A stretch of 64,000 bases of DNA from assembly GCF_024266585.1 (NCBI RefSeq), contig NZ_CP100647.1, positions 437,001 to 501,000 on the forward strand. Reading direction: 5' to 3'. The translations under genes and the position numbers were made by a program. This document shows positions 1-64,000 of the stretch, piece after piece. The stretch comes from Xanthomonas sacchari. Lineage in GTDB: Bacteria; Pseudomonadota; Gammaproteobacteria; Xanthomonadales; Xanthomonadaceae. Numbering within the stretch: the first letter of the stretch is position 1; each line of letters starts with the position of its first letter. The notes beneath the pieces were generated by a model. That model was not told where the DNA came from, made no database searches, and worked only from the letters and a program-made list of their open reading frames with translations.

Positions 1-1255
1 GCTGCCGCCGGGTCAGATGCAGGCGCAACAGCTCCACCCGCGCCTGCGCGTCGGGCAGGTCGACGAAGAAGATCTCGTCGAAGCGGCCCTTGCGCAGCAG
101 CTCGGCCGGCAGCTCGTGTACCTGGTTGGCGGTGGCGACGATGAACACTCCGGCGCTGCCGTCGGCGCTGCCGCGTTCGGCCATCCAGGTCAGCAGCGTG
201 CCGAGCACGCGCCGCGACACGCCGCCGTCCTCGCCGCCGCTGGCCAGGCCCTTCTCGATCTCGTCCATCCACAGCACGCACGGCGCCAGTTGCTCGACCG
301 CGGCCAGCGCGTCGCGCAGGTTCTTCTCGGTCTCGCCGTGGTACTTGGCGTACAGCGCGCCCATGTCCAGGCGCAGCAGCGGCACGCCGAACCCGGCCGC
401 GGTGGCCTTGGCCAGCATCGACTTGCCGCAGCCCTGCACGCCGAGCAGCAGCACGCCCTTGGGCGGGTCCAGCCCCGGCGGCGCGGTGCCGGCGAACACC
501 GCGCGGCGCTGCGTGATCCACTGCTTGAGCCGGCGCGCGCCGGCCACGTCCTCGAAGCGCGTGGCATCGTTGTCGTATTGCAGATGGCCGCTGCGGTTGA
601 GCAGTTCGAACTTGAGCTTGGCCAGCTGCGGCAGGTCCGCGGCGTTGAGCGCGCCGTCGGCGTAGATCAGTTGCCGGGCGATGCGCCGCGCGTCGATCAG
701 GCTGAGCCCGCGCAGGTTGCGCAGGATCTGCTTGACGGCGTCGCTGTCGACCTCGACCCGGCGCCCGCCGAACTCGCGCGCGTAGCCCTGCGCTTCCTCC
801 TGCACCATCTTCAACAGCGCGTTGGCGTCGGGCAGGCGCGGATTGAAGCGCGTCGCCAACGCTTCGAGTTCGGGCGGCAGTTCGATCCGCGTCCCGATCA
901 GCACCAGCACGTGCGGCTGGCAGTGGCGGCGTTCGACGATGTCGCGCAGCAGGCGCTGGTGGCTGGCGTAGCCCAGGTACGGGGTGACGTCGAGCAGCAG
1001 GTAGATGCCGCGCTGGTCGGCCTGCTTGATCGCCTGCAGCGCGGCGCTGGCGTCCGGCGGCCCGCTCGGCGGGTCTTCGCGGTCCAGGTCGATGCGGCGC
1101 AGGCCCTCGGTGATCGACCAGCGGTGCAGGGCGCGCCAGACCTGCATCAGCGCCTGCCGGAACAGATCGACGATGCGCGCCTCTTCCTGCGTCTCGATCA
1201 CGATCAGGGGCGTGTTGGCGCGGATCAGCGCGACCAGGTCCTGCAGCTCGCTCAT
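1..1255 (-). CDS. AAA-family ATPase, Ycf46-like (partial, C-terminus off window)
   Basis: The gene runs off the left edge, so only the first 418 residues are visible. The start is the minus-strand ATG reading MSELQDLVALIRANTPLIVI. The first ~240 residues form the long N-terminal region seen in Ycf46-type proteins. Then come Walker A GVQGCGKS (residues 272-279), Walker B LWMDEIEK and a sensor stretch ATANQVHELPAELLRKGRFD carrying the usual arginine. This is an ATP-driven remodelling protein of the AAA class; no substrate can be read from the sequence. It diverges from the ParA-like gene across a ~140-base gap. The family call is firm, the role unknown. Confidence 0.85.
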   Translation of the reverse strand, partial: MSELQDLVALIRANTPLIVIETQEEARIVDLFRQALMQVWRALHRWSITEGLRRIDLDREDPPSGPPDASAALQAIKQADQRGIYLLLDVTPYLGYASHQRLLRDIVERRHCQPHVLVLIGTRIELPPELEALATRFNPRLPDANALLKMVQEEAQGYAREFGGRRVEVDSDAVKQILRNLRGLSLIDARRIARQLIYADGALNAADLPQLAKLKFELLNRSGHLQYDNDATRFEDVAGARRLKQWITQRRAVFAGTAPPGLDPPKGVLLLGVQGCGKSMLAKATAAGFGVPLLRLDMGALYAKYHGETEKNLRDALAAVEQLAPCVLWMDEIEKGLASGGEDGGVSRRVLGTLLTWMAERGSADGSAGVFIVATANQVHELPAELLRKGRFDEIFFVDLPDAQARVELLRLHLTRRQ

Positions 1256-1396
1256 GGCATCGGAAGGCGAAGGGGGCCGCCACGATAGCAAGCCCGGCGC
1301 CGGCCGGCGTGCTGCCGGCCGTCGTGCTGGATGTTGACTACCGGCTGACGTAGGGCCGGTGTACGCTCCGGCTTCTTCCCCGGAAGCGAGGCGTGC

Positions 1397-2029
1397 ATGA
1401 AGACGATCCTGGTGGCCGGCTCCAAGGGCGGCGTGGGCAAGACCACGGTCGCCACGCACCTGGCGGCGTTCTATGCGCTGGCCGGCAAGCGCACGGTGTT
1501 GGCCGATGCCGATCCGCAGGGCTCCTCGACGCGTTGGGCCGAACGCCGCGCCGGGCTGGACAGCGCGGTGCTGCCGATCGACGCCAGTCGCAAGCGCACC
1601 TGGCGCGCGGGGCTGCCCGACGACGCGCAGCGGGTGATCGTCGACGCCGCCGCCGGCGCCATGGCCGAGGATCTGGCGCACTTCCTCGACGAGGCCGACG
1701 CGGTGGTGGTCCCGGTGATGCCGTCGGCGCTGGACATCGACGCCACCGTCGGTTTCCTCAACACCCTGGCCAAGGTGCCGCGGGTGCACCAGCGCAAGCT
1801 GCCGGTCGGGCTGGTGCTCAATCGCAGCAAGCCCTGGACCCACGCCACCCAGCAGGCGTTGGAGATGCTGGGCCAGTGGCCGTATCCGGTGGTGGCGCAA
1901 CTGCGCGACAGCCAGGCCTACGTGGTGCTGGTGGGGCTGGGCCGCAGCCTGTTCGATTACCGCTCCGCCCAGGTCCGCGACCACCAGCAGGACTGGGAAC
2001 CGTTGCTCAAGTGGCTCAAGAAGGCCTGA
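1397..2029 (+). CDS. ParA/MinD-like P-loop ATPase (orphan, 210 aa)
   Basis: The protein opens with a deviant Walker A (SKGGVGKTT, residues 9-17) followed by DADPQGSS, the signature of ParA-family ATPases, which dimerise on ATP and position cargo such as plasmids, chromosomes or protein complexes. At 210 residues it is shorter than chromosomal ParA (~260) and there is no ParB gene beside it, so it is more likely an orphan positioning ATPase. The ATG at 1397 opens directly on the P-loop strand. It is followed after 3 bases by sixA, suggesting one transcript with the three genes downstream. Confidence 0.88.
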
Positions 2030-2032
2030 CCG

Positions 2033-2521
2033 ATGACCATCGTTTTGCGAGAAGTGATCCTGCTGCGCCATGCCCACGCCGAGCCGGCCGACACCGGCCA
2101 GGCCGATTTCGACCGGCCGCTGTCCCCGCACGGCCTGGCCGAGGCCGAGGCCGCCGGGCGTTGGCTGCTGGAGCAGCGGCTGGTGCCGGACCGGGTGCTG
2201 TGTTCGCCGGCGCGGCGCGCGCGCGAGACCCTGGAGGCGGTGCTGGGCCTGACCGGCTACGTCGAGCAGCGCCTGGAGCCGCGCATCTACGAAGCCACCT
2301 CCGGCACCCTGGCCGATCTGCTGGACGGCCATCGCGACGTCGAGCGGCTGCTGCTGGTCGGCCACAATCCGGGCCTGGAGCGGCTGGCGGCGCTGATGCA
2401 CAGCGGCCAGTCGGGCGACTACCGCGGCATGCCCACCGCCAGCGTCGCCGTGCTCGGGGTGCCGCACGACGCGGCGATCGAGCCGGGCGTGGCGCGGTTG
2501 ACCGCGTTCTGGTGGCCCTGA
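2033..2521 (+). CDS. sixA: SixA-type phosphohistidine phosphatase
   Basis: A small histidine-phosphatase-superfamily protein of 162 residues, the usual SixA size. The catalytic motif is LLRHAHAE (His13 would carry the phosphate), and the second active-site histidine is in VGHNPGLE (His111). SixA removes phosphate from histidine in phosphotransfer proteins (in Escherichia coli the HPt domain of ArcB or PTS-Ntr); the substrate here cannot be read. It sits 3 bases after the ParA-like gene and its stop overlaps the next start by 10 bases, so translational coupling is likely. Confidence 0.87.
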   Translation: MTIVLREVILLRHAHAEPADTGQADFDRPLSPHGLAEAEAAGRWLLEQRLVPDRVLCSPARRARETLEAVLGLTGYVEQRLEPRIYEATSGTLADLLDGHRDVERLLLVGHNPGLERLAALMHSGQSGDYRGMPTASVAVLGVPHDAAIEPGVARLTAFWWP

Positions 2522-3132
2522 GCCGGCTGCGCAGGGCACTGCGTCCGGCGCTGCGCGCCGCGCTGCTGCCGTTGTGCCTGCTGTGCGCCGTCGGCCATGC
2601 GCAGGTGCAGCCGGCGTTGTTGGCGCCGGGCGAGTATGGCCTGGACCCGGCGCAGTCGCGCTTCGGTTTCGAGATCCGCACTCGCTTCGGTCAGCGCATC
2701 GAAGGCTTCTTCCCGCGCTACGAGGGCACCGTGCAGGTGCTGCCCGACGGCCGCCACCAGGTGCGCCTGCGCCTGTTCACGGCCTACGTGGAGATCCCCG
2801 GCAAGCCGCGCTACACCAGCTGGATGCGCGGCGAGGACTTCTTCGACGCGCCGCGCTATCCCACCGTGTCCTTCGATTCGCAGCCGTTCTCGCCGCAGGT
2901 GCTGGGCAGGGGCGGGCCGATCCCCGGCACCCTGAGCATCCGCGGGGTCAGCCACCCCGAGACGCTGACCGTCATGCCGGCCGCATGCACCCGCCCAGGC
3001 TATGATTGCGACGTCATCAGCCGCGGTACGGTATTGCGTGGACGTTACGGAATGGACAAATGGGATCTGGCCTTGAGCGACCGGGTCACGTTCGTGCTGC
3101 GCGCACGCCTGACCGAGGCGGCCACTCGGTGA
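2512..3132 (+). CDS. YceI-like periplasmic lipocalin-fold protein
   Basis: I start this gene at the GTG at 2512, inside the end of sixA, because the product then opens with a basic stretch and a hydrophobic signal ending near GHAQ. The mature part (about residues 28-206) has the YceI pattern: YGLDPAQSRFGFEIRT, a central RGEDFFDAPRYPTVSFDS, and GTLSIRGVSHPETL. YceI proteins are periplasmic beta-barrels that bind isoprenoid-like lipids. Two cysteines near the C-terminus could pair. Its stop overlaps the next gene's GTG by four bases (GTGA). Confidence 0.82.
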   Translation: MALSRLRRALRPALRAALLPLCLLCAVGHAQVQPALLAPGEYGLDPAQSRFGFEIRTRFGQRIEGFFPRYEGTVQVLPDGRHQVRLRLFTAYVEIPGKPRYTSWMRGEDFFDAPRYPTVSFDSQPFSPQVLGRGGPIPGTLSIRGVSHPETLTVMPAACTRPGYDCDVISRGTVLRGRYGMDKWDLALSDRVTFVLRARLTEAATR

Positions 3133-5138
3133 CATCGCGATGGATGCGGGTGCTGGTGGTGGTGGCGCTGCTGCTGGGCAGCGGCTGCGCGAGCCTGTCG
3201 CAGGCGCAGCACGGCCGCGCCGTGGCGATCGCCGAGGCCGCGCGCGACCGCCAGCTCGACTGCACGCGCGGGGACCACTGCGCGTTGGCCTCGCCGCTGC
3301 GCGGGCTGGCCGGCAAGGCCTTCGCCCAGTCCGCCGACGGCGCCCCGCGGCACTACGCCACCATCCTCGACCACGGCGAAGAGGCGCTGGTGGCGCGGGT
3401 CAACCTGATCCGCAGCGCCAGCCGCAGCATCGACCTGCAGACCTACATCTTCGACAAGGACGACAGCGCGCGGCTGGTGATGGACGAACTGCTGGCCGCG
3501 GCGCGGCGCGGGGTCAAGGTGCGGGTGCTGATCGACCAGCTCTCGGCGATCTCCGACCTGCAGATCCTCGGCGCGCTGGCCGGCGCGCACGAGAACTTCT
3601 CGCTGCGCATCTACAACCCCACCTTCGGCCTGGCCAAGCCCAACTATTTCCACTACGCCGCCAGCGTGCTGTGCTGCTTCCGCCGCTTCAACCAGCGCAT
3701 GCACAACAAGCTGCTGGTGATCGACGACGCGATCGGCGTGGTCGGCGGGCGCAACTACCAGGACGATTACTACGACTGGGACGCCGAGTACAACTTCCGC
3801 GACCGCGACGTGCTGGTCGCCGGCCCGGTGGCACGCACGATGGCCGCCAACTTCGACGCCTACTGGGCGGCGCGGCGCAGCGTGCCGGTGGCGCGGCTCA
3901 ACGACGTCGGCAGGCTGCTGCTGCGCGAGGGCGTGCCGGCGATGCCGCCGGCGCAGTTCCTGCGTCCGGAGCGGGTGCAGCGGGTCAGCGAGGAGGCGGC
4001 CGATCCGGCCTTCGTCGAGAACGCCTTCGTGCTGCCGGCGTTGCCGGTCAAGCATGTGGACTACGTCGCCGACCTGCCGCAGAAGCACCGCCGCGAACAC
4101 GGCCCCAAGGCCATTTCCACCGCGCCCAGGCTCGACCGGCTGATCGCCGGCGCGCGCGAGGAAATCATGCTGCAGACGCCGTACCTGGTGCTGTCGGACC
4201 CGGCGCAGGAGATCTTCCGCGACCTGCGCAAGCGCACCCGGCCGCCGCGCGTGGTGGTGGCCACCAACAGCCTGGCGGCCACCGACAACCCGGTGGTGTA
4301 CGCGCTGTCCTACAAGTACAAGCGCCGCAACCTGCGCGAACTGGGCTTCGACATCTACGAGTACAAGCCGTTCCCGCTGGATGCGCCGGTGGACTACGCC
4401 AACCTGCTGCCGGCGCCGTTGCAGGGCGAGGTGCCGTCCGCGCCGGCCGGCGGCGAGCGCGGCGAGGCTGCCGGCAGCGGGCGCAACACGTTGCTGGGCG
4501 GCAGCGCCGCCGGGCGCAGTTCGCTGCTGGGCAGCGGCAGTGGCGGGCCGTCCGGCGGCCGCGGCGACGGCAGCCAGGTCGCGCGCCGCGTGCTGCGCAC
4601 CGAGACCCGCCCGTCCTACCTGAGCCGGCGCATCGCCAACCGGCCGCTGCCGGTGACCCGCGAGGGCGCGCGCATGGGCCTGCATGCCAAGTCGCTGGTG
4701 GTGGACCGCCGCGTCGGCGTGATCGGCACCCACAACTTCGACCCGCGCAGCGAGACCTACAACACCGAGGGCGCGGTGATCGTCGACGATCCGGCGTTCG
4801 CGCAGGCGCTGGCGGCCAGCATCGGCCGCGACATCGAGCCGGAGAACTCCTGGGTGGTGGCGCCGCGGGTCAAGCCGCCGGTGCTGTCGGGCCTGAACTA
4901 CAGCATGGGCAAGGTCTCCGAGGCGCTGCCGGTGCTGGATTTCTGGCCCTGGCGCTACGCCACCGACTACGAATTCCAGCCCGGCCCCGACTGCCCGGCG
5001 CCGCTGACCCGGCGCGACCCGGGCTTCCATCGCTGCTACAGCGCGGTCGGCGACTTCCCCGAGGTCAACGTCGGCCCCAAGTGGCTGCTGGTGCGGATGC
5101 TGACGGCGTTCGGCTCGGGGCTGGTGCCGATTCTCTGA
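3129..5138 (+). CDS. Phospholipase D / cardiolipin synthase-like lipoprotein
   Basis: The product has two HKD motifs, HNKLLVIDD (His192) and HAKSLVVDR (His519), the paired half-sites of phospholipase D and cardiolipin synthases, which transfer phosphatidyl groups between alcohols or water. The N-terminus carries a hydrophobic signal ending LLGSGCASL, a lipobox, so the protein is probably anchored outside the inner membrane. The chosen GTG overlaps the previous stop; an ATG at 3144 is the alternative. Unusual is a Gly/Ser/Ala-rich, probably disordered insert at about residues 437-485 between the domains. Best match in kind is the ClsC/YmdC-like group. Confidence 0.85.
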   Translation: MTSRWMRVLVVVALLLGSGCASLSQAQHGRAVAIAEAARDRQLDCTRGDHCALASPLRGLAGKAFAQSADGAPRHYATILDHGEEALVARVNLIRSASRSIDLQTYIFDKDDSARLVMDELLAAARRGVKVRVLIDQLSAISDLQILGALAGAHENFSLRIYNPTFGLAKPNYFHYAASVLCCFRRFNQRMHNKLLVIDDAIGVVGGRNYQDDYYDWDAEYNFRDRDVLVAGPVARTMAANFDAYWAARRSVPVARLNDVGRLLLREGVPAMPPAQFLRPERVQRVSEEAADPAFVENAFVLPALPVKHVDYVADLPQKHRREHGPKAISTAPRLDRLIAGAREEIMLQTPYLVLSDPAQEIFRDLRKRTRPPRVVVATNSLAATDNPVVYALSYKYKRRNLRELGFDIYEYKPFPLDAPVDYANLLPAPLQGEVPSAPAGGERGEAAGSGRNTLLGGSAAGRSSLLGSGSGGPSGGRGDGSQVARRVLRTETRPSYLSRRIANRPLPVTREGARMGLHAKSLVVDRRVGVIGTHNFDPRSETYNTEGAVIVDDPAFAQALAASIGRDIEPENSWVVAPRVKPPVLSGLNYSMGKVSEALPVLDFWPWRYATDYEFQPGPDCPAPLTRRDPGFHRCYSAVGDFPEVNVGPKWLLVRMLTAFGSGLVPIL

Positions 5139-5142
5139 TGGG

Positions 5143-5299
5143 CGGGGATTCGGGATTGGGGATGAGCAGCCATTCGGCTGCTGAAAAGCCGGGAGCCGCA
5201 AAAGCAAGTCCCCGCGACCGGATGCCCCGTGCAGGCGCGATAATGTCCGTGCAGGGGATGCCGCTCTTGCCAATCCCCAATCCCGAATCCCCAATCCCG
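5143..5299. repeat. Intergenic repeat element A with GGGATTGGGGA ends
   Basis: The element begins with GGGGATTCGGGATTGGGGAT, has a hairpin AGCAGCC-attc-GGCTGCT at 5165-5182, and ends with the inverted counterpart CAATCCCCAATCCCGAATCC. It fills the whole gap between two genes. A diverged copy lies in opposite orientation at 18435-18633: reading that copy on the minus strand, about 55 bases after the GGGATTGGGGATGA motif align with this one. It has no coding potential I would trust. Confidence 0.75.
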
Positions 5300-5307
5300 G
5301 CCCCAAA

Positions 5308-5727
5308 ATGTCCTTTCGCGAACCCGCCGATCTCGCCGTCCTCAACGCCGATTGCCGCGACACCCTGATCGCGCACCTGGGCATCGTCTTCACCGAGGCC
5401 GGGCCGGACTGGCTGCGGGCGACGATGCCGGTGGATGCGCGCACGCGGCAGCCGTACGGGCTGCTGCACGGCGGCGCGTCGGTGGTGCTGGCCGAGACCC
5501 TGGGCAGCACCGCCGGCAACCTGTGCGTGCAGCCGGGGCGCATCTGCGTGGGCCTGGAGATCAACGCCAACCACCTGCGCAGCGCGCGCAGCGGCACGGT
5601 CACCGGCACGGCGCGGCCGCTGCACGTGGGCCGGTCCACCCAGGTGTGGGAGATCCACATCGAGGACGCGGCGGGCAAGCCGGTGTGCGTGTCGCGGCTG
5701 ACCCTGGCGGTGGTCGACCGCGGCTGA
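5308..5727 (+). CDS. Hotdog-fold acyl-CoA thioesterase, PaaI/YdiI type
   Basis: A 139-residue single-domain hotdog protein. The YGLLHGGASVVLAETLGS segment is the conserved helix of PaaI/YdiI-type thioesterases, with the glutamate (AETLGS) in the catalytic position. Such enzymes hydrolyse acyl- or aryl-CoA thioesters; the closest pattern is YdiI/MenI, which acts on 1,4-dihydroxy-2-naphthoyl-CoA, but this lineage normally uses ubiquinone, so a general clean-up thioesterase is as likely. It stands alone between a repeat element and an acyltransferase gene. Confidence 0.85.
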   Translation: MSFREPADLAVLNADCRDTLIAHLGIVFTEAGPDWLRATMPVDARTRQPYGLLHGGASVVLAETLGSTAGNLCVQPGRICVGLEINANHLRSARSGTVTGTARPLHVGRSTQVWEIHIEDAAGKPVCVSRLTLAVVDRG

Positions 5728-5804
5728 CGCCGTGCGCGCGGCGCGCGCGTCTTCAGGGTGACACAATTCTCCGTTAGGCCCCCGCTTCCGGTACCCTTAT
5801 CCCA

Positions 5805-6599
5805 ATGAGCGAGTTCTCCCCACCCGCCATGCGCCAATACGGTGGGGCGCTGCGCTGGGTTCGTTACGGCTACCGCGTGCCGCTGCTGGCGTTGCACGTG
5901 CTGTTGTCGCTGCCGTTCCTGCTGGTGTGCATGGCGCTGTCGCCCGGCCGCGCCGGCACCGAGTCCTTCGGCGACCGCGTGGTCTGCTGGTGGTCGACCT
6001 GGCTGCTGCGCATCTTCGGCCTGCGCGTGCGCCGCATCGGCACGCCGCTGCCCAACCCGGCGCTGTTCGTGGCCAACCACGTCAGCTGGATCGACATCGT
6101 GATGCTGCACAGCCAGCGCATGATGGGTTTCGTCGCCAAGCGCGAGATCGCCGGCTGGCCGCTGGTCGGCTGGCTGGCCACCCGTGGGCAGACCATCTTC
6201 CACCAGCGCGGCAGCACCGAGTCGCTGGGCGGGGTGCTGCAGGCGATGCTGGAGCGGCTGCGTTCCGGGCGCTCGGTCGGGGTGTTCCCGGAAGGGCGCA
6301 CCCGCAGCGGCCAGGACGTGGGGCCGTTCCACGCGCGCATCTTCCAGGCCGCGGTCGAGGCCGAGGTGGCGGTGCAGCCGGTGGCGCTGCGCTACGGCGC
6401 CGGCGGCTCGGCGCAGCAGATCGTCGCGTTCGGGCCGCACGAGAGTTTCTTCGCCAACTTCCTGCGTCTGCTCGGCGAGCCGGGGCGGGTGGCCGAGGTG
6501 CATTTCCTGGAGCCGATCCGGCTGCAGGACGTGGAAGGGCGCCGGCGCATCGCCGAGACGTCGCGCGCGCGCATCGTCACGGCAATGGCACAACCCTGA
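5805..6599 (+). CDS. Lysophospholipid acyltransferase, PlsC-like
   Basis: A 264-residue membrane-bound acyltransferase. It has an N-terminal membrane segment (about residues 24-48), the catalytic NHVSWID motif (the NHxxxxD box) and VFPEGRT (the FPEGxR phosphate-binding motif). Enzymes of this family move an acyl chain to the sn-2 position of lysophosphatidic acid or related lipids. A second, shorter acyltransferase lies at 53408-54010, so this copy may be either the housekeeping PlsC or a specialised version. The hydrolase gene follows after 67 bases. Confidence 0.88.
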   Translation: MSEFSPPAMRQYGGALRWVRYGYRVPLLALHVLLSLPFLLVCMALSPGRAGTESFGDRVVCWWSTWLLRIFGLRVRRIGTPLPNPALFVANHVSWIDIVMLHSQRMMGFVAKREIAGWPLVGWLATRGQTIFHQRGSTESLGGVLQAMLERLRSGRSVGVFPEGRTRSGQDVGPFHARIFQAAVEAEVAVQPVALRYGAGGSAQQIVAFGPHESFFANFLRLLGEPGRVAEVHFLEPIRLQDVEGRRRIAETSRARIVTAMAQP

Positions 6600-6666
6600 A
6601 CGGGGCGACACCGAACGGATCGCACCTGACCGATTACTCCAGTCGGCAGGCGCAAGCTCGCTCTCC

Positions 6667-7659
6667 ATGAACGCAACCGATTACTCCCCCCCACGCTGGC
6701 TGCGCAACCCGCACGTCCAATCGGTCCTGGGTTCCAGCCTGCTGCGTGTGCGCCGTGGCGAGCAGCTGCTGGCCGCCAGCGGCGCCACCACCACCTCGCA
6801 CATCCTCGACGGCGGCGACGGCGTGCGCCTGCAGGGCTGGCTCAGCGTGCCGGCCGGCGCCCCGCCGCGCGGCACCGTGCTGCTGCTGCACGGCTGGGAA
6901 GGCAGCGCCGATTCCAGCTACATGCGCCTGACCGCGGCGAAGATGCTGGCGCTGGGCTACCAGGTGTTCCGGCTCAACTTCCGCGACCACGGCGGCACCC
7001 ACCACCTCAACGTGGACCTGTTCCACTCCGAGCGCCTGGACGAAGTGGTCAACGCCGCCTGCGACCTGTGGCAGCGGTTCCCGGCGCCGACGCTGCTGGC
7101 GGCCGGCTATTCGCTGGGCGGCAATTTCGCCCTGCGCCTGGCGCTGCGCGCGCCGTCCGCGGGCCTGCCGCTGCGCCACGTCGCCGCGGTGTGCCCGTTG
7201 CTGGACCCGGCCACCACCATGCAGCGGATCGAGAACGGCCCGCAGTTCTACGACTGGTATTTCCGCCGCAAGTGGCGCGAGTCGCTGCTGCGCAAGCGCG
7301 AACTGTTCCCCGACCGCCACGGCTACGACGACGCCACCCTGGCGCTGGACATGCGCGGGCTGATGGCCTGGCTGGCCGAGCGCCATGCCGGCTTCGCCAG
7401 CCTGGACGCCTACTTCGACAGCTACTGCATCGCCGGCGAGCGCCTGCTCGGCCTCAGCGTGCCGGCCGACATCCTGATGGCCGAGGACGACCCGGTGATC
7501 CCGCTGGACGACTTCCGCAACTGGCGCCTGCCCGAGGTGGCGCGGCTGGAGATCGCACGCTGGGGCGGCCATTGCGGCTTCATCGAGAATGCGCGCGGCG
7601 ACGGTTTCGCCGAACGCTGGGTGGCCGAGCGGCTGACCGAGGGGCTGGTGGAGGCGTAG
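6667..7659 (+). CDS. YheT-like alpha/beta hydrolase
   Basis: A 330-residue hydrolase of the YheT/ABHD1 type. The start region has the family's WLRNPHVQSVLGS, the nucleophile elbow is GYSLGGN (Ser), and the late acid and histidine are in AEDDPVIP and GGHCGFIEN. The substrate is probably an ester, but members of this family are mostly uncharacterised. The ATG at 6667 gives the standard N-terminus. It may be co-transcribed with the acyltransferase before it, which would fit a lipid role (inference). Confidence 0.87.
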   Translation: MNATDYSPPRWLRNPHVQSVLGSSLLRVRRGEQLLAASGATTTSHILDGGDGVRLQGWLSVPAGAPPRGTVLLLHGWEGSADSSYMRLTAAKMLALGYQVFRLNFRDHGGTHHLNVDLFHSERLDEVVNAACDLWQRFPAPTLLAAGYSLGGNFALRLALRAPSAGLPLRHVAAVCPLLDPATTMQRIENGPQFYDWYFRRKWRESLLRKRELFPDRHGYDDATLALDMRGLMAWLAERHAGFASLDAYFDSYCIAGERLLGLSVPADILMAEDDPVIPLDDFRNWRLPEVARLEIARWGGHCGFIENARGDGFAERWVAERLTEGLVEA

Positions 7660-7979
7660 CCGGCGGGCGACCTCGCCCGCGGCGGGCTTGCGCCAGCCAG
7701 GCAGGGCAGGCGCACACCGCGTCCGGGTGCGGCGCGCGGCGATGCGCCTTCCGCCGTTCTCGCACCACCGTCGCCACCACGTAGCGCGACCCCCGCGCAC
7801 TCGGCGATCTGCGCAGGCCAGCATTCTCGGCGCGGGTCGCCGTCCGCGACGTCTCCTCCTCGTGGCGCCGGCGACAAGGCGCTGCCGGCAACGTCCGTGC
7901 CCCGGTGCGGCCGCAGGCGCCCGCGCAGGGCGGCCCGATGCTCCCGCTACAATGCGGGTTTGCCCCGAGCCGGAACTCC
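7660..7979. other. 320-base non-coding gap
   Basis: I see no gene here; the open frames are GC-driven and resemble no protein. Near its right end, 27 bases before the next ATG, TACAAT (7948-7953) is a good -10 hexamer for the TPR-sulfotransferase gene; no convincing -35 is visible at the right distance. Confidence 0.5.
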
Positions 7980-10055
7980 ATGCACCAGCCCATTCTCGAC
8001 GCCCTGCGCCGCCAGGACACCGCCGACGCGCTGCGTCTCGCCCAGACCTGGGCCGCCGAGGCCGCCGACGACCCGCAGGCCCTGCGCTGGCTGGCGCTGG
8101 CGCAACAGCAGCACGGCGAGACGGCCGCGTCCCTGGACAGCATCGGCCGCGCGATCGCGCTGGCCCCGGAAGACGCCAGCCTGCACCTGCTGCGCGCCGG
8201 CATGCTGGTCAGCGCCAACGACCTGGCCCAGGCCGAGGACGCGCTGGCGCAGACCGCGGCGCTGGATCCCAACGAATTCCTCGCCTACGTGATGCGCGCG
8301 CACCTGGCGCTGGGCCGCGGCGACCTGGACGAAGTGGAGCGGCTCAGCCGCACCGCCGCGCGCCTGCAGCCGGAGCATCCGCAGTTGCTCGGCGTGGACG
8401 GCATGCTGGCGCTGCGCCGCGGCGACGCCGACCGCGCGCTGGCGCTGCTCGCGCGTGCCAGCAATGCCCTGCCGGACGATCCGCGCCTGCTCTACGCGCT
8501 GGGCTTCGCCTACCTGGACAAGCAGCACTTCGCCTTCGCCGAGACCGCGTTCCGCCGCGTCGCCGCGCTCACCCCGGGCACTGGCGCGGCGATGATGGCG
8601 CTGGTCGCGCAGTTGGCCTACCGCCAGGGCCGCCTGGACGACGCCCTCACCGCGCTGGAGACGGTGCTGGCCGATCCGGCCGGCGACACCCCCAACATGC
8701 GCCGGCTGGCCGGCGAATACGCCTTGCAGGCCGACCGCCCGGCCGAGGCGCTGGAGCACCTGCGCCGCACCCTGGCGGTGGCGCCGGACGATCGCCGCAC
8801 CCTGCATGCGGCGTTGATCGCCTGGCAGCGCCTGGGCACGATCGACGATGCCCGCGCCACCCTGGAAGCGGCGTTGGCCACCACCACCGACGCCCACGAC
8901 CTGTGGCTGGCGCGGCTGGCGCTGGAGCCGGTGGGCGGGCCGGAGGCGCGCGCGCTGATCGCGCGCTGGCAGGCGGCGATGCCGGCGCACGTGCCGGCGC
9001 TGGAAGCGCAGCTGCGCGTGCACGACATGGCCGGCGAGCGCGACCAGGGCGAGGCCGTGGCGCAGCGCATCGTGGCGCTGGAACCGGGCCGGCTCAGCGG
9101 CGAGGAACGCTTGGTCGAGGCGCTGCTGGAGCGCGGCGAGCACGATGCCGCGATCGACCACGTGCGCGGCCTGATGCAGCGCATGCCCGAACAGGACCGC
9201 ACCGTGGTGCGGCCGTGGCTGGCGGCGGTGCAGGATGCCGCCGGACGCCCGCAGGACGCGTTGGCGACCTGGGTGGCCTTCCAGCAGGAACAGTTGCCGC
9301 ACCGGCTGCCGCTGCCGCCGCTGGGCCAGGCCCCGGCGCAGTGGCCGGCGCTGGCCCCGATCGACCCGCAGAACCCGGCGCGGCCGCTGTTCGTGTGGGG
9401 CGCGCCGGGCAGCGGCGTGGAGCGGGTGATCGCGGTGATCGACGCGGCCAGCCCGGTGCTGCGCGGCGACCGTTTCGGCCCGCAGCCGCCGACCGACGGC
9501 CTGCAGCGCTTCCGCAGCGTCGAGGAACTGGACAGCGGTGCGCTGGACGGCGCGGCGCTGGTCGCCGAGTGGCGCGCGCAGCTGCCGGCACGCGGCGTCG
9601 CCGACGGCAACATCGTCGACTGGCTGCTGTGGTGGGACAACGCGCTGCTGCGCGCGCTGCGCCCGCACCTGCCGGAAGGACGGCTGCTGGTGGTGCTGCG
9701 CGACCCGCGCGACATGCTGCTGGACTGGCTGGCCAACGGCGCCCCGGCGCCGCTGGGCCTGGCCTCGCCGGAGACCGGCGCGCAGTGGCTGGCGGCGGTG
9801 CTGGCGCAGGTCGCCGACCTGCACGAGCAGGATCTGTATCCGCATCATCTGGTGCGCCTGGACGGCACCGAGCACGATCCGGCCGGCGTGGCGGCGGCGC
9901 TGGAGCAGGCGTTCGGCGTGCCGTTCCCGGCCATCGCCACGGTCGGCCCGCCGCGCCTGGCCGCCGGCCATTGGCGCGCCTATGCCGGCCCGCTGTCCGC
10001 CGCGTTCGCGCTGCTGACGCCGGTGGCGGTCCGCCTTGGCTACCCTGAAACCTGA
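7980..10055 (+). CDS. TPR-repeat protein with C-terminal sulfotransferase-like domain
   Basis: A 691-residue protein in two parts. Residues 1-~430 are tetratricopeptide helices (for example DALRLAQTWAAEAADDPQAL and later ALDPNEF, ALTPGTG units). The C-terminal ~230 residues look like a sulfotransferase: WGAPGSGVERVI fits the PAPS 5'-phosphosulfate loop and LRDPRDMLLDWL fits the 3'-phosphate region. TPR-sulfotransferase fusions are common in proteobacteria but their acceptors are largely unknown; cytosolic, since no signal peptide is seen. The start at 7980 lies just after the -10-like TACAAT. Confidence 0.8.
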   Translation: MHQPILDALRRQDTADALRLAQTWAAEAADDPQALRWLALAQQQHGETAASLDSIGRAIALAPEDASLHLLRAGMLVSANDLAQAEDALAQTAALDPNEFLAYVMRAHLALGRGDLDEVERLSRTAARLQPEHPQLLGVDGMLALRRGDADRALALLARASNALPDDPRLLYALGFAYLDKQHFAFAETAFRRVAALTPGTGAAMMALVAQLAYRQGRLDDALTALETVLADPAGDTPNMRRLAGEYALQADRPAEALEHLRRTLAVAPDDRRTLHAALIAWQRLGTIDDARATLEAALATTTDAHDLWLARLALEPVGGPEARALIARWQAAMPAHVPALEAQLRVHDMAGERDQGEAVAQRIVALEPGRLSGEERLVEALLERGEHDAAIDHVRGLMQRMPEQDRTVVRPWLAAVQDAAGRPQDALATWVAFQQEQLPHRLPLPPLGQAPAQWPALAPIDPQNPARPLFVWGAPGSGVERVIAVIDAASPVLRGDRFGPQPPTDGLQRFRSVEELDSGALDGAALVAEWRAQLPARGVADGNIVDWLLWWDNALLRALRPHLPEGRLLVVLRDPRDMLLDWLANGAPAPLGLASPETGAQWLAAVLAQVADLHEQDLYPHHLVRLDGTEHDPAGVAAALEQAFGVPFPAIATVGPPRLAAGHWRAYAGPLSAAFALLTPVAVRLGYPET

Positions 10056-10075
10056 TTTCCCACGGAGCTTCCCGC

Positions 10076-10687
10076 ATGCGTCTTCGCAGTGACAGCCTGC
10101 AGCCCGGCCACCCCATCCCGGCGACCTACGCGATGGGCCAGGCCGACGGCTTCGGCGGCAACCGCAACCCCCACCTGGCCTGGGACGCGGTGCCGGCCGG
10201 CACCCAATCCTTCGCCCTGCTGTGCGTCGATCCGGACGTGCCGACCGTGGCCGAGATGGTCGGCCGCGACGACGTCCAGATCCCGGTCGCGCAGCCGCGC
10301 ACCGAATTCGTGCATTGGGTGGCGGTGGACCTGCCGGCCGACCTGCGCGCGATCGCCGAGGGCAGCGCCAGCGACGGCGTGGTCGCCAAGGGCAAGCAGC
10401 ATCCGCCCGGCCTGGACGGTGCGCGGCAGGGACTGAACAGCTACACCGACTGGTTCGCCGGCGACGCGGCGATGGGCGGCGACTACTACGGCTACGACGG
10501 CCCGTACCCGCCGGCCAACGACCTGCGCGTGCATCGCTACTTCTTCCGCCTGTTCGCGCTGGACGTGGCGCGGCTGGACGTCCCGGCGCGTTTCACTTCG
10601 GCCGACGCCCTGCGCGCGATGCAGGGCCATGTGCTGGCCGAAGCCAGCCTGTACGGCACCTACAGCCTCAATCCAGCAGCGAAGTGA
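10076..10687 (+). CDS. YbhB/YbcL-family (PEBP-like) protein
   Basis: A 203-residue protein of the phosphatidylethanolamine-binding fold. Signs are the opening MRLRSDSLQPGHPIPATYAM, the CVDPDVP strand, FVHWVAVDLPAD, and GYDGPYPPANDLRVHRY, which form the conserved anion-binding pocket. Bacterial YbhB/YbcL proteins have no settled function. There is a SD-like CACGGAG before the ATG. It begins 20 bases after the TPR gene. Confidence 0.87.
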   Translation: MRLRSDSLQPGHPIPATYAMGQADGFGGNRNPHLAWDAVPAGTQSFALLCVDPDVPTVAEMVGRDDVQIPVAQPRTEFVHWVAVDLPADLRAIAEGSASDGVVAKGKQHPPGLDGARQGLNSYTDWFAGDAAMGGDYYGYDGPYPPANDLRVHRYFFRLFALDVARLDVPARFTSADALRAMQGHVLAEASLYGTYSLNPAAK

Positions 10688-11080
10688 GCCTGAGCCCCTC
10701 TCTCAAGGAGACAAGGGCGAAGCCGTAGCCCCTCTCCCACCGGGAGAGGGATTGGGGTGAGGGGCCGGAGCGCGCAGCGCCCACGTCGACCTGTCGCTGC
10801 GAGGCTTCGCCCGGACCCTCATCCGCCCCTGCGGGGCACCTTCTCCCGAGGGGAGAAGGGAAACGCCTAGCCCCTCTCCCCCGGGAGAGGGGTTGGGGTG
10901 AGGGTCCGGGCGCGCAGCGCCCACGTCGACCTGTCGCTGCGAGGCTTCGCCCGTACCCTCATCCGCCCCTGCGGGGCACCTTCTCCCGAGGGGAGAAGGG
11001 AAACGCCGTAGCCCCTCTCCCACCGGGAGAGGGGTTGGGGTGAGGGTCCGGCGCGCGCAGCGCCTCGCCGACTTAACCCC
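10688..11080. repeat. Tandem ~141-bp intergenic repeats (two full copies and a partial)
   Basis: Copy 1 starts at 10728, copy 2 at 10870 and a partial copy 3 at 11011, giving periods of 142 and 141 bases. Each copy opens with GCCCCTCTCC followed by its complement GGGAGAGGGG, runs through GGTTGGGGTGAGGGTCCG and AGCGCCCACGTCGACCTGTC, and ends with a second hairpin TTCTCCCGAGGGGAGAAGG. Copies 1 and 2 are nearly identical. The array lies between two converging genes (the YbhB-like gene and uppP), where its hairpins could end transcription from both sides. Confidence 0.85.
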
Positions 11081-11872
11081 TCACGCCGCCGGCAACCACA
11101 GCAGCAGCGCCGCGCCCAGCACGATGCGGTACACCGCGAAGGCGGTGAAGCGGTGCGACTTGATGTAGCCCAGCAGCCACTTCACCACCACGAAGCCGGT
11201 GACCATCGAGGCGACGAAGGCCAGCGCCACGTCGCCCCAGTTCTCGCTGCCCAGGCCGCCGTCCTTATACAGCTCCAGGAACGAGTACGCACTGGCCGCG
11301 AACATGGTCGGGATGCCGAGCAGGAAGGCGAACTCGGCCGCGGCCGAGCGCTTGCTCAGGCCCAGCAGCATCGCCAGGAAGATCGTCGCCGCCGACCGCG
11401 AGGTGCCGGGGAACACGCCGGCCACCACCTGCGCCAGGCCGACCGCGATGGCCACCGTCCAGGTCACCGTCTCGCGTTCGGGCAGGCGCGCGGCGAAGTA
11501 CTCGGCCACCAGCATCCACACGCCGCCGATCACCAGCGCCCAGGCCACCGGCTCCACATTGTCGGGCAACTGCCAGCCGGCCTTGCGCACCACCAGGCCG
11601 ACCACCGCGGTCACCAGAAAGGCCGCGCCCAGCTTGAACGCGTAGTCGCGGTTGGCGCGGTCGCCCAGGCCGGTGGCCAGGTCCCACAGGCGCTGCCGGA
11701 ACACCAGGGTGGTGGCCAGGATCGCGCCGGCCTGGATCACGATGTTGAAGAAGTCCGAACGGTGGCCGAGCCAGCGCTCGGCGATCAACAGGTGCCCGGT
11801 GCTGGAGATGGGCAGGAATTCGGTCAGGCCTTCGATGATGCCCAGCAGCAGGGCCGACAGCAGATCGCTCAT
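11081..11872 (-). CDS. uppP: Undecaprenyl-diphosphatase UppP (BacA)
   Basis: A 263-residue polytopic membrane protein, the normal UppP length. The first active-site motif [15 protein letters not shown] and the second, [10 protein letters not shown], are both intact; they hold the acidic, serine, histidine and arginine residues used to dephosphorylate undecaprenyl diphosphate. The enzyme recycles the lipid carrier for peptidoglycan and other surface polymers, and its loss or overexpression changes bacitracin sensitivity. The start [15 protein letters not shown] at 11872 is the family norm. It diverges from glnA; the glnA control sites lie in the shared gap. Confidence 0.95.
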
Positions 11873-11931
11873 GGGGGAAGAGGGTCGCGTTTGGGGGAGG
11901 GGAAGCTGCGCAAGGATAGAGCATCCGCTTG

Positions 11932-11948
11932 CGCGCCATTTTGGTGCG
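11932..11948 (+). promoter_or_regulatory. NtrC-binding dyad 1 upstream of glnA
   Basis: The core GCGCC-ATTTT-GGTGC (11933-11947) matches the NtrC dyad TGCACC-N5-GGTGCA in 9 of 12 arm positions, with the correct 5-base spacer. Its centre lies about 127 bases before the transcription start predicted from the sigma-54 promoter, where enhancer sites normally sit. Confidence 0.55.
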
Positions 11949-11960
11949 TTCAGGCGTGAA

Positions 11961-11977
11961 TGCACCAGTAAAGTGCA
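11961..11977 (+). promoter_or_regulatory. NtrC-binding dyad 2 upstream of glnA
   Basis: TGCACC-AGTAA-AGTGCA matches the NtrC consensus TGCACC-N5-GGTGCA in 11 of 12 arm positions. It is centred near -98 relative to the predicted sigma-54 start and 29 bases from dyad 1, close to three helical turns, so the two could bind neighbouring NtrC dimers. A weaker third dyad, TGCATC-GTTCG-CGTGCA, lies at 11985-12001 (10 of 12). Confidence 0.7.
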
Positions 11978-12040
11978 GTGCAGTTGCATCGTTCGCGTGC
12001 ACGCTTCAGCAGAATCAAGGGCTTGTGAGTGCCACATGAT

Positions 12041-12056
12041 TGGCATGGCGATTGCT
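12041..12056 (+). promoter_or_regulatory. Sigma-54 promoter of glnA
   Basis: TGGCAT-GGCGA-TTGCT matches the sigma-54 consensus TGGCAC-N5-TTGCW. The essential GG (12042-12043) and GC (12054-12055) are the required 12 bases apart, placing the start of transcription near 12067 and leaving a ~29-base leader before the glnA ATG. Two or three NtrC dyads lie 70-130 bases upstream. Confidence 0.8.
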
Positions 12057-12095
12057 GATACTCGCCCACGCCCTTCACAACCCGAGGTTGCATCG

Positions 12096-14169
<2,074 letters not shown>

Positions 14170-14188
14170 CCCCACCTTGGAGCCCTTC

Positions 14189-15628
14189 ATGAAGACAGGT
14201 CTGTTCGCCGGGTGGAAAGCCCGGTTCTATGCGGTGTGCATGCTGATGCTGGTCAGCGCGATGTCGATCGGCGTGCCCGGCAAGGCCTTTGCCCAGGCCG
14301 AAGTCACCCCGGCGCCGACGCCGGATGTGGTCACCGAACAACTGACGCCGCCACCGGCGCCGGCCGCCGCGCCGGCAGCGGCCGCCGCCGCGCCGGTGGT
14401 GGACAAGGGCGACGTCGCCTGGATGCTCACCTCCACGCTGCTGGTGCTGCTGATGGTGGTGCCCGGCCTGGCGCTGTTCTACGGCGGCATGGTCCGCGCC
14501 AAGAACGTGCTGTCGGTGCTGATCCAGGTCGGCGTGGTGTTCTCGCTGATCGCGGTGCTGTGGGTGGTCTACGGCTACAGCCTGGCGTTCGCCGACGGCG
14601 GTCCGTTCATCGGCACGCTGCACAAGGCGCTGCTGGCCGGAGTCGACACCACCACGTTGGCCGACACCTTCTCCAAGGGCTTCAAGCTGCCGGAGTACGT
14701 GTTCGTCGCGTTCCAGCTGACCTTCGCCGGCATCACCGGCGCGCTGATCGTCGGCGCCTTCGCCGAGCGGGTGAAGTTCGCCGCGGTGCTGCTGTTCGTG
14801 GTCATCTGGTTCACCTTCGGCTACCTGCCGCTGGCGCACATGGTGTGGTCGGCCCCGGGCTTCCTGTTCGGCAAGGGCGCGCTGGACTTCGCCGGCGGCA
14901 CCGTGGTCCACATCAACGCCGGTGTCGCCGGCCTGGTCGGTTCCTACTTCGTCGGCAAGCGCCTGGGCTTCGGCCACAACGCGCTGAAGCCGCACAACGT
15001 GACCCTGACCTTCGTCGGCGCCTCGCTGCTGTGGGTGGGCTGGTTCGGCTTCAACGCCGGCTCGGCGCTGGAAGCCAACGCCACCGCGGCGCTGGCCTTC
15101 CTCAACACCCTGCTGGCCACCGCCGCGGCGGTGCTGGCCTGGTCGCTGACCGAGAAGGTGGTCAAGGGCAAGTCCTCGGCGCTGGGCGTGGCTTCGGGCA
15201 TGGTCGCCGGCCTGGTCGGCATCACCCCGGCCGCGGGGACCGTCGGACCGTTCGGTGCCATCGCCATCGGCGTGGCGGCCGGCGTGATCTGCGTGTGGGG
15301 CGTGACCGGGCTGAAGAAGCTGCTCAATGCCGACGACACCCTGGACGTGTTCGGCGTGCACGGCGTCGGCGGCATCGTCGGTGCGATCCTCACCGGCGTG
15401 TTCACCGACAAGGCGCTGGGCGGCATGGGCTATGCCGAGGGCGTGACCATGGGCCACCAGGTGGTAGTGCAGGCCGAAGGCGTGCTGATCACCGTCGGCT
15501 GGATCGGCGTGGTCTCGGTGGTCGGCTTCCTGATCGCCAAGCTGGTGTTCGGCCTGCGCGTGTCGGAAGACGCCGAGCGCGAGGGCCTGGACATCACCTC
15601 GCATGGCGAATCCGCCTACGAGTCCTGA
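14189..15628 (+). CDS. amtB: Ammonium transporter AmtB
   Basis: A 479-residue ammonium channel. A signal peptide (cleaved near AFAQA, about residue 32) and a Pro/Ala-rich linker precede about eleven membrane segments. Family signatures include FYGGMVRAKNVLS, FAGGTVVHINAG (pore histidine) and DVFGVHGVGGIVG (second pore histidine). AmtB conducts ammonium or ammonia into the cytoplasm and is blocked by its P-II partner when nitrogen is ample. It follows glnK by 19 bases, the classic pair. Confidence 0.96.
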   Translation: MKTGLFAGWKARFYAVCMLMLVSAMSIGVPGKAFAQAEVTPAPTPDVVTEQLTPPPAPAAAPAAAAAAPVVDKGDVAWMLTSTLLVLLMVVPGLALFYGGMVRAKNVLSVLIQVGVVFSLIAVLWVVYGYSLAFADGGPFIGTLHKALLAGVDTTTLADTFSKGFKLPEYVFVAFQLTFAGITGALIVGAFAERVKFAAVLLFVVIWFTFGYLPLAHMVWSAPGFLFGKGALDFAGGTVVHINAGVAGLVGSYFVGKRLGFGHNALKPHNVTLTFVGASLLWVGWFGFNAGSALEANATAALAFLNTLLATAAAVLAWSLTEKVVKGKSSALGVASGMVAGLVGITPAAGTVGPFGAIAIGVAAGVICVWGVTGLKKLLNADDTLDVFGVHGVGGIVGAILTGVFTDKALGGMGYAEGVTMGHQVVVQAEGVLITVGWIGVVSVVGFLIAKLVFGLRVSEDAEREGLDITSHGESAYES

Positions 15629-15636
15629 GGTTCGTC

Positions 15637-15664
15637 GGCCCGCGACGGCGGTCGCGGGCCTTGT
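15637..15664 (+). terminator. Rho-independent-like terminator after amtB
   Basis: A 10-base stem GGCCCGCGAC/GTCGCGGGCC with loop GGCG (15637-15660) is followed by TTGT, 8 bases after the amtB stop. The T-run is weak, but the placement fits termination before ntrB. A second strong hairpin, 12-base arms GCCGGCGCTTCC and its complement, lies at 15716-15744. Confidence 0.65.
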
Positions 15665-15939
15665 CGCAATGCGTGCGGCCGGTGCTGGTGGCCGGCCCAC
15701 GCGACCGCGGCTTTCGCCGGCGCTTCCTGGGGGGAAGCGCCGGCCATTCTCCAGCGATCGAGGTATTCCGCGTGGCCATTCGCCTCGCCACACCCCCCTG
15801 TTCCCGCAACACCGCGGTCTGCAGCGCGATCCAAGGCCAAGCAGCACTGTCCGCCGGCCCGGAGGCGGTCCCGCGCCGCGCCGGTGGCGGGATTGTGGTC
15901 CGCATCACGCGTCGCCGCCCCGTGCCGACCGCCAGGCTT

Positions 15940-15956
15940 TGCACTACATTGGTGCA
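15940..15956 (+). promoter_or_regulatory. NtrC-binding dyad abutting the ntrB start codon
   Basis: TGCACT-ACATT-GGTGCA matches the NtrC dyad in 11 of 12 arm positions (the sixth base is the tolerated pyrimidine) and ends at the base before the ATG of ntrB. Its middle, TACATT (15945-15950), is a plausible -10 hexamer, which would put the transcription start on or next to the ATG. The expected effect is repression of ntrBC by NtrC, as at the enterobacterial glnL promoter. Confidence 0.75.
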
Positions 15957-16994
15957 ATGGCCATGAACAGCACGCCGCCCCCGCTTTCCGCACTCGGTAC
16001 CCCGGTGGTCTGGGCCGATGCCGACGGCCGCCTGCGCGGCGCCAACCCCGCCTTCGCGCGCTGGCTCGGGGTCAGCGTACGGCGCCTGCTCGACCAGCCG
16101 CTGGCCTCGCTGGAAGTGCAGGGCGATGCGCTGGCGCGGTTCCTGCGCAACGACGAGCGCGACGTGCTGCGCCTGCACCGCATGGCCCTGGCCGTGCCCG
16201 GCGAGCCGCCGCGCTTCGCCGAGGGCTGGCTGTCGCGGCTGGACGACGGCGGCTGGCTGCTGGAAGCGCACCCGGTCGACGAGTTCCCCACGCTGGACCC
16301 GGCGCAGGCCCTGCCGAACGCGCTCAGCGCGGCACTGAAGGGCCTGGCCCACGAACTGCGCAATCCGCTGGCCGGGCTCAAGGGCGCGGCGCAGCTGCTG
16401 GCGCGACGCGCCCAGCACCGCGACGAGGACGAACGCGAACTGATCGAGCTGATCGGCGCGGAGATCGAGCGCCTCAACAGCCTGCTCGACCAACTGCTGT
16501 CGCCGGCGCCGGCGCGGCCGCACGCCATGCTCAACATCCATGCGGTGCTGGAGCGGGTCCTGCGCCTGGCCGAGAACGAAGGCGGCTGGTCGGTACGCCT
16601 GCAGCGCGACTACGACCCCAGCATTCCCGAATTCCTCGGCGATGCCGACCGCCTCACCCAGGCGGTATGGAACCTGGTGCGCAACGCGATCCAGGCCGGC
16701 GCCGCGCAGGTCACCCTGCGTACCCGGGTCGAGCACGGCCAGCGCATCCGCGACCGCGTGCATGCGCGCGGGCTGCGCCTGGAGATCGTCGACGACGGCC
16801 GCGGCGTGCCCGAGGAGCTGGCCGAACACCTGTTCCTGCCGCTGGTCAGCGGCCGCGCCGAAGGCAGTGGCCTGGGCCTGGCGCTGGCCCAGCAGGTGGC
16901 GCGCGAGCATGCCGGCTCGCTGACCTACCGCTCCCGCCCCGGCCACACCGTGTTCACCCTGCTGCTGCCGCAGAGCGCAGCGGATTCCGATTAG
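15957..16994 (+). CDS. ntrB: Nitrogen sensor histidine kinase NtrB (GlnL)
   Basis: A 345-residue soluble kinase: a PAS-like domain (about residues 10-110), a phosphoacceptor helix GLAHELRNPLAGLKGAAQLL with His132, and a catalytic ATPase domain with N box NLVRNAIQA, G1 DDGRGVP and G2 GSGLGLAL. It phosphorylates or dephosphorylates NtrC under P-II control. No Shine-Dalgarno precedes the ATG at 15957; the mRNA may be leaderless, or translation may begin at the ATG two codons on (15963). ntrC follows after 10 bases. Confidence 0.94.
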   Translation: MAMNSTPPPLSALGTPVVWADADGRLRGANPAFARWLGVSVRRLLDQPLASLEVQGDALARFLRNDERDVLRLHRMALAVPGEPPRFAEGWLSRLDDGGWLLEAHPVDEFPTLDPAQALPNALSAALKGLAHELRNPLAGLKGAAQLLARRAQHRDEDERELIELIGAEIERLNSLLDQLLSPAPARPHAMLNIHAVLERVLRLAENEGGWSVRLQRDYDPSIPEFLGDADRLTQAVWNLVRNAIQAGAAQVTLRTRVEHGQRIRDRVHARGLRLEIVDDGRGVPEELAEHLFLPLVSGRAEGSGLGLALAQQVAREHAGSLTYRSRPGHTVFTLLLPQSAADSD

Positions 16995-17004
16995 GAGCAC
17001 TGCG

Positions 17005-18429
<1,425 letters not shown>

Positions 18430-18434
18430 GGGGC

Positions 18435-18633
18435 GGGATTGGGGAGTCGGGATTGGGGATTCGCAACGGCGAGGTCCCTTGCGGGCGGGCGTCGCCCGCT
18501 GCATGAAACCCTTGCTGCGGTGTGCCTGACAGGGCATTGCGCCGAGCTACATGGCGTTACGCTTTCGCGAATCCCGGTTCTCAACAGCCGCAGGCTGGTC
18601 ATCCCCAATCCCCAATCCCCAATCCCCAATCCC
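18435..18633. repeat. Intergenic repeat element B, inverted diverged copy of element A
   Basis: The left end is GGGATTGGGGA twice (18435-18460); the right end has four CCCCAAT units in a row (18602-18631). Read on the minus strand, the right half (GGGATTGGGGATGACCAGCC then CCGGGATTCGCGAAAGC) aligns with the left half of element A at 5143. It occupies the gap between ntrC and the first sodC. Confidence 0.7.
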
Positions 18634-18712
18634 ACCCGACTAGACTGCACGCCGTGCGCCTTCATGAGGTCTGCACGGCTGCCCCTCTAATTTCGTCCTG
18701 ACACAGGAGTCG

Positions 18713-19294
18713 ATGTCGATGCGTTACGGATTGCCCCTCGCCGCGAGCGCCCTGCTGATGCTGGCCGCGTGCAGCAGCGCGCCGCCCAAGGCCCCGCCGC
18801 CGCCGCCCAAGGCGCCGCCGCTGTCCAGCGCCGGCACTGTGCAGCAGGCACAGGCCGTGCTGGCGCCGGCGTCCGGCAGCCTGGTCAGCGGCAAGCTTTC
18901 CCTGGTCGCCGCCCCCGGCGGCGTGCGTATCACCGGTACGCTCGGCGGCCTGCAACCCAACCGCAGCTTCGCCTTCCACGTGCACGAGCGCGGCGACTGC
19001 AGCGCGGCCGATGCCAGCAGCGCCGGCGGCCACTTCAATCCGCTCGGCGCGCCGCATGGCCGCGCCGGCAACGGCCCGCACCACGCCGGCGACATGGACA
19101 ACCTCACCGCCAATGCCGACGGCACCGCCCAGGTCGACGTGCTGTTGCGCGGCGTGGTGCTCGGCGGCGGCGCCGCCAACGACATCGTCGGCCGCGCACT
19201 GGTCGCGCATGCCGATCCGGACGACTACCGCAGCCAGCCGGCCGGCAACGCCGGCGCGCGCGTGGCCTGCGGCGTGATCCGCCCGCTGCGCTGA
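18713..19294 (+). CDS. sodC: Cu/Zn superoxide dismutase lipoprotein (first copy)
   Basis: The N-terminus is a lipoprotein signal ending LMLAACSSA, then a Pro/Lys-rich linker (PPPPPKAPP) and a SodC domain. Metal ligands are visible in FHVHERGDCS, GGHFNPLG, PHHAGDMDN and VAHADPDDY, and the disulfide cysteines in GDCS and VACGV. It dismutates superoxide in the periplasm. AGGAG lies just upstream; an ATG two codons on (18719) is an alternative start. A second sodC follows 78 bases later, the pair probably arising by duplication. Confidence 0.93.
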   Translation: MSMRYGLPLAASALLMLAACSSAPPKAPPPPPKAPPLSSAGTVQQAQAVLAPASGSLVSGKLSLVAAPGGVRITGTLGGLQPNRSFAFHVHERGDCSAADASSAGGHFNPLGAPHGRAGNGPHHAGDMDNLTANADGTAQVDVLLRGVVLGGGAANDIVGRALVAHADPDDYRSQPAGNAGARVACGVIRPLR

Positions 19295-19372
19295 CATCGC
19301 ATCGCTACTTCCGCCCGGGTCCGCCTGGGAGGTCCGTCCGCATCCTGCGGCTCTGTAATGAAGGAGAACCCC

Positions 19373-19999
19373 GTGCGTCGTACCCTTCCCAGTCTGCTGT
19401 TCCTGGCCACCACCCTGGCGCTGAGCGCCTGCAAGCGCGACGAACCGGCGGCCACGCCGGCGCCGACCCCCGAACCCGTCGCCGCACCCGCGGCCAGCGC
19501 GCCGCCGGCCGCCCCCAACGCCACCGGCAGTGCCAGCGCCTCGCTCAGCCCGACTCAGGGCAACGCGGTGGCCGGCGAGGTCAAGTTCACCACCGTCGAC
19601 GGCGCCGTGCACGTCACCGGCACCATCACCGGGCTCAAGCCCAACAGCGAGCACGGCTTCCACATCCATGAGTTCGGCGATTGCAGCGCGCCCGACGGCA
19701 GCAGCGCCGGCGGCCACTTCAACCCGGCCAAGACCGAGCACGGCCAGGTCGGCAGCGATCCGCACCACGGCGGCGACATGCCGAACCTCAAGGCCGACGC
19801 CGAGGGCAAGGCGACCATCGATGCGGCGGTGTCCAACAACGTCAACATCGGCAAGGGCGACGGCTTCGACATCCTCAACCACGCGGTGATCGTCCACGCC
19901 GACCCGGACGACTACAAGAGCCAGCCCACCGGCAACGCCGGCGGCCGCCTGGCCTGCGGCGTGATCAAGGGCGACGCGGCGGCTGCGCCGGCGCAGTAA
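19373..19999 (+). CDS. sodC: Cu/Zn superoxide dismutase lipoprotein (second copy)
   Basis: I start at the GTG at 19373 because AAGGAG sits 6 bases upstream; an in-frame ATG at 19358 would overlap that ribosome site. The product has a lipobox (LALSACKRD), a Pro/Ala-rich linker and a SodC domain with GFHIHEFGDCS, GGHFNPAK, PHHGGDMPN and IVHADPDDY, so all copper and zinc ligands are kept. It carries an insertion KGDGFDIL absent from the first copy. Both copies are outward lipoproteins, giving two layers of superoxide defence (inference). Confidence 0.93.
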   Translation: MRRTLPSLLFLATTLALSACKRDEPAATPAPTPEPVAAPAASAPPAAPNATGSASASLSPTQGNAVAGEVKFTTVDGAVHVTGTITGLKPNSEHGFHIHEFGDCSAPDGSSAGGHFNPAKTEHGQVGSDPHHGGDMPNLKADAEGKATIDAAVSNNVNIGKGDGFDILNHAVIVHADPDDYKSQPTGNAGGRLACGVIKGDAAAAPAQ

Positions 20000-20164
20000 G
20001 CGGGCGCGAATGCCGTCACGTCACGCTGCCGGCGTCCGCGTTGCGGGCGTCGGCACTGCGGGCCTTGGACGGCAACGTGCCCAAACGCTGCTGAGATCCG
20101 GGAACCGGCTTGAGGCGGGACAAATCGCGGTCCAATGACGCGTCGGCCGGCTCGCCCGTTGCGA

Positions 20165-20731
20165 TCAGGGACGACCGGATTCCTCTAGCTGTTGGCGGAC
20201 CTGCATCAGGGCGAAGCCCAGCAGGTTTTCACCCTGCCACATCGTAGGATCGACTGCGCGCGGGTCGTCCGCCGCCAAGCCGATGCCCCAGATCCGGTCG
20301 ACCGGACTCGCCTCGACCAGCACACGATCCCCGGTCCCCAGCAGGAACGCTCTCAGCGCTGCATGCTGACCGAACTTGCCCACGTTGCCCTCGATGACCA
20401 ACTGCATGCGGGCACTGCGCCAGGTGAATTCATCGAAACCGTGGACCTCCCGCCCGATCGCCTTGGCCTCCCCGGGGTGCGCTGCGGCCAGAATGCGGGC
20501 GCAGGCTGCGTGATCGCCGAATAGCCGCGCCTTGCCGGCCATCATGTAGTGCTCGGCCGTCGGGTAAGACACCGAATCGAGCACAAAAGGCGCTTCGAAC
20601 CATTGGCTGAAGCAGCTACGGTCGATAAGGCCGGGCTGCTTCGGCGTGTGCCCCCAGAAGTGGACGAACTTGAGGTGTTCGCCCGCGTGCCGGCTTGCGC
20701 ACAGCGCTTCCACCGTCAACACGTTTTGCAT
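20165..20731 (-). CDS. NADAR-domain protein (YbiA-like N-glycosidase)
   Basis: A 188-residue protein with the NADAR fold: FSQWFEAPFVLDSVSYPTAE, YMMAGKARLFGD, WRSARMQLVIEGN, LLGTGDRVLVEASPVDRIWG, GENLLGFALM. NADAR proteins cleave N-glycosidic bonds; YbiA acts on reactive early riboflavin intermediates and others on ADP-ribose derivatives. No riboflavin gene is near. Its GC content is visibly below the neighbours, with mixed third positions, which suggests later acquisition. Convergent with sodC. Confidence 0.85.
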   Translation of the reverse strand: MQNVLTVEALCASRHAGEHLKFVHFWGHTPKQPGLIDRSCFSQWFEAPFVLDSVSYPTAEHYMMAGKARLFGDHAACARILAAAHPGEAKAIGREVHGFDEFTWRSARMQLVIEGNVGKFGQHAALRAFLLGTGDRVLVEASPVDRIWGIGLAADDPRAVDPTMWQGENLLGFALMQVRQQLEESGRP

Positions 20732-20958
20732 GGATGCTCTCGCTCAGAATCAAGCGTCTGCGCACCGCTGCGACGCCACGGTGCTCAGACAGTGCCGCGG
20801 ATGATGAAACACGCCGGTGTCCCACTGCATGTCGCCATGGCAGGCCTGAAGCAGAACCGGCATCGCACTCTGTACGAATCGCGCACCGGCTCGAAGCGCA
20901 TGCCGGCGCGCTCGCTCCGGCCGGGCGATGCAAGCGCCGGTAGCCGTGCCGACGCCGC

Positions 20959-21846
20959 TCAGGCCGCCAGCAACGCCTGCTTCGCGTCCTGCCCGCTCTC
21001 GCAGTGCACGTACAGCACCGGCAGGCCGTGGGCTTCCAGCACCGCGGCCAGTTGCCGCTGCCGTGCCAGATACTGCTCGTAGACCCGCTGCAGGCGCTCG
21101 CAGTCCTGGCGGTCGTAGGCGTAGTGCGCGCACCAGCTGGCCGGATCGAACAGGGCCATGCGCACCTCGCCGCCGCGGTAGCGCAGCAGCGGCTCGGGCG
21201 GGGCCTGCAGCCATTCTTCCTGGTCCGGCGCCAGCAGCGCGGTCTCGATCAGCGGCCACAGCGGCGCCAGGCCCTGGTTGTCGTACTGCATCGACATCAT
21301 CGCCGCCAGGTCGTTGCCGGTGAGGTAGCGGGCATGCTCGATCTGCGCGCCGAAACCCTGCTGCGCCAGCAGCGCGGTGTCGGCCTGGGCCATGCCCTGG
21401 GCCAGCAGCACCTCCTCCAGCGCCGCGGCCACCGCCTGCACGGTGTGGTCGGGGCCGCTGAGCAGGAACGGCACGATCCGCAGCGCGCCGCCACGCAGGC
21501 CGGCGTCGGCCTGGAACGGCAATGGCACGCTGCCGTCGGCATCGGTGCCGAAGGCCAGCAGGCGTGGGCCGTCGGCGCGGCCCGGCGCCCGGGCCCCGAG
21601 TTCCTCCAGGCGCCGGTGCAGCGGCCAGCCCGGGCGCAGCGCCTCGGCCGGGTCGAAATGCGCGCCGGCCAGGCTCAGCTCCAGCTCGCGCACCGCCGGT
21701 ACCAGTTGCGCCAGGTCGCGGCCGACCTTCTCGGCCAGTTCGGCGGCCTGCGCGTGCGGCAGCGCCGGATGCGCCGGTTCGCGCCCGGAGGACAGTTCCA
21801 GGGCGATCACCCCGCGGGCGTGGCTGTTGGCGAAGGCTTGGGTCAT
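20959..21846 (-). CDS. Conserved hypothetical protein, 295 aa
   Basis: I do not recognise a family. The 295-residue product has no signal peptide or membrane segment, is rich in Leu, Ala and Glu, and contains a run FDPASWCAHYAYDRQDCERL with two cysteines and a C-terminal VLYVHCESGQDAKQALL. Codon use and GC match the surrounding core genes, and the frame is clean, so it is a real gene. It diverges from the thiolase gene across ~105 bases. Confidence 0.7.
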   Translation of the reverse strand: MTQAFANSHARGVIALELSSGREPAHPALPHAQAAELAEKVGRDLAQLVPAVRELELSLAGAHFDPAEALRPGWPLHRRLEELGARAPGRADGPRLLAFGTDADGSVPLPFQADAGLRGGALRIVPFLLSGPDHTVQAVAAALEEVLLAQGMAQADTALLAQQGFGAQIEHARYLTGNDLAAMMSMQYDNQGLAPLWPLIETALLAPDQEEWLQAPPEPLLRYRGGEVRMALFDPASWCAHYAYDRQDCERLQRVYEQYLARQRQLAAVLEAHGLPVLYVHCESGQDAKQALLAA

Positions 21847-21951
21847 GGGATTGGCGGTTGGCCCGTCGCGGGCGCATAGCTACACTCGCTTCATTATGCC
21901 TGCGCTAACGTGCAGGCCATGTCCCCGACTCCCCTCGCGCGAGGTAATCCC

Positions 21952-23232
21952 ATGCCAGCAGCCCGTCCCGTCGCCATCCTCGGCGGCGTCCGCATTCCGT
22001 TTTGCCGGCAGAACACGGCGTACGCGGATGTCGGGAACCTCGGCATGTCGGTGCGCACGCTGGGCGCGCTGGTCGAGCGTTACGGCCTGCACGGGCAGCA
22101 GCTTGGCGAAGTGGCGATGGGTGCGGTGATCAAGCATTCCAGCGACTGGAACCTGGGCCGCGAGGCCGCGCTGTCCTCCGGGCTGTCGCCGCTGACCCCG
22201 GGCATCACCCTGCAGCGCGCCTGCGGCACCAGCCTGGACAGCGTCATCACCGTGGCCAACAAGATCGCGCTGGGGCAGATCGAGTCGGGCATCGGCGGCG
22301 GCTCGGACACCACCTCCGAAGTGCCGATCGTCTACGGCAAGAAGCTGCGCGCGCGGCTGCTGGCGGCCAACCGCGCCAAGAGCGCCGGCGACAAGCTGCG
22401 CGCGCTGACCCGCGGCTTCAAGTTCGCCGAGCTCAAGCCCGAGTTCCCGGGCGTGGCCGAGCCGCGCACCGGCAAGAGCATGGGCGACCACTGCGAGGAC
22501 ATGGCCAAGCAGTGGAACATCTCGCGCGATTCGCAGGACGCCTGGGCGGTGTCCTCGCACCACAAGCTGGCCGCCGCCTACGAGCGCGGCTTCTTCGCCG
22601 ACCTGATCGCGCCGTTCCGCGGCGTGGAGCGCGACAACATCCTGCGTCCGGACACCTCGCTGGAGAAGCTGGCCACGCTGAAGCCGGCCTTCGACAAGGT
22701 CAGCGGCCGCGGCACCCTGACCGCGGCCAACTCGACCCCGCTGACCGATGGCGCCGCCGCAGTGCTGCTGGCCTCGGAAGAATGGGCGCAGGCGCACGGC
22801 CATGCGCCGATGGCCTACCTGCGCGATGCGCAGGTGTCGGCGGTGGATTTCGTGCACGGCGAAGGCCTGCTGATGGCGCCGACCGTGGCCGTGCCGGAGA
22901 TGCTCAAGCGCCATGGCCTGCGCCTTCAGGACTTCGACATCTACGAGATCCACGAGGCCTTCGCCGCGCAGGTGCTGTGCACCCTGCGCGCCTGGGAGAG
23001 CGAGGACTACTGCCGCACCCGGCTGGGCCTGGACGCGCCGCTGGGGCAGATCGACCCGGCCAAGATCAACCCGCTGGGCTCGTCGCTGGCCACCGGCCAT
23101 CCGTTCGCCGCGACCGGCGCGCGTATCGTCGCCACTGTCGCCAAGCAGCTGGTCGAACGCGGCGGCGGCCGCGCGCTGATCTCGATCTGCACCGCCGGCG
23201 GCATGGGCGTGGTGGCGATCGTCGAACGCTGA
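21952..23232 (+). CDS. Acetyl-CoA C-acyltransferase (thiolase, FadI-like)
   Basis: A 426-residue thiolase. The nucleophile cysteine is in QRACGTSLDS, the histidine in GHPFAATGAR and the second cysteine in CTAGGMGV. At 426 residues it is closer to FadI (trifunctional-enzyme partner) than to the ~392-residue biosynthetic PhaA type. It cleaves 3-ketoacyl-CoA in fatty-acid oxidation or runs in reverse. The start is the ATG at 21952, with GAGGTAAT just upstream; in-frame starts at 21910 and 21919 lack this. No fadJ neighbour is seen. Confidence 0.9.
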   Translation: MPAARPVAILGGVRIPFCRQNTAYADVGNLGMSVRTLGALVERYGLHGQQLGEVAMGAVIKHSSDWNLGREAALSSGLSPLTPGITLQRACGTSLDSVITVANKIALGQIESGIGGGSDTTSEVPIVYGKKLRARLLAANRAKSAGDKLRALTRGFKFAELKPEFPGVAEPRTGKSMGDHCEDMAKQWNISRDSQDAWAVSSHHKLAAAYERGFFADLIAPFRGVERDNILRPDTSLEKLATLKPAFDKVSGRGTLTAANSTPLTDGAAAVLLASEEWAQAHGHAPMAYLRDAQVSAVDFVHGEGLLMAPTVAVPEMLKRHGLRLQDFDIYEIHEAFAAQVLCTLRAWESEDYCRTRLGLDAPLGQIDPAKINPLGSSLATGHPFAATGARIVATVAKQLVERGGGRALISICTAGGMGVVAIVER

Positions 23233-23408
23233 GCCTGGCCGCGCGCGTGCACGCACGCGTGCGACCGCCCCCCGCTGGGCGCCCCGGCGCGACCACCGGT
23301 CCTTGCACGGTTGCGCCGCCGGCGCTGATCGCGCCGCTTCCGTCGCGCTACCATGCCCCGGAGTCGCCCGCGCCACGCGGGCGCCACGGTGCGCAGGGGG
23401 CGCAGGCC

Positions 23409-23978
23409 ATGACCGAGCAGGGCAGTTTCAATCCGTACCAGGCGCCAAGCGTCGCCACGCCGTCCAGCCAGCCGCCGCCGTTGCCGGGCGAGACGCTGTG
23501 GCGCGATGGCAACGAGCTGTTGTGCCTGCGCGATACGCCGTTCCCGCCGCACTGCGTGAAGTGCGGGGTGGCGCTACGCAACGACGAGCTGAAGAAGCGC
23601 ACCTTCTACTGGCACGCGCCGGGCTGGTACGTGCTGATCCTGGTGAGCATCCTGGTCTATGCGATCGCGGCGCTGGTCGCACGCAAGCGCAGCAGCCACG
23701 TGCTCGGGATGTGCGCAGAGCATCGGCGCCGACGCATCCGGTTCATCCTGCTGGGGGTGGGCGCCTTCGTTGCCGCTCCGCTGCTGGGATTCGCCATTGG
23801 CGGCGATCTCGGGTTCGGGGTGGGAACGGCGGTGTTCCTGGTCATGCTGATCTGGGGCATGTTCGGTGCGCGCATCCTGGTGCCGCGGCGGATGGACGAG
23901 CGCTATGCGCGCTACAAGGGCCTGGCGCCGGAGTTCCTGGCGCGCCTGCCGATGCTGCCGCCCTATTTGCGGCGCTGA
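23409..23978 (+). CDS. Small membrane protein with CxxC motif, unknown function
   Basis: A 189-residue protein I cannot assign. The first ~35 residues are Pro/Gln/Ser-rich (FNPYQAPSVATPSSQPPPLP), a common start in uncharacterised membrane proteins. Then come PPHCVKCGV, a possible metal or redox site, a membrane segment (about 72-92), MCAEHRRRR, and a further hydrophobic hairpin (about 108-150). The basic C-terminus probably lies in the cytoplasm. It sits alone between the thiolase and a REP-like palindrome. Confidence 0.65.
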   Translation: MTEQGSFNPYQAPSVATPSSQPPPLPGETLWRDGNELLCLRDTPFPPHCVKCGVALRNDELKKRTFYWHAPGWYVLILVSILVYAIAALVARKRSSHVLGMCAEHRRRRIRFILLGVGAFVAAPLLGFAIGGDLGFGVGTAVFLVMLIWGMFGARILVPRRMDERYARYKGLAPEFLARLPMLPPYLRR

Positions 23979-24103
23979 GCCGGTGGACGCGGCTTGCTGT
24001 CCGGGCGTTGATCGGTGCACGAGGCGCAGTTGCGTCCAGCGATCTCCGTGACGCGCTTTTGCAACGGAACCGCGGTGCCGCAGAGCGGTCTCGCGGGGAC
24101 CGC

Positions 24104-24168
24104 GTAGGAGCGGCTTCAGCCGCGACGGGCTTACCGGGAACGCCCGTCGCGGCTGAAACCGCTCCTAC
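24104..24168. repeat. REP-like palindrome (GTAGGAGCGGCT family)
   Basis: Arms of 27 bases, starting GTAGGAGCGGCTTCAGCCGC and closing with the complement ending CGCTCCTAC, flank an 11-base loop. Left arm 24104-24130, right arm 24142-24168, with one mismatch. It lies between convergent genes and could fold in RNA from either side. Related copies lie at 41976, 52244 and 54074. Confidence 0.85.
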
Positions 24169-24246
24169 GAGACAGCGTCATGCGTGGCGAAAGCAGGGTA
24201 TTCGAGGTGCACTGAAGCCGCTCTTCTTCCCCTGTGTGTCCCGCGC

Positions 24247-25515
24247 TCAGTCCTGCAGACGCGGAAACCCATGCTCGTCGCGGCGTTCCGTACTGCCCGG
24301 CTCCGGCGCGATCGCGGTCACCGGCGCGACCGGTTCCGGCAGCGGCTGGGTGGGCTCGCCGCGCTGCACGCGCAGCGCATTGGCGTAGCAGCGTTGCGCC
24401 GCGAGCATGTCGCCGGCGTCGGCGTAGCCGTCGCCGAATACCTCCCAGGCCTCGGCGCCGGCGCCGAGCGCCAGCGCGCGGTGCAGGAATTCCTCGGCCT
24501 GCGGCCATTGCTGCTGGTGGCGGGCCAGGCGCGCCAGGGTCAGCAGCAGCGCCGGGCTGTCCGGATGCGCCTGCAGCCAGCGCTGCGCACTGGCGCGGCG
24601 CGAGTCGTACTTCTCGACCGGCAGGCGTCCGTACAGCGCGGCCAGGCCTTCGTCCCAGCGCGTGTCCAGGGCCTGTTCCAGGCTGCGCAGCGCCGCATCG
24701 TCCCAGCGCAGCGCCGCCGCGCGCACCGCATAGGCGGCGACCACCGTCGGCTCGCTGCGCAGCGATTTGGGCAGGCTCTCCCAACGCTCGGCCAGGGCAT
24801 TGGCATCGGCGGCCTGGTCCAGCGAAGCCGCGGCCAGGCGCGTTTCCAGCGTGGTGATCGCCTCCAGCGGCAAGGCCTGCTGCTGGCGGATCGCGCCGAG
24901 CTGGCCGTAGGCCTCGCCGGCGCGGCCGATGCGGGTCAGCGCCTCGGTGCGCAGCAACAGTCCGCGCGGCGGCAGCGGCTGCGCCGCGGCCACGTCCAGC
25001 GCATTGATCGCATCGACCGGGCGCTGCTGCTCCAGGTGCAGTTCGGCCTGCAGCAGCGCATGCGCGGCGGCATCGCGTTCGGCCAGGCGCCGCAGGTGGC
25101 GCTCGGTCGCCTCGCGGTCGCCGCGCGCATCGGCCGCGCGCACCGCGGCGATCAGGGCGATGGCGCTGACCTCCGGATCCTCCGCGGCGGCATTGAGTTG
25201 CTTCTCGGCCCGCGTCCACTGGCCGGCATGGGCGGCGGCCAGGCCATCGAGCAGGCGCGCGCGCGACTGCTTGCGGCGGCGCCGGCCCCAGGCGCGGAAC
25301 GGAAAGCTCAGCACGTTCCACAGCAGCCACAGCGCCAGGAACGCGATCACCAGCAGCAGCGAGGCCTGCGGCAGCGAGGCGATGTAGTCGGTGCCGCCGA
25401 TGCGCACGATCACCTCGCCCAGCTGGCGCACCGGGTCCTGTCCCAGCCATTGCGCACCGATCACGCCCAGCGCGATGACGATCAACAGCACGATCAGGGA
25501 ACGAAGCGATTTCAT
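24247..25515 (-). CDS. hemY: HemY-like TPR membrane protein
   Basis: A 422-residue inner-membrane protein of the HemY type. Two membrane segments (about residues 5-25 and 42-65) are followed by FRAWGRRRRKQSRARLLDGL, the family's basic stretch, and then a large TPR-helix domain. The gammaproteobacterial hemY lies with hemD and hemX, as here; its part in haem synthesis is not settled and it is unrelated to protoporphyrinogen oxidase HemY. Its start overlaps the hemX stop by four bases (ATGA), so translation is coupled. The Pro-rich tail after residue ~385 is probably disordered. Confidence 0.88.
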   Translation of the reverse strand: MKSLRSLIVLLIVIALGVIGAQWLGQDPVRQLGEVIVRIGGTDYIASLPQASLLLVIAFLALWLLWNVLSFPFRAWGRRRRKQSRARLLDGLAAAHAGQWTRAEKQLNAAAEDPEVSAIALIAAVRAADARGDREATERHLRRLAERDAAAHALLQAELHLEQQRPVDAINALDVAAAQPLPPRGLLLRTEALTRIGRAGEAYGQLGAIRQQQALPLEAITTLETRLAAASLDQAADANALAERWESLPKSLRSEPTVVAAYAVRAAALRWDDAALRSLEQALDTRWDEGLAALYGRLPVEKYDSRRASAQRWLQAHPDSPALLLTLARLARHQQQWPQAEEFLHRALALGAGAEAWEVFGDGYADAGDMLAAQRCYANALRVQRGEPTQPLPEPVAPVTAIAPEPGSTERRDEHGFPRLQD

Positions 25516-26492
25516 GACGGGCTCCTTGCGTCGCGCATCGCGCGCAACTGCTGCAGGGTGGTGCCGAGTTCGGGAATGGTCGGGCGCAGATCGGCGTTGG
25601 CCAGGGTGCGCAGCGCGGCGCGGCGTTCGCGCAGCTGCGGCGACTCCGGCCACAGCCGCGCCAGCCAGCGCCCGGCATCGCCCAGCGCGCTGCGATAGCC
25701 GCGCGTGTCGCCGCGTTCCAGCGCCGCGCGCGCCAGGGTCAGGTCGAGCTGCAGCGCATCGTGGGCGGCGACGCGCTCCGAGCCGGCGGCCAGCACGCCG
25801 CCTTGCGAAGGACGGATCTTGACCAGCGGCGCCAGCAGGCGCTGCCACAGCGGCTGTTGCGCGCTCTCCGGCAGTTGCGTGGGCAACGTGGACAGGCTGG
25901 CGGCGAAGGCATCCAGTTGCGCCGCCAGGCGTGCCTGCGGCCCGTCGCCCAGCGCATCCAGGGCGGTGCGCTCCTGCAGCAGCGCCTGCCGCAGGTTGAG
26001 GAATTGCGGATCGTCGATACCGTCCAGCACGCCGCTGGCCAGGGCGTAGGCGCGCCGCGCTCCGGCCGCGTCGCCGGCCAGCAGCAGCCGCTGCTGGCCC
26101 TGGTTGAGCAGCAGTTCGACCTCGTCCAGGCGCAGCGCCTGCGCGCCGTGGCGGTTGGAATCGGCGAGCTTGGCGACATTGGCCTCCAGCAGCGCGCTGC
26201 GCTGGCTCAGGCCGAGCATCTCGTCGCGCAGCACGCGGTTGGTGCTGGCCGCGTCCTGCAGCCGCTGCGCGGTGGCGCGCTGGTCGCGGCGCAGGCTGTC
26301 CTGGGCCTGCTGCAAGGCCTGCAGTTGCTGCTGCAGGTCCGACTGCTGGGCCAGTTCGCGCGCGCTGTGCGCCTGCCACCAGTCCCAGCCACGCCAGCCG
26401 GCGAACGCCAACGCCGCCAGCGTGGCGAGCACCAGCAGCAACCAGATCCAGCGCGTGGAACGGCGAGGCGTGATCGGGATTTCGTCGGTCAT
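25512..26492 (-). CDS. hemX: HemX-like membrane protein
   Basis: A 326-residue protein with one N-terminal membrane anchor (about residues 14-34), a coiled coil rich in Gln and Leu (about 44-110), and a helical C-terminal domain. This layout matches HemX, once annotated as uroporphyrinogen-III C-methyltransferase; no SAM-binding site is visible, so that activity is doubtful. It lies between hemD and hemY in the order hemD-hemX-hemY. The start at 26492 gives MTDEIPITPRRSTRW before the anchor. Confidence 0.87.
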   Translation of the reverse strand: MTDEIPITPRRSTRWIWLLLVLATLAALAFAGWRGWDWWQAHSARELAQQSDLQQQLQALQQAQDSLRRDQRATAQRLQDAASTNRVLRDEMLGLSQRSALLEANVAKLADSNRHGAQALRLDEVELLLNQGQQRLLLAGDAAGARRAYALASGVLDGIDDPQFLNLRQALLQERTALDALGDGPQARLAAQLDAFAASLSTLPTQLPESAQQPLWQRLLAPLVKIRPSQGGVLAAGSERVAAHDALQLDLTLARAALERGDTRGYRSALGDAGRWLARLWPESPQLRERRAALRTLANADLRPTIPELGTTLQQLRAMRDARSPS

Positions 26493-26605
26493 CGGCAGCG
26501 TCCTGGGGGTTCGTCGCCCGTCGCGAGCAAGGCGGCGGGCGGCGCGGCACCGCCGGAGCATGGCGTGAGCGGCACCGTGGCTGCAACCCGGGCACCGGCC
26601 CGCGT

Positions 26606-27388
26606 TCAGCGAGGTGGCGAGCGCGTCACGATCGCCGCCGCGGCAGCGACCAGGTGCTGCGGCATCGGCCCGGCCGCCTGCGCGACGTCGACGAAGCCAA
26701 GGTCCGCGGCCAGGGCCGCCAGGCGCGCACTGGCCGCGACCACCGGTCGCGCGCGCCAGGCCTGCGCCAGATCCTCGGGCAACTGCGCCAGCACGTGCTG
26801 CAGCGCCTCGCCGCTGCTCAGCGCCAACACCCCGGGTGCGGCCGCACGCAGGCGGGCGAGGCCGGCCGGGCGCAGCCGCACCGGTTCGCGTACGTACACA
26901 TCGGCCCGCAGCAGCGGCGTACCGCGCGCCTGCAGGTGCGCGGCGATCAGCCCGCGCCCGCCGGGGGCGGTGATCAGTCCTACCGGCAGGGCGGGTGCCG
27001 CCAGTTCCGGCAGCGCCAGCAGGCCGTCGCTGTCCATCCGCGACGGTGTCGCCACGTCGGCCACGCCGTGCTGGCGCAACGCCCGCGCCGTGCCCGCGCC
27101 CACCGCCAGCCAGCACTGGCCAGGGCGTGCCGCCAGCGGCTGCAGCGCCGCCGCCGCGCGTACCGCGGCCGGGCTGCTGACGATGACCCGCGGCGCGTCC
27201 AGCGCCGCGGCCAGGGCCGCGCGGGTGGCGGGATCGGCGCGCGGGCGCAGCCGCCATGGCGACACCGCCAGCACCCGTCCACCGCAGCGCGCCGCGGCCC
27301 GCCGCAGCGGCGCGTGCTCGCCCTGCGGGCGCAGCGAGATCAGGGTCCAGGCCGGGGCGGCGGTTGCATGCGCGCTCATGCCAGGCAT
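26606..27388 (-). CDS. hemD: Uroporphyrinogen-III synthase
   Basis: A ~260-residue HemD, the enzyme that closes hydroxymethylbilane with inversion of ring D. HemD proteins diverge strongly; the identifiers here are the two-lobed pattern with VIVSSPAAVRAAA, AVGAGTARALRQHGV, LITAPGGRGLI and VLALSSGEALQHVL. The start at 27388 (MPGMSAHATAAPAW) could instead be the second Met (27379). Only 33 bases separate it from the divergent thioesterase gene, so the two promoters must overlap. hemX follows after 113 bases. Confidence 0.88.
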   Translation of the reverse strand: MPGMSAHATAAPAWTLISLRPQGEHAPLRRAAARCGGRVLAVSPWRLRPRADPATRAALAAALDAPRVIVSSPAAVRAAAALQPLAARPGQCWLAVGAGTARALRQHGVADVATPSRMDSDGLLALPELAAPALPVGLITAPGGRGLIAAHLQARGTPLLRADVYVREPVRLRPAGLARLRAAAPGVLALSSGEALQHVLAQLPEDLAQAWRARPVVAASARLAALAADLGFVDVAQAAGPMPQHLVAAAAAIVTRSPPR

Positions 27389-27421
27389 TATGCGAGCCCC
27401 CACCGGCAGCACAATCGCACC

Positions 27422-27892
27422 ATGGCAGCGGATCTTTCCTTCGAGGCGTTTCTGCAGCAGTTGCAACGGCAGTTTCAGGCCATGCCGCCGGTGGCGGCGC
27501 TGCAGGTCGCATTGGACCGCTATGCCGACCAGCGCCTGCACGTGGTCGCGCCGCTGGCGGCCAACATCAACGACAAGGGCAACGCCTTCGGCGGCAGCCT
27601 GGGCTCGGTGATGACCCTGGCCGGCTGGGGGCTGATCAACTGCGAGCTGCACCGCGCCGGCCTGCAGGCCGACGTCTACGTCGCCGACAGCCAGGTGCGC
27701 TACCTGGCGCCGCTGTACGCCGACCTGCACGCCCAGGCCAATGCCGACGCGGCGGGCGACTGGGAGGTGTTCGTGAACACCTTCCGCCAGCGCGGCCGCG
27801 CCCGCATCGGCATCCAGGCCCAGGTCGGTGCGCCCGGCGCGGCGGCGGCGGCCACCCTCAGCGGTCGCTTCGTGGCCATCGCCAAAGGGTAG
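27422..27892 (+). CDS. YiiD C-terminal-like hotdog thioesterase
   Basis: A 156-residue protein matching the YiiD C-terminal thioesterase domain: LHVVAPLAANINDKGNAFGG, SLGSVMTLAGWGLI, ADVYVADSQVRYLAPLYADL. In YiiD this domain is fused to an acetyltransferase; here it stands alone. The substrate is unknown. It diverges from hemD with a 33-base gap. Confidence 0.82.
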   Translation: MAADLSFEAFLQQLQRQFQAMPPVAALQVALDRYADQRLHVVAPLAANINDKGNAFGGSLGSVMTLAGWGLINCELHRAGLQADVYVADSQVRYLAPLYADLHAQANADAAGDWEVFVNTFRQRGRARIGIQAQVGAPGAAAAATLSGRFVAIAKG

Positions 27893-27937
27893 GATGCGCG
27901 GATCGCGCGCCCCGCGCGCCGCCACCCGGACCCTGCC

Positions 27938-28357
27938 ATGTCTTCGATGTTCCGCGCGCTCGCGCTGCTGTTGCTGCTGGGCTGCACCGGCGCGGCCGTG
28001 GCCGGCAGCCGCGCGCAACAGCGCAAGCTCGACGACCTGCAGACCGCCTATGCCGCCGCGGTCCGCTGGAGCGAGTTCGAAACCGCCTGGCAGGCGGTGG
28101 ATCCGGCCTATCGCCTGGCGCACCCGCTGACCGACCTGCAACTGGAGCGCTACCGGCAGATCCAGGTGTCTTCCTACAAGGTCGGCGCTGCCGCGGTCGG
28201 CGACGGCCAGGCGCTGCGCGAGATCGAGCTGGGCGTGATCAACCGCAATACCCAGGCCGAGCGCATCGTCCGCTACCGCGAGCGCTGGCGCTGGGACCCC
28301 GAGGCCAAGACCTGGTGGCTGCAGGACGGCCTGCCGGACCTGTGGAACGGCCAGTAG
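27938..28357 (+). CDS. Small secreted protein, unknown function (139 aa)
   Basis: A signal peptide (cleavage near AVAGS, residue ~24) is followed by an all-soluble domain with conserved-looking stretches FETAWQAVDPAYRLAHPLTD, VSSYKVGAAAVGDG and RWRWDPEAKTWWLQDGLPDLW. The last motif, an Arg/Trp strand with a WLQDGLP turn, resembles small proteins often seen in Xanthomonadaceae, but I cannot name a family. Met at 27938 or 27947 could start it. It lies between two well-kept genes on the same strand. Confidence 0.7.
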   Translation: MSSMFRALALLLLLGCTGAAVAGSRAQQRKLDDLQTAYAAAVRWSEFETAWQAVDPAYRLAHPLTDLQLERYRQIQVSSYKVGAAAVGDGQALREIELGVINRNTQAERIVRYRERWRWDPEAKTWWLQDGLPDLWNGQ

Positions 28358-28410
28358 CGCGGTCGCCGAGCTGTGCGACAATCGGCGCCCGCTTCCCGCC
28401 CCCGAGTCCC

Positions 28411-28845
28411 GTGAACTTCGAAGAACTGCTGGCCTTCGCTGGCCGCAACCCGATGCTGGCCCTGGCCCTGGTGGGCCTGACCATCGCCCTGATCGTCACC
28501 GAAGTGGCGCGCCTGTTCCGTGGCTACAAGAGCCTGCGGCCGGCCGAGCTGACCCGCCTGATCAACGCCGGCAACGCGGTGCTGGTCGACCTGTCGGCCG
28601 CGGCCGACTTCGAGAAGGGTCACATCGCCGGCAGCCGCAACGCCACCGCCAGCCAGTTCGGTCCCGAGCACAAGCTGGTGGCCAACGCCAAGGCGCAGCC
28701 GGTGGTGCTGGTGTGCCGCACCGGCACCACCGCCGACGGCGCCGCCAAGCAGCTGAAGAAGGCCGGCTTCGAGCAGGTCTACGTGCTGGAGGGCGGCATC
28801 GCCGCCTGGCAGCAGGCCGAGCTGCCGCTGGTCAAGGGCCGCTGA
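28411..28845 (+). CDS. Membrane-anchored rhodanese (YibN-like)
   Basis: A GTG-started 144-residue protein: one membrane segment (about residues 14-36), then a single rhodanese domain. The active-site loop is [12 protein letters not shown] with Cys102. The pairing with secB and gpsA immediately downstream matches the yibN-(grxC)-secB-gpsA order of gammaproteobacteria, though no glutaredoxin gene is present. Function is sulfur transfer or protein redox handling at the inner membrane, not settled. Confidence 0.88.
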
Positions 28846-28933
28846 GACACCGCGTCCGGCGCGGCCTCGAGGGGCGCGGCCGGCGTGTGATAATCCCGTT
28901 TCTTTCTGTCACCGAATCCACCGGAGTCAAGCA

Positions 28934-29452
28934 ATGTCCGACCTCACCAACAACGGCGCCGCGGCGCCGGCCGACGCCGCGGCCGGCCCCGCTTTCACCA
29001 TCGAGAAGATCTACGTCAAGGACGTGTCCTTCGAGTCCCCCAACGCGCCGTCGGTGTTCAACGACAACGCGCAGCCGGAACTGCAGCTCAACCTCAACCA
29101 GCGCGTGCAGCAGCTCAACGAGCAGGCCTTCGAAGTGGTGCTGGCCGTGACCCTGACCTGCACCGCCGGCGGCAAGACCGCCTACGTGGCCGAAGTGCAG
29201 CAGGCCGGCGTGTTCGGCCTGGTCGGCCTGGACCCGCAGGCGGTGGACGTGCTGCTCGGCACCCAGTGCCCGAGCATCCTGTTCCCGTACGTGCGCTCGC
29301 TGGTCAGCGACCTGATCCAGGCCGGCGGCTTCCCGCCGTTCTTCCTGCAGCCGATCAACTTCGAGGCCCTGTACGCCGAGACCCTGCGCCAGCGCGCGCA
29401 GCAGGGCGAGGGCCAGTCGCTGGCCGATTCGGAGCCGGCCGGCAACGCCTGA
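28934..29452 (+). CDS. secB: Protein-export chaperone SecB
   Basis: A 172-residue SecB, a cytosolic tetramer that keeps precursors unfolded and hands them to SecA. Diagnostic stretches are [37 protein letters not shown] and the C-terminal [19 protein letters not shown]. The start ([15 protein letters not shown]) is a flexible Ala-rich tail before the fold. It precedes gpsA by 18 bases, a conserved pairing. Confidence 0.96.
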
Positions 29453-29470
29453 GCGCGTCCGCCGTTGCGC

Positions 29471-30496
29471 ATGCGCGATAACGCCAAGAAGAAGATCGCC
29501 GTCCTCGGTGCCGGCTCCTGGGGCACGGCGCTGGCGTCGCTGACCGCACGGCACGGGTATCCGACCGTGCTGTGGGGCCGCGATGCCGCGGTCGCCGAGG
29601 CCATCGGGCAGCGCCACGAGAACCCGCGCTACCTGCCGGGGATCGCGCTGCCGGAGGGCTTGCAGGCGACCACCGAGCTGGCGGCGGCCATCGACGGCGC
29701 CGACTGGATCCTGGTGGTGGTGCCGTCGCATGCGTTCACCGAGACCCTGCGCCAGTTGGCGCCGCTGCGCCCGGCGCAGGCCGGCGTGGCCTGGGCGACC
29801 AAGGGCTTCGAGCCCGGGTCCGGGCGTTTCCTGCACGAAGTGGCGCAGGAAATCCTGGGCGAGGACGTGCCGCTGGCCGTGGTCACCGGCCCGTCCTTCG
29901 CCAAGGAAGTGGCCCTGGACCTGCCGACCGCGGTGACCGTGCACGGCGATGCCGCGTTCGCGCAGCAGGTCGCCGACGCGATGCACGGCCCGACCTTCCG
30001 CGCCTACACCGGCGACGACATGGTCGGCGCCGAGCTGGGCGGGGCGATGAAGAACGTGTTGGCGGTGGCCACCGGCGTGGCCGACGGCATGGAGCTGGGC
30101 CTCAACGCCCGCGCCGGCCTGATCACCCGCGGCCTCAACGAGATGCTGCGGCTGGCCGCGGCGATCGGCGCCAAGCCGGAAACCCTGATGGGCCTGGCCG
30201 GGCTGGGCGACCTGGTGCTCACCTGCACCGGCGACCTGTCGCGCAACCGCCGGCTGGGCCTGGCGCTGGGCCGTGGGCAGCCGCTGCAGGAGGCGGTGCG
30301 CGCGATCGGCCAGGTGGTCGAGTCGGTGCAGACCGCCGACGAGGTGATGCGCCAGGCCGAGCGCCACGGCATCGACCTGCCGATCTCCAACGCGGTGCGC
30401 GCGGTCCTGCACGGCGAACTGACCCCGGCGGTCGGCCTGCAGCAATTGCTGGCGCGCGAACAGAAGCCCGAGTACCCGACTACCCTGTTCAGTTGA
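29471..30496 (+). CDS. gpsA: Glycerol-3-phosphate dehydrogenase [NAD(P)+]
   Basis: A 341-residue GpsA that reduces dihydroxyacetone phosphate to sn-glycerol-3-phosphate, the backbone of phospholipids. The NAD-binding [10 protein letters not shown], the catalytic lysine region GPSFAKEVA, and the [19 protein letters not shown] stretch are all intact. I start at the ATG 29471; a TTG at 29465 is in frame. No clear Shine-Dalgarno is seen, so translation may be coupled to secB. A strong terminator follows. Confidence 0.96.
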
Positions 30497-30517
30497 TCCG
30501 GCCACCTGCCGCATACT

Positions 30518-30545
30518 AAAACGCCCGGCTTGCCCGGGCGTTTTT
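30518..30545 (+). terminator. Intrinsic terminator of gpsA
   Basis: An 11-base stem AAAACGCCCGG/CCGGGCGTTTT with a 5-base loop CTTGC is followed by TTTTT. It lies 21 bases after the gpsA stop and is a textbook rho-independent terminator. Confidence 0.92.
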
Positions 30546-30590
30546 GTGTTCGCACGCCGACGCGCCATCGACGCCCGGTACGCACGGACA

Positions 30591-30620
30591 AAAAAAAGCC
30601 CGGTCGTGAGACCGGGCTTT
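30591..30620 (-). terminator. Intrinsic terminator of the Ax21-family gene
   Basis: On the minus strand, stem AAAGCCCGGTC/GACCGGGCTTT (30595-30605 with 30610-30620) with loop of 4 is followed by a run of eight T. It lies about 50 bases past the stop of the Ax21-family gene and faces the gpsA terminator. Confidence 0.9.
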
Positions 30621-30673
30621 CCGAGCCGCGTGCGGCGGGAGAGAGAGCCGACGCGCGCGGCGCTAGGCAACGC

Positions 30674-31246
30674 TTACCAGCTGAAGCGCGGGCCGACGAA
30701 CCATTCCTTGTCGCCGTGGCGGTCCATCTTCAGGTCGGCGCTGAGGCCCCAGTTCTGGTTCAGCTTGGCCTGGGCGCCCAGGCGGCCGTAGAACTGGCCT
30801 TCCGGATTGATGCCGTCCTTCTTCGCGTAGTCTTCGTAGCCGCCCAGCGCATAGACTTCCAGGTACGGGTTGAACGCGGTACGGATACCGGCTTCGGCGC
30901 TCCAGCCGTTGAACTTGGTGCCGTATTCCGGGTCGAAGCGGTTGTAGGCAACGCGGGTCACCAGGTCGGTGCTGGTCGCGATCTCGTGGTTGTAGCCGGC
31001 GCCGATGCGCCACTGGTCAACGCGCACGTCGCCGAAATCGGTCTTCTGGCGGTTGAAGTCGCCGAACACGCTGAAGTTCGGGTGGAACGCGTAGGAACCC
31101 TTGACGGCCCAGCCGTCGGCGTCGCCGCCGCTGGCGTCGGTCTTGACGTAGCCGCCCTCGACGTAGTTGTAGGAAAGGCCTTCGGCAGCCGAAGCGGCGA
31201 ACGGCAGGGTGGCCAGGAGGCCGAGAGCAAGCAGAGAGGTCTTCAT
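30674..31246 (-). CDS. Ax21-family outer-membrane beta-barrel protein
   Basis: A 190-residue protein with a clear signal peptide (cleaved near ASAAEG) and a beta-barrel pattern of alternating aromatic strands ending in the terminal FSW-type residue (VGPRFSW). The opening MKTSLLALGLLATLPFAASA and SYNYVEGGYVKTD match the Xanthomonas Ax21 family, small outer-membrane or vesicle proteins. Earlier claims that Ax21 is the rice XA21 elicitor or a quorum signal were withdrawn, so I give no signalling role. A terminator lies downstream. Confidence 0.85.
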   Translation of the reverse strand: MKTSLLALGLLATLPFAASAAEGLSYNYVEGGYVKTDASGGDADGWAVKGSYAFHPNFSVFGDFNRQKTDFGDVRVDQWRIGAGYNHEIATSTDLVTRVAYNRFDPEYGTKFNGWSAEAGIRTAFNPYLEVYALGGYEDYAKKDGINPEGQFYGRLGAQAKLNQNWGLSADLKMDRHGDKEWFVGPRFSW

Positions 31247-31628
31247 AATCGGGTACCTTCGTTATTGGTTTGTCGGCGCTGAGGCGTGGGGCCGTTCGCT
31301 GCCGATATGTAAATTATCCGTTAGCGACCCGAACTCGCCCTGAATCCCAAACTGACTAGTACATAAATTAAACGCCCTGTTCAGAAATGACGCTGCGTCG
31401 TAGGGATGCAGTTCACAGCGCCCCCGAAAGCGCTGCTGACCAGAGGCGATGATGCGTAGCCGCCGCGTGTTTCGTGGTCCGCCGCGCGCCGGATCGGCCC
31501 GGCCATCCGTGCGCGCACCGCCGTGCGGCGACGCCCCGGCGCAATGACCATGCAGAACCCGGCGGCGTATCGGGGCCGTGCTTCGCCCGGGGACAGCGCG
31601 ATTTCCAAGTCCGCCCCGTCATCGCCGT
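31247..31628. other. 382-base non-coding gap with AT-rich stretch
   Basis: The first ~140 bases are unusually AT-rich for this genome (for example AATTATCC and ACATAAATTAAACG near 31310-31375) and probably hold the promoter of the Ax21-family gene on the minus strand; no hexamer pair is good enough to mark. From ~31390 the composition returns to normal and I see no gene. Confidence 0.5.
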
Positions 31629-32171
31629 CTACAGCGCGGCGAGCTTCTCTATCGCCTCGCGCACGCGCTGCCTGCCCATCGGCACCACCGAGCGGTGGAT
31701 CGTCGCGCCTTCGATGAAGGCATCGATGGCAGCGGACGCCGTGGCGGAGAAATGCGTTTCCAGGGCCGCCCGGCTCCTGGCCATCCACTGCCGCATGATC
31801 GCGGTCATCTCCGGATGCCGGCGGGCGAAGGCATACAGTTCGTAGCTCAGCAGCAACACGCGCGGGGACGCGGTTCCCTCGGCGAAGATGATGTTCACCA
31901 CCGCGTCCAGGGCCTGCGCGTGACTCTGCGCGGCGCGGATCTCGGCGGCGAAGTCGCTGGACACGTCCTGGGAAAACCGGGTGAACGCGGCCACCAGCAG
32001 GTCGTGCATCGAGCCGAAGTAGTAGGTGGTGGCGCTGAGCGGAACGCCGGCTTCCTCGGCGACCTTGCGGAAGGTGGTGCCCGCGACGCCGTGGTCCAGG
32101 ATCACCCGCAGCGCGGCCAGCTCGATCGCCTCCTTCCGGTGCGGATCCTGGCGCCAGGTCCTGCCGCTCAT
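31629..32171 (-). CDS. TetR/AcrR-family transcriptional regulator
   Basis: A 180-residue repressor-type protein. The N-terminal helix-turn-helix reads HRKEAIELAALRVILDHGVAG, TFRKVAEEAGVPLSATTYYF, then a helical ligand domain. The pattern is closest to the TetR group with a TTYYFGS recognition helix. It faces the DUF1349 gene across ~150 bases that hold an inverted repeat, so it probably controls that gene and itself. The ligand is unknown. I start at ATG 32171 rather than at longer upstream starts because this gives the standard N-terminus. Confidence 0.87.
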   Translation of the reverse strand: MSGRTWRQDPHRKEAIELAALRVILDHGVAGTTFRKVAEEAGVPLSATTYYFGSMHDLLVAAFTRFSQDVSSDFAAEIRAAQSHAQALDAVVNIIFAEGTASPRVLLLSYELYAFARRHPEMTAIMRQWMARSRAALETHFSATASAAIDAFIEGATIHRSVVPMGRQRVREAIEKLAAL

Positions 32172-32230
32172 GCCTGTCCAACGCTGTTTCGACGAAGGCC
32201 GATGATCGCAGGTCGCGGTTGACGCCTCAA

Positions 32231-32248
32231 TTGGTACGGATGTACAAA
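32231..32248. promoter_or_regulatory. Candidate TetR operator
   Basis: TTGGTAC-GGAT-GTACAAA is an inverted repeat with 6 of 7 arm positions paired, in the gap between the divergent TetR and DUF1349 genes. It sits ~60 bases upstream of the TetR start and ~70 upstream of the DUF1349 start, where a shared operator would be expected. Confidence 0.55.
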
Positions 32249-32319
32249 TTCGCCGACGAGGTCGATGAAAGCCATCGCCCCGATGGCGCCTCGCCACCAG
32301 CGACGTGAGGAGCAGCGCG

Positions 32320-33009
32320 ATGGCCAATGCCGGGGAGCGGGACGTGGATATCGGCCGCCGGGCGACGCTGGGCGGGCTCGCCGCCGGTGGCGTCGCGCTG
32401 GCCACCGGGACGCGCGCCGCGGCGCCTTCCGGCTGGGAGGCGGGCACGTGGCTCAATGCGCCCAGGATCCATCGGCGCCTGCCCGGCGGCGTGCTCGAGG
32501 TCGTCACCGACAAGGGCGGCGATTTCTGGCGCGAGACCCACTACGGATTCACCCGCGACAGCGGGCATTTCCTGGGTATCGCCGCGCCGGCGCGCTTCAC
32601 CTGCCAGCTGCGCGTCCGTGCCAGGTTCGAGCAGCTCTACGATCAGGCCGGCCTGATGGTCCGGGTCGACGAGCGCCGCTGGGTGAAGGCCGGCATCGAA
32701 TTGAGCGACGGCCGGCCGATGCTCAGCAGCGTGATGACCGACGGTCGCTCGGACTGGGCCACCGGCCCGTACGACGCGGATGCCGCGGACTTCTGGATGC
32801 GCGCCACCGTGGACCAAGGGGTGTTGCGCCTGCAGGTCTCGCGCGACGGGACGTACTGGCCGCTGGTGCGGCTGTGTCCGTTCCCGGTCGCGTCCACCTA
32901 TCTGGTCGGCCCGATGACCTGCACGCCGGAGCGCGAGGGATTGTCCGTGCGCTTCTCCGACTGGCGCCTGGGGCCGGCGCTGGGCAAGGACCTGCACGAC
33001 CTGTCCTGA
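32320..33009 (+). CDS. DUF1349 (concanavalin-like) protein, probable Tat export
   Basis: A 229-residue protein. An N-terminal GRRATLGGLAAGGVALATG resembles a twin-arginine signal, and the rest matches DUF1349: DFWRETHYGFTRDSGHF, YDQAGLMVRVDERRWVKAGI, SDWATGPY. Such domains have a concanavalin-like jelly roll and are thought to bind carbohydrate; no enzyme activity is known. AGGAG lies 7 bases before the ATG. The divergent TetR gene and the inverted repeat between them suggest inducible expression. Confidence 0.8.
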   Translation: MANAGERDVDIGRRATLGGLAAGGVALATGTRAAAPSGWEAGTWLNAPRIHRRLPGGVLEVVTDKGGDFWRETHYGFTRDSGHFLGIAAPARFTCQLRVRARFEQLYDQAGLMVRVDERRWVKAGIELSDGRPMLSSVMTDGRSDWATGPYDADAADFWMRATVDQGVLRLQVSRDGTYWPLVRLCPFPVASTYLVGPMTCTPEREGLSVRFSDWRLGPALGKDLHDLS

Positions 33010-33051
33010 TCCGCGCAGGCGCCAGTGCGTGCCGGCGGGCGCCGCCGGCGC

Positions 33052-33531
33052 TCAGTCGGCGCCGGGAAAGCCCAGTTGCCGCCACGCCTCGAACACCACC
33101 ACCGCGACCGCGTTGGACAGGTTGAGGCTGCGGTTGTGCGGTTGCATCGGCAGGCGCAGGCGCTGCGCGTCGGGCACCTGCTCCAGCACGGCGTCGGGCA
33201 GGCCGCGGGTTTCCGGGCCGAACAGGAAGGCGTCGCCGTCGGCGAAGGCGGGCGTGTCGTAGCGGGTGCTGCTGCGGGTGCTGAGGGCGAACAGGCGGCG
33301 CGGGGCGATGGCCTGCAGGGCCGCGTCCAGCGACGCGTGGACCTGCAGTCGGGCGTATTCGTGGTAGTCCAGGCCGGCGCGCTTGAGCTGGCGGTCGCCG
33401 AGGTCGAAGCCCAGCGGCTCGATCAGGTGCAGTTGCGCGCCGGTATTGGCGCAGAGGCGGATGACGTTGCCCGTGTTGGGCGGAATTTCGGGCTGGTACA
33501 GCAGAACGTGCAGCGTTGGGGTCGCGATCAT
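33052..33531 (-). CDS. trmL: tRNA (cytidine(34)-2'-O)-methyltransferase TrmL
   Basis: A 159-residue SPOUT methyltransferase, the normal TrmL length. Signatures are LYQPEIPPNTGNVIRLCANT at the start, LFGPETRGLP and the knot region LRLPMQPHNRSLNLSNAVAV. It methylates the wobble base of tRNA-Leu isoacceptors. It lies 41 bases after the repeat-protein gene on the same strand. Confidence 0.94.
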   Translation of the reverse strand: MIATPTLHVLLYQPEIPPNTGNVIRLCANTGAQLHLIEPLGFDLGDRQLKRAGLDYHEYARLQVHASLDAALQAIAPRRLFALSTRSSTRYDTPAFADGDAFLFGPETRGLPDAVLEQVPDAQRLRLPMQPHNRSLNLSNAVAVVVFEAWRQLGFPGAD

Positions 33532-33572
33532 CGGCGCAGTGTACGCGCCGGCGCGGAGGCCTTGCTGCTGGT

Positions 33573-34049
33573 TCAGCGCACCAGGCCGACCGCCAGGTTC
33601 TGGCTCAGCTTCTGCAGGCTCGGCTGCAACTGCAGCATCGCGGTGTCCAGCGTCTCGCCGACCACGTCGCCGATCGCCAGCATGCTGCCCATGTCCGTCT
33701 CCGGACGCACCTGCACGGTGGCCAGGGTCACCACGTGCTGGCCGGCGGCCTGTTCCATGTCGCGTTCGGCCAACTGCTCGGCCGACGGGCGCACCTGCAC
33801 CGCGGCCAGGGTGGTGATGTGGCTGGACAGTTCGGCCGCGCGCTGGGCGATCTGCTCGGCGGAGGGGCGCACCTGCACCGCCTCCAGGGTGGCGATGCCG
33901 CTGGCCTGTTCGGCGGCGCGCTGGGCGATCTGGTCGGCCGACGGACGCACCTGCACGGTCGCGAGGGTGGCGATCGGCGCGGCGGCGAAGGACGGCGCGG
34001 CGAACAGGGCGGCGATGGCAGCGGTCAGGAGCAGGGTGGTGGTTTTCAT
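33573..34049 (-). CDS. Secreted protein with four tandem VQVRP repeats
   Basis: I cannot assign a family. A signal peptide (MKTTTLLLTAAIAALFAAPS, cut near residue 23) is followed by four repeats of ~26 residues. Each has a strand-like core TLxxVQVRP (VQVRP at residues 32-36, 58-62, 84-88, 112-116) and a helix-like tail SAEQIAQRAAE. The first three are near identical; the fourth keeps the strand but loses the helix. A C-terminal stretch (MLQLQPSLQKLSQNLAVGL) looks amphipathic. The DNA repeats (33696-33974) have a 78-base period. An alternating strand-helix solenoid or a binding array is plausible, but only inferred. Confidence 0.75.
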   Translation of the reverse strand: MKTTTLLLTAAIAALFAAPSFAAAPIATLATVQVRPSADQIAQRAAEQASGIATLEAVQVRPSAEQIAQRAAELSSHITTLAAVQVRPSAEQLAERDMEQAAGQHVVTLATVQVRPETDMGSMLAIGDVVGETLDTAMLQLQPSLQKLSQNLAVGLVR

Positions 34050-34450
34050 GGCGGACCTCGTTGGTGTCGTTGATCAGTGGTGTGGTAGTAAAGTAGTACA
34101 CCTAATCAGGGGCTGCAAGAACTTTTTCGCGCCCCGCAGTTTATTAAGCTTTCATTCACTTTGATGCCGCTGGCTTTTTCGTTCGAGGGTGTTCAAGCAC
34201 ACTGCGTGCCAAATCCAAGTATTTGTATTTCAAGAGGAATTTATTTTCTTGAGTGTCCGCGGGCGGACACCCGGGCGCTTGCGTACGCCGGCCGCGGACA
34301 CTGCGGCGGCCGCCGATCCGCTGGTGGCGCGGTGGCGACGCCATGGAAGAAGGACGTCATCGACAACGCGGGAATACGCGTAGCGCGATACGCCCGGTAC
34401 GATCGGCGTTCACCGGCTGTTTCGCCGGCCCCCAAGGAAGAAGGATCTGC
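34050..34450. other. 400-base non-coding gap with AT-rich region and palindrome
   Basis: The left ~200 bases are AT-rich (for example TTTATTAAGCTTTCATTCAC near 34140), and should hold the promoter of the repeat-protein gene on the minus strand. A palindrome GTGTCCGC-GG-GCGGACAC lies at 34253-34270, and its half GCGGACAC recurs about 25 bases later. The short open frames here have no family resemblance and I reject them as genes. Confidence 0.5.
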
Positions 34451-37327
34451 ATGACCGTCTCGACCCGCCCGCGTGGCGCCCTGCTGGCCGTTGCGCTGTC
34501 CGCCGCGCTCGGCGCACTGAGCTACGCGCCGCCCTCGACGGCGGCCCGGCCCGCCGCCGCCACGTTGGTGGATATCGCCTATGAGCAGTTCACCCTGCCC
34601 AACGGACTGCGGGTGGTGGTGCACACCGATCGCAAGGCGCCGATCGTGGCGGTCAACCTCTGGTACCACGTGGGCGCCAAGGACGAGCCGGCCGGGCGTA
34701 CCGGTTTCGCGCATCTGTTCGAGCACCTGATGTTCCAGGGCAGCGAGAACCACCACGGCGAGTTCTTCGAGCCGTTCAAGCAGGTCGGCGTCACCGACCA
34801 GAACGGCACCACCAACAGCGACCGCACCAATTACTTCGAGAACGTGCCGACCACCGCGCTGGACATGGCGCTGTGGATGGAATCGGACCGCATGGGCCAC
34901 CTGCTCGGCGCCATCGACCAGGCCGCGCTGGACGAACAGCGCGGGGTGGTGCAGAACGAGAAGCGCCAGGGCGAGAACCAGCCGTATGGCCAGGCCTGGA
35001 GCCGGCTGAGCCGCGCGCTGTACCCGGCCGGCCACCCGTACCACCACACCGTCATCGGCTCGATGAACGATCTCAACGCGGCCTCGCTGGCCGACGTCAA
35101 GCAGTGGTTCCGCACCTGGTACGGGCCCAACAACGCAGTGCTGGTGCTGGCCGGTGACATCGACGTGGCCACGGCCAAGGAGAAGGTGACGCGCTACTTC
35201 GGCGACATCCCGGCCGGCCCGAGCATGGCCCAGCCCAAGGTCGACGTGGCCCAGCGCAGCCAGTCCACCCGCGAGACCATGACCGACAAGGTGCCGCAGA
35301 CGCGGATCTACCGCGTCTGGAACGTGGCGCAGATCGGCACCGAGGACGTCGACCGGCTGCAGTTGCTGGCGCAGGTGCTGGGCGGCGCCAAGTCCTCGCG
35401 GCTGGATCGGCGCCTGGTCCACGAGGACAAGCTGGTCGACCGGATCAGCGCCTCGGTGTGGCCGTCGCAGCTCGGCTCCGGCTTCGGCATCATCGCCATG
35501 GTCAAGCAGGGCGTGGACCCGGCCAGGGTCGAGGCCGCGATCGACGAGGAAGTGCGCCGGTTGCTGGACAAGGGGCCGGACAAGGCCGAACTGGCGCGTG
35601 CCAAGACCGCCTTCCGCGCCGGCTTCATCCGCGGCGTCGAGCGCATCGGCGGCTTCGGCGGCAAGGCCGACGTGCTGGCCGAATGCGCGGTGTACACCGG
35701 CGACCCCGGCTGCTTCCGCACCTCGTTGGCGACCATCGCCAACACCCGCCCGCGCGAGCTGACCGCGGTCGGCCGCAAGTGGCTGGGCAAGGGCGACTAC
35801 ACCTTGCTGGTGCAGCCGGGCGAGCGCGTGGCCCTGGCCGAGGAGCCGACGGTGCAACCGGCGCCGCTGAACCCGCCGCCGGTCGACCCCAAGTACCGCA
35901 CCCTGCCCAGCGTGGTCGACCGCAGCGCCGGCCCGCCCAGGACCACCCAGTTCCCGCAACTGAAGTTTCCGGCGCTGCAGCGCGCCACGCTGAAGAACGG
36001 CAGCACGCTGATCCTGGCCGAGCGCCACGACGTGCCGGTGGTGCAGTTCAGCTACGAGTTCCAGGGCGGCTACAGCGCCGACCAGGGGCGCAAGCCGGGC
36101 ACGGCCAGCTTCGCCATGGGTATGCTCGACGAGGGCGCCGGCGACCGCGACGCGCTGGCGTTCGCCGATGCCGCCGATGCTCTGGGCGCCACGCTGTCCG
36201 CCGGCGCCTCGCTGGACGGCAGCAATGCCTATCTGTCGGCCCTGAAGGAGAACCTGGCGCCGTCGCTGGCGCTGTATGCGGACATGCTGCAGCGGCCGCG
36301 CTTCGCGCCGAACGAGATCGAGCGGATCCGCGCCAGCTGGATCGCCGGCATCCGCCAGGAGAAGGCGCAGCCCAACGGCGTCGCCATGCGGGTGCTGCCG
36401 CCGCTGCTGTACGGCGCCGGCCACCCGTACGCGATCCCGTTCAGCGGCACAGGTACCGAGGCGGCGATCGCGGCCCTGCAGCGCGAGGACCTGGTGGACT
36501 TCCACCGCGACTGGGTGCGTCCGGAGAACGCCGCCCTGATCGTGGTCGGCGACACCACCCTGGGCGAGATCGTGCCGCTGCTGGACGCGCAATTCGGCGA
36601 CTGGAAGGGTGAGGGTCCCACGCCGTCGGTGCCGGCGCCGGCCGGCGTGGCGCGGCCGGCCAAGCCGCGCGTGTACCTGATCGACCAGCCCGGTGCGGTA
36701 CAGGCCAACCTGTTCGCCTCGGAACTGGTGCCGCCGACCACCGATCCGGCCTCGGTCCGTTTCGACATGGCCAACGGCGTGATCGGTGGCGACTTCACCT
36801 CGCGCCTGAACATGAACCTGCGCGAGAACAAGCATTGGTCCTACGGCGCGCGCAGCGGCGCGGCCAGCGCGCTCGGCCAGCGGCCGTGGACCGCCTCGGC
36901 GCCGGTGCAGATCGACAAGACCGCTCCGGCGCTGCAGGAGATGTCCAAGGAGATCAGCGCCTTCGCCAACGGCAAGGCGCCAGCGACGGCCGAAGAGGTG
37001 GCGCGGATCCGCAACATCCAGACCCTGAGCCTGCCCGGTGCCTACGAGACCGCCAGCGCGGTGATGGGCGCGATCGGCGGCATCGTCCGCTATGGCCGCC
37101 CCGACGACTATGTGTTCAAGCGCAAGGCCGAGATCGAGGCGATGACCCCGGCGCAGGTGCGCGAGGCGGCGTCGATGCTCGACCCGAACGGCCTGACCTG
37201 GGTGGTGGTGGGCGACCTGAAGCAGATCGAGGCGCCGGTGCGCGCGCTGAAGCTGGGCGAGGTCACGGTGATCGACGCTGACGGGGTGCCGCCGGGCGGC
37301 GCGGCAGCGACCGCGGCGCCGCGCTGA
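34451..37327 (+). CDS. M16-family zinc metalloprotease (two-domain, exported)
   Basis: A 958-residue protein with a signal peptide (cleaved near STAARPA) and tandem M16 halves. The first half holds the inverted zinc motif HLFEH (His88-His92) with the downstream glutamate in ALDEQRGVVQNEKRQ; the second half (about 480-940) lacks the motif, as usual. M16 proteases digest peptides inside a closed chamber; this one should act in the periplasm. AAGGAAGAAGGA precedes the ATG. A DUF4156 lipoprotein gene follows. Confidence 0.92.
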   Translation: MTVSTRPRGALLAVALSAALGALSYAPPSTAARPAAATLVDIAYEQFTLPNGLRVVVHTDRKAPIVAVNLWYHVGAKDEPAGRTGFAHLFEHLMFQGSENHHGEFFEPFKQVGVTDQNGTTNSDRTNYFENVPTTALDMALWMESDRMGHLLGAIDQAALDEQRGVVQNEKRQGENQPYGQAWSRLSRALYPAGHPYHHTVIGSMNDLNAASLADVKQWFRTWYGPNNAVLVLAGDIDVATAKEKVTRYFGDIPAGPSMAQPKVDVAQRSQSTRETMTDKVPQTRIYRVWNVAQIGTEDVDRLQLLAQVLGGAKSSRLDRRLVHEDKLVDRISASVWPSQLGSGFGIIAMVKQGVDPARVEAAIDEEVRRLLDKGPDKAELARAKTAFRAGFIRGVERIGGFGGKADVLAECAVYTGDPGCFRTSLATIANTRPRELTAVGRKWLGKGDYTLLVQPGERVALAEEPTVQPAPLNPPPVDPKYRTLPSVVDRSAGPPRTTQFPQLKFPALQRATLKNGSTLILAERHDVPVVQFSYEFQGGYSADQGRKPGTASFAMGMLDEGAGDRDALAFADAADALGATLSAGASLDGSNAYLSALKENLAPSLALYADMLQRPRFAPNEIERIRASWIAGIRQEKAQPNGVAMRVLPPLLYGAGHPYAIPFSGTGTEAAIAALQREDLVDFHRDWVRPENAALIVVGDTTLGEIVPLLDAQFGDWKGEGPTPSVPAPAGVARPAKPRVYLIDQPGAVQANLFASELVPPTTDPASVRFDMANGVIGGDFTSRLNMNLRENKHWSYGARSGAASALGQRPWTASAPVQIDKTAPALQEMSKEISAFANGKAPATAEEVARIRNIQTLSLPGAYETASAVMGAIGGIVRYGRPDDYVFKRKAEIEAMTPAQVREAASMLDPNGLTWVVVGDLKQIEAPVRALKLGEVTVIDADGVPPGGAAATAAPR

Positions 37328-37450
37328 TCGGGCCGCGCGCGGCGGCGATGGCCGGCGCGCGCCGCGGCCGGGAGCGACCGCGCTGACCTTGTCATGGCCG
37401 ATTCAGTGTTTTGCGGCACAATCCGCATTCACCTGCCAACGGTCCCGTCC

Positions 37451-37768
37451 ATGCGTCTTCCCATCGCGCTCGTCCTGCTCGCCACGCTCGCCGGCTGCAC
37501 CTGGGTGCCGATGGCGCCGGAGGGCAAGGGGGTACGGGTGCTGCCCCCGGGGCAGGCCGCCAGCGGCTGCGAGAAGCGCGGTGAGGTGGTGGTGTCGGTG
37601 AAGAGCAGCGTCGGCTTCTACCAGCGCAACCCGTTGCGGGTGCGCGAGGAGCTGGAGACCCTGGCCCGCAACGAGGCGCCCGGGGTTGGCGCCAACACCG
37701 TGCAGGCGATGGGCGACCCGGTCGACGGCGACCAGCGTTTCACCGCCTACCAGTGCGGCGGCCGCTGA
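37451..37768 (+). CDS. DUF4156-like lipoprotein
   Basis: A 105-residue lipoprotein with lipobox LATLAGCTW. The mature part matches the DUF4156 pattern: GVRVLPPGQAASGCEKRGEV, a strand VSVKSSVGFYQRN, LETLARNEAPGVGANTVQAM and a late cysteine (TAYQCGG) that may pair with Cys after SG. Function is unknown. The ATG at 37451 is chosen because it opens straight into the signal. Confidence 0.82.
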   Translation: MRLPIALVLLATLAGCTWVPMAPEGKGVRVLPPGQAASGCEKRGEVVVSVKSSVGFYQRNPLRVREELETLARNEAPGVGANTVQAMGDPVDGDQRFTAYQCGGR

Positions 37769-37870
37769 ACCGCTCAGACCATACGCTTTGCGTGGATTTG
37801 TTAAAGATGCGGTAAACCCCCGCAGCCGCTAGAATTGGCGCCCCCTCGCCTGACCCTGGCGTACACCTCG

Positions 37871-38887
37871 ATGCTCTTCAACAACGTCTCCATCGCGGGA
37901 CTGGCGCATATCGATGCGCCGCACACGCTCACCTCCAAGCAGATCAACGAGCGCCTGCAGCCGACCTACGACCGGCTGGGGATTCGCGCCGACGTGCTCG
38001 GCGACATCGCCGGCATCCACGCGCGGCGCATGTGGGATCAGGACATGCAGGCTTCCGACGCGGCGACGCTGGCCGCGCGCAAGGCGATCAGCGATGCCGG
38101 CATCGAGGCCGGGCAGATCGGGCTGCTGGTCAACACCTCGGTCAGCCGCGACTACCTGGAGCCGTCCACCGCCAGCATCGTCTCGGGCAACCTGGGCGTG
38201 AGCGAGCAGTGCATGACCTTCGACGTCGCCAATGCCTGCCTGGCCTTCATCAACGGCATGGACATCGCGGCGCGGATGATCGAGCGCGGCGAGATCGACT
38301 ACGCGTTGGTGGTCGACGGCGAAACCGCCAACCTGGTGTACGAGAAGACCCTGGAGCGGATGACCTCGCCGGACGTGACCGCCGACGAGTTCCGCGACGA
38401 GCTGGCCGCGCTGACCCTGGGCTGCGGCGCCGCGGCCATGGTGATGGCGCGTGCCGAACTGGTGCCGGACGCACCGCGCTACCGCGGCGGCGTGACCCGC
38501 TCGGCGACGCAGTGGAATGCCCTGTGCCGGGGCAACCTGGACCGGATGGTCACCGATACCCGCATGTTGCTGATCGAAGGCATCAAGCTGGCCCAGAAGA
38601 CCTTCGCCGCCGCGCGCCAGGCGCTGGGCTGGGCGGTGGACGAACTGGACCAGTACGTCATCCACCAGGTCAGCCAGCCGCACACCCAGGCCTTCATCAA
38701 GAATTTCGGCATCGACCCGAAGAAGGTCATGACCATCTTCGGCGAACACGGCAACATCGGCCCGGCCAGCGTGCCGATCGTGCTGAGCAAGCTGCGCGAG
38801 TTGGGCCGCCTGAAGAAGGGCGACCGGATCGCGCTGATGGGCATCGGCTCGGGCCTGAACTGCTCGATGGCCGAGGTGGTTTGGTAA
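37871..38887 (+). CDS. oleA: OleA, acyl-CoA condensing enzyme for olefin synthesis
   Basis: A 338-residue thiolase-fold enzyme of the FabH/OleA type that condenses two fatty acyl-CoAs head to head into a 2-alkyl-3-ketoacyl product. The opening MLFNNVSIAGLAHIDAPHTL and the active-site VANACLAFINGMD with Cys123 match Xanthomonas OleA (the residue called Cys143 in the tagged structure). The His and Asn are in IHQVSQPHT and GEHGNIGPAS. TAGAAT (37830-37835) is a possible -10. It begins an ole block that is then broken by the fic gene. Confidence 0.94.
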   Translation: MLFNNVSIAGLAHIDAPHTLTSKQINERLQPTYDRLGIRADVLGDIAGIHARRMWDQDMQASDAATLAARKAISDAGIEAGQIGLLVNTSVSRDYLEPSTASIVSGNLGVSEQCMTFDVANACLAFINGMDIAARMIERGEIDYALVVDGETANLVYEKTLERMTSPDVTADEFRDELAALTLGCGAAAMVMARAELVPDAPRYRGGVTRSATQWNALCRGNLDRMVTDTRMLLIEGIKLAQKTFAAARQALGWAVDELDQYVIHQVSQPHTQAFIKNFGIDPKKVMTIFGEHGNIGPASVPIVLSKLRELGRLKKGDRIALMGIGSGLNCSMAEVVW

Positions 38888-38942
38888 GCGACAGGACGCC
38901 GCACAGGCGCGCGAGTTTTCCTTGCGCGCCGCAAGTTGGGTG

Positions 38943-38975
38943 TTTAGAAAGAAATTTGCTAGATTTCTTTCCTAA
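38943..38975. promoter_or_regulatory. AT-rich palindrome upstream of fic
   Basis: GAAAGAAAT (38947-38955) and ATTTCTTTC (38963-38971) form a perfect 9-base inverted repeat around a 7-base centre, and the match extends to TTAG/CTAA with one inserted base. It is an AT-rich island in a ~70% GC setting, 33 bases before the fic start, and could be an operator, for example for the winged helix at the Fic C-terminus. Confidence 0.55.
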
Positions 38976-39007
38976 GAGCCGTCTCCGGCCACGGCAAGGA
39001 TTGCCCG

Positions 39008-40180
39008 ATGTCGCTTCGACGCTGTACTGGACACTACGTCCCCGGTTCACTAGCCGGCAGCCGCTACCAAGCGTTCGTCCCTGACCCGCTGCCGCCCGAG
39101 CCGCCGCTGCAATTGGCGGCGGCGCCGTTGATCGCGCGCAAGGAGCAGGCCGACCAGGCGCTGGGTCGCCTGGATGGCATCACCCTGATGCTGCCGGACC
39201 CAGAGCTGTTCCTCTATCACTACGTGTGCAAGGAAGCGGTCCTGTCCTCGCAGATCGAGGGCATGCAGTCTTCGCTGTCCGATCTGCTGCTGTTCGAACT
39301 GGACGAGGCGCCGGGCGTTCCCCTGGACGATGTCGAGGAAGTCTCCAACTACGTCGCCGCGTTGAACCACGGGCTGCGGCGCTTGCGTCAGGACGACTTC
39401 CCGCTGTCGCTACGTCTGATCCGTGAGATGCATGCCCTGCTGCTGCAAGGCGGGCGTGGCGCCGGCAAACGTCCGGGCGAATTCCGTTCGGGCCAGGTCT
39501 GGATCGGCGGTGCCTCACCGGCGTTGGCGCATTTCGTGCCGCCGCCGCCGGAAGCGTTGGATGCGGCGCTGGCTGCCTTCGAGCGCTTCCTGCATGCGCC
39601 GGGCCGCGATGTCTCGCCGCTGGTCAAGGCGGCCCTGGCGCATGTGCAGTTCGAGACCATCCATCCCTTCAGCGACGGCAACGGCAGGCTGGGGCGGCTG
39701 CTGATCGCGTTGATCCTGTGCAACGAAGGCGTGCTACGCGCGCCCAGCCTGTATCTGAGCCTGTTCTTCAAGCGCCACCGCGCGCGCTATTACGAGCGCC
39801 TCAACGCGGTACGCACCGAAGGCGACTGGGAGGGCTGGCTGGATTTCTTTCTCGAGGGCGTGGCGGATACGGCGCAACAGGCGGTGTCCACCGCGCAGCG
39901 CCTGCTGGCGCTGCTGGCGGACGACCGCGCACGCATCGCTGGATTGGGAACGCGTGCCGGCAACGTTGGCCTGGTGTTCGAGCAGTTCGCCCGTCGCGTG
40001 TTGCTCGGCGTGCCGCAGGTCCAGCCGCATTTGCCGCTCAGCGCACCGACGATCCGTGCCGCCATCCGCACCTTGCAGGATCTGGGTATCGTCAACGAAC
40101 TCACCGGGCAGCAGCGGCACCGTGTGTTTGCCTATCAGGCCTATCTGGACATCCTCAGCGAGGGTGCGCAGCCGCTATGA
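39008..40180 (+). CDS. Fic-family AMP-transferase with inhibitory helix and C-terminal HTH
   Basis: A 390-residue Fic protein. Its core motif HPFSDGNGRLGRLL (His219) is complete, so it should transfer AMP (or another nucleotide group) from NTP to a hydroxyl on a target protein. An N-terminal inhibitory helix SSQIEG (Ser80-Gly85, Glu84) fits the [S/T]xxxE[G/N] rule, a class II self-inhibited arrangement. The C-terminal ~80 residues contain a helix-turn-helix (APTIRAAIRTLQDLGIVNEL). No antitoxin gene is adjacent. It splits oleA from oleB and is preceded by AT-rich DNA. Confidence 0.9.
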   Translation: MSLRRCTGHYVPGSLAGSRYQAFVPDPLPPEPPLQLAAAPLIARKEQADQALGRLDGITLMLPDPELFLYHYVCKEAVLSSQIEGMQSSLSDLLLFELDEAPGVPLDDVEEVSNYVAALNHGLRRLRQDDFPLSLRLIREMHALLLQGGRGAGKRPGEFRSGQVWIGGASPALAHFVPPPPEALDAALAAFERFLHAPGRDVSPLVKAALAHVQFETIHPFSDGNGRLGRLLIALILCNEGVLRAPSLYLSLFFKRHRARYYERLNAVRTEGDWEGWLDFFLEGVADTAQQAVSTAQRLLALLADDRARIAGLGTRAGNVGLVFEQFARRVLLGVPQVQPHLPLSAPTIRAAIRTLQDLGIVNELTGQQRHRVFAYQAYLDILSEGAQPL

Positions 40181-40262
40181 GTCTTCCGCACGCCGAGGGC
40201 AATGTGCCACCCGCCGTGGCGGCGCCGTCCTCCTCCCTCTCCACATCGCATCGGTCCCCCGC

Positions 40263-41168
40263 ATGAACTACCCCGGCTACCCCTTCACCCCGCAGCGCTT
40301 CGAGGTCCGCCCGGGGCTGCAGATGTCCTATCTCGACGAAGGTCCGCGCGACGGCGAGGTGGTGGTGATGCTGCACGGCAATCCGTCGTGGAGCTATCTG
40401 TGGCGCACGCTGGTGAGCGGGCTGTCGGACCGCTACCGCTGCATCGTGCCCGACCACATCGGCATGGGCCTGTCGGACAAGCCGGACGATGCGCCGGGCG
40501 CGCGGCCGGGCTACGACTACACCCTGCAGTCGCGTGTGGACGACCTCGACGCGCTGCTGCGGCATCTGCGCATCGACGGGCCGGTGACGCTGGCGGTGCA
40601 CGACTGGGGCGGCATGATCGGCTTCGGCTGGGCGTTGTCGCACCATGCGCAGGTGCGGCGCCTGGTCATCACCAATACCGCGGCGTTCCCGCTGCCGGCG
40701 GCCAAGCCGATGCCGTGGCAGATCGCGATGGGCCGGCACTGGCGCCCGGGCGAGTGGTTCATCCGCACCTTCAATGCGTTCTCCTCGGGCGCGTCGTGGC
40801 TGGGCGTGTCGCGGCGCATGCCCGCTGACGTGCGTCGCGCCTACGTGGCGCCGTACGACAACTGGGCCAACCGCATCTCCACCATTCGCTTCATGCAGGA
40901 CATCCCGCTGTCGCCGGCGGACAAGGCCTGGTCGTTGCTGGAGCGGGCCGAGCGGGCGTTGCCGTCGTTCGCCGATCGTCCGGCCTTCATCGGCTGGGGC
41001 CTGCGCGACATCTGCTTCGACCATCATTTCCTGGAAGGCTTCCGCCGCGCGCTGCCGCAGGCCGAGGTGATGGCTTTCGAGGATGCCAACCACTACGTGC
41101 TGGAAGACAAGCACGAGGTGCTGGTACCGGCGATCCGCCGCTTCCTGGACGCGCATCCGCTGTCCTGA
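40263..41168 (+). CDS. oleB: OleB, beta-lactone decarboxylase
   Basis: A 301-residue alpha/beta hydrolase of the haloalkane-dehalogenase-like group. The nucleophile is Asp114 in VHDWGGMIGF, the same number as in Xanthomonas campestris OleB, with HGNPSWSYLW holding the oxyanion/substrate residues and NHYVLED the catalytic histidine. OleB turns the beta-lactone made by OleC into the olefin, releasing CO2. It begins 82 bases after fic. Confidence 0.93.
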   Translation: MNYPGYPFTPQRFEVRPGLQMSYLDEGPRDGEVVVMLHGNPSWSYLWRTLVSGLSDRYRCIVPDHIGMGLSDKPDDAPGARPGYDYTLQSRVDDLDALLRHLRIDGPVTLAVHDWGGMIGFGWALSHHAQVRRLVITNTAAFPLPAAKPMPWQIAMGRHWRPGEWFIRTFNAFSSGASWLGVSRRMPADVRRAYVAPYDNWANRISTIRFMQDIPLSPADKAWSLLERAERALPSFADRPAFIGWGLRDICFDHHFLEGFRRALPQAEVMAFEDANHYVLEDKHEVLVPAIRRFLDAHPLS

Positions 41169-41414
41169 GCGCGCACGCCGGCGTGATGCCGGCGTCTCCC
41201 GGCCGTGCGTCGCATTGACGCGCAGGACATGCGGGGAAGGCATTGCCGCAAGGTACGCCGCGATGGCGTCGCCGCTGCGCCGCAGATCGTCTACACGGGC
41301 GCACGCAAACTGCTACCGACTGCCGTGCTGCAACATAGTGGGCTGTGTACAGTCGCCGCCGACGTGCGCATCGTGCCCAGTGGCCGATGCACGTACTGCG
41401 ACCGGAGACAGAGA

Positions 41415-41903
41415 GTGAAAGCGATGACGATGGCGATGTTGTTGATGGCGATGAGCGTGCCTGGCGCGCATGCGGAAGATCTGACCACGTCCGCGGACGG
41501 CAAGACACTGACGGTCGGGTTCGGCCAGCCCACCTGGAAACAGGTGCTGCACTACCGCAAGCTGTACGACAAGAAGCCGTTTCCCGATGCGGAGATCTAT
41601 TACTACAGCAACGGCATGTACAAGATCATCTCGCAGGGCGAGAACCACTACGGCGTGTACGTGCTGCAGGGCAGCTTCGACGACCAGACCTATACGATCC
41701 GCTTCATCTCGCTGCCGTCGGAGGACTGGGGCAACAAGACCGCCTTCCACCAGTTGACCTTCATCCGCGGCGAGGACCGCAACGTCTTCATCCAGAATGC
41801 GATCGTCGACACCGGCGAGGCCATCGCCCAGCAGAACGGCACCTACACCCTGGAAAAGAACACCGTGACCAATCCGGTGCCGACCGGCTGGAAGCATCGC
41901 TGA
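41415..41903 (+). CDS. Small secreted protein between oleB and oleC, unknown
   Basis: A 162-residue protein I do not recognise. It starts at GTG 41415, with GGAGA 6 bases upstream; ATG 41424 is an alternative. A Met-rich signal peptide (MLLMAMSVPGAHA) precedes a mature part of ~140 residues with many Tyr, Gln and Asn (DAEIYYYSNGMYKIISQGEN, YGVYVLQGSFDDQTYTIRF). Its lower GC and codon use differ from neighbours, hinting at transfer. Confidence 0.7.
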   Translation: MKAMTMAMLLMAMSVPGAHAEDLTTSADGKTLTVGFGQPTWKQVLHYRKLYDKKPFPDAEIYYYSNGMYKIISQGENHYGVYVLQGSFDDQTYTIRFISLPSEDWGNKTAFHQLTFIRGEDRNVFIQNAIVDTGEAIAQQNGTYTLEKNTVTNPVPTGWKHR

Positions 41904-41975
41904 GTCGATGCGACACGCTGGGGGCAGCGTGCGTCACGCCGGATGCCGCCAGGCGAGCCGTTTGCTCGAGTTCTC

Positions 41976-42042
41976 GTAGGAGCGGCCTCAGCCGCGACCG
42001 GCGTTACCGGTGAAGCCCGGTCGCGGCTGAAGCCGCTCCTAC
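41976..42042. repeat. REP-like palindrome (GTAGGAGCGGCT family)
   Basis: Left arm GTAGGAGCGGCCTCAGCCGC and onward to CGACCGG, right arm its complement ending GCCGCTCCTAC, separated by ~10 bases. Same family and length as the copy at 24104. It lies between the secreted-protein gene and the convergent YkgJ-like gene. Confidence 0.85.
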
Positions 42043-42073
42043 GGTATTCCCGCCGTGCGGGTGGCGCCGCCGC

Positions 42074-42448
42074 TCAGGCGTCCGGCAGATTGCGTTCGAC
42101 CACGCCGTCCCAGTCGGCCGGGGTCAGCAGCGGCAGCCCATGCGCCAGTCGCGACTTGTCGCACTGCGCGCTGCGTTCGCCGAACTCCAGCGAGGCCGGC
42201 ACCGCCGCGCACACCGACGGGCGCCGCTCGTGGATGCTGCAGCGGCTGTAGCGGCCGATGTCGGCGTCCAGGGCGATGCAGCGCGGCTGCGCCTGCGAGG
42301 TGCCGCGCATCACCCGCTCATGGGTGCGCAGCGGTTCGGTCAGCTCGAACGGGACCCTGCCGCCCAGCGCGGGATCGGCCTCGCTCCAGTGGAAACTGAC
42401 GCGGAAGTAGGCGCAGCAGGCGCCGCAGGTGAGGCAGGGATGGGACAT
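42074..42448 (-). CDS. YkgJ-family cysteine-cluster protein
   Basis: A 124-residue protein opening MSHPCLTCGACCAYFRVSFH. The CxxCxxCC cluster, then CIALD, CSIHERRPSVC and a later cysteine, are the YkgJ-type pattern thought to bind zinc or an iron-sulfur cluster. Function is unknown. It is the only minus-strand gene inside the ole block and diverges from oleC. Confidence 0.88.
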   Translation of the reverse strand: MSHPCLTCGACCAYFRVSFHWSEADPALGGRVPFELTEPLRTHERVMRGTSQAQPRCIALDADIGRYSRCSIHERRPSVCAAVPASLEFGERSAQCDKSRLAHGLPLLTPADWDGVVERNLPDA

Positions 42449-42594
42449 GGCGGCCGGGCCTTGCGCGGCGAACAGCGGTGGGGGGCGCGGCATTCTGACC
42501 GAACCGCGGCGCGCTGCAAGCACACCGGCATTCAGCCATCGCCGCCGCGGGCGGCATGTCGGCTGCGGCCCGGCGCATCGGCGATAATCGGCGC

Positions 42595-44256
42595 ATGACC
42601 ACGACCTGCAATATCGCGGCCACGCTGCCGCGGCTGGCGCGCGAGCGTCCGGACCAGATCGCCATGCGTTGCCCCGGCCGGCCCGGCCCCGGCGGCATGG
42701 CGGCCTACGACGTGACCCTGAGCTATGCGCAACTGGACGCGCGCAGCGATGCCATCGCCGCCGGGCTGGGCGGCTACGGCATCGGCCGCGGCACCCGGAC
42801 CGTGGTGATGGTGCGGCCATCGCCGGAGTTCTTCCTGCTGATGTTCGCGCTGTTCAAGGCCGGCGCGGTGCCGGTGCTGGTCGATCCGGGCATCGACCGG
42901 CGCGCGCTCAAGCAATGCCTGGACGAGGCGCAGCCGGAGGCCTTCATCGGCATTCCGCTGGCGCAGCTGGCGCGGCGCCTGCTCGGCTGGGCGCGCTCGG
43001 CCACGCGCATCGTCACCGTCGGCCGGCGCTGGGCCTGGGGCGGCACCACCCTGGCGCGGCTCGAGCGTGCCGGCCAGGGCGTCGGTAGCCAGCTGGCCGA
43101 CACGGCCGCGGACGACGTCGCCGCGATCCTGTTCACCAGCGGCTCCACCGGTGTGCCCAAGGGCGTGGTCTACCGGCACCGGCATTTCGTCGGCCAGATC
43201 GAGCTGATGCGCAATGCCTTCGACATGCAGCCCGGCGGGATCGACCTGCCGACCTTCCCGCCGTTCGCGCTGTTCGACCCGGCGCTGGGGCTGACCTCGG
43301 TGATTCCGGACATGGACCCGACGCGTCCGGCCAAGGTCGATCCGCGCAAGCTGCACGATGCGATGCAGCGCTTCGGCGTGACCCAGCTGTTCGGCTCGCC
43401 GGCGCTGATGCGGGTGCTGGCCGACTACGGCAAGCCGTTGACCAACGTGCGCTGCGCCACCTCGGCCGGCGCGCCGGTGCCGCCGGACGTGGTGGCGCGG
43501 ATCCGCAGCCTGTTGCCGGAGGATGGGCGGTTCTGGACGCCCTACGGCGCCACCGAGTGCCTGCCGGTGGCGGTGATCGAGGGCCGCGCGTTGCAGGACA
43601 CCCGCGCGGCCACAGAGCGCGGCGCCGGCACCTGCGTCGGCACGGTGGTGCCGCCCAACCAGGTGCGCATCATCGCCATCGACGACGCCGCGATTCCCGA
43701 GTGGAGCGGCGTGCGCGAAGTCCCGACCGGCACCGTCGGCGAGATCACCGTCGCCGGCCCGACCGCCACCGACACCTATTTCAATCGCGACGCGGCCACG
43801 CGCCTGGCCAAGATCCGCGAGCGCCTGGACGACGGCAGCGAACGCATCGTGCACCGCATGGGCGACGTCGGCTATTTCGACGCGCAGGGCCGCCTGTGGT
43901 TCTGTGGGCGCAAGACCCAGCGCGTGGAGACCGCGCAGGGGCCGCTGTACACCGAACAGGTGGAGCCGATCTTCAACGCGCTGCCGGGTATCGGCCGCAC
44001 CGCCCTGGTCGGCATCGGCGAACCCGGCCGGCAGCGGCCGGTGCTGTGCTACGAGCTGGAAGTGAACACCATGCTGTCGAGCGGCCCGGAGCTGCAGGCG
44101 CTCCAGCAACAACTGCGCGCCACCGCGGCCGCGTATGCGCACACCGCCGGCATCGTCGACTTCCTGAGCCACCCGGGGTTCCCGGTGGACATCCGCCACA
44201 ACGCCAAGATCGGCCGCGAGAAGCTGGCGCTGTGGGCCGCGGAACAGGGCAAATGA
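42595..44256 (+). CDS. oleC: OleC, beta-lactone synthetase
   Basis: A 553-residue member of the AMP-ligase superfamily. The P-loop [13 protein letters not shown], the adenine-pocket [27 protein letters not shown] and the late lysine ([10 protein letters not shown]) are all present. OleC uses ATP to close the 2-alkyl-3-hydroxy acid from OleD into a beta-lactone for OleB. The ATG at 42595 gives the normal N-terminus ([20 protein letters not shown]). oleD follows after ~100 bases. Confidence 0.94.
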
Positions 44257-44356
44257 GGGCGCGCGGCGTGCCGCCCGGCGCGCCTGCGCTGCAGGGCGAG
44301 ATTGGCGCCAAGCATGGCCGGCCCCAGAATGGCCGCCCCGACACTGGAGTGTGGCG

Positions 44357-45367
44357 ATGAAGATCGTGGTGACAGGCGGTGGTGGCTTCCTCGGCCAGGC
44401 GCTGTGTCGCGGGCTGGTCGCGCGCGGGTACCAGGTGGTCAGCTACAACCGCGGCCACTACCCGGAGCTGCAGGCGCTGGGCGTGGCCCAGGTGCGTGGC
44501 GACCTGGCCGACGCGCAGGCGCTGCAGCATGCGCTGGCCGGCGCCGACGCGGTGTTCCACAACGCCGCCAAGGCCGGTGCCTGGGGCAGCTACGACAGCT
44601 ACTACCAGCCCAACGTGGTCGGTACCGAGAACGTGCTGGCCGCCTGTCGGGCGCATGGTGTCGGACGCCTGATCTACACCTCCACGCCCAGCGTGACCCA
44701 CCGTGCCACCCACCCGGTCGAAGGCCTGGGCGCGGACCAGGTGCCCTACGGCGAGAACTTCCAGGCGCCGTACGCGGCGACCAAGGCGATCGCCGAACGC
44801 ATGGTGCTGGCCGCCAACGACGCGCAACTGGCGGTGGTGGCGCTGCGCCCGCGGCTGATCTGGGGGCCGGGCGACAACCAGATCCTGCCCAAGCTGGTGG
44901 CGCGCGCGCAGGCCGGGCGCGTGCGTCTGGTCGGCGGCGGCGACAACAAGGTCGATTCCACCTACATCGACAATGCCGCGCAGGCGCACTTCGACGCCTT
45001 CGAGCATCTGGCGGTGGGCGCGCCCTGCGCCGGCAAGGCCTATTTCATTTCCAACGGCGAGCCGTTGCCGATGCGCGAACTGCTCAACAGGCTGCTGGCC
45101 GCGGTCGGTGCGCCGGCGGTGACCAAGACGCTCTCCTTCAAGGCCGCCTACCGCATCGGCGCCGCCTGCGAGACCCTGTGGCCGCTGTTGCGCCTGCGCG
45201 GCGAGCCGCCGTTGACGCGGTTCCTGGCCGAACAGCTCTGCACCCCGCACTGGTACAGCATGGAACCGGCGCGGCGCGATTTCGGCTACGTGCCGCAGGT
45301 GACGATCGCGCAAGGCCTGCAGCGGCTGGCGTCCTCATGGCACCACGACACCTCCGTCACCCGCTGA
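44357..45367 (+). CDS. oleD: OleD, NADPH-dependent 2-alkyl-3-ketoacid reductase
   Basis: A 336-residue short-chain dehydrogenase/epimerase-type enzyme. It opens [20 protein letters not shown] (cofactor loop GGGGFLG), has the catalytic serine/threonine in YTSTPSV and the YxxxK pair in YAATK. OleD reduces the OleA product to the hydroxy acid. GGAG lies 7 bases before the ATG at 44357; a GTG at 44351 is less well placed. With oleA, oleB and oleC the pathway is complete. Confidence 0.93.
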
Positions 45368-45430
45368 CGACCGCGGGTTGCCGAAGATGATGCCGCGCCG
45401 ATTCGGCACGACAACTTTCTGGATATTGCC

Positions 45431-45589
45431 ATGCTGCATTACGCCATCATCTTCTTCGTGATCGCCATCATCGCCGCGGTGCTCGGTTTCAGCGGCATCG
45501 CCGGCGCGGCGACCAACATCGCCTGGATCCTGTTCGTGGTGTTCCTGATCCTGGCGGTGATCTCGATGTTCCGCCGCGGCAAGGTGTAG
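45431..45589 (+). CDS. DUF1328 small membrane protein
   Basis: A 52-residue protein reading [20 protein letters not shown] then [20 protein letters not shown] and a short basic tail RRGKV. Two membrane segments joined by a GIAGA turn define DUF1328 (YtjA-like), tiny inner-membrane proteins of unknown role often linked to stress. The start follows a weak GGATATTGCC. A strong 16-base hairpin terminator lies just downstream, so it is probably a single-gene transcript. Confidence 0.9.
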
Positions 45590-45614
45590 TCCTCCGCGCA
45601 CCAGCGAACGTCAA

Positions 45615-45653
45615 GACTTGCCCGCGGCGCCCTGCGCCGCGGGCAAGTCGTTT
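45615..45653 (+). terminator. Terminator after DUF1328 gene
   Basis: A perfect 16-base stem (45615-45630 with 45634-45649, left arm GACTTGCCCGCGGCGC) closes on a 3-base loop CCT and is followed by GTTT. Very stable, short T-run; likely a terminator. Confidence 0.8.
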
Positions 45654-45790
45654 CTGGGGTCGGGGAATGCGCGACCGGGCCTCGTTCCGCCCCGACGTCC
45701 GGCCCGCTCGCCTCAGTCGGGTGGGAACTGGGGTGGACGGCGTCCGCCGCACTTGTCAGCATAGGCCGCTCAGGGGACAGGGGCTGGACA

Positions 45791-47749
45791 ATGCGACAGT
45801 GGATCGTGTGCGCAGGGCTTGCGCTGGCCTGCAGTACGGGCGCGCATGCGCAATCGCCGACATTGGATTTGACGCCGTATCTGCAGCACGATCGGTTTGA
45901 CAGGGTAAAGATCTCGCCGACCGGCGCTTATTACGCTGTCACTGCGCCGTTGGAGGACCGCACCGTGCTGGCGGTGGTGCGTCGCAGCGACAAGGAGATT
46001 TCGGCCAAGATCATGGGACCGGCCGACTCTGTGGTGGACGACTTCTGGTGGGCCAACGATGAACGCATCGTGGTGTCGATGGCCGAGCGTTATGGTACCC
46101 GCGACCAGCCAACGGCCATCGGTCAGTTGCATGCCGTGGATGCCGACGGCAAGAATTCCCGCCTGCTCGCCAGCCCTTATGGGATCAACGAGAACGTCAA
46201 CGGCGCGACCTTCAAGTCCAGCCTCGATCCGTCGGTGTTCATGCTGGATACCCTGTCGAGCGATCCGCGGTCGGTGCTGGTCTCTGTAGTGGAGCAGAGC
46301 AGCGATCCCAAGATCCGTGTCGAAAAGCTGGACATCTACAACCGTCGTCGCACCGCGGTGGCAAGTGTGCCGGTGCCGCGTGCGGATTTCGTCACCGATC
46401 ACGCGGGGCACGTGCGCTTTGCCCAAGGCGCCGATGTCGCCAACAATAGCAAGCTGTTTTACCGCAACGACGACGCCAGTCCGTGGCAGTTGGTCAACGA
46501 CGAAGCGCGCAGTGGCCATCGCAGCTTCCCGCTAGGATTTTCGGCCGACGACGGCACCGCCTATCTGCAGGTGGAACAGGCCAACGGTCCCGACGCGGTG
46601 GTGTCCTGGGATCCGCACAACGACCGCACCACCACGCTGATCCGCGATGACAAGGTCGACCCGTACCGGATTCTGCGCGATCTGGACGGCAAAACCCCGG
46701 TCGGCGTGTCGTTCATGAGCGACCGTGTGCGCAACGTTTTCTTTGACGAAAACGCACCGACGGCGCGGCTGTATCGCTCGCTGGAAAATGCCTTCAATGG
46801 CGATGCCGTGTTCGTCACGTCCGCCACCGCCGATCGACGGCTGGCCATGGTGTATGTGTGGAGCGACCGCAACAACGGCGACTACTACCTGTACGACACC
46901 ACCAGCAAGCACGCCGCACACGTGTTCAGCCGGCGCGAATGGTTCGCGCCCGACAAGATGCCGCACAGCCGTGAGATCGGCTTCAAGGCGCGCGACGGCA
47001 TGGCGCTGCACGGCTATCTGACCCTGCCGTTGAACGCCGAGGCCGGCAAGCCGCTGCCGATGGTGCTGCTGCCCCATGGCGGCCCGTTCGGCATCTTCGA
47101 TGGCTGGGAATTCGATGACGATGCGCAACTGCTGGCGGCCGCCGGCTACGCGGTGTTGCGGGTCAACTACCGCGGCTCGGGCAATTACGGCCGCGCCTAT
47201 ACCCAGGCTGGCGCCAAGGAATGGGGTGGCAGCATGCAGGACGATCTCACGGACGCCACGCATTGGGCGATTAACCAGGGGATCGCGGATAGCAAGCATA
47301 TCTGCATCTACGGTGCCAGCTACGGCGCCTATGCTGCACTGATGGGCGCGGCGAAGGAACCAGAGCTGTACCGCTGCGCGGCCGGCTACGTTGGCGTCTA
47401 CGACCTGGAGAACATGTACCGCGACCAGGCCAGGCGTGCGCGCTGGGCCAGGAGTTGGGCCGGCGACTGGCTGGGCGAGCGCGGCAGCTTGGCCGCACGT
47501 TCGCCGGTCAATCTGGCGGCGAAGATCCGGGTACCTGTGTTCCTGGCCGCCGGCGGCAAGGACGAACGTGCGCCGGTCGAGCACACCGAGCGCATGGAGC
47601 AGGCATTGAAGAAGGCAGGGGTGCCCGTGGAGTCGCTGTACTTCCCGAACGAAGGCCACGGTTTCTATACCGAGCCGCACCGGCGCGCGTACTACACGCA
47701 GTTGCTGGCGTTCCTGAGCCGGCACCTGGGCGGCGCGCAGGCGCAGTAG
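45791..47749 (+). CDS. S9-family prolyl oligopeptidase-like peptidase, exported
   Basis: A 652-residue protein with a signal peptide (cleaved near GAHAQ), a beta-propeller-like domain to about residue 380, and a C-terminal alpha/beta hydrolase with GASYGAYA (Ser), GGKDERAPV (Asp) and NEGHGF (His). S9 enzymes cut short peptides, often after proline. The gene's codon use is visibly less GC-rich than neighbouring core genes, which could mean transfer. GGGGCTGGACA precedes the ATG. Confidence 0.9.
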   Translation: MRQWIVCAGLALACSTGAHAQSPTLDLTPYLQHDRFDRVKISPTGAYYAVTAPLEDRTVLAVVRRSDKEISAKIMGPADSVVDDFWWANDERIVVSMAERYGTRDQPTAIGQLHAVDADGKNSRLLASPYGINENVNGATFKSSLDPSVFMLDTLSSDPRSVLVSVVEQSSDPKIRVEKLDIYNRRRTAVASVPVPRADFVTDHAGHVRFAQGADVANNSKLFYRNDDASPWQLVNDEARSGHRSFPLGFSADDGTAYLQVEQANGPDAVVSWDPHNDRTTTLIRDDKVDPYRILRDLDGKTPVGVSFMSDRVRNVFFDENAPTARLYRSLENAFNGDAVFVTSATADRRLAMVYVWSDRNNGDYYLYDTTSKHAAHVFSRREWFAPDKMPHSREIGFKARDGMALHGYLTLPLNAEAGKPLPMVLLPHGGPFGIFDGWEFDDDAQLLAAAGYAVLRVNYRGSGNYGRAYTQAGAKEWGGSMQDDLTDATHWAINQGIADSKHICIYGASYGAYAALMGAAKEPELYRCAAGYVGVYDLENMYRDQARRARWARSWAGDWLGERGSLAARSPVNLAAKIRVPVFLAAGGKDERAPVEHTERMEQALKKAGVPVESLYFPNEGHGFYTEPHRRAYYTQLLAFLSRHLGGAQAQ

Positions 47750-47828
47750 CGGCGGGCGGCCGCATGGGCGGGAGATCTGTCTCGCCCTGCGCACGGCCTG
47801 GCGACGTGTCTGCCGCTAGAATGCGGGC

Positions 47829-48470
47829 ATGTCTGGATCCCCCTTCGATGCTCTCAAGCCCCTGGCCGGCCGCGCGCTGGAAGCGGCGCTCAATCGCGCG
47901 CTGGCGCTGGACCCGGAAACCGGCGAGGCCTTGCGCGACCTCGATGGCCAGCGCGTGGCGCTGACCCTGGAGGCGCCGGCGCTGGCGCTGCAGATCCGCG
48001 TCGACGGCACGCAGCTGCGGGTCGGCCCGGTGGATCCGGCGCAGGAGCCGGAGCTGGCGGTGCGCAGCACGCTCGGCGGCCTGTTCGCGCAGTTGCCGTT
48101 CCTGGCCCAGGCGCGGCGCACCGGCGGCCCGGGCGGGCGGGTGCGGGTCTCCGGCGATGCCGAACTGGCGCGGCGCCTGCAGCAGCTGGCGACGCGCTTC
48201 GACCCGGACTGGCAGCGGCCGTTCGTGCAGGTGTTCGGCGAGGTGCTCGGCGTGCAGGTGGCCAACACCGCGCGTTCGACGCTGCAGCAGGCCCGGCGCA
48301 GCGCGCAGGACCTGGCGCAGAGCGCGGCCGAGTACGTCACCGAGGAATCGCGCGACGTGGTCGCACGTGCCGAACTGGACGCCTTCTACGACGATGTCGA
48401 CGTGCTGCGCGACGACATCGAACGCCTGGCCGCGCGGGTGGCGCGGCTGCAGCCGGAGCGCGGCGCATGA
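47829..48470 (+). CDS. ubiJ: UbiJ, ubiquinone biosynthesis accessory protein (SCP2 domain)
   Basis: A 213-residue protein with an SCP2 sterol-carrier-like N-terminal domain (about residues 10-115) and a helical, coiled-coil C-terminus (about 155-210). UbiJ binds lipid intermediates in the soluble Ubi complex with UbiK. Its place directly before ubiB, with a 4-base ATGA overlap, is the family's usual setting; no ubiE is visible upstream. Confidence 0.88.
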
Positions 48471-50125
48471 AGGCGATGTTCCGCGCCAGCCGCATCGGCC
48501 GGGTGATCCTGCGCTACCGCCTGGACGACCTGCTCGACGGCACTCCGGCCGAACGCTGGCTGCGCCTGGCCAAGCCGTTCGTGCCGCGCGCCAGCCCCGA
48601 CATCGCCGCGCAGTCGCGCGGGGCGCGCCTGCGCCTGGCGCTGCAGGACCTGGGGCCGATCTTCGTCAAGTTCGGGCAGATCCTGTCCACCCGCCGCGAC
48701 CTGATGCCGCCGGACGTGGCCGAGGAGCTGACCCTGCTGCAGGACCGGGTGCGCCCGTTCGACGGCGAGGCCGCGCGGCGCATCGTCGAGCAGGCGCTGG
48801 GGCGGCCGATCGCGGTGGCCTTCGCCAGTTTCGACACCGAACCGCTGGCGTCGGCCTCGATCGCGCAGGTGCATGCGGCCACGTTGCACGACGGCCGCGA
48901 AGTGGTGGTCAAGGTGCTGCGCCCGGACATCGAGCGGCAGATCGACGCCGACATCGCCTTGCTGAAATCGGCTGCCGCGCTGGTCGAACGCACCCATCCG
49001 CGCGCCGACAAGATCCGCCCGCGCGAGGTGGTGGCCGAGATCGAGACCACCCTGGCCGCGGAGTTGGACCTGCAGCGCGAGGGCGCCAACGCCAGCGTGC
49101 TGCGCCGTTTCTGGCTGCACTCGGACGACCTGTACGTGCCCGAGGTGATCTGGACCCACACCGCCGAGCGCGCGCTGACCCTGGAGCGGGTGCGCGGCAT
49201 CCCGTCCGACGACATCGTCTCGCTGGACGCCGCCGGCATCGACCGCCGCGCGCTGGCGGCCAAGGGCGTGCGGGTGTTCTACACCCAGGTGTTCCGCGAC
49301 AACTTCTTCCACGCCGATGCGCATGCCGGCAACATCTGGGTCGACAGCGACCCGGCGCGCCGCGACAACCCGCGCTTCATCGCGCTGGACTTCGGCATCA
49401 TGGGCCAGCTCTCGCAGGAAGATCAGTACTACCTGGCCGAGAACTTCATGGCCATCTTCAACAAGGACTACCGGCGCATGGCCGAGCTGCACGTGGAGGC
49501 CGGCTGGATGCCGGCCAACGTGCGCATCGACGAGCTGGAGGCGGCGGCGCGCTCGGTGTGCGAGCCGTACTTCACCCGGCCGCTGTCGCAGATCTCGCTG
49601 GCCGAGGTGCTGATCAAGCTGTTCCGCGTGGCCCAGCGCTACCAGCTGACCCTGCAGCCGCAGCTGATCCTGTTGCAGAAGACTCTGCTGAACATCGAAG
49701 GCGTGGGCCGCCAGCTCGACCCGGAACTGGACATCTGGGCGGTGGCGCGGCCGGTGCTCGAACGCATCCTGATCGAGCGCTACAGCCCGCAGCGGGCGCT
49801 GCACGAACTGCGCAAGCGCCTGCCGGAGATCATGACCCACGCGCCGGACATGCCGCGGCTGATCCACGGCTGGCTGCGCCAGCAGGTCGAGGGCCGGCAC
49901 GAGCTGTCGATGCGCTCGCGCGACCTGTTCGAACTCAACCTGCTGGTGCGGCGCATGCAGCGGCGGGTGGTGGCGGCGATCGCCGGCGTCGGCCTGCTCA
50001 CCGTGGCCACGCTGTTGTACGCGCTCGATGCCGGTGGCCCGCAGCTGGGCGGGGTGTCGCTGTGGGCCTGGATCAGCGGCGGCGCCGGCGCTGTGGCGTT
50101 GCTCTCGGCATGGTGGCGGCGTTGA
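48467..50125 (+). CDS. ubiB: UbiB, atypical kinase/ATPase for ubiquinone synthesis
   Basis: A 552-residue UbiB of the ADCK/Coq8 family. The family KxGQ motif is in [20 protein letters not shown], nucleotide-binding lysine in VVVKVLRPD and the late [11 protein letters not shown] and ALDFGIMG motifs. Two membrane helices end the protein (about 503-548). It is needed for coenzyme Q synthesis, probably by moving lipid precursors. It overlaps the preceding ubiJ and the following methyltransferase gene. Confidence 0.95.
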
Positions 50126-50727
50126 CCGCAGACACCCTCGACCGCACCCAACTGCTGGCGGTGCGGACCGAACTCGGCGCGGAGGGGCCGCGCCACGACG
50201 CCGGCCAGGCCGAGCGCGCGCAGCGCCTGCTCAACATCACCCCGGACACCGGCGAACTGCTGGCGGTGCTGGTGCGCGCCACCGGCGCGCGGCGGGTGCT
50301 GGAGATCGGCACCTCCAACGGCTATTCCACGCTGTGGCTGGCCGAGGCCGCGGCGGCGCTGGGCGGCAGCGTGGTCACGCTGGAATACGCCGCGCACAAG
50401 ATCGCGCTGGCGCAGCGCAACTTCGCCCGCGCCCGCGTGGAAGGCTGCGTCGAGCTGGTCCACGCCGATGCCGGCGCCTGGCTGGCCGACGCCGCGTCGG
50501 CCGCATTCGATCTGCTGTTCCTGGACGCCGAGCGCACGCTGTACTGCGACTGGTGGCCGCAGCTGCGCCGCGTGTTGCGGCCGGGCGGGTTGCTGGTGGT
50601 GGACAACGCGCTGTCGCACGCGGCGGAGATGGCGCCGTTCGCCGCGCTGCTGCAGGCCGATGCGGCATTCACCTGCACCACGCTGCCGGTCGGCAACGGC
50701 GAACTGCTGGCGGTCAAGGACGCGTAG
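50110..50727 (+). CDS. O-methyltransferase-like SAM enzyme (ubi-linked)
   Basis: A 205-residue class-I SAM methyltransferase. The SAM loop is [16 protein letters not shown], the acidic end of beta-2 is TLEYA, and the late [15 protein letters not shown] fits the metal-linked O-methyltransferase (caffeoyl-CoA/catechol) group. The ATG at 50110 lies 16 bases inside ubiB, so it is translationally coupled. A link to ubiquinone synthesis is inference; substrates of this group vary widely. Confidence 0.85.
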
Positions 50728-50919
50728 GCGTCGGCCTCGGAGGGCGCTGTCTCCCGGGCGTCGGCGGACCACCGCGGCGCAGCGACATGCCACGCGGGCG
50801 CGAAGGCACGGCCGCGCATTTGCCGCGAGGCAGCTGTGCTCGCATCGACGCATTACGCGCGTGGACGCATGCACGCAGCGCGCATTGTGGCGCGCCGATG
50901 CGGCACGGATAATCCGCGG

Positions 50920-51645
50920 GTGAATACCGATCCCCCTTTGCAGATCCTGTACCAGGACGCACTACTCGCCGTGGTCGACAAGCCCGCCAGGCTGATGGTC
51001 CACGACAGCAAGCTGGCCCGCGGCGAGGACGATTTCCTCGCCGATCGCCTGCGTGCGCAGCTGGGCCGGCCGATCTTCCTGGTGCACCGGCTCGACCGCG
51101 CCACCAGCGGCTGCCTGCTGCTGGCCTTCGACCGTGATACCGCCAGCGTGCTGGGCAAGGCGCTGATGGGGGGCGACGTGGACAAGGATTATCTGGCGAT
51201 CTGCCGCGGCTGGCCGGCGCAGGAACGCTTCGTCGTCGACCACGACCTCGACGGCGGCCCCGGCAAGCCGCTGAAGAAACCGGCGCAGACCCGCTTCGAG
51301 CGCTTGGCCTGCGGCGAACTGCCGGTGCCCTCGGGCGAGTTCGCCACCTCGCGCTACGCGCTGCTGCGCTGTAGCCCGGTGACCGGGCGCTTCCGGCAGA
51401 TCCGCCGCCATCTCAAGCACCTCTCGCACCACCTGATCGGCGACACCAGCCATGGCGATGGCCGCCACAACCGCATCTTCCGCATGCAGGGCGTGCACCG
51501 CATGCTGCTGCACGCCGAACGCCTGGCGTTTCCGCATCCGGACGGGCAGCGGATCGCGGTCACGGCGCCGCTGGATGCGGAGTTCGTGCGGGCGTTCGGG
51601 TTGTTTGGCTGGGATGCCGGGCCTTGGCAGGCGCAGGCGGGATAG
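50920..51645 (+). CDS. truC: tRNA pseudouridine synthase TruC
   Basis: A 241-residue RluA-family enzyme. The catalytic loop is HRLDRATSGCLLLA (Asp59), and the domain ends GRFRQIRRHLKHLSHHLIGD. The short form without an S4 domain fits TruC, which makes pseudouridine 65 in certain tRNAs, rather than RluA or RluC. I use the GTG at 50920, which gives NTDPPLQILYQDALLAVVDK near the start; longer upstream starts look out of family. Confidence 0.85.
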   Translation: MNTDPPLQILYQDALLAVVDKPARLMVHDSKLARGEDDFLADRLRAQLGRPIFLVHRLDRATSGCLLLAFDRDTASVLGKALMGGDVDKDYLAICRGWPAQERFVVDHDLDGGPGKPLKKPAQTRFERLACGELPVPSGEFATSRYALLRCSPVTGRFRQIRRHLKHLSHHLIGDTSHGDGRHNRIFRMQGVHRMLLHAERLAFPHPDGQRIAVTAPLDAEFVRAFGLFGWDAGPWQAQAG

Positions 51646-51831
51646 GGGTGCTGCGGGATAGACTGCACCTACCGCGAGGATTCTGTCGCAGCACGTTACG
51701 CTGCCACGGGGATGATCCGTTCGAGGCTGATCGCTTGCATGCGCAGTGCCGGCGCTTCCGTGGCCGGATGGCAATGGGCTTGGCCTCCGTCTAGTGTGCC
51801 TTGCTGCATTCGGTTGTTTCTAGGGGGATGT

Positions 51832-52164
51832 ATGTGGAACAAGTTTTGCGCGGTCCTTGCTGTCTCGATTTTTTGCGTGCTGCCATGTTCCGCGTCGGCA
51901 GGAGACGGAGCGGGAAAGGTGATACAGGTCATCGCGCACTCGCACGACGTCGTGTTCTTCACCCTGGATGGCCCGCACACGAACGCGCCAGCATGCTCGA
52001 GCACACCGTGGTCGTTGTCGTTGACGACCAACTCGGGAAGGGCCCAGTACGCCCTGCTGCTGAGCGCAGTCGCACAAGGCAAGGCGGTCACCGTGCATGG
52101 AACAGGGGACTGTTCTGCCTGGGGCGATCGCGAAACGGCGGAGTATGTCCTGATCGATAACTGA
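51832..52164 (+). CDS. Small secreted protein with conserved Cys pair, unknown
   Basis: A 110-residue protein with a signal peptide (MWNKFCAVLAVSIFCVLPCS, cleaved near ASAG) and a mature part of ~85 residues: GKVIQVIAHSHDVVFFTLDG, CSSTPWSLSL, ALLLSAVAQGKAVTVHGTGD, CSAWGDRETAEYVLID. The two mature cysteines (in PACSS and GDCSAWG) probably pair. This GxGxCxxWxDxE pattern recurs in short secreted proteins of many proteobacteria, some likened to OB-fold toxin B subunits; I do not claim that role. AGGGGG is close upstream. Lower GC than neighbours. Confidence 0.7.
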   Translation: MWNKFCAVLAVSIFCVLPCSASAGDGAGKVIQVIAHSHDVVFFTLDGPHTNAPACSSTPWSLSLTTNSGRAQYALLLSAVAQGKAVTVHGTGDCSAWGDRETAEYVLIDN

Positions 52165-52243
52165 TCAGCACCGCATCTGATCGCGCAATGCGGGCGTGGC
52201 GTGATCCGCGCAGATGTTTTTCTGTACCGCCCGACCAGCCACT

Positions 52244-52269
52244 GTAGGAGCGGCTGAAGCCGCTCCTAC
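52244..52269. repeat. Short REP-like palindrome (GTAGGAGCGGCT family)
   Basis: A perfect 12-base inverted repeat, arms GTAGGAGCGGCT and AGCCGCTCCTAC, around a GA centre. It lies between two convergent genes, 80 bases after the secreted-protein stop, and could act as a terminator for either. Confidence 0.8.
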
Positions 52270-52296
52270 GACGGTGCAAGGGCGGCGCTGCGCGCG

Positions 52297-52821
52297 TTAC
52301 TTGGCCGGCGGTGCGTTGACCGTCTGCTCCAGGTCCTTCTGCAGGTCGGTGAACAGCGGGGTCATCTTCTGCTGGATCGCGCCCATCAGGCTCTGCATCA
52401 GCTGCGGGGTCTTGTCGAGCAGGCTCTGCCCGGCCGGGCTCTCGTAGAACTCGGCCATCGCCAGCACATCCTGCTTGGAGAAGGTCTGCTTGTAGAGGTT
52501 GACGTAGAGCGGGCGCATCTCCTGCCAGGACAGCGCCTTGCGCACGGTGGCCTGGGTGCGCTCCTGGATCTGCTGCAGCTTCTGCTGCTGGGCGGCGTCG
52601 AGCGGGTGCTGCGCGGTGAGCTGGGCGAACTGCTGGCGCTGCATGGCCTCGATCTGCGGCAGCATGGTGTCGAGCATGTTCTGCGCGCGCGAGGCCGACA
52701 GCAGGCGGTTGACGTCGGCGTCGCTAGGCGGTTCGGCCAGCGCCGGGACGGCGGCCAGGGCCAGCAGCAAGGCCAGCAGCAGGCGCTGCGGCCAACGGAA
52801 GAAGCGCGGAGTCGGGGACAT
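52297..52821 (-). CDS. DUF2059 periplasmic protein
   Basis: A 174-residue exported protein (signal peptide cleaved near ALAEP). The C-terminal stretch VNLYKQTFSKQDVLAMAEFY followed by ESPAGQSLLDKTPQLMQ is the DUF2059 signature. These proteins have no known function. The middle is a Gln-rich helix (residues 60-95) that may be a coiled coil. It diverges from arfB. Confidence 0.88.
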   Translation of the reverse strand: MSPTPRFFRWPQRLLLALLLALAAVPALAEPPSDADVNRLLSASRAQNMLDTMLPQIEAMQRQQFAQLTAQHPLDAAQQQKLQQIQERTQATVRKALSWQEMRPLYVNLYKQTFSKQDVLAMAEFYESPAGQSLLDKTPQLMQSLMGAIQQKMTPLFTDLQKDLEQTVNAPPAK

Positions 52822-52972
52822 GGAGCATCCTGCAGGGCGATGACCGGCGGCCAGAATACGGCAATCGCCACGGAAGCGGCGCAGCCCGCGGGCCGGGGCG
52901 CGCGCCCTGGCCCGTTCAGCCAGCGCCGGCGCGGAAACCGGGCGGTCGGGCGGATGCCCTACAATCCGCGCC

Positions 52973-53404
52973 ATGGGTAACGGGGCCATCCACATCTCGA
53001 GCAGCCTGACGATTCCGGAGGACGAAATCGTCGAGCGCTTCGTGCGCGCCAGCGGCGCCGGCGGGCAGAACGTCAACAAGGTCGCCACCGCGGTCGAGTT
53101 GCGCTTCGACCTGGCCGGCTCGCCGTCGCTGCCGGAGCCGCTGCGCGCGCGCCTGCTGGCACGCCGCGACCGCCGCATCACCGCCGACGGCGTGCTGGTG
53201 ATCGATGCGCAGCGCTTCCGTACCCAGGACCGCAACCGCGACGATGCGCGCCAGCGCCTGGCCGAGTTCATCGTCGCCGGGCTGTCGGTGCCGAAGCGGC
53301 GCATCGCCACCAAACCCTCGCACGGTGCCAAGCTGCGACGCCTGGACGCCAAGCGCGAGCGCAGCCAGATCAAACGCGGCCGCTCGCCCGGCCGCTGGGA
53401 GTGA
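52973..53404 (+). CDS. arfB: Alternative ribosome-rescue factor ArfB (YaeJ)
   Basis: A 143-residue peptidyl-tRNA hydrolase of the release-factor type. The GGQ motif (residues 30-32, in ASGAGGQNVNK) is complete, and the basic tail RRLDAKRERSQIKRGRSPG fits the part that enters the empty mRNA channel of stalled ribosomes. The acyltransferase gene begins 3 bases after the stop. Confidence 0.93.
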   Translation: MGNGAIHISSSLTIPEDEIVERFVRASGAGGQNVNKVATAVELRFDLAGSPSLPEPLRARLLARRDRRITADGVLVIDAQRFRTQDRNRDDARQRLAEFIVAGLSVPKRRIATKPSHGAKLRRLDAKRERSQIKRGRSPGRWE

Positions 53405-53407
53405 CTT

Positions 53408-54010
53408 TTGACCGAACGCGATTACCGCCTGCCCGCAGCGCCCCCGAACATGCCGATGGTCAAGCCCAGCCGCTTCATGCGCTGGCTCGGCCGCACCGCC
53501 TTGCGGTTGACCGGCTGGCGGGTGGTGGGCGAGTTCCCCAACGTGCCGAAACTGGTGATGATCGTGGCGCCGCATTCGTCCAACTGGGACGGGTTCCTGG
53601 GCTTCGCGGTCAAGTTCGCGGTGGGCTTCGAGGTGCGCGTGCTGGGCAAGACCCAGCTGTTCTGGTGGCCGCTGGGGCCGCTGCTGCGCAAGCTCGGCGG
53701 CATCCCGCTGGACCGCAAGTCGCCGCGCGGGGTGGTGGAACAGGCGGTGGCACTGATCCGCGGTGCCGAGCGCATGTGGTACGTGATCACGCCTGAGGGC
53801 ACGCGCAAGCGCGTGGAGAAGTGGAAGACCGGGTTCTGGAAGATCGCCCACGGCGCGCAGGTGCCGATTTTCCCGGTGTACTTCGACTACCCCAGCCGCA
53901 CCGTCGGCCTCGGCGAAGTGGTGTGGACCAGCGAGGACATGCAGGCCGACATCGCCGCGATCCGCGATTGGTATCGTCCGTGGCGCGGCAAGCATCGCGA
54001 TACGTTGTGA
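53408..54010 (+). CDS. 1-acyl-glycerol-3-phosphate acyltransferase-like protein
   Basis: A 200-residue PlsC-type acyltransferase. The catalytic box is PHSSNWDGF (HxxxxD) and the second motif ITPEGTRKR. It lacks a long N-terminal membrane segment, unlike the copy at 5805. I start at TTG 53408, with GGGAG 6 bases upstream and next to the arfB stop; the ATG at 53450 (MPMVKPSRF) is the alternative. Acyl acceptor unknown. Confidence 0.86.
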   Translation: MTERDYRLPAAPPNMPMVKPSRFMRWLGRTALRLTGWRVVGEFPNVPKLVMIVAPHSSNWDGFLGFAVKFAVGFEVRVLGKTQLFWWPLGPLLRKLGGIPLDRKSPRGVVEQAVALIRGAERMWYVITPEGTRKRVEKWKTGFWKIAHGAQVPIFPVYFDYPSRTVGLGEVVWTSEDMQADIAAIRDWYRPWRGKHRDTL

Positions 54011-54073
54011 CGGGCAGCGGCGGCTGACGGCGGCGCGCATCCGCCGTTTTATCCAGCCGCACCAACCGATCTC

Positions 54074-54099
54074 GTAGGCGCGGCTGAAGCCGCTCCTAC
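54074..54099. repeat. Short REP-like palindrome (variant)
   Basis: GTAGGCGCGGCT-GA-AGCCGCTCCTAC, the same palindrome as at 52244 with one mismatch in the left arm (C for A). It stands 20 bases ahead of the tandem REP array. Confidence 0.75.
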
Positions 54100-54119
54100 G
54101 GTGCATGGGTCGGAAGCGT

Positions 54120-54656
54120 TGTGGGAGGGACTTCAGTCCCGATGCGGGAAGGTGCCAGGTGGTTTTGGGCTTCACTCGTCGCGGTTGAAGCCGCTCCCAC
54201 AAGTGTGGCGTCAGTATTGCCGGAAGACTGCACTGTGTGAGGGACTTCAGTCCGACGCAGGAAGGGCCTGGTGGCTTTGAGCTTCACTCGTCGCGGCTGA
54301 AGCCGCTCCCACAAGTGCGGCGCACAGTATTGCCGGGAGACTGCACTGTGTGAGGGACTTCAGTCCGACACAGGAAGGTGCCGAGTGGCTTTGAGCTTCA
54401 CTCGTTGCGGCTGAAGCCGCTCCCACAAGTGTGGCGCACAGTATTGCCGGAAGACTGCACTGTGTGAGGGACTTCAGTCCGACGCAGGAAGGGCCTGGTG
54501 GCTTTGAGCTTCACTCGTCGCGGCTGAAGCCGCTCCCACAAGTGCGGCGCCAGCATCGCTGGAAGACCGCACTGTGGGAGGGACTTCAGTCCCGACGACG
54601 GGCGGTATCAGCCGACCATTCGCTTTCGCTCGTCGCGGCTGACGCCGCTCCCACAT
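54120..54656. repeat. Tandem array of about five ~113-bp REP-like units
   Basis: Units start at 54120, 54234, 54347, 54461 and 54573, so periods are 112-114 bases. Each opens with a variant of GTGGGAGGGACTTCAGTCC and ends with GCGGCTGAAGCCGCTCCCAC, which are inverted at their tips (GTGGGAG/CTCCCAC). Middle units share GGTGGCTTTGAGCTTCACTC. Units differ by point changes and by GTGTGAG replacing GTGGGAG. The array fills the gap between convergent genes. Confidence 0.9.
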
Positions 54657-54676
54657 GCAGGTTTCGCCCCCGGGCG

Positions 54677-57600
54677 CTACAGCGCGCTGCCGCCGAACTT
54701 CTGCGTGTACTGCAGGTACACGCTGCGGCCCACGGTGTCGAACCAGGACACGTCGTAGTACGGGTACGACGTGTAGGTGCGGTCGTGCGGCGGCATCGTG
54801 TCGAACAGGTTGGTCACCGTCAGCGACAGCTGCGCGTGGTCGGTAAAGCGGTACTGCAGCGACGCGTTGTAGCGGTAGGTGGCGCCGATCCATGGGCTGT
54901 CGCCGCTCGCCGGGTCGTAGACCTGGTCGTAGGAGTCCGAGCTCGGCAGCCGGCCAAGGCGCTCGCCGTGCAGCGTCGCGGTCCAGGCGTTGCGCTCCCA
55001 CGACACGCTGGCGCTGGCCTTGGTGCGCGGGATGTCGTAGCCGCTGTTGACCGCGAACTCGTCCACCATCGCTTCGCCGGCGTACACCTGGATGTCGTGG
55101 CGGCGCACCCAGGTGTAGTTGCCGCTCAGGCGGAAGGTGCCGATGCCGGTGTCGAGACGGTACTGCGCACTCAGGTCGATGCCGTTGGTGCGTTCGCGGG
55201 CGATGTTGATCGGGTTGACGTAGACCCCGTACAGGCGGCCGTCGGCGCTGCGGGTGACCCGCGCCAGCGCCTGCCGGCAGGTGGTGGAAGTCGCCTGCAG
55301 CACGCCGAGGCGGCAGTCGGCCTCGTCGCGCAGCACCTGGTCCACGCGCAGGTCCTGCACCTGATCGCGCATGTCGATGTTGAAGTAGTCCAGCGACAGG
55401 TCCAGGTCGGCGATTGGCGACCACACCAGGCCGGCGGTCCACGAGGTGCTGTTCTCCGGGTTCAGCGCGCGGTTGCCGCTGCGGCCGCGGATCACCGCTT
55501 CCTCGTTGTAGCTGCAGTCCTGGATCGCCACGCCCGGTTCCTCGCTGGCGCAGCGGTAGTAGTCCACGCCGGTGGTCTCGTCGTTGCCCGGGCCGGCGTA
55601 CACGTAGTGCAGGTCGGGCGCGCGGAACGCGGTGCCGTAGGAGCCGCGTACCAGCAGCGACTCCACCGGCCGCCACTCCAGCCCGCCGCTGTAGGTGAAC
55701 TTGCCCAGCGAGCGCCCGGCGAAACGGTACTGGTCGTAGCGCCCGGCCAGGCTCAGCGACACCGTCGACAGTACCGGCAGGCGCAGCTCGCTGGCCAGCG
55801 CCCAGCGGTTGCGGCTGCCGTGCCCGTCGGAATCCTTCCAACTGTAGTAGTAGTACTGCGTGGCCAGCGGATCCGGGCGCAGGGCGTAGCCCTGGTTGCC
55901 GAACTCGGCGGTTGCGGACAGGCCGGCATCGCCGCCGGGCAGCGCGAACAGCGCGGTGTTGGTGGCGGTGAAGGCGAGGGTGTCGGTGCGCGAGCGCGGT
56001 TGGTACACGGTGCGCTGGGCGATGCTGTCGTATTCGGCGCGGCTAAGCGGCGTGTACAGGCGCTGCGGGTCGGCGTCGAAGATCGGCAGCCCCGAGTCGT
56101 TGTCCACGCCCAGCTGTGGGCCGAGGAACAGCGCGTTGGCGCGGGCGGCGACGATCTGCGGCCAGCTGATCGTGGCCTGGTACTGCGAGTGGCTGAGGCT
56201 GGCCTCGTAGTCCCAGTCCGCACCCAGGCGGCCCTTGAAGCCGGTGGTGACGCTGAAGGTCTTCTGCCGGGTGCGGATGGTGCCGGCGTTGAGGCCGCCC
56301 ATTTCCTCCGGGCTGAACTGGCGGCCCCAGGCTTCCACCTGGCCGGTGGCCTGGTTGTAGAAGTAGCCCTGCTCGTTGCCGTCCGGGGCCATGTAGCCCC
56401 ACTGGGTCACGTCGCGGAACAGCGACAGCTCGTGGTAGCCCAGTTGCACGTCGGCGAACCACTCGCTGCCGTTGTCGAAGGCGTAGCGCAGCGAGGCGTA
56501 GCCGTTGAGGCCGCGGCGCTTGTTGGTGATGGTGCCGTAGCCGATCGAGGCGCTGCTGCCGCAGAACGCGCCGTAGCCCGGGCGCGTGGCGTAACCGGTG
56601 CTGCCGCCGTTGAGCGCGGACACCGCCGCGCAGGTGTCCGCGCCCGGATCCAGATAGTTGTCGTCGTAGTCCGTGCGCAGGAAGGTGCGCCGCGGCACCT
56701 GCGCGCGCGCGGTGGGACCGTCCAGGGTGCTGTCCTGGCGGCTGCGCTGGTAGGCCCACAGCGGCGTCTGTGACACCAGCTCGGCGCCGAACACCGCATC
56801 GAAGTTGCCGCGCGACCAGCCGCTGCTGAGGCTGAGGTTGAAGCTTTCGCCGCCGCCGCGGGTGGTGTCGCCGAAGCGGTAGTCCAGCGTGGTGCCGTCG
56901 GCCTGCTTCTTGAGGATGAAGTTGACCACGCCGGAGATCGCGTCCGAGCCGTAGATCGCCGAGGCGCTGCCGGTCAGGATCTCGATGCGGTCGATCATGC
57001 CCAGCGGGATGTTGGAAATGTCGGTGAAGTTACTGCGGCCCTTGAACGGCATCGGGAAGTCGGCGATGCGGCGGCCGTTGACCAGCACCAGGGTGTGGTT
57101 GGGACCGAGCCCGCGCAGGTCCACCTGCTGCGCGCCGGGCGAGAAGTCCGCACCGTTGGCCGACTGCGGGCTCTGCGTCTCGCCGCCGTTCTGGGTCATC
57201 GCGCGCAGCACGTCCGGCACCGAGGTGAAGCCGTTGGCCTTGATCTGCTCGGCGCTGATCACGCTGATCGGTGCGGGACCTTCCACCTGCGTGCGCGGAA
57301 TGCGCGAACCGGTGACGCGCAGGGTGTCCAGTTGCGCTACGGGGGCGTCGGCCGCCGCCGGCGGTGGCGCGGCGACACGGGCCGGTTGTGCGCGGGCCGG
57401 GGCCGGTTCCTGGCGCCGCACCAGCCACGCGCCGGAGGCGTCGCGCTGGGCGACGAAGCCGCTGCCGCGCAGCACCTGCTGCAGCGCCTGCGCCGTGTCC
57501 AACTGGCCGTGTGCGCCGCCGCTGCGGGCCTCGCCCATCTGGTCGGCGCGATAGATCAGCTGCGCGCCGGATTGCCGCGCCAAGGCGGCCAGCGCCGCAC

Positions 57601-57721
57601 GCAGCGGGCCGGCGGGGACATCCACCGTGCCGGTGGCGGCCACGGCAACGGGTTGTGCCTGCGCCGCACAGGCGCTCGCACAGGCCATGCTCAGCAGCAG
57701 GGCACGCATCGGATACCGCAT
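54677..57721 (-). CDS. TonB-dependent outer-membrane receptor with STN signalling domain
   Basis: A 1014-residue receptor. After a signal peptide come an STN domain (about 30-95: VDVPAGPLRAALAALARQSG, ALQQVLRGSGFVA), a Pro/Ala linker, a plug (ITGSRI-like LRVTGSRIPRTQ, IKANGFTSVPDVL, IYGSDAISGVVNF) and a 22-strand barrel ending QYTQKFGGSAL. The STN domain passes a signal to FecR-type anti-sigma regulators, and fecR plus an ECF sigma gene lie just upstream on the same strand. GGGGGAG is placed 9 bases before the ATG. The substrate cannot be read; neighbours suggest peptides. Confidence 0.93.
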   Translation of the reverse strand: MRYPMRALLLSMACASACAAQAQPVAVAATGTVDVPAGPLRAALAALARQSGAQLIYRADQMGEARSGGAHGQLDTAQALQQVLRGSGFVAQRDASGAWLVRRQEPAPARAQPARVAAPPPAAADAPVAQLDTLRVTGSRIPRTQVEGPAPISVISAEQIKANGFTSVPDVLRAMTQNGGETQSPQSANGADFSPGAQQVDLRGLGPNHTLVLVNGRRIADFPMPFKGRSNFTDISNIPLGMIDRIEILTGSASAIYGSDAISGVVNFILKKQADGTTLDYRFGDTTRGGGESFNLSLSSGWSRGNFDAVFGAELVSQTPLWAYQRSRQDSTLDGPTARAQVPRRTFLRTDYDDNYLDPGADTCAAVSALNGGSTGYATRPGYGAFCGSSASIGYGTITNKRRGLNGYASLRYAFDNGSEWFADVQLGYHELSLFRDVTQWGYMAPDGNEQGYFYNQATGQVEAWGRQFSPEEMGGLNAGTIRTRQKTFSVTTGFKGRLGADWDYEASLSHSQYQATISWPQIVAARANALFLGPQLGVDNDSGLPIFDADPQRLYTPLSRAEYDSIAQRTVYQPRSRTDTLAFTATNTALFALPGGDAGLSATAEFGNQGYALRPDPLATQYYYYSWKDSDGHGSRNRWALASELRLPVLSTVSLSLAGRYDQYRFAGRSLGKFTYSGGLEWRPVESLLVRGSYGTAFRAPDLHYVYAGPGNDETTGVDYYRCASEEPGVAIQDCSYNEEAVIRGRSGNRALNPENSTSWTAGLVWSPIADLDLSLDYFNIDMRDQVQDLRVDQVLRDEADCRLGVLQATSTTCRQALARVTRSADGRLYGVYVNPINIARERTNGIDLSAQYRLDTGIGTFRLSGNYTWVRRHDIQVYAGEAMVDEFAVNSGYDIPRTKASASVSWERNAWTATLHGERLGRLPSSDSYDQVYDPASGDSPWIGATYRYNASLQYRFTDHAQLSLTVTNLFDTMPPHDRTYTSYPYYDVSWFDTVGRSVYLQYTQKFGGSAL

Positions 57722-57824
57722 CGAGTTTTCTCCCCCAAACAGGCGCGCAGCGCGCCTTCGTAGCTCCAGGACGAACGAGACCGGCAAATCCCCCCGCCAC
57801 CGCGCCCGCCCGGCGCGCGGCGGC

Positions 57825-58859
57825 TTACCGGCTGTGCAACAGCACCGTGTCGCCGCGGCGCTCGGCGCGGATCGGGAAGCCCTGCTCGAGCAGGCGCACG
57901 AAGGCGTCGACGTTGGACCAGCGCACGTTGCCGCCGACCCGCAGCGCCGCGGCGCCGGCATCGGCGACCTGCAGCTTGACCGTGTTGTAGCGGTTGAACT
58001 CGGCCACCGCCGCCTGCAGTGGGGTGTCGTCGAAACTCAGGTAGCCGCTGCGCCAGTCCAGCATGCGCTCCGCCTCGGCCAGCGCGACCCGGCGCACCAG
58101 CACCCCGTGCGGGCCGGCCTGGGCGATGCTGCCGGCGTGCAGCAGCAGCGGCGGCGCCTGCGGCGCGCCGGCCGATTCCAGCCGCACCGTGCCCTCGGTG
58201 ACCACCACGCGCAGCGCATCGGCGTCGCGGCGCACCGCGAAGCGCGTGCCCACCGCCACCACCTGGCGCGCGCCGCTGGCGACCACGAACGGCCGACCCG
58301 GGTCCTTGCTCACCGCGAAGAACGCCTCGCCGCGCTGCAGGTCGATGTGCCGCTGCGCGCGCGACAGCGCCACCGCGATGCGGCTGTCGCTGCTCAGCGT
58401 GGCCTGCGAGCCGTCGGCCAGGGCCACCGGGCGCAGTTGGCCGGTGACGCTGGCGTAGGCGGTCGGCGCCGGTTCGGCGGCATGCCGCCCGCCCAGGGCC
58501 AGGACCGCGGCGCAGAGCAACGCCGCCGCCAGCGCGGCCGGCCAGCGCCGCCGCGGCCGCGCGCGTGGCCGCGGGCCAAGGTCCGGTGCGGCAGTCGCGG
58601 CCGGCGCCACCGCGCTGCGGCCGCCCAGGCCCTGCCAGCGGCCGCGTTCGGGCACCTGCCCATCGCGCTGGCCCGCGCCCAGCGCCTGCAGGCGCCCGCT
58701 CTCCTGCCAGGCGGCCTGCAGGCGCAGGAACGCCACCCGGTGCGCGGTGGATGCGGCCAGCCAGGCATCCAGGCGCGCCTGCCGTGCGTCGGTCCAGTCG
58801 CCGCGGTCGCGCCGCGCCAGCCAGGCCGCCGCACGCGCCTCAATCCACCTGCTGTCCAT
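57825..58859 (-). CDS. FecR-family anti-sigma regulator
   Basis: A 344-residue FecR protein. The N-terminal DUF4880-like cytoplasmic part (AAAWLARRDRGDWTDARQAR, DAWLAASTAHRVAFLRLQAA) is followed by one membrane segment (about residues 108-125), the periplasmic FecR domain (ALADGSQATLSSDSRIAVAL, RGEAFFAVSKDPGRPFVVAS, AVGTRFAVRRD) and a final STN-like half (SFDDTPLQAAVAEFNRYNTV). It would hold and activate the sigma factor encoded 19 bases into its own start. It lies between the sigma and receptor genes. Confidence 0.92.
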   Translation of the reverse strand: MDSRWIEARAAAWLARRDRGDWTDARQARLDAWLAASTAHRVAFLRLQAAWQESGRLQALGAGQRDGQVPERGRWQGLGGRSAVAPAATAAPDLGPRPRARPRRRWPAALAAALLCAAVLALGGRHAAEPAPTAYASVTGQLRPVALADGSQATLSSDSRIAVALSRAQRHIDLQRGEAFFAVSKDPGRPFVVASGARQVVAVGTRFAVRRDADALRVVVTEGTVRLESAGAPQAPPLLLHAGSIAQAGPHGVLVRRVALAEAERMLDWRSGYLSFDDTPLQAAVAEFNRYNTVKLQVADAGAAALRVGGNVRWSNVDAFVRLLEQGFPIRAERRGDTVLLHSR

Positions 58860-59412
58860 CGCGTGCCCGCGCCTGCAACGGCGTCGCCGGCGCCGCCGCG
58901 CCCTCGTCGTCATGAAGATGATCGGCCAGCAGGCGCATGCCCCGGGCCACTTGCTTTTCCACGCTCTTCTCGCTGATTCCCAGGCGCACGGCCACCTCCT
59001 TCTGCGGCAGTTCCTCGACCCGCCGCAGCCAGACCACGCTGCGGCAGCGGTCCGGCAACCGGTCGAAGGCCGCCGCCAGCCGGCCCAGCACCTGCCGTCC
59101 GCCGCACCAGCGTTCCGGCGACAGCTCATCTACCAGGACGTGCATCGACTCCAGATCCCCCACCGCCTCGATCGACACCACCCGGTTGCGGCGCAGCCGG
59201 TCGGTCATCAGGTGCCGCGCGGTGGCGAACAGGAACGCCTTGGGCTGGCTCGGCCGCGCCTTGCCGGCGGCCTCGTAGACGCGCACGTAGACTTCCTGGC
59301 GCAGGTCGTGCCATTCCTCGCGATGCGGCCAGCAGCGCCGCAGGTAGCCGCCGAGCGCCTGCTCGTGGACGAGGATTTCTTGGACGAACCAATCGTCGAG
59401 GGAAGCGGACAT
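58840..59412 (-). CDS. ECF sigma factor (FecI-like)
   Basis: A 190-residue extracytoplasmic-function sigma factor. Region 2 reads LRQEVYVRVYEAAGKAR and PKAFLFATARHLMTDRLRRN; region 4 reads LPDRCRSVVWLRRVEELPQK and VAVRLGISEKSVEKQVARGM. Its end overlaps the fecR start by 20 bases, and the TonB receptor gene follows, the standard fecI-fecR-receptor trio. It should direct the polymerase to the receptor promoter when FecR reports substrate binding. It diverges from the cyanophycinase fusion gene across ~156 bases. Confidence 0.92.
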   Translation of the reverse strand: MSASLDDWFVQEILVHEQALGGYLRRCWPHREEWHDLRQEVYVRVYEAAGKARPSQPKAFLFATARHLMTDRLRRNRVVSIEAVGDLESMHVLVDELSPERWCGGRQVLGRLAAAFDRLPDRCRSVVWLRRVEELPQKEVAVRLGISEKSVEKQVARGMRLLADHLHDDEGAAAPATPLQARARDGQQVD

Positions 59413-59568
59413 GGATTCCACATTAGCCGATCGCCGGCGCGTGCGGGCACGTGCCGCGTCCGCGAACGTGGGAGGGTGGCGCGGCGGGGGGAAACCGTGC
59501 CGCCGTTCGTCCCCAGTCTGCAACGAGCCGCGCGCTCGCCTGCCCGCCCGTTTCCCGAGGAGATCCGC

Positions 59569-61515
59569 ATGACCCGTTCCGTCGGCATGTTCCGGCCCTG
59601 GATGTCGCTGCTGCTGGGCCTGTGCCTGGCCACGCCCGCCGTGGCGCGCGATTACCGCCAGTACCTGGTCGGCGATCCGGCCGCGCCCACGCCCGGTCCG
59701 GTGTCGCCCGGCCTGCTGCTGATGGGCGGCGGCGACCGCAACTACGACGCGCTGCGCTGGTTCATGGCCAAGGCCGGGCACGGCCACGTGGTGGTGCTGC
59801 GCGCCTCGCAGGCGGGCGAGGTGGGCGAGGAGTTCTACCGCCAGGTCGGCGGCGTGGCCTCGGTGGAGACCTTCGTGTTCAGCGGCCGCGGCGCCTCCAG
59901 CGATCCGGCGCTGCTGCGCGCGCTGGCCCGCGCCGACGGCATCTTCATCGCCGGCGGCGACCAGTCGCGCTACGTGCGCTACTGGAAGGACACCCCGGTG
60001 GCCGAGGCGCTGGACGCGCACGTGCGCGCCGGCAAGCCGCTGGGCGGCACCAGCGCCGGCCTGGCGATGCTGGGCGAGTACCTGTACGGGGCGATGGACG
60101 GCGGCAGCCTCACCAGCCCGGCGGCGCTGGCCGACCCGCTGGGGCCGGCGGTCACTATCGAGACCGACTTCCTGCACCTGGACCTGCTCAAGCGGGTCAT
60201 CACCGACACCCACTTCCGCGAGCGCGACCGCCTCGGCCGCCTGTTCGCGTTCCGCGCCAAGGCGGCCACGCTGGCGCCCAAGGGCGCGCCGCTGATCGGC
60301 CTGGGCGTGGACGAGAGTGCGGCGCTGGCGGTGGAAGGCGACGGCAGCGCGCGGGTCTACGCCACCGATCCGCAGGCCATGGCCACCGTGGTCGCCGGGC
60401 CGCTGACGCCGCCCACCCCGGCCGGGCAGCCGCTGCAGGCCGCCCGCATCGAGACCGTCGGCGTCGGCCCCGGCTCGACCCTGCACCTGCCCGACGGTCG
60501 CGTCGAGGCGCCGGTGTTCCACCGCTACTATGCGGTGCAGGACGGGCGCCTGCGCGAGATCCCGGCCACCACGCTGGTGATCCATGGCGGCGCCGGCGTC
60601 GAGCGCGCCAGCAGCAGCGCCGCCGACCTGGCCGAGGCGCGCGCGGCGATGGAGACCGCGCTGCGCACCGGGCAGGCGCTGCTGGCGCAGGGCAAGCCGG
60701 CGACGGACGCGGTCGCCGCGGCGATCACCGTGCTGGAGGACTCGCCGCAGTTCAACGCCGGCAAGGGCGCGGTGTTCACCCACGACGGCCGCAACGAACT
60801 GGATGCGGCGATCATGGACGGCCGCACCGGCAAGGCCGGCGCGGTGGCCGGCGTGCACCGGGTGAAGAACCCGATCCAGCTGGCGCGTGCGGTGATGGAC
60901 CAGTCCGAGCACGTGATGCTGGTCGGCGACGGCGCCGAGGTCTTCGCAAAGCAGCACGGGATCGCCCTGGTCGATCCGTCGTACTTCCGCACCGAGAAGC
61001 GTTGGCAGCAACTGCAGCAGGCATTGAAGGAAGAGGCCAACAAGCAGGCGCACGCCGACCTGGAAACCGCCAAGCACTTCGGCACGGTCGGCGCGCTGGC
61101 GCTGGACCAGCAGGGCAACCTGGCCGCCGGCACCTCCACCGGCGGCATGACCAACAAGCGCTACGGCCGCGTCGGCGACTCGCCGATCATCGGTGCCGGC
61201 ACCTTCGCCGACAGCCGCTGCGCGGTGTCCGGCACCGGCTGGGGCGAGTTCTACATCCGCGCGGTGGCCGCCTACGACATCTGCGCGCGGGTGAAGTACG
61301 CCGGGCAGAGCCTGGCCCAGGCCGCCGACGCGGTGATCGACCGGCAGATCCCCAAGGCCGGCGGCGACGGCGGCGCGATCGCGCTGGGCGCCGACGGCAG
61401 CGTCGCCTTCCCGTTCAACACCGAAGGCATGTACCGCGGCTGGATCGGCGCCGACGGCGTGCCGCACGTGGCCATCTTCAAGGACGAGGCGTTGCCGCTG
61501 CCCGGCGGGCAGTGA
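59569..61515 (+). CDS. Exported cyanophycinase / isoaspartyl-peptidase (Ntn) fusion
   Basis: A 648-residue protein joining two enzymes. After a signal peptide (cleaved near AVARD, residue ~27), residues ~45-325 match cyanophycinase (S51): LLMGGGDRNYDALRWFM, IFIAGGDQSRYVRYW and nucleophile GGTSAGLAM (Ser162). Residues ~334-640 match type-2 asparaginase/isoaspartyl peptidase: VIHGGAG, FNAGKGAVF, ELDAAIMDG and GTVGALALD with the autocleavage Thr506, then STGG and GRVGDSPIIGAGTFAD. Together the two would cut multi-Asp-Arg polymer to beta-Asp-Arg and on to Asp and Arg. GAGGAG precedes the ATG at 59569. Divergent from the sigma/receptor trio. Confidence 0.93.
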   Translation: MTRSVGMFRPWMSLLLGLCLATPAVARDYRQYLVGDPAAPTPGPVSPGLLLMGGGDRNYDALRWFMAKAGHGHVVVLRASQAGEVGEEFYRQVGGVASVETFVFSGRGASSDPALLRALARADGIFIAGGDQSRYVRYWKDTPVAEALDAHVRAGKPLGGTSAGLAMLGEYLYGAMDGGSLTSPAALADPLGPAVTIETDFLHLDLLKRVITDTHFRERDRLGRLFAFRAKAATLAPKGAPLIGLGVDESAALAVEGDGSARVYATDPQAMATVVAGPLTPPTPAGQPLQAARIETVGVGPGSTLHLPDGRVEAPVFHRYYAVQDGRLREIPATTLVIHGGAGVERASSSAADLAEARAAMETALRTGQALLAQGKPATDAVAAAITVLEDSPQFNAGKGAVFTHDGRNELDAAIMDGRTGKAGAVAGVHRVKNPIQLARAVMDQSEHVMLVGDGAEVFAKQHGIALVDPSYFRTEKRWQQLQQALKEEANKQAHADLETAKHFGTVGALALDQQGNLAAGTSTGGMTNKRYGRVGDSPIIGAGTFADSRCAVSGTGWGEFYIRAVAAYDICARVKYAGQSLAQAADAVIDRQIPKAGGDGGAIALGADGSVAFPFNTEGMYRGWIGADGVPHVAIFKDEALPLPGGQ

Positions 61516-61753
61516 GGGGGCGTTCCCCGGGGCCGCCGGCACCGCCCCGGGACGCACGATCGCCTTCGCAGGGCCGCCGCGCCGCCGTGTCCGCGGACGG
61601 GGCGGCGGCGGCCCGCGCAGGCCCGGCGCGCGACGATCTGTACGCCGGCTGGCTGGGCCGCCGGCCCGAGCCAATGGCACATGCCGCTGCCATGCAAACC
61701 CGGTAACGTGGACGGCTGTCCTGGCCCCAAGGTCCTCTCAGGAGTTCCACCTC

Positions 61754-63913
61754 ATGTCGCGTAACGTCGTTCTGGCCGCCGCCATCAGCCTGGCGCTGGC
61801 CGCCTGTTCCGGTAAGGAGTCCACCCCCGTGCCCGCCGCTCCCGCTGCCCCGGCCGCCGCGCAGCCCGCCGCCGCCGCCAACCCGCTGCTGACCCCCAGC
61901 CCGCTGCCGTTCCAGGCGCCGCCGTTCGACAAGATCAAGGACAGCGACTTCCTGCCGGCGTTCGAGGAGGGCATGAAGCAGCACCTGGCCGAGATCCGCA
62001 AGATCGCCGACAACCCGGAACCGGCCACCTTCGCCAACACCCTGGAAGCGATGGAGCGCAGCGGCGAGACCCTGACCCGCGTGTCGCGCATCTTCTTCGG
62101 CCTGGTCCAGGCCGACACCAACGAGGCCCGCCAGAAGATCCAGGAAGAGATCGCGCCCAAGCTGGCCGCGCACCAGGACGAGATCAGCCTGGATCCGAAA
62201 CTGTTCGCGCGCATCAAGAGCCTGTACGACCAGCGCGACACGCTGAACCTGGACCCGGAGCAGAAGCGCCTGGTCGAATACGAATACCAGGAGTTCGTGC
62301 GCGCCGGCGCGCAGCTGTCCGACGCCGACAAGGCCACCCTGCGCAAGCTCAACGTCGAAGAGACCACCCTGGCCACGCAGTTCCACACCAAGCTGGTCGC
62401 GGCCACCGCCGCCGGTGCCGTGGTGGTGGACGACAAGGCCAAGCTCGACGGCATGTCCGACGGCGACATCGCCTCGGCCGCGCAGGACGCCACCGCGCGC
62501 AAGCTCGACGGCAAATACCTGCTGGCCCTGCAGAACACCACCCAGCAGCCGGTGCTGGCCTCGCTGAAGGACCGCGACCTGCGCCTGCAGGTGATGGCTG
62601 CCTCGCAGTCGCGCGCCGAGAAGGGCGATGCCAACGACACCCGCCAGACCGTGCAGCGCCTGGCCCAGCTGCGCGCGCAGAAGGCCAAGCTGCTCGGCTT
62701 CGACAGCTACGCCGCCTACAGCCTGAGCGACCAGATGGCCAAGACCCCGGCCGCGGCGCTGAAGCTGCTCACCGACACCGTGCCCGCCGCCACCGCCAAG
62801 GCGCGCAGCGAGGCCGCGGAGATGCAGAAGGTGATCGACGCGCAGAAGGGCGGCTTCAAGCTCACCGCCGCCGATTGGGACTTCTACGCCGAGCAGGTGC
62901 GCAAGGCCAAGTACGACCTCGACGAAGCGCAGATCAAGCCGTACTTCGAGCTGGACAATGTGCTGCAGAACGGCGTCTTCTACGCCGCCAATCAGCTGTA
63001 CGGCATCACCTTCAAGGAACGCACCGACATCCCCACCTACCACGACGGGATGAAGGTCTATGAAGTGTTCGACAAGGACGGCAAGTCGCTGGCGCTGTTC
63101 TACACCGACTACTTCAAGCGCGACAGCAAGTCCGGCGGCGCCTGGATGGACGAGTTCGTGGGCCAGAACGGCCTGACCGGCACCAAGCCGGTGGTCTACA
63201 ACGTCTGCAACTTCACCAAGCCCGCCCCGGGCCAGCCGGCGTTGCTGAGCTTCGACGACGTCACCACCATGTTCCACGAGTTCGGCCATGCGCTGCACGG
63301 CATGTTCTCCAACGTGAAGTACCCGACTCTGGCCGGCACCGCCACCTCGCGCGACTTCGTCGAGTTCCCCTCGCAGTTCAACGAGCACTGGGCGTCGGAT
63401 CCGAAGGTGTTCGCGCACTACGCCAAGCACTACCAGACCGGCGAAGCGATGCCGGCCGACCTGGTGGAGAAGATCAAGAAGTCGCGTACCTTCAACCAGG
63501 GCTATGCCACCACCGAGTACCTGTCGGCGGCGCTGCTGGACCTGTCCTGGCACACCCTGCCGGCCGACGCGCCGTTGCAGGACGTGGACAAGTTCGAGAC
63601 CGACTCGCTGAAGAAGTACAAGGTGGACCTGGCCGACGTGCCGCCGCGCTACCGCACCACCTATTTCGACCACATCTGGGGCGGCGGCTACTCGGCCGGC
63701 TACTACGCCTACTTCTGGGCGGAAGTGCTCGACGACGACGCCTTCCAGTGGTTCAAGGAGCACGGCGGCCTGACCCGCGCCAACGGCGACATCTTCCGCG
63801 CCAAGATCCTCTCGCGCGGCAATACCGAAGACCTGGCCACCCTGTACCGCGACTTCCGCGGCAAGGACCCCAGCGTCGAGCCGCTGCTGGAAAACCGCGG
63901 CCTGACCAACTGA
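61754..63913 (+). CDS. dcp: M3-family dipeptidyl carboxypeptidase (Dcp), lipoprotein
   Basis: A 719-residue zinc metallopeptidase. The N-terminal signal ends LALAACSGK, a lipobox, so it is exported and membrane-tethered; a Pro/Ala linker follows. The zinc motif is HEFGH (His508-His512) with the later glutamate in SRDFVEFPSQF, and GYSAGYYAYFWAEVL near the end is typical of Dcp. It trims dipeptides from peptide C-termini. It is the last gene before the window edge and is followed by a strong terminator; it may belong with the cyanophycinase fusion upstream (238-base gap). Confidence 0.92.
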   Translation: MSRNVVLAAAISLALAACSGKESTPVPAAPAAPAAAQPAAAANPLLTPSPLPFQAPPFDKIKDSDFLPAFEEGMKQHLAEIRKIADNPEPATFANTLEAMERSGETLTRVSRIFFGLVQADTNEARQKIQEEIAPKLAAHQDEISLDPKLFARIKSLYDQRDTLNLDPEQKRLVEYEYQEFVRAGAQLSDADKATLRKLNVEETTLATQFHTKLVAATAAGAVVVDDKAKLDGMSDGDIASAAQDATARKLDGKYLLALQNTTQQPVLASLKDRDLRLQVMAASQSRAEKGDANDTRQTVQRLAQLRAQKAKLLGFDSYAAYSLSDQMAKTPAAALKLLTDTVPAATAKARSEAAEMQKVIDAQKGGFKLTAADWDFYAEQVRKAKYDLDEAQIKPYFELDNVLQNGVFYAANQLYGITFKERTDIPTYHDGMKVYEVFDKDGKSLALFYTDYFKRDSKSGGAWMDEFVGQNGLTGTKPVVYNVCNFTKPAPGQPALLSFDDVTTMFHEFGHALHGMFSNVKYPTLAGTATSRDFVEFPSQFNEHWASDPKVFAHYAKHYQTGEAMPADLVEKIKKSRTFNQGYATTEYLSAALLDLSWHTLPADAPLQDVDKFETDSLKKYKVDLADVPPRYRTTYFDHIWGGGYSAGYYAYFWAEVLDDDAFQWFKEHGGLTRANGDIFRAKILSRGNTEDLATLYRDFRGKDPSVEPLLENRGLTN

Positions 63914-63974
63914 TCGGCGCTGCGCCGATCGGGTGTGTCGAGAACGGGATGGCCTTGCGGCCATCCCGTTTTTT
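63912..63974 (+). terminator. Terminators after the M3 peptidase gene
   Basis: First a tight palindrome GATCGGCGC-T-GCGCCGATC (63912-63930), then a canonical intrinsic terminator with stem AACGGGATGGCC/GGCCATCCCGTT (63943-63954 with 63959-63970), loop TTGC, and six T (63969-63974). Confidence 0.93.
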
Positions 63975-64000
63975 GTTGGGGGAGGGGGGCGTTTGCTAAT

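Follow-up and report, generated by a model that had tools for sequence, protein, structure and literature searches.

The window, a 64,000-nt stretch of the Xanthomonas sacchari genome, carries a locus that is quite probably a TonB-type unit for scavenging cyanophycin, equipped with its own FecI/FecR-like switch, whichever order import and cleavage take. On sequence grounds, a signaling, import, and degradation unit is a well-supported model, because of the genomic linkage, the shared promoter motif, and the active-site residues described below. The earlier note had proposed one such unit, and this proposal passed both the linkage and the shared-motif tests. The genes for the sigma factor, FecR, and the STN receptor run in a row, divergent from the gene for a fused enzyme, and an M3 peptidase (Dcp) gene lies downstream of the fusion:

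54,677–57,721, minus strand: TonB-dependent receptor, 1014 aa, with N-terminal STN, plug, and barrel (Pfam STN, Plug, and TonB_dep_Rec_b-barrel over cut-off)
57,770–57,793, minus strand: predicted ECF promoter of the receptor gene, GGGGATTTGCCGGTCTCGTTCGTC (motif match)
57,825–58,859, minus strand: FecR-type transmembrane anti-sigma/sigma regulator, 344 aa (FecR 67.1 bits and DUF4880 28.1 bits, both over cut-off)
58,840–59,412, minus strand: FecI-type ECF sigma factor, 190 aa (Sigma70_r2 and Sigma70_r4_2 over cut-off)
59,488–59,511, plus strand: predicted ECF promoter of the fusion gene, GGGGAAACCGTGCCGCCGTTCGTC (motif match)
59,569–61,515, plus strand: exported S51-IaaA fusion, 648 aa (Peptidase_S51 40.3 bits, cut-off 23.9; Asparaginase_2 377 bits, cut-off 27)
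61,084–61,086, plus strand: predicted autoproteolysis/catalytic Thr506 codon of the IaaA domain (alignment to processed beta chains)
61,754–63,913, plus strand: M3 peptidyl-dipeptidase Dcp, predicted lipoprotein, 719 aa (NCBIfam Dcp equivalog 987.5 bits, cut-off 944; lipobox LAAC by eye)

Domain scores confirm all five genes named in the earlier note, whose interval (58,840–63,913) encloses the sigma, fusion, and M3 genes and omits those for FecR and the receptor, both of which lie to its left; the window ends 87 bases past the M3 gene. The FecR protein scores 20.6 bits against FecR_C, under the 24.4 cut-off of that model. The sigma protein exceeds the NCBIfam ECF superfamily cut-off, with no equivalog over cut-off among the best 25 of 53 families, and given the start codons chosen, its gene and that of FecR share 20 bases. 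The earlier note's remark that iron and carbohydrate genes are missing nearby holds for the genes scanned, i.e., the five locus genes and four open reading frames at 51.7–54.0 kb (DUF2059, an RF-1 domain, an acyltransferase, and one without a match).

The fusion protein comprises a Sec-type signal peptide (approximately residues 1–27, by eye), an S51/CphE-like domain (46–265), and an isoaspartyl peptidase of the Ntn type (335–640). All three solved-structure matches of the S51 half are cyanophycinases, and all nine catalytic and pocket residues of CphE are present (Q132, S162, D213, T214, H215, R219, R221, R224, and E249). Eight of these nine positions are invariant across an alignment of 119/119 loci, including the Arg/Gln/Asp pocket residues, which are reported to be critical for cyanophycinase activity (PMC3235067); the fusion in the window also has the Thr of CphE. 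Every S51 relative examined, at identities as low as 22%, retains the same eight residues of the pocket and triad. The comparison included no known non-cyanophycinase S51 as a control, so these residues mark the S51 family rather than prove the substrate. Against the NCBIfam cyanophycinase model TIGR02069 the S51 half scores 91.6 bits, under the model's 126.6 cut-off, and it is therefore named CphE-like here. A PepE-like aspartyl dipeptidase was considered as an alternative identity and found only a partial, weak model match (residues 116–169 of the fusion, E 9e-4). The IaaA half scores 327.8 bits against NF007589 (cut-off 567) and has an Asparaginase_2 domain with a Thr nucleophile after Gly; G505-T506 align to the beta-chain starts in solved structures, and of the rows for 130 loci, 114 extend to this position, all of them with Thr. 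The earlier note's beta-Asp-Arg polymer (cyanophycin) gains support from the CphE active-site residues, and we still infer it as the substrate.

It is rather unlikely that the unit instead handles other beta-linked (isoaspartyl) peptides, such as fragments of aged proteins or beta-Asp natural products, which the S51 half would trim and the IaaA half would finish. The sub-threshold cyanophycinase score would fit this, as would the promiscuity of IaaA enzymes (PMC10206079) and the many Xanthomonas loci in which an exported IaaA is kept alone with Dcp. It is opposed by the pocket conservation, read with the control set as stated, by the lack of any PepE structure match to the S51 half at E 0.01, and by the joint gain and loss of S51 and receptor.

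This joint behavior is apparent among 198 genomes of the family: S51 and receptor occur together in 64, neither occurs in 131, and S51 alone and receptor alone are found in one and two, respectively. The receptor lies within 9 kb of 60/65 S51 genes, and all 54 sigma-bearing genomes also have S51. A comparison of neighborhoods across the Xanthomonadaceae, which the earlier note had put forward as a check, finds the fusion linked to the sigma-FecR-receptor trio: the sigma gene is within 4 kb of the fusion for 42 of the 44 full-length fusions among those listed from the 198 genomes, and 54/59 sigma rows adjoin a fusion or IaaA gene. Exceptions are two loci with a fusion and no receptor found in the flanks (L026 and L028) and one genome (G195) with a receptor and IaaA lacking a strong S51 match. 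Three genomes of the same genus have a second such sigma and receptor far from any S51, so the tie of this receptor family to cyanophycin may not be strict.

The unit extends beyond the Xanthomonadaceae. S51 was found in 8/229 genomes of a class-wide search, that of the window among them, and an S51 that stands alone, from a different family of the class, faces the same receptor type and retains the eight residues. In alphaproteobacterial relatives, S51-IaaA is divergent from a receptor, with an Lrp/AsnC-like gene after the fusion in 16/19 loci (family confirmed for L042 only), and the order sigma-FecR-SusC-SusD-S51-IaaA occurs in three of four Bacteroidota loci, with STN in the one SusC scanned. 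The genes downstream of the fusion vary among genera. An SDF symporter lies near the alpha-group fusions in only 3/19 loci, and L026 has arginase and ornithine cyclodeaminase genes near its fusion.

Upstream of both the fusion and the receptor genes is the motif GGGGA(A/T)-N11/12-TTCGTC; the earlier note had suggested a search before both transcripts. Exact matches number four in the 4.89-Mb genome, two of them at this locus. Among trio loci, the first pattern is found before the fusion in 57/59 (shuffle mean 0.24), and a widened pattern, drawn up after that count, in 59/59; in a larger, redundant set of loci, the count is 93/95. Before the receptor, the motif occurs in 27 of 28 readable trio loci with either pattern (shuffle mean 0.17). 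L016 lacks it before the receptor; before S51 it is missing in L141 and L150, although near variants are visible there. The sigma-less alpha group has it before 1/18 fusions and 0/16 receptors, and further sigma-less loci in 0/4 on both sides; the motif is thus kept in nearly all sigma-bearing relatives and absent from nearly all sigma-less ones. It stands before the receptor gene and not before the sigma gene. As it largely tracks the presence of the sigma factor, it is predicted to be the promoter that this sigma recognizes. Chance adjacency of unrelated genes would gain something from the seven FecR matches in the genome, by which some adjacency is possible, and from the variable genes downstream of the fusion; given the conserved linkage, the joint loss, and the common promoter, its probability is negligible and we reject it.

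The motif also separates the Dcp gene from the remainder of the locus. The earlier note had included the M3 gene in the degradation locus, a view that does not hold in full: the motif is upstream of this gene in 0/32 loci, and Dcp is retained in many Xanthomonas loci that lack both S51 and the receptor. On both grounds Dcp was rejected as a core part and is probably a neighbor outside the sigma regulon. A sequence scan found neither a sigma-70 promoter nor a terminator between the fusion and M3 genes, so transcriptional read-through from the fusion may occur.

The receptors beside S51 form one clade, separate from six paralogues of their own genome. Among solved structures, the receptor best matches those of colicin I, enterobactin, and B12 receptors, mainly across the plug. 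These matches, and the iron chelates that FecI/FecR/STN receptors classically serve, would suit a system in which a peptide siderophore enters through the receptor and gives up its iron once the enzymes have cleaved its isopeptide bonds. We regard this as very improbable, given the lack of iron genes among the locus genes and open reading frames scanned, the Lrp/AsnC-like gene of the alpha group, and the SusC/SusD pairs of the Bacteroidota loci.

For the cyanophycin unit, the ligand, the cellular location, and the order of import and cleavage are likewise parts that we infer, as follows. A soluble fragment of cyanophycin (an Asp backbone with Arg beta-amide-linked on each side chain) would bind the receptor, whose STN domain would signal via FecR and free the ECF sigma factor. 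The freed sigma would then transcribe the receptor and fusion genes from their predicted promoters, while fragments enter the periplasm through the receptor. There, the CphE-like S51 half (Ser162-His215-Glu249) would release beta-Asp-Arg dipeptides, which would then be split by the IaaA half (Thr506) to Asp and Arg for uptake. The predicted self-cleavage before Thr506 would leave S51 attached to the alpha chain. Porins can admit a dipeptide of this size, so the TonB receptor would be needed only for larger fragments.

A variant with the same substrate reverses the order: the fusion is secreted past the outer membrane and digests the polymer there, leaving the receptor to take up the products or merely to sense them. 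We consider this variant somewhat unlikely, with odds that overlap those of the favored explanation. Intact cyanophycin exceeds the size of a TonB channel, and the CphE of Pseudomonas, which has a Sec signal, is described as extracellular (PMC3235067), both of which speak for external digestion; against it, the end products of the fused enzyme would be free Asp and Arg, for which no TonB receptor is required. In either order, the polymer would come from elsewhere: no cyanophycin synthetase in the genome is over cut-off (best 57.7 vs. 850 bits), which fits the expectation for a scavenger, and service of the cell's own cyanophycin was rejected on this basis. The weak synthetase matches seem to resemble Mur-type ligases.

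On balance, we lean toward the broader view that a TonB/ECF-sigma system for this beta-linked polymer, with a co-regulated bifunctional exported enzyme, is standard in many Lysobacterales, and that the plug and barrel are exchanged as one cassette against a constant set of STN, FecR, sigma, and enzyme. The fused exported enzyme, the FecIR-type control, and the barrel swapping in the receptor are apparently new. To our knowledge, a substrate prediction strong enough for testing is available for few TonB receptors beyond those that take up iron, B12, and glycans; here, the receptor, enzyme, regulator, and promoter converge on one compound. If correct, this would show bacterial scavenging of cyanophycin, released at the death of cyanobacteria and other makers, by a one-enzyme route to Asp and Arg, and would imply that plant-associated and soil Lysobacterales commonly encounter it outside cells. 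It would also be a clear example of a receptor with a changed outer part and a retained signaling domain.

Lasso-peptide clusters may hold FecI/FecR, a TonB receptor, and an isopeptidase, these isopeptidases being prolyl-oligopeptidase-like. The locus resembles them in combining the signaling trio with a peptidase for an Asp/Glu isopeptide; no prolyl-oligopeptidase-type Pfam domain was found in the five proteins, and it was not assigned to this class. Our literature search found no paper joining lasso peptide, FecI/FecR, TonB receptor, and isopeptidase. Like the FecIRA ferric citrate system, in which fecI is not known to be self-driven, the locus has an adjacent ECF sigma, FecR-domain protein, and STN receptor, with the motif before the receptor. 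Unlike FecIRA, it has a second target promoter, before the divergent degradative enzyme, and its presumed ligand is a peptide polymer instead of an iron chelate. Citromicrobium is an alphaproteobacterium. A 2012 report on Citromicrobium sp. JLT1363 describes a cyanophycinase gene with a TonB receptor nearby and proposes cyanophycin as a TonB substrate, as here; it mentions neither FecI nor sigma, and its passages on the locus mention no fusion or promoter (PMC3400609). Together with the cyanophycin utilization loci (PMC10206079), this pair makes the earlier note's claim that no such system had been described too strong. The extracellular CphE of Pseudomonas alcaligenes DIP1 (mature 43.6 kDa) shares the Sec signal, the Ser-His-Glu triad, the Gln/Asp/Arg/Arg/Arg pocket, and the Thr replacing Gln173 of CphB; it is a stand-alone enzyme (PMC3235067), whereas the S51 domain here is fused to an isoaspartyl peptidase. 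In cyanophycin utilization loci (Ben Hania et al., as cited in PMC10206079), a cyanophycinase, an isoaspartyl dipeptidase, and a transporter are clustered for scavenging, also in genomes without cphA1; the main text of PMC10206079 makes no mention of TonB, fusion, fused, or Xanthomon-. The present locus likewise unites a cyanophycinase-type (CphE-like) enzyme, an isoaspartyl peptidase, and a transporter with no cphA over cut-off. Unlike in those loci, a single exported polypeptide carries both enzymes, an STN-bearing TonB receptor takes the place of the transporter, and the two sides appear to be governed by an ECF sigma/FecR pair.

The earlier note read this locus as a single unit for sensing, degrading and importing a cyanophycin-like beta-Asp-Arg polymer, and this guess at a joint role is well supported by the linkage of the genes in relatives and by a promoter motif found before both the fusion and the receptor gene. 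All five genes that it named are present, although the FecR and receptor genes lie to the left of the interval that it gave:

54677-59412, minus strand: the trio (ECF sigma factor, FecR and STN-type TonB receptor genes)
57770-57793, minus strand: predicted promoter motif before the receptor gene
59488-59511, plus strand: predicted promoter motif before the fusion
59569-61515, plus strand: the fusion (648 aa), with an S51 (CphE-like cyanophycinase) domain at residues 46-265 and an Asparaginase_2/IaaA (isoaspartyl peptidase) domain at residues 335-640
61754-63913, plus strand: M3 peptidyl-dipeptidase (Dcp) gene

There is a 20-base overlap between the sigma and FecR genes. By eye, the fusion has a Sec-type N-terminus, and the M3 protein, which scores above the Dcp equivalog cut-off, carries a lipobox. 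The closest named relatives among the matches listed are Xanthomonas sp. F10 and NCPPB 1128, in which the fusion is 96% identical, and on this basis the window is assigned to Xanthomonas. Immediately downstream of the receptor gene (54077-54651), a REP-like palindromic repeat (core GGAGCGGCTTCAGCCGCGAC) occurs six times at a spacing of about 101-115 bases; allowing up to 3 mismatches, it has 11 matches in the window versus 0.06 expected.

Relatives from the genome-collection scan were the best 80 of 582 confirmed, and the window proteins were mapped onto 111 loci. In this mapping, the Lysobacterales carry the fusion, or adjoining S51 and IaaA genes, divergent from sigma, FecR and receptor as far as the flanks extend, in genomic surroundings that differ among loci. 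The Lysobacterales exceptions with S51 are two loci from which the trio is deleted (L004, L089) and one with the receptor but neither sigma nor FecR (L017). Six loci (L046, L047, L052, L067, L068, and L078) have two neighboring genes for S51 and IaaA in place of the fusion. The deletions took away sigma, FecR and all of the receptor but its last 41 residues, which adjoin the fusion (L004 8694-8816; L089 3623-3745), and spared the fusion together with its promoter motif.

The same linkage is evident in a sample of 198 family genomes, where, among the matches listed, a sigma gene lies within 4 kb of 42 of the 44 full-length fusions, and the 59 sigma matches fall beside the fusion (42), beside IaaA (12), or beside neither (5). 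Of the last five, three come from same-genus genomes as additional copies, each accompanied at short distance by a second receptor match; identity in the other two does not exceed 50%. S51 occurs in all 54 sigma-bearing genomes, and sigma is absent from 11 genomes with S51. With S51 matches taken at E 1e-70 or better (n = 65) and receptor matches at 828 bits or more (n = 69), 64 genomes have both, one has S51 only (G170), two have the receptor only (G195, and G114, which has a fragment at a contig end), and 131 have neither; because the surveyed genomes are related, a Fisher value for this co-occurrence is no true probability. The receptor lies within 9 kb of 60 of the 65 S51 matches. Of the other five, one reflects the deletion that leaves only the receptor's C-terminal remnant (G170, the L089 locus), and in four the S51 and receptor genes lie on separate contigs (G016, G026, G151, G180). 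No comparable pairing was found for weaker S51 matches (15 checked) or for the next receptor matches (11, about 40% identical). In a receptor tree built by a quick method, with long branches flagged, 33 Lysobacterales and 16 alphaproteobacterial S51-linked receptors form a clade with two sampled second-trio receptors (SH-aLRT 98), and the six highest-scoring receptor paralogs from the window's genome lie outside it. The receptor and the cyanophycinase-like enzyme very probably work together. In one surveyed genome (G186; L149 3741-4311), the sigma gene matches in two frames and may be broken.

The sigma-fusion gap contains one conserved stretch, GGGGGAA-N11-GTTCGTC, oriented toward the fusion. 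In 59 trio loci (counting the window but not its duplicate, L001), a first pattern precedes the fusion in 57 and a stricter one in 50; before the receptor, the counts are 27 and 24 of 28 (first-pattern means over 100 dinucleotide shuffles, 0.24 and 0.17, respectively). A widened pattern, which accepts either pyrimidine at the first and last positions of TTCGTC and a wider range of spacing, was chosen after the two misses were seen, and matches all 59 loci on the fusion side (39/39 without near-copies) and 27/28 on the receptor side (21/22 without near-copies; L016 fails). In a larger set of 95 loci with both genes, many of them redundant, the motif is found in 93, and the other two (L141, L150) have near variants that fail. 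Among sigma-less controls, the motif precedes 1 of 18 alpha-group (alphaproteobacterial-type) fusions (L028) and 0 of 16 alpha receptors, and it is missing on both sides in all four sigma-less loci with S51 and receptor (L017, L167, L168, L169). It is also absent from IaaA-only loci (0/26) and the FecR start (0/55). The sigma-deleted L004 and L089, identical in upstream sequence, still have it before the fusion. In the window's genome (4.89 Mb, one contig), GGGGAWN{11,12}TTCGTC has four exact matches, namely the fusion promoter, the receptor promoter and two sites inside long open frames, and a reversed-control pattern has none. The sigma factor very probably drives both promoters. With the motif upstream of the sigma gene in only 1 of 59 loci (L087) and before M3 in 0 of 32, it likely controls neither its own gene nor Dcp, which is probably a bystander, contrary to its inclusion in the proposed unit. 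Two or three Dcp genes or pieces lie downstream of IaaA in some Xanthomonas (L054, L061, L064).

The window's genome has a single sigma of this kind at E 1e-36. Two same-genus genomes have a second trio (L145 3125-8002; L146 3201-8636; sigma 66%, receptor 58%), in which the motif precedes a different divergent ORF, in L146 one of 150 aa that has no Pfam match and whose N-terminus is of the export type. Given this motif, the second sigma may share promoter specificity.

In CphB, the critical residues include Gln101, Asp172, Gln173, Arg178, Arg180, and Arg183 beside Ser132, and the excerpted account describes Pseudomonas alcaligenes CphE as retaining these save for Thr at Gln173, with a proposed Ser171-His224-Glu251 triad (PMC3235067). 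Aligned with CphB structures, the S51 half has Q132, S162, D213, T214, H215, R219, R221, R224, and E249. Eight of these nine positions are invariant in 119/119 loci (matches above 80 bits; a redundant set, own copies included), and the ninth is Thr (97), Ser (18), Gln (3), or Met (1); distant relatives, down to 22% identity, keep the same eight, and their ninth position is Gln, Ser, or Thr. These residues are compatible with a cyanophycinase pocket, in a comparison set that includes no non-cyanophycinase S51. Pointing the other way, the S51 half scores under the NCBIfam cyanophycinase cut-off, as does the IaaA half under its own NCBIfam cut-off. Thr506 aligns with the residue at which processed IaaA beta chains begin, so that predicted self-cleavage would leave S51 joined to the alpha chain. 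To judge from sequence, the substrate is quite likely cyanophycin or its fragments, and we lean slightly toward cleavage that is mostly periplasmic, after import.

The receptor itself appears to vary in a modular fashion. Two Pseudoxanthomonas loci (L008, L065) have nearly identical fusions and are 81-100% identical (250-base windows) over the STN region, FecR, sigma and fusion, versus 58-74% for receptor DNA over plug and barrel (L008 3919-6562); two loci of the same receptor type (L007, L014) show no such drop over the receptor. The second receptor type, a grouping taken from the receptor tree, requires 5 changes on a tree of 24 fusions, at least 4 of them forced by well-supported branches; shuffled labels average 7.9. 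This suggests that the ligand-binding part may be exchanged as a cassette while the signaling part is kept. The cause may lie in substrate variants or in phage or bacteriocin pressure.

Beyond the Lysobacterales, the fusion faces the receptor without sigma or FecR in 16 of 19 alpha-group loci; the others are on a short contig (L041) or in MAGs labeled only as proteobacteria (L026, L028), with no receptor in the flanks of the latter two. In 16/19, the fusion is followed by a co-oriented Lrp/AsnC-like gene, the family being confirmed for L042 alone, where the gene is on the opposite strand. No STN domain was found in the L042 receptor, the sole alpha-group receptor scanned. SDF (dicarboxylate/amino-acid symporter) genes lie near three alpha-group loci (L042 10904-12178, L029 11352-12656, L039 336-1547), and ornithine cyclodeaminase and arginase genes (L026 250-2447) lie 6-9 kb upstream of the L026 fusion, which has no receptor nearby. 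In Bacteroidota, three of four loci (L075, L079, L082) have the order sigma-FecR-SusC-SusD-S51-IaaA, with STN on the L082 SusC and S51-IaaA fused in L075; the fourth (L081) has FecR, SusC, and SusD with no sigma match. In another family of the class (G213), a lone S51 of 403 aa faces a receptor that shares 53% identity with the one in the window. Many other Xanthomonas (X. hortorum, X. arboricola, and X. euvesicatoria records, among others) retain Dcp and an IaaA with an export-type N-terminus, beside which no S51, sigma or receptor match was found. Together with the linkage survey, these layouts identify S51 and the receptor as the tied pair, usually accompanied by IaaA; sigma/FecR is a form of control found in Lysobacterales and Bacteroidota.

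Among the papers listed on cyanophycin and cyanophycinase, which include few from subscription journals, no title or abstract opening describes the fused enzyme or sigma/FecR control, and the excerpts of PMC7564069, PMC12661447, and PMC11573002 contain no comparable locus. The Lysobacter capsici cphA-cphB pair, as excerpted (PMC4742617), differs from the window locus. In its available portion, PMC10206079 cites a "cyanophycin utilization locus" and reports cyanophycinase clusters with iaaA/iadA in genomes without cphA1. For Citromicrobium sp. JLT1363, a passage of PMC3400609 places a TonB receptor close to a cyanophycinase gene, with cyanophycin proposed as its substrate.
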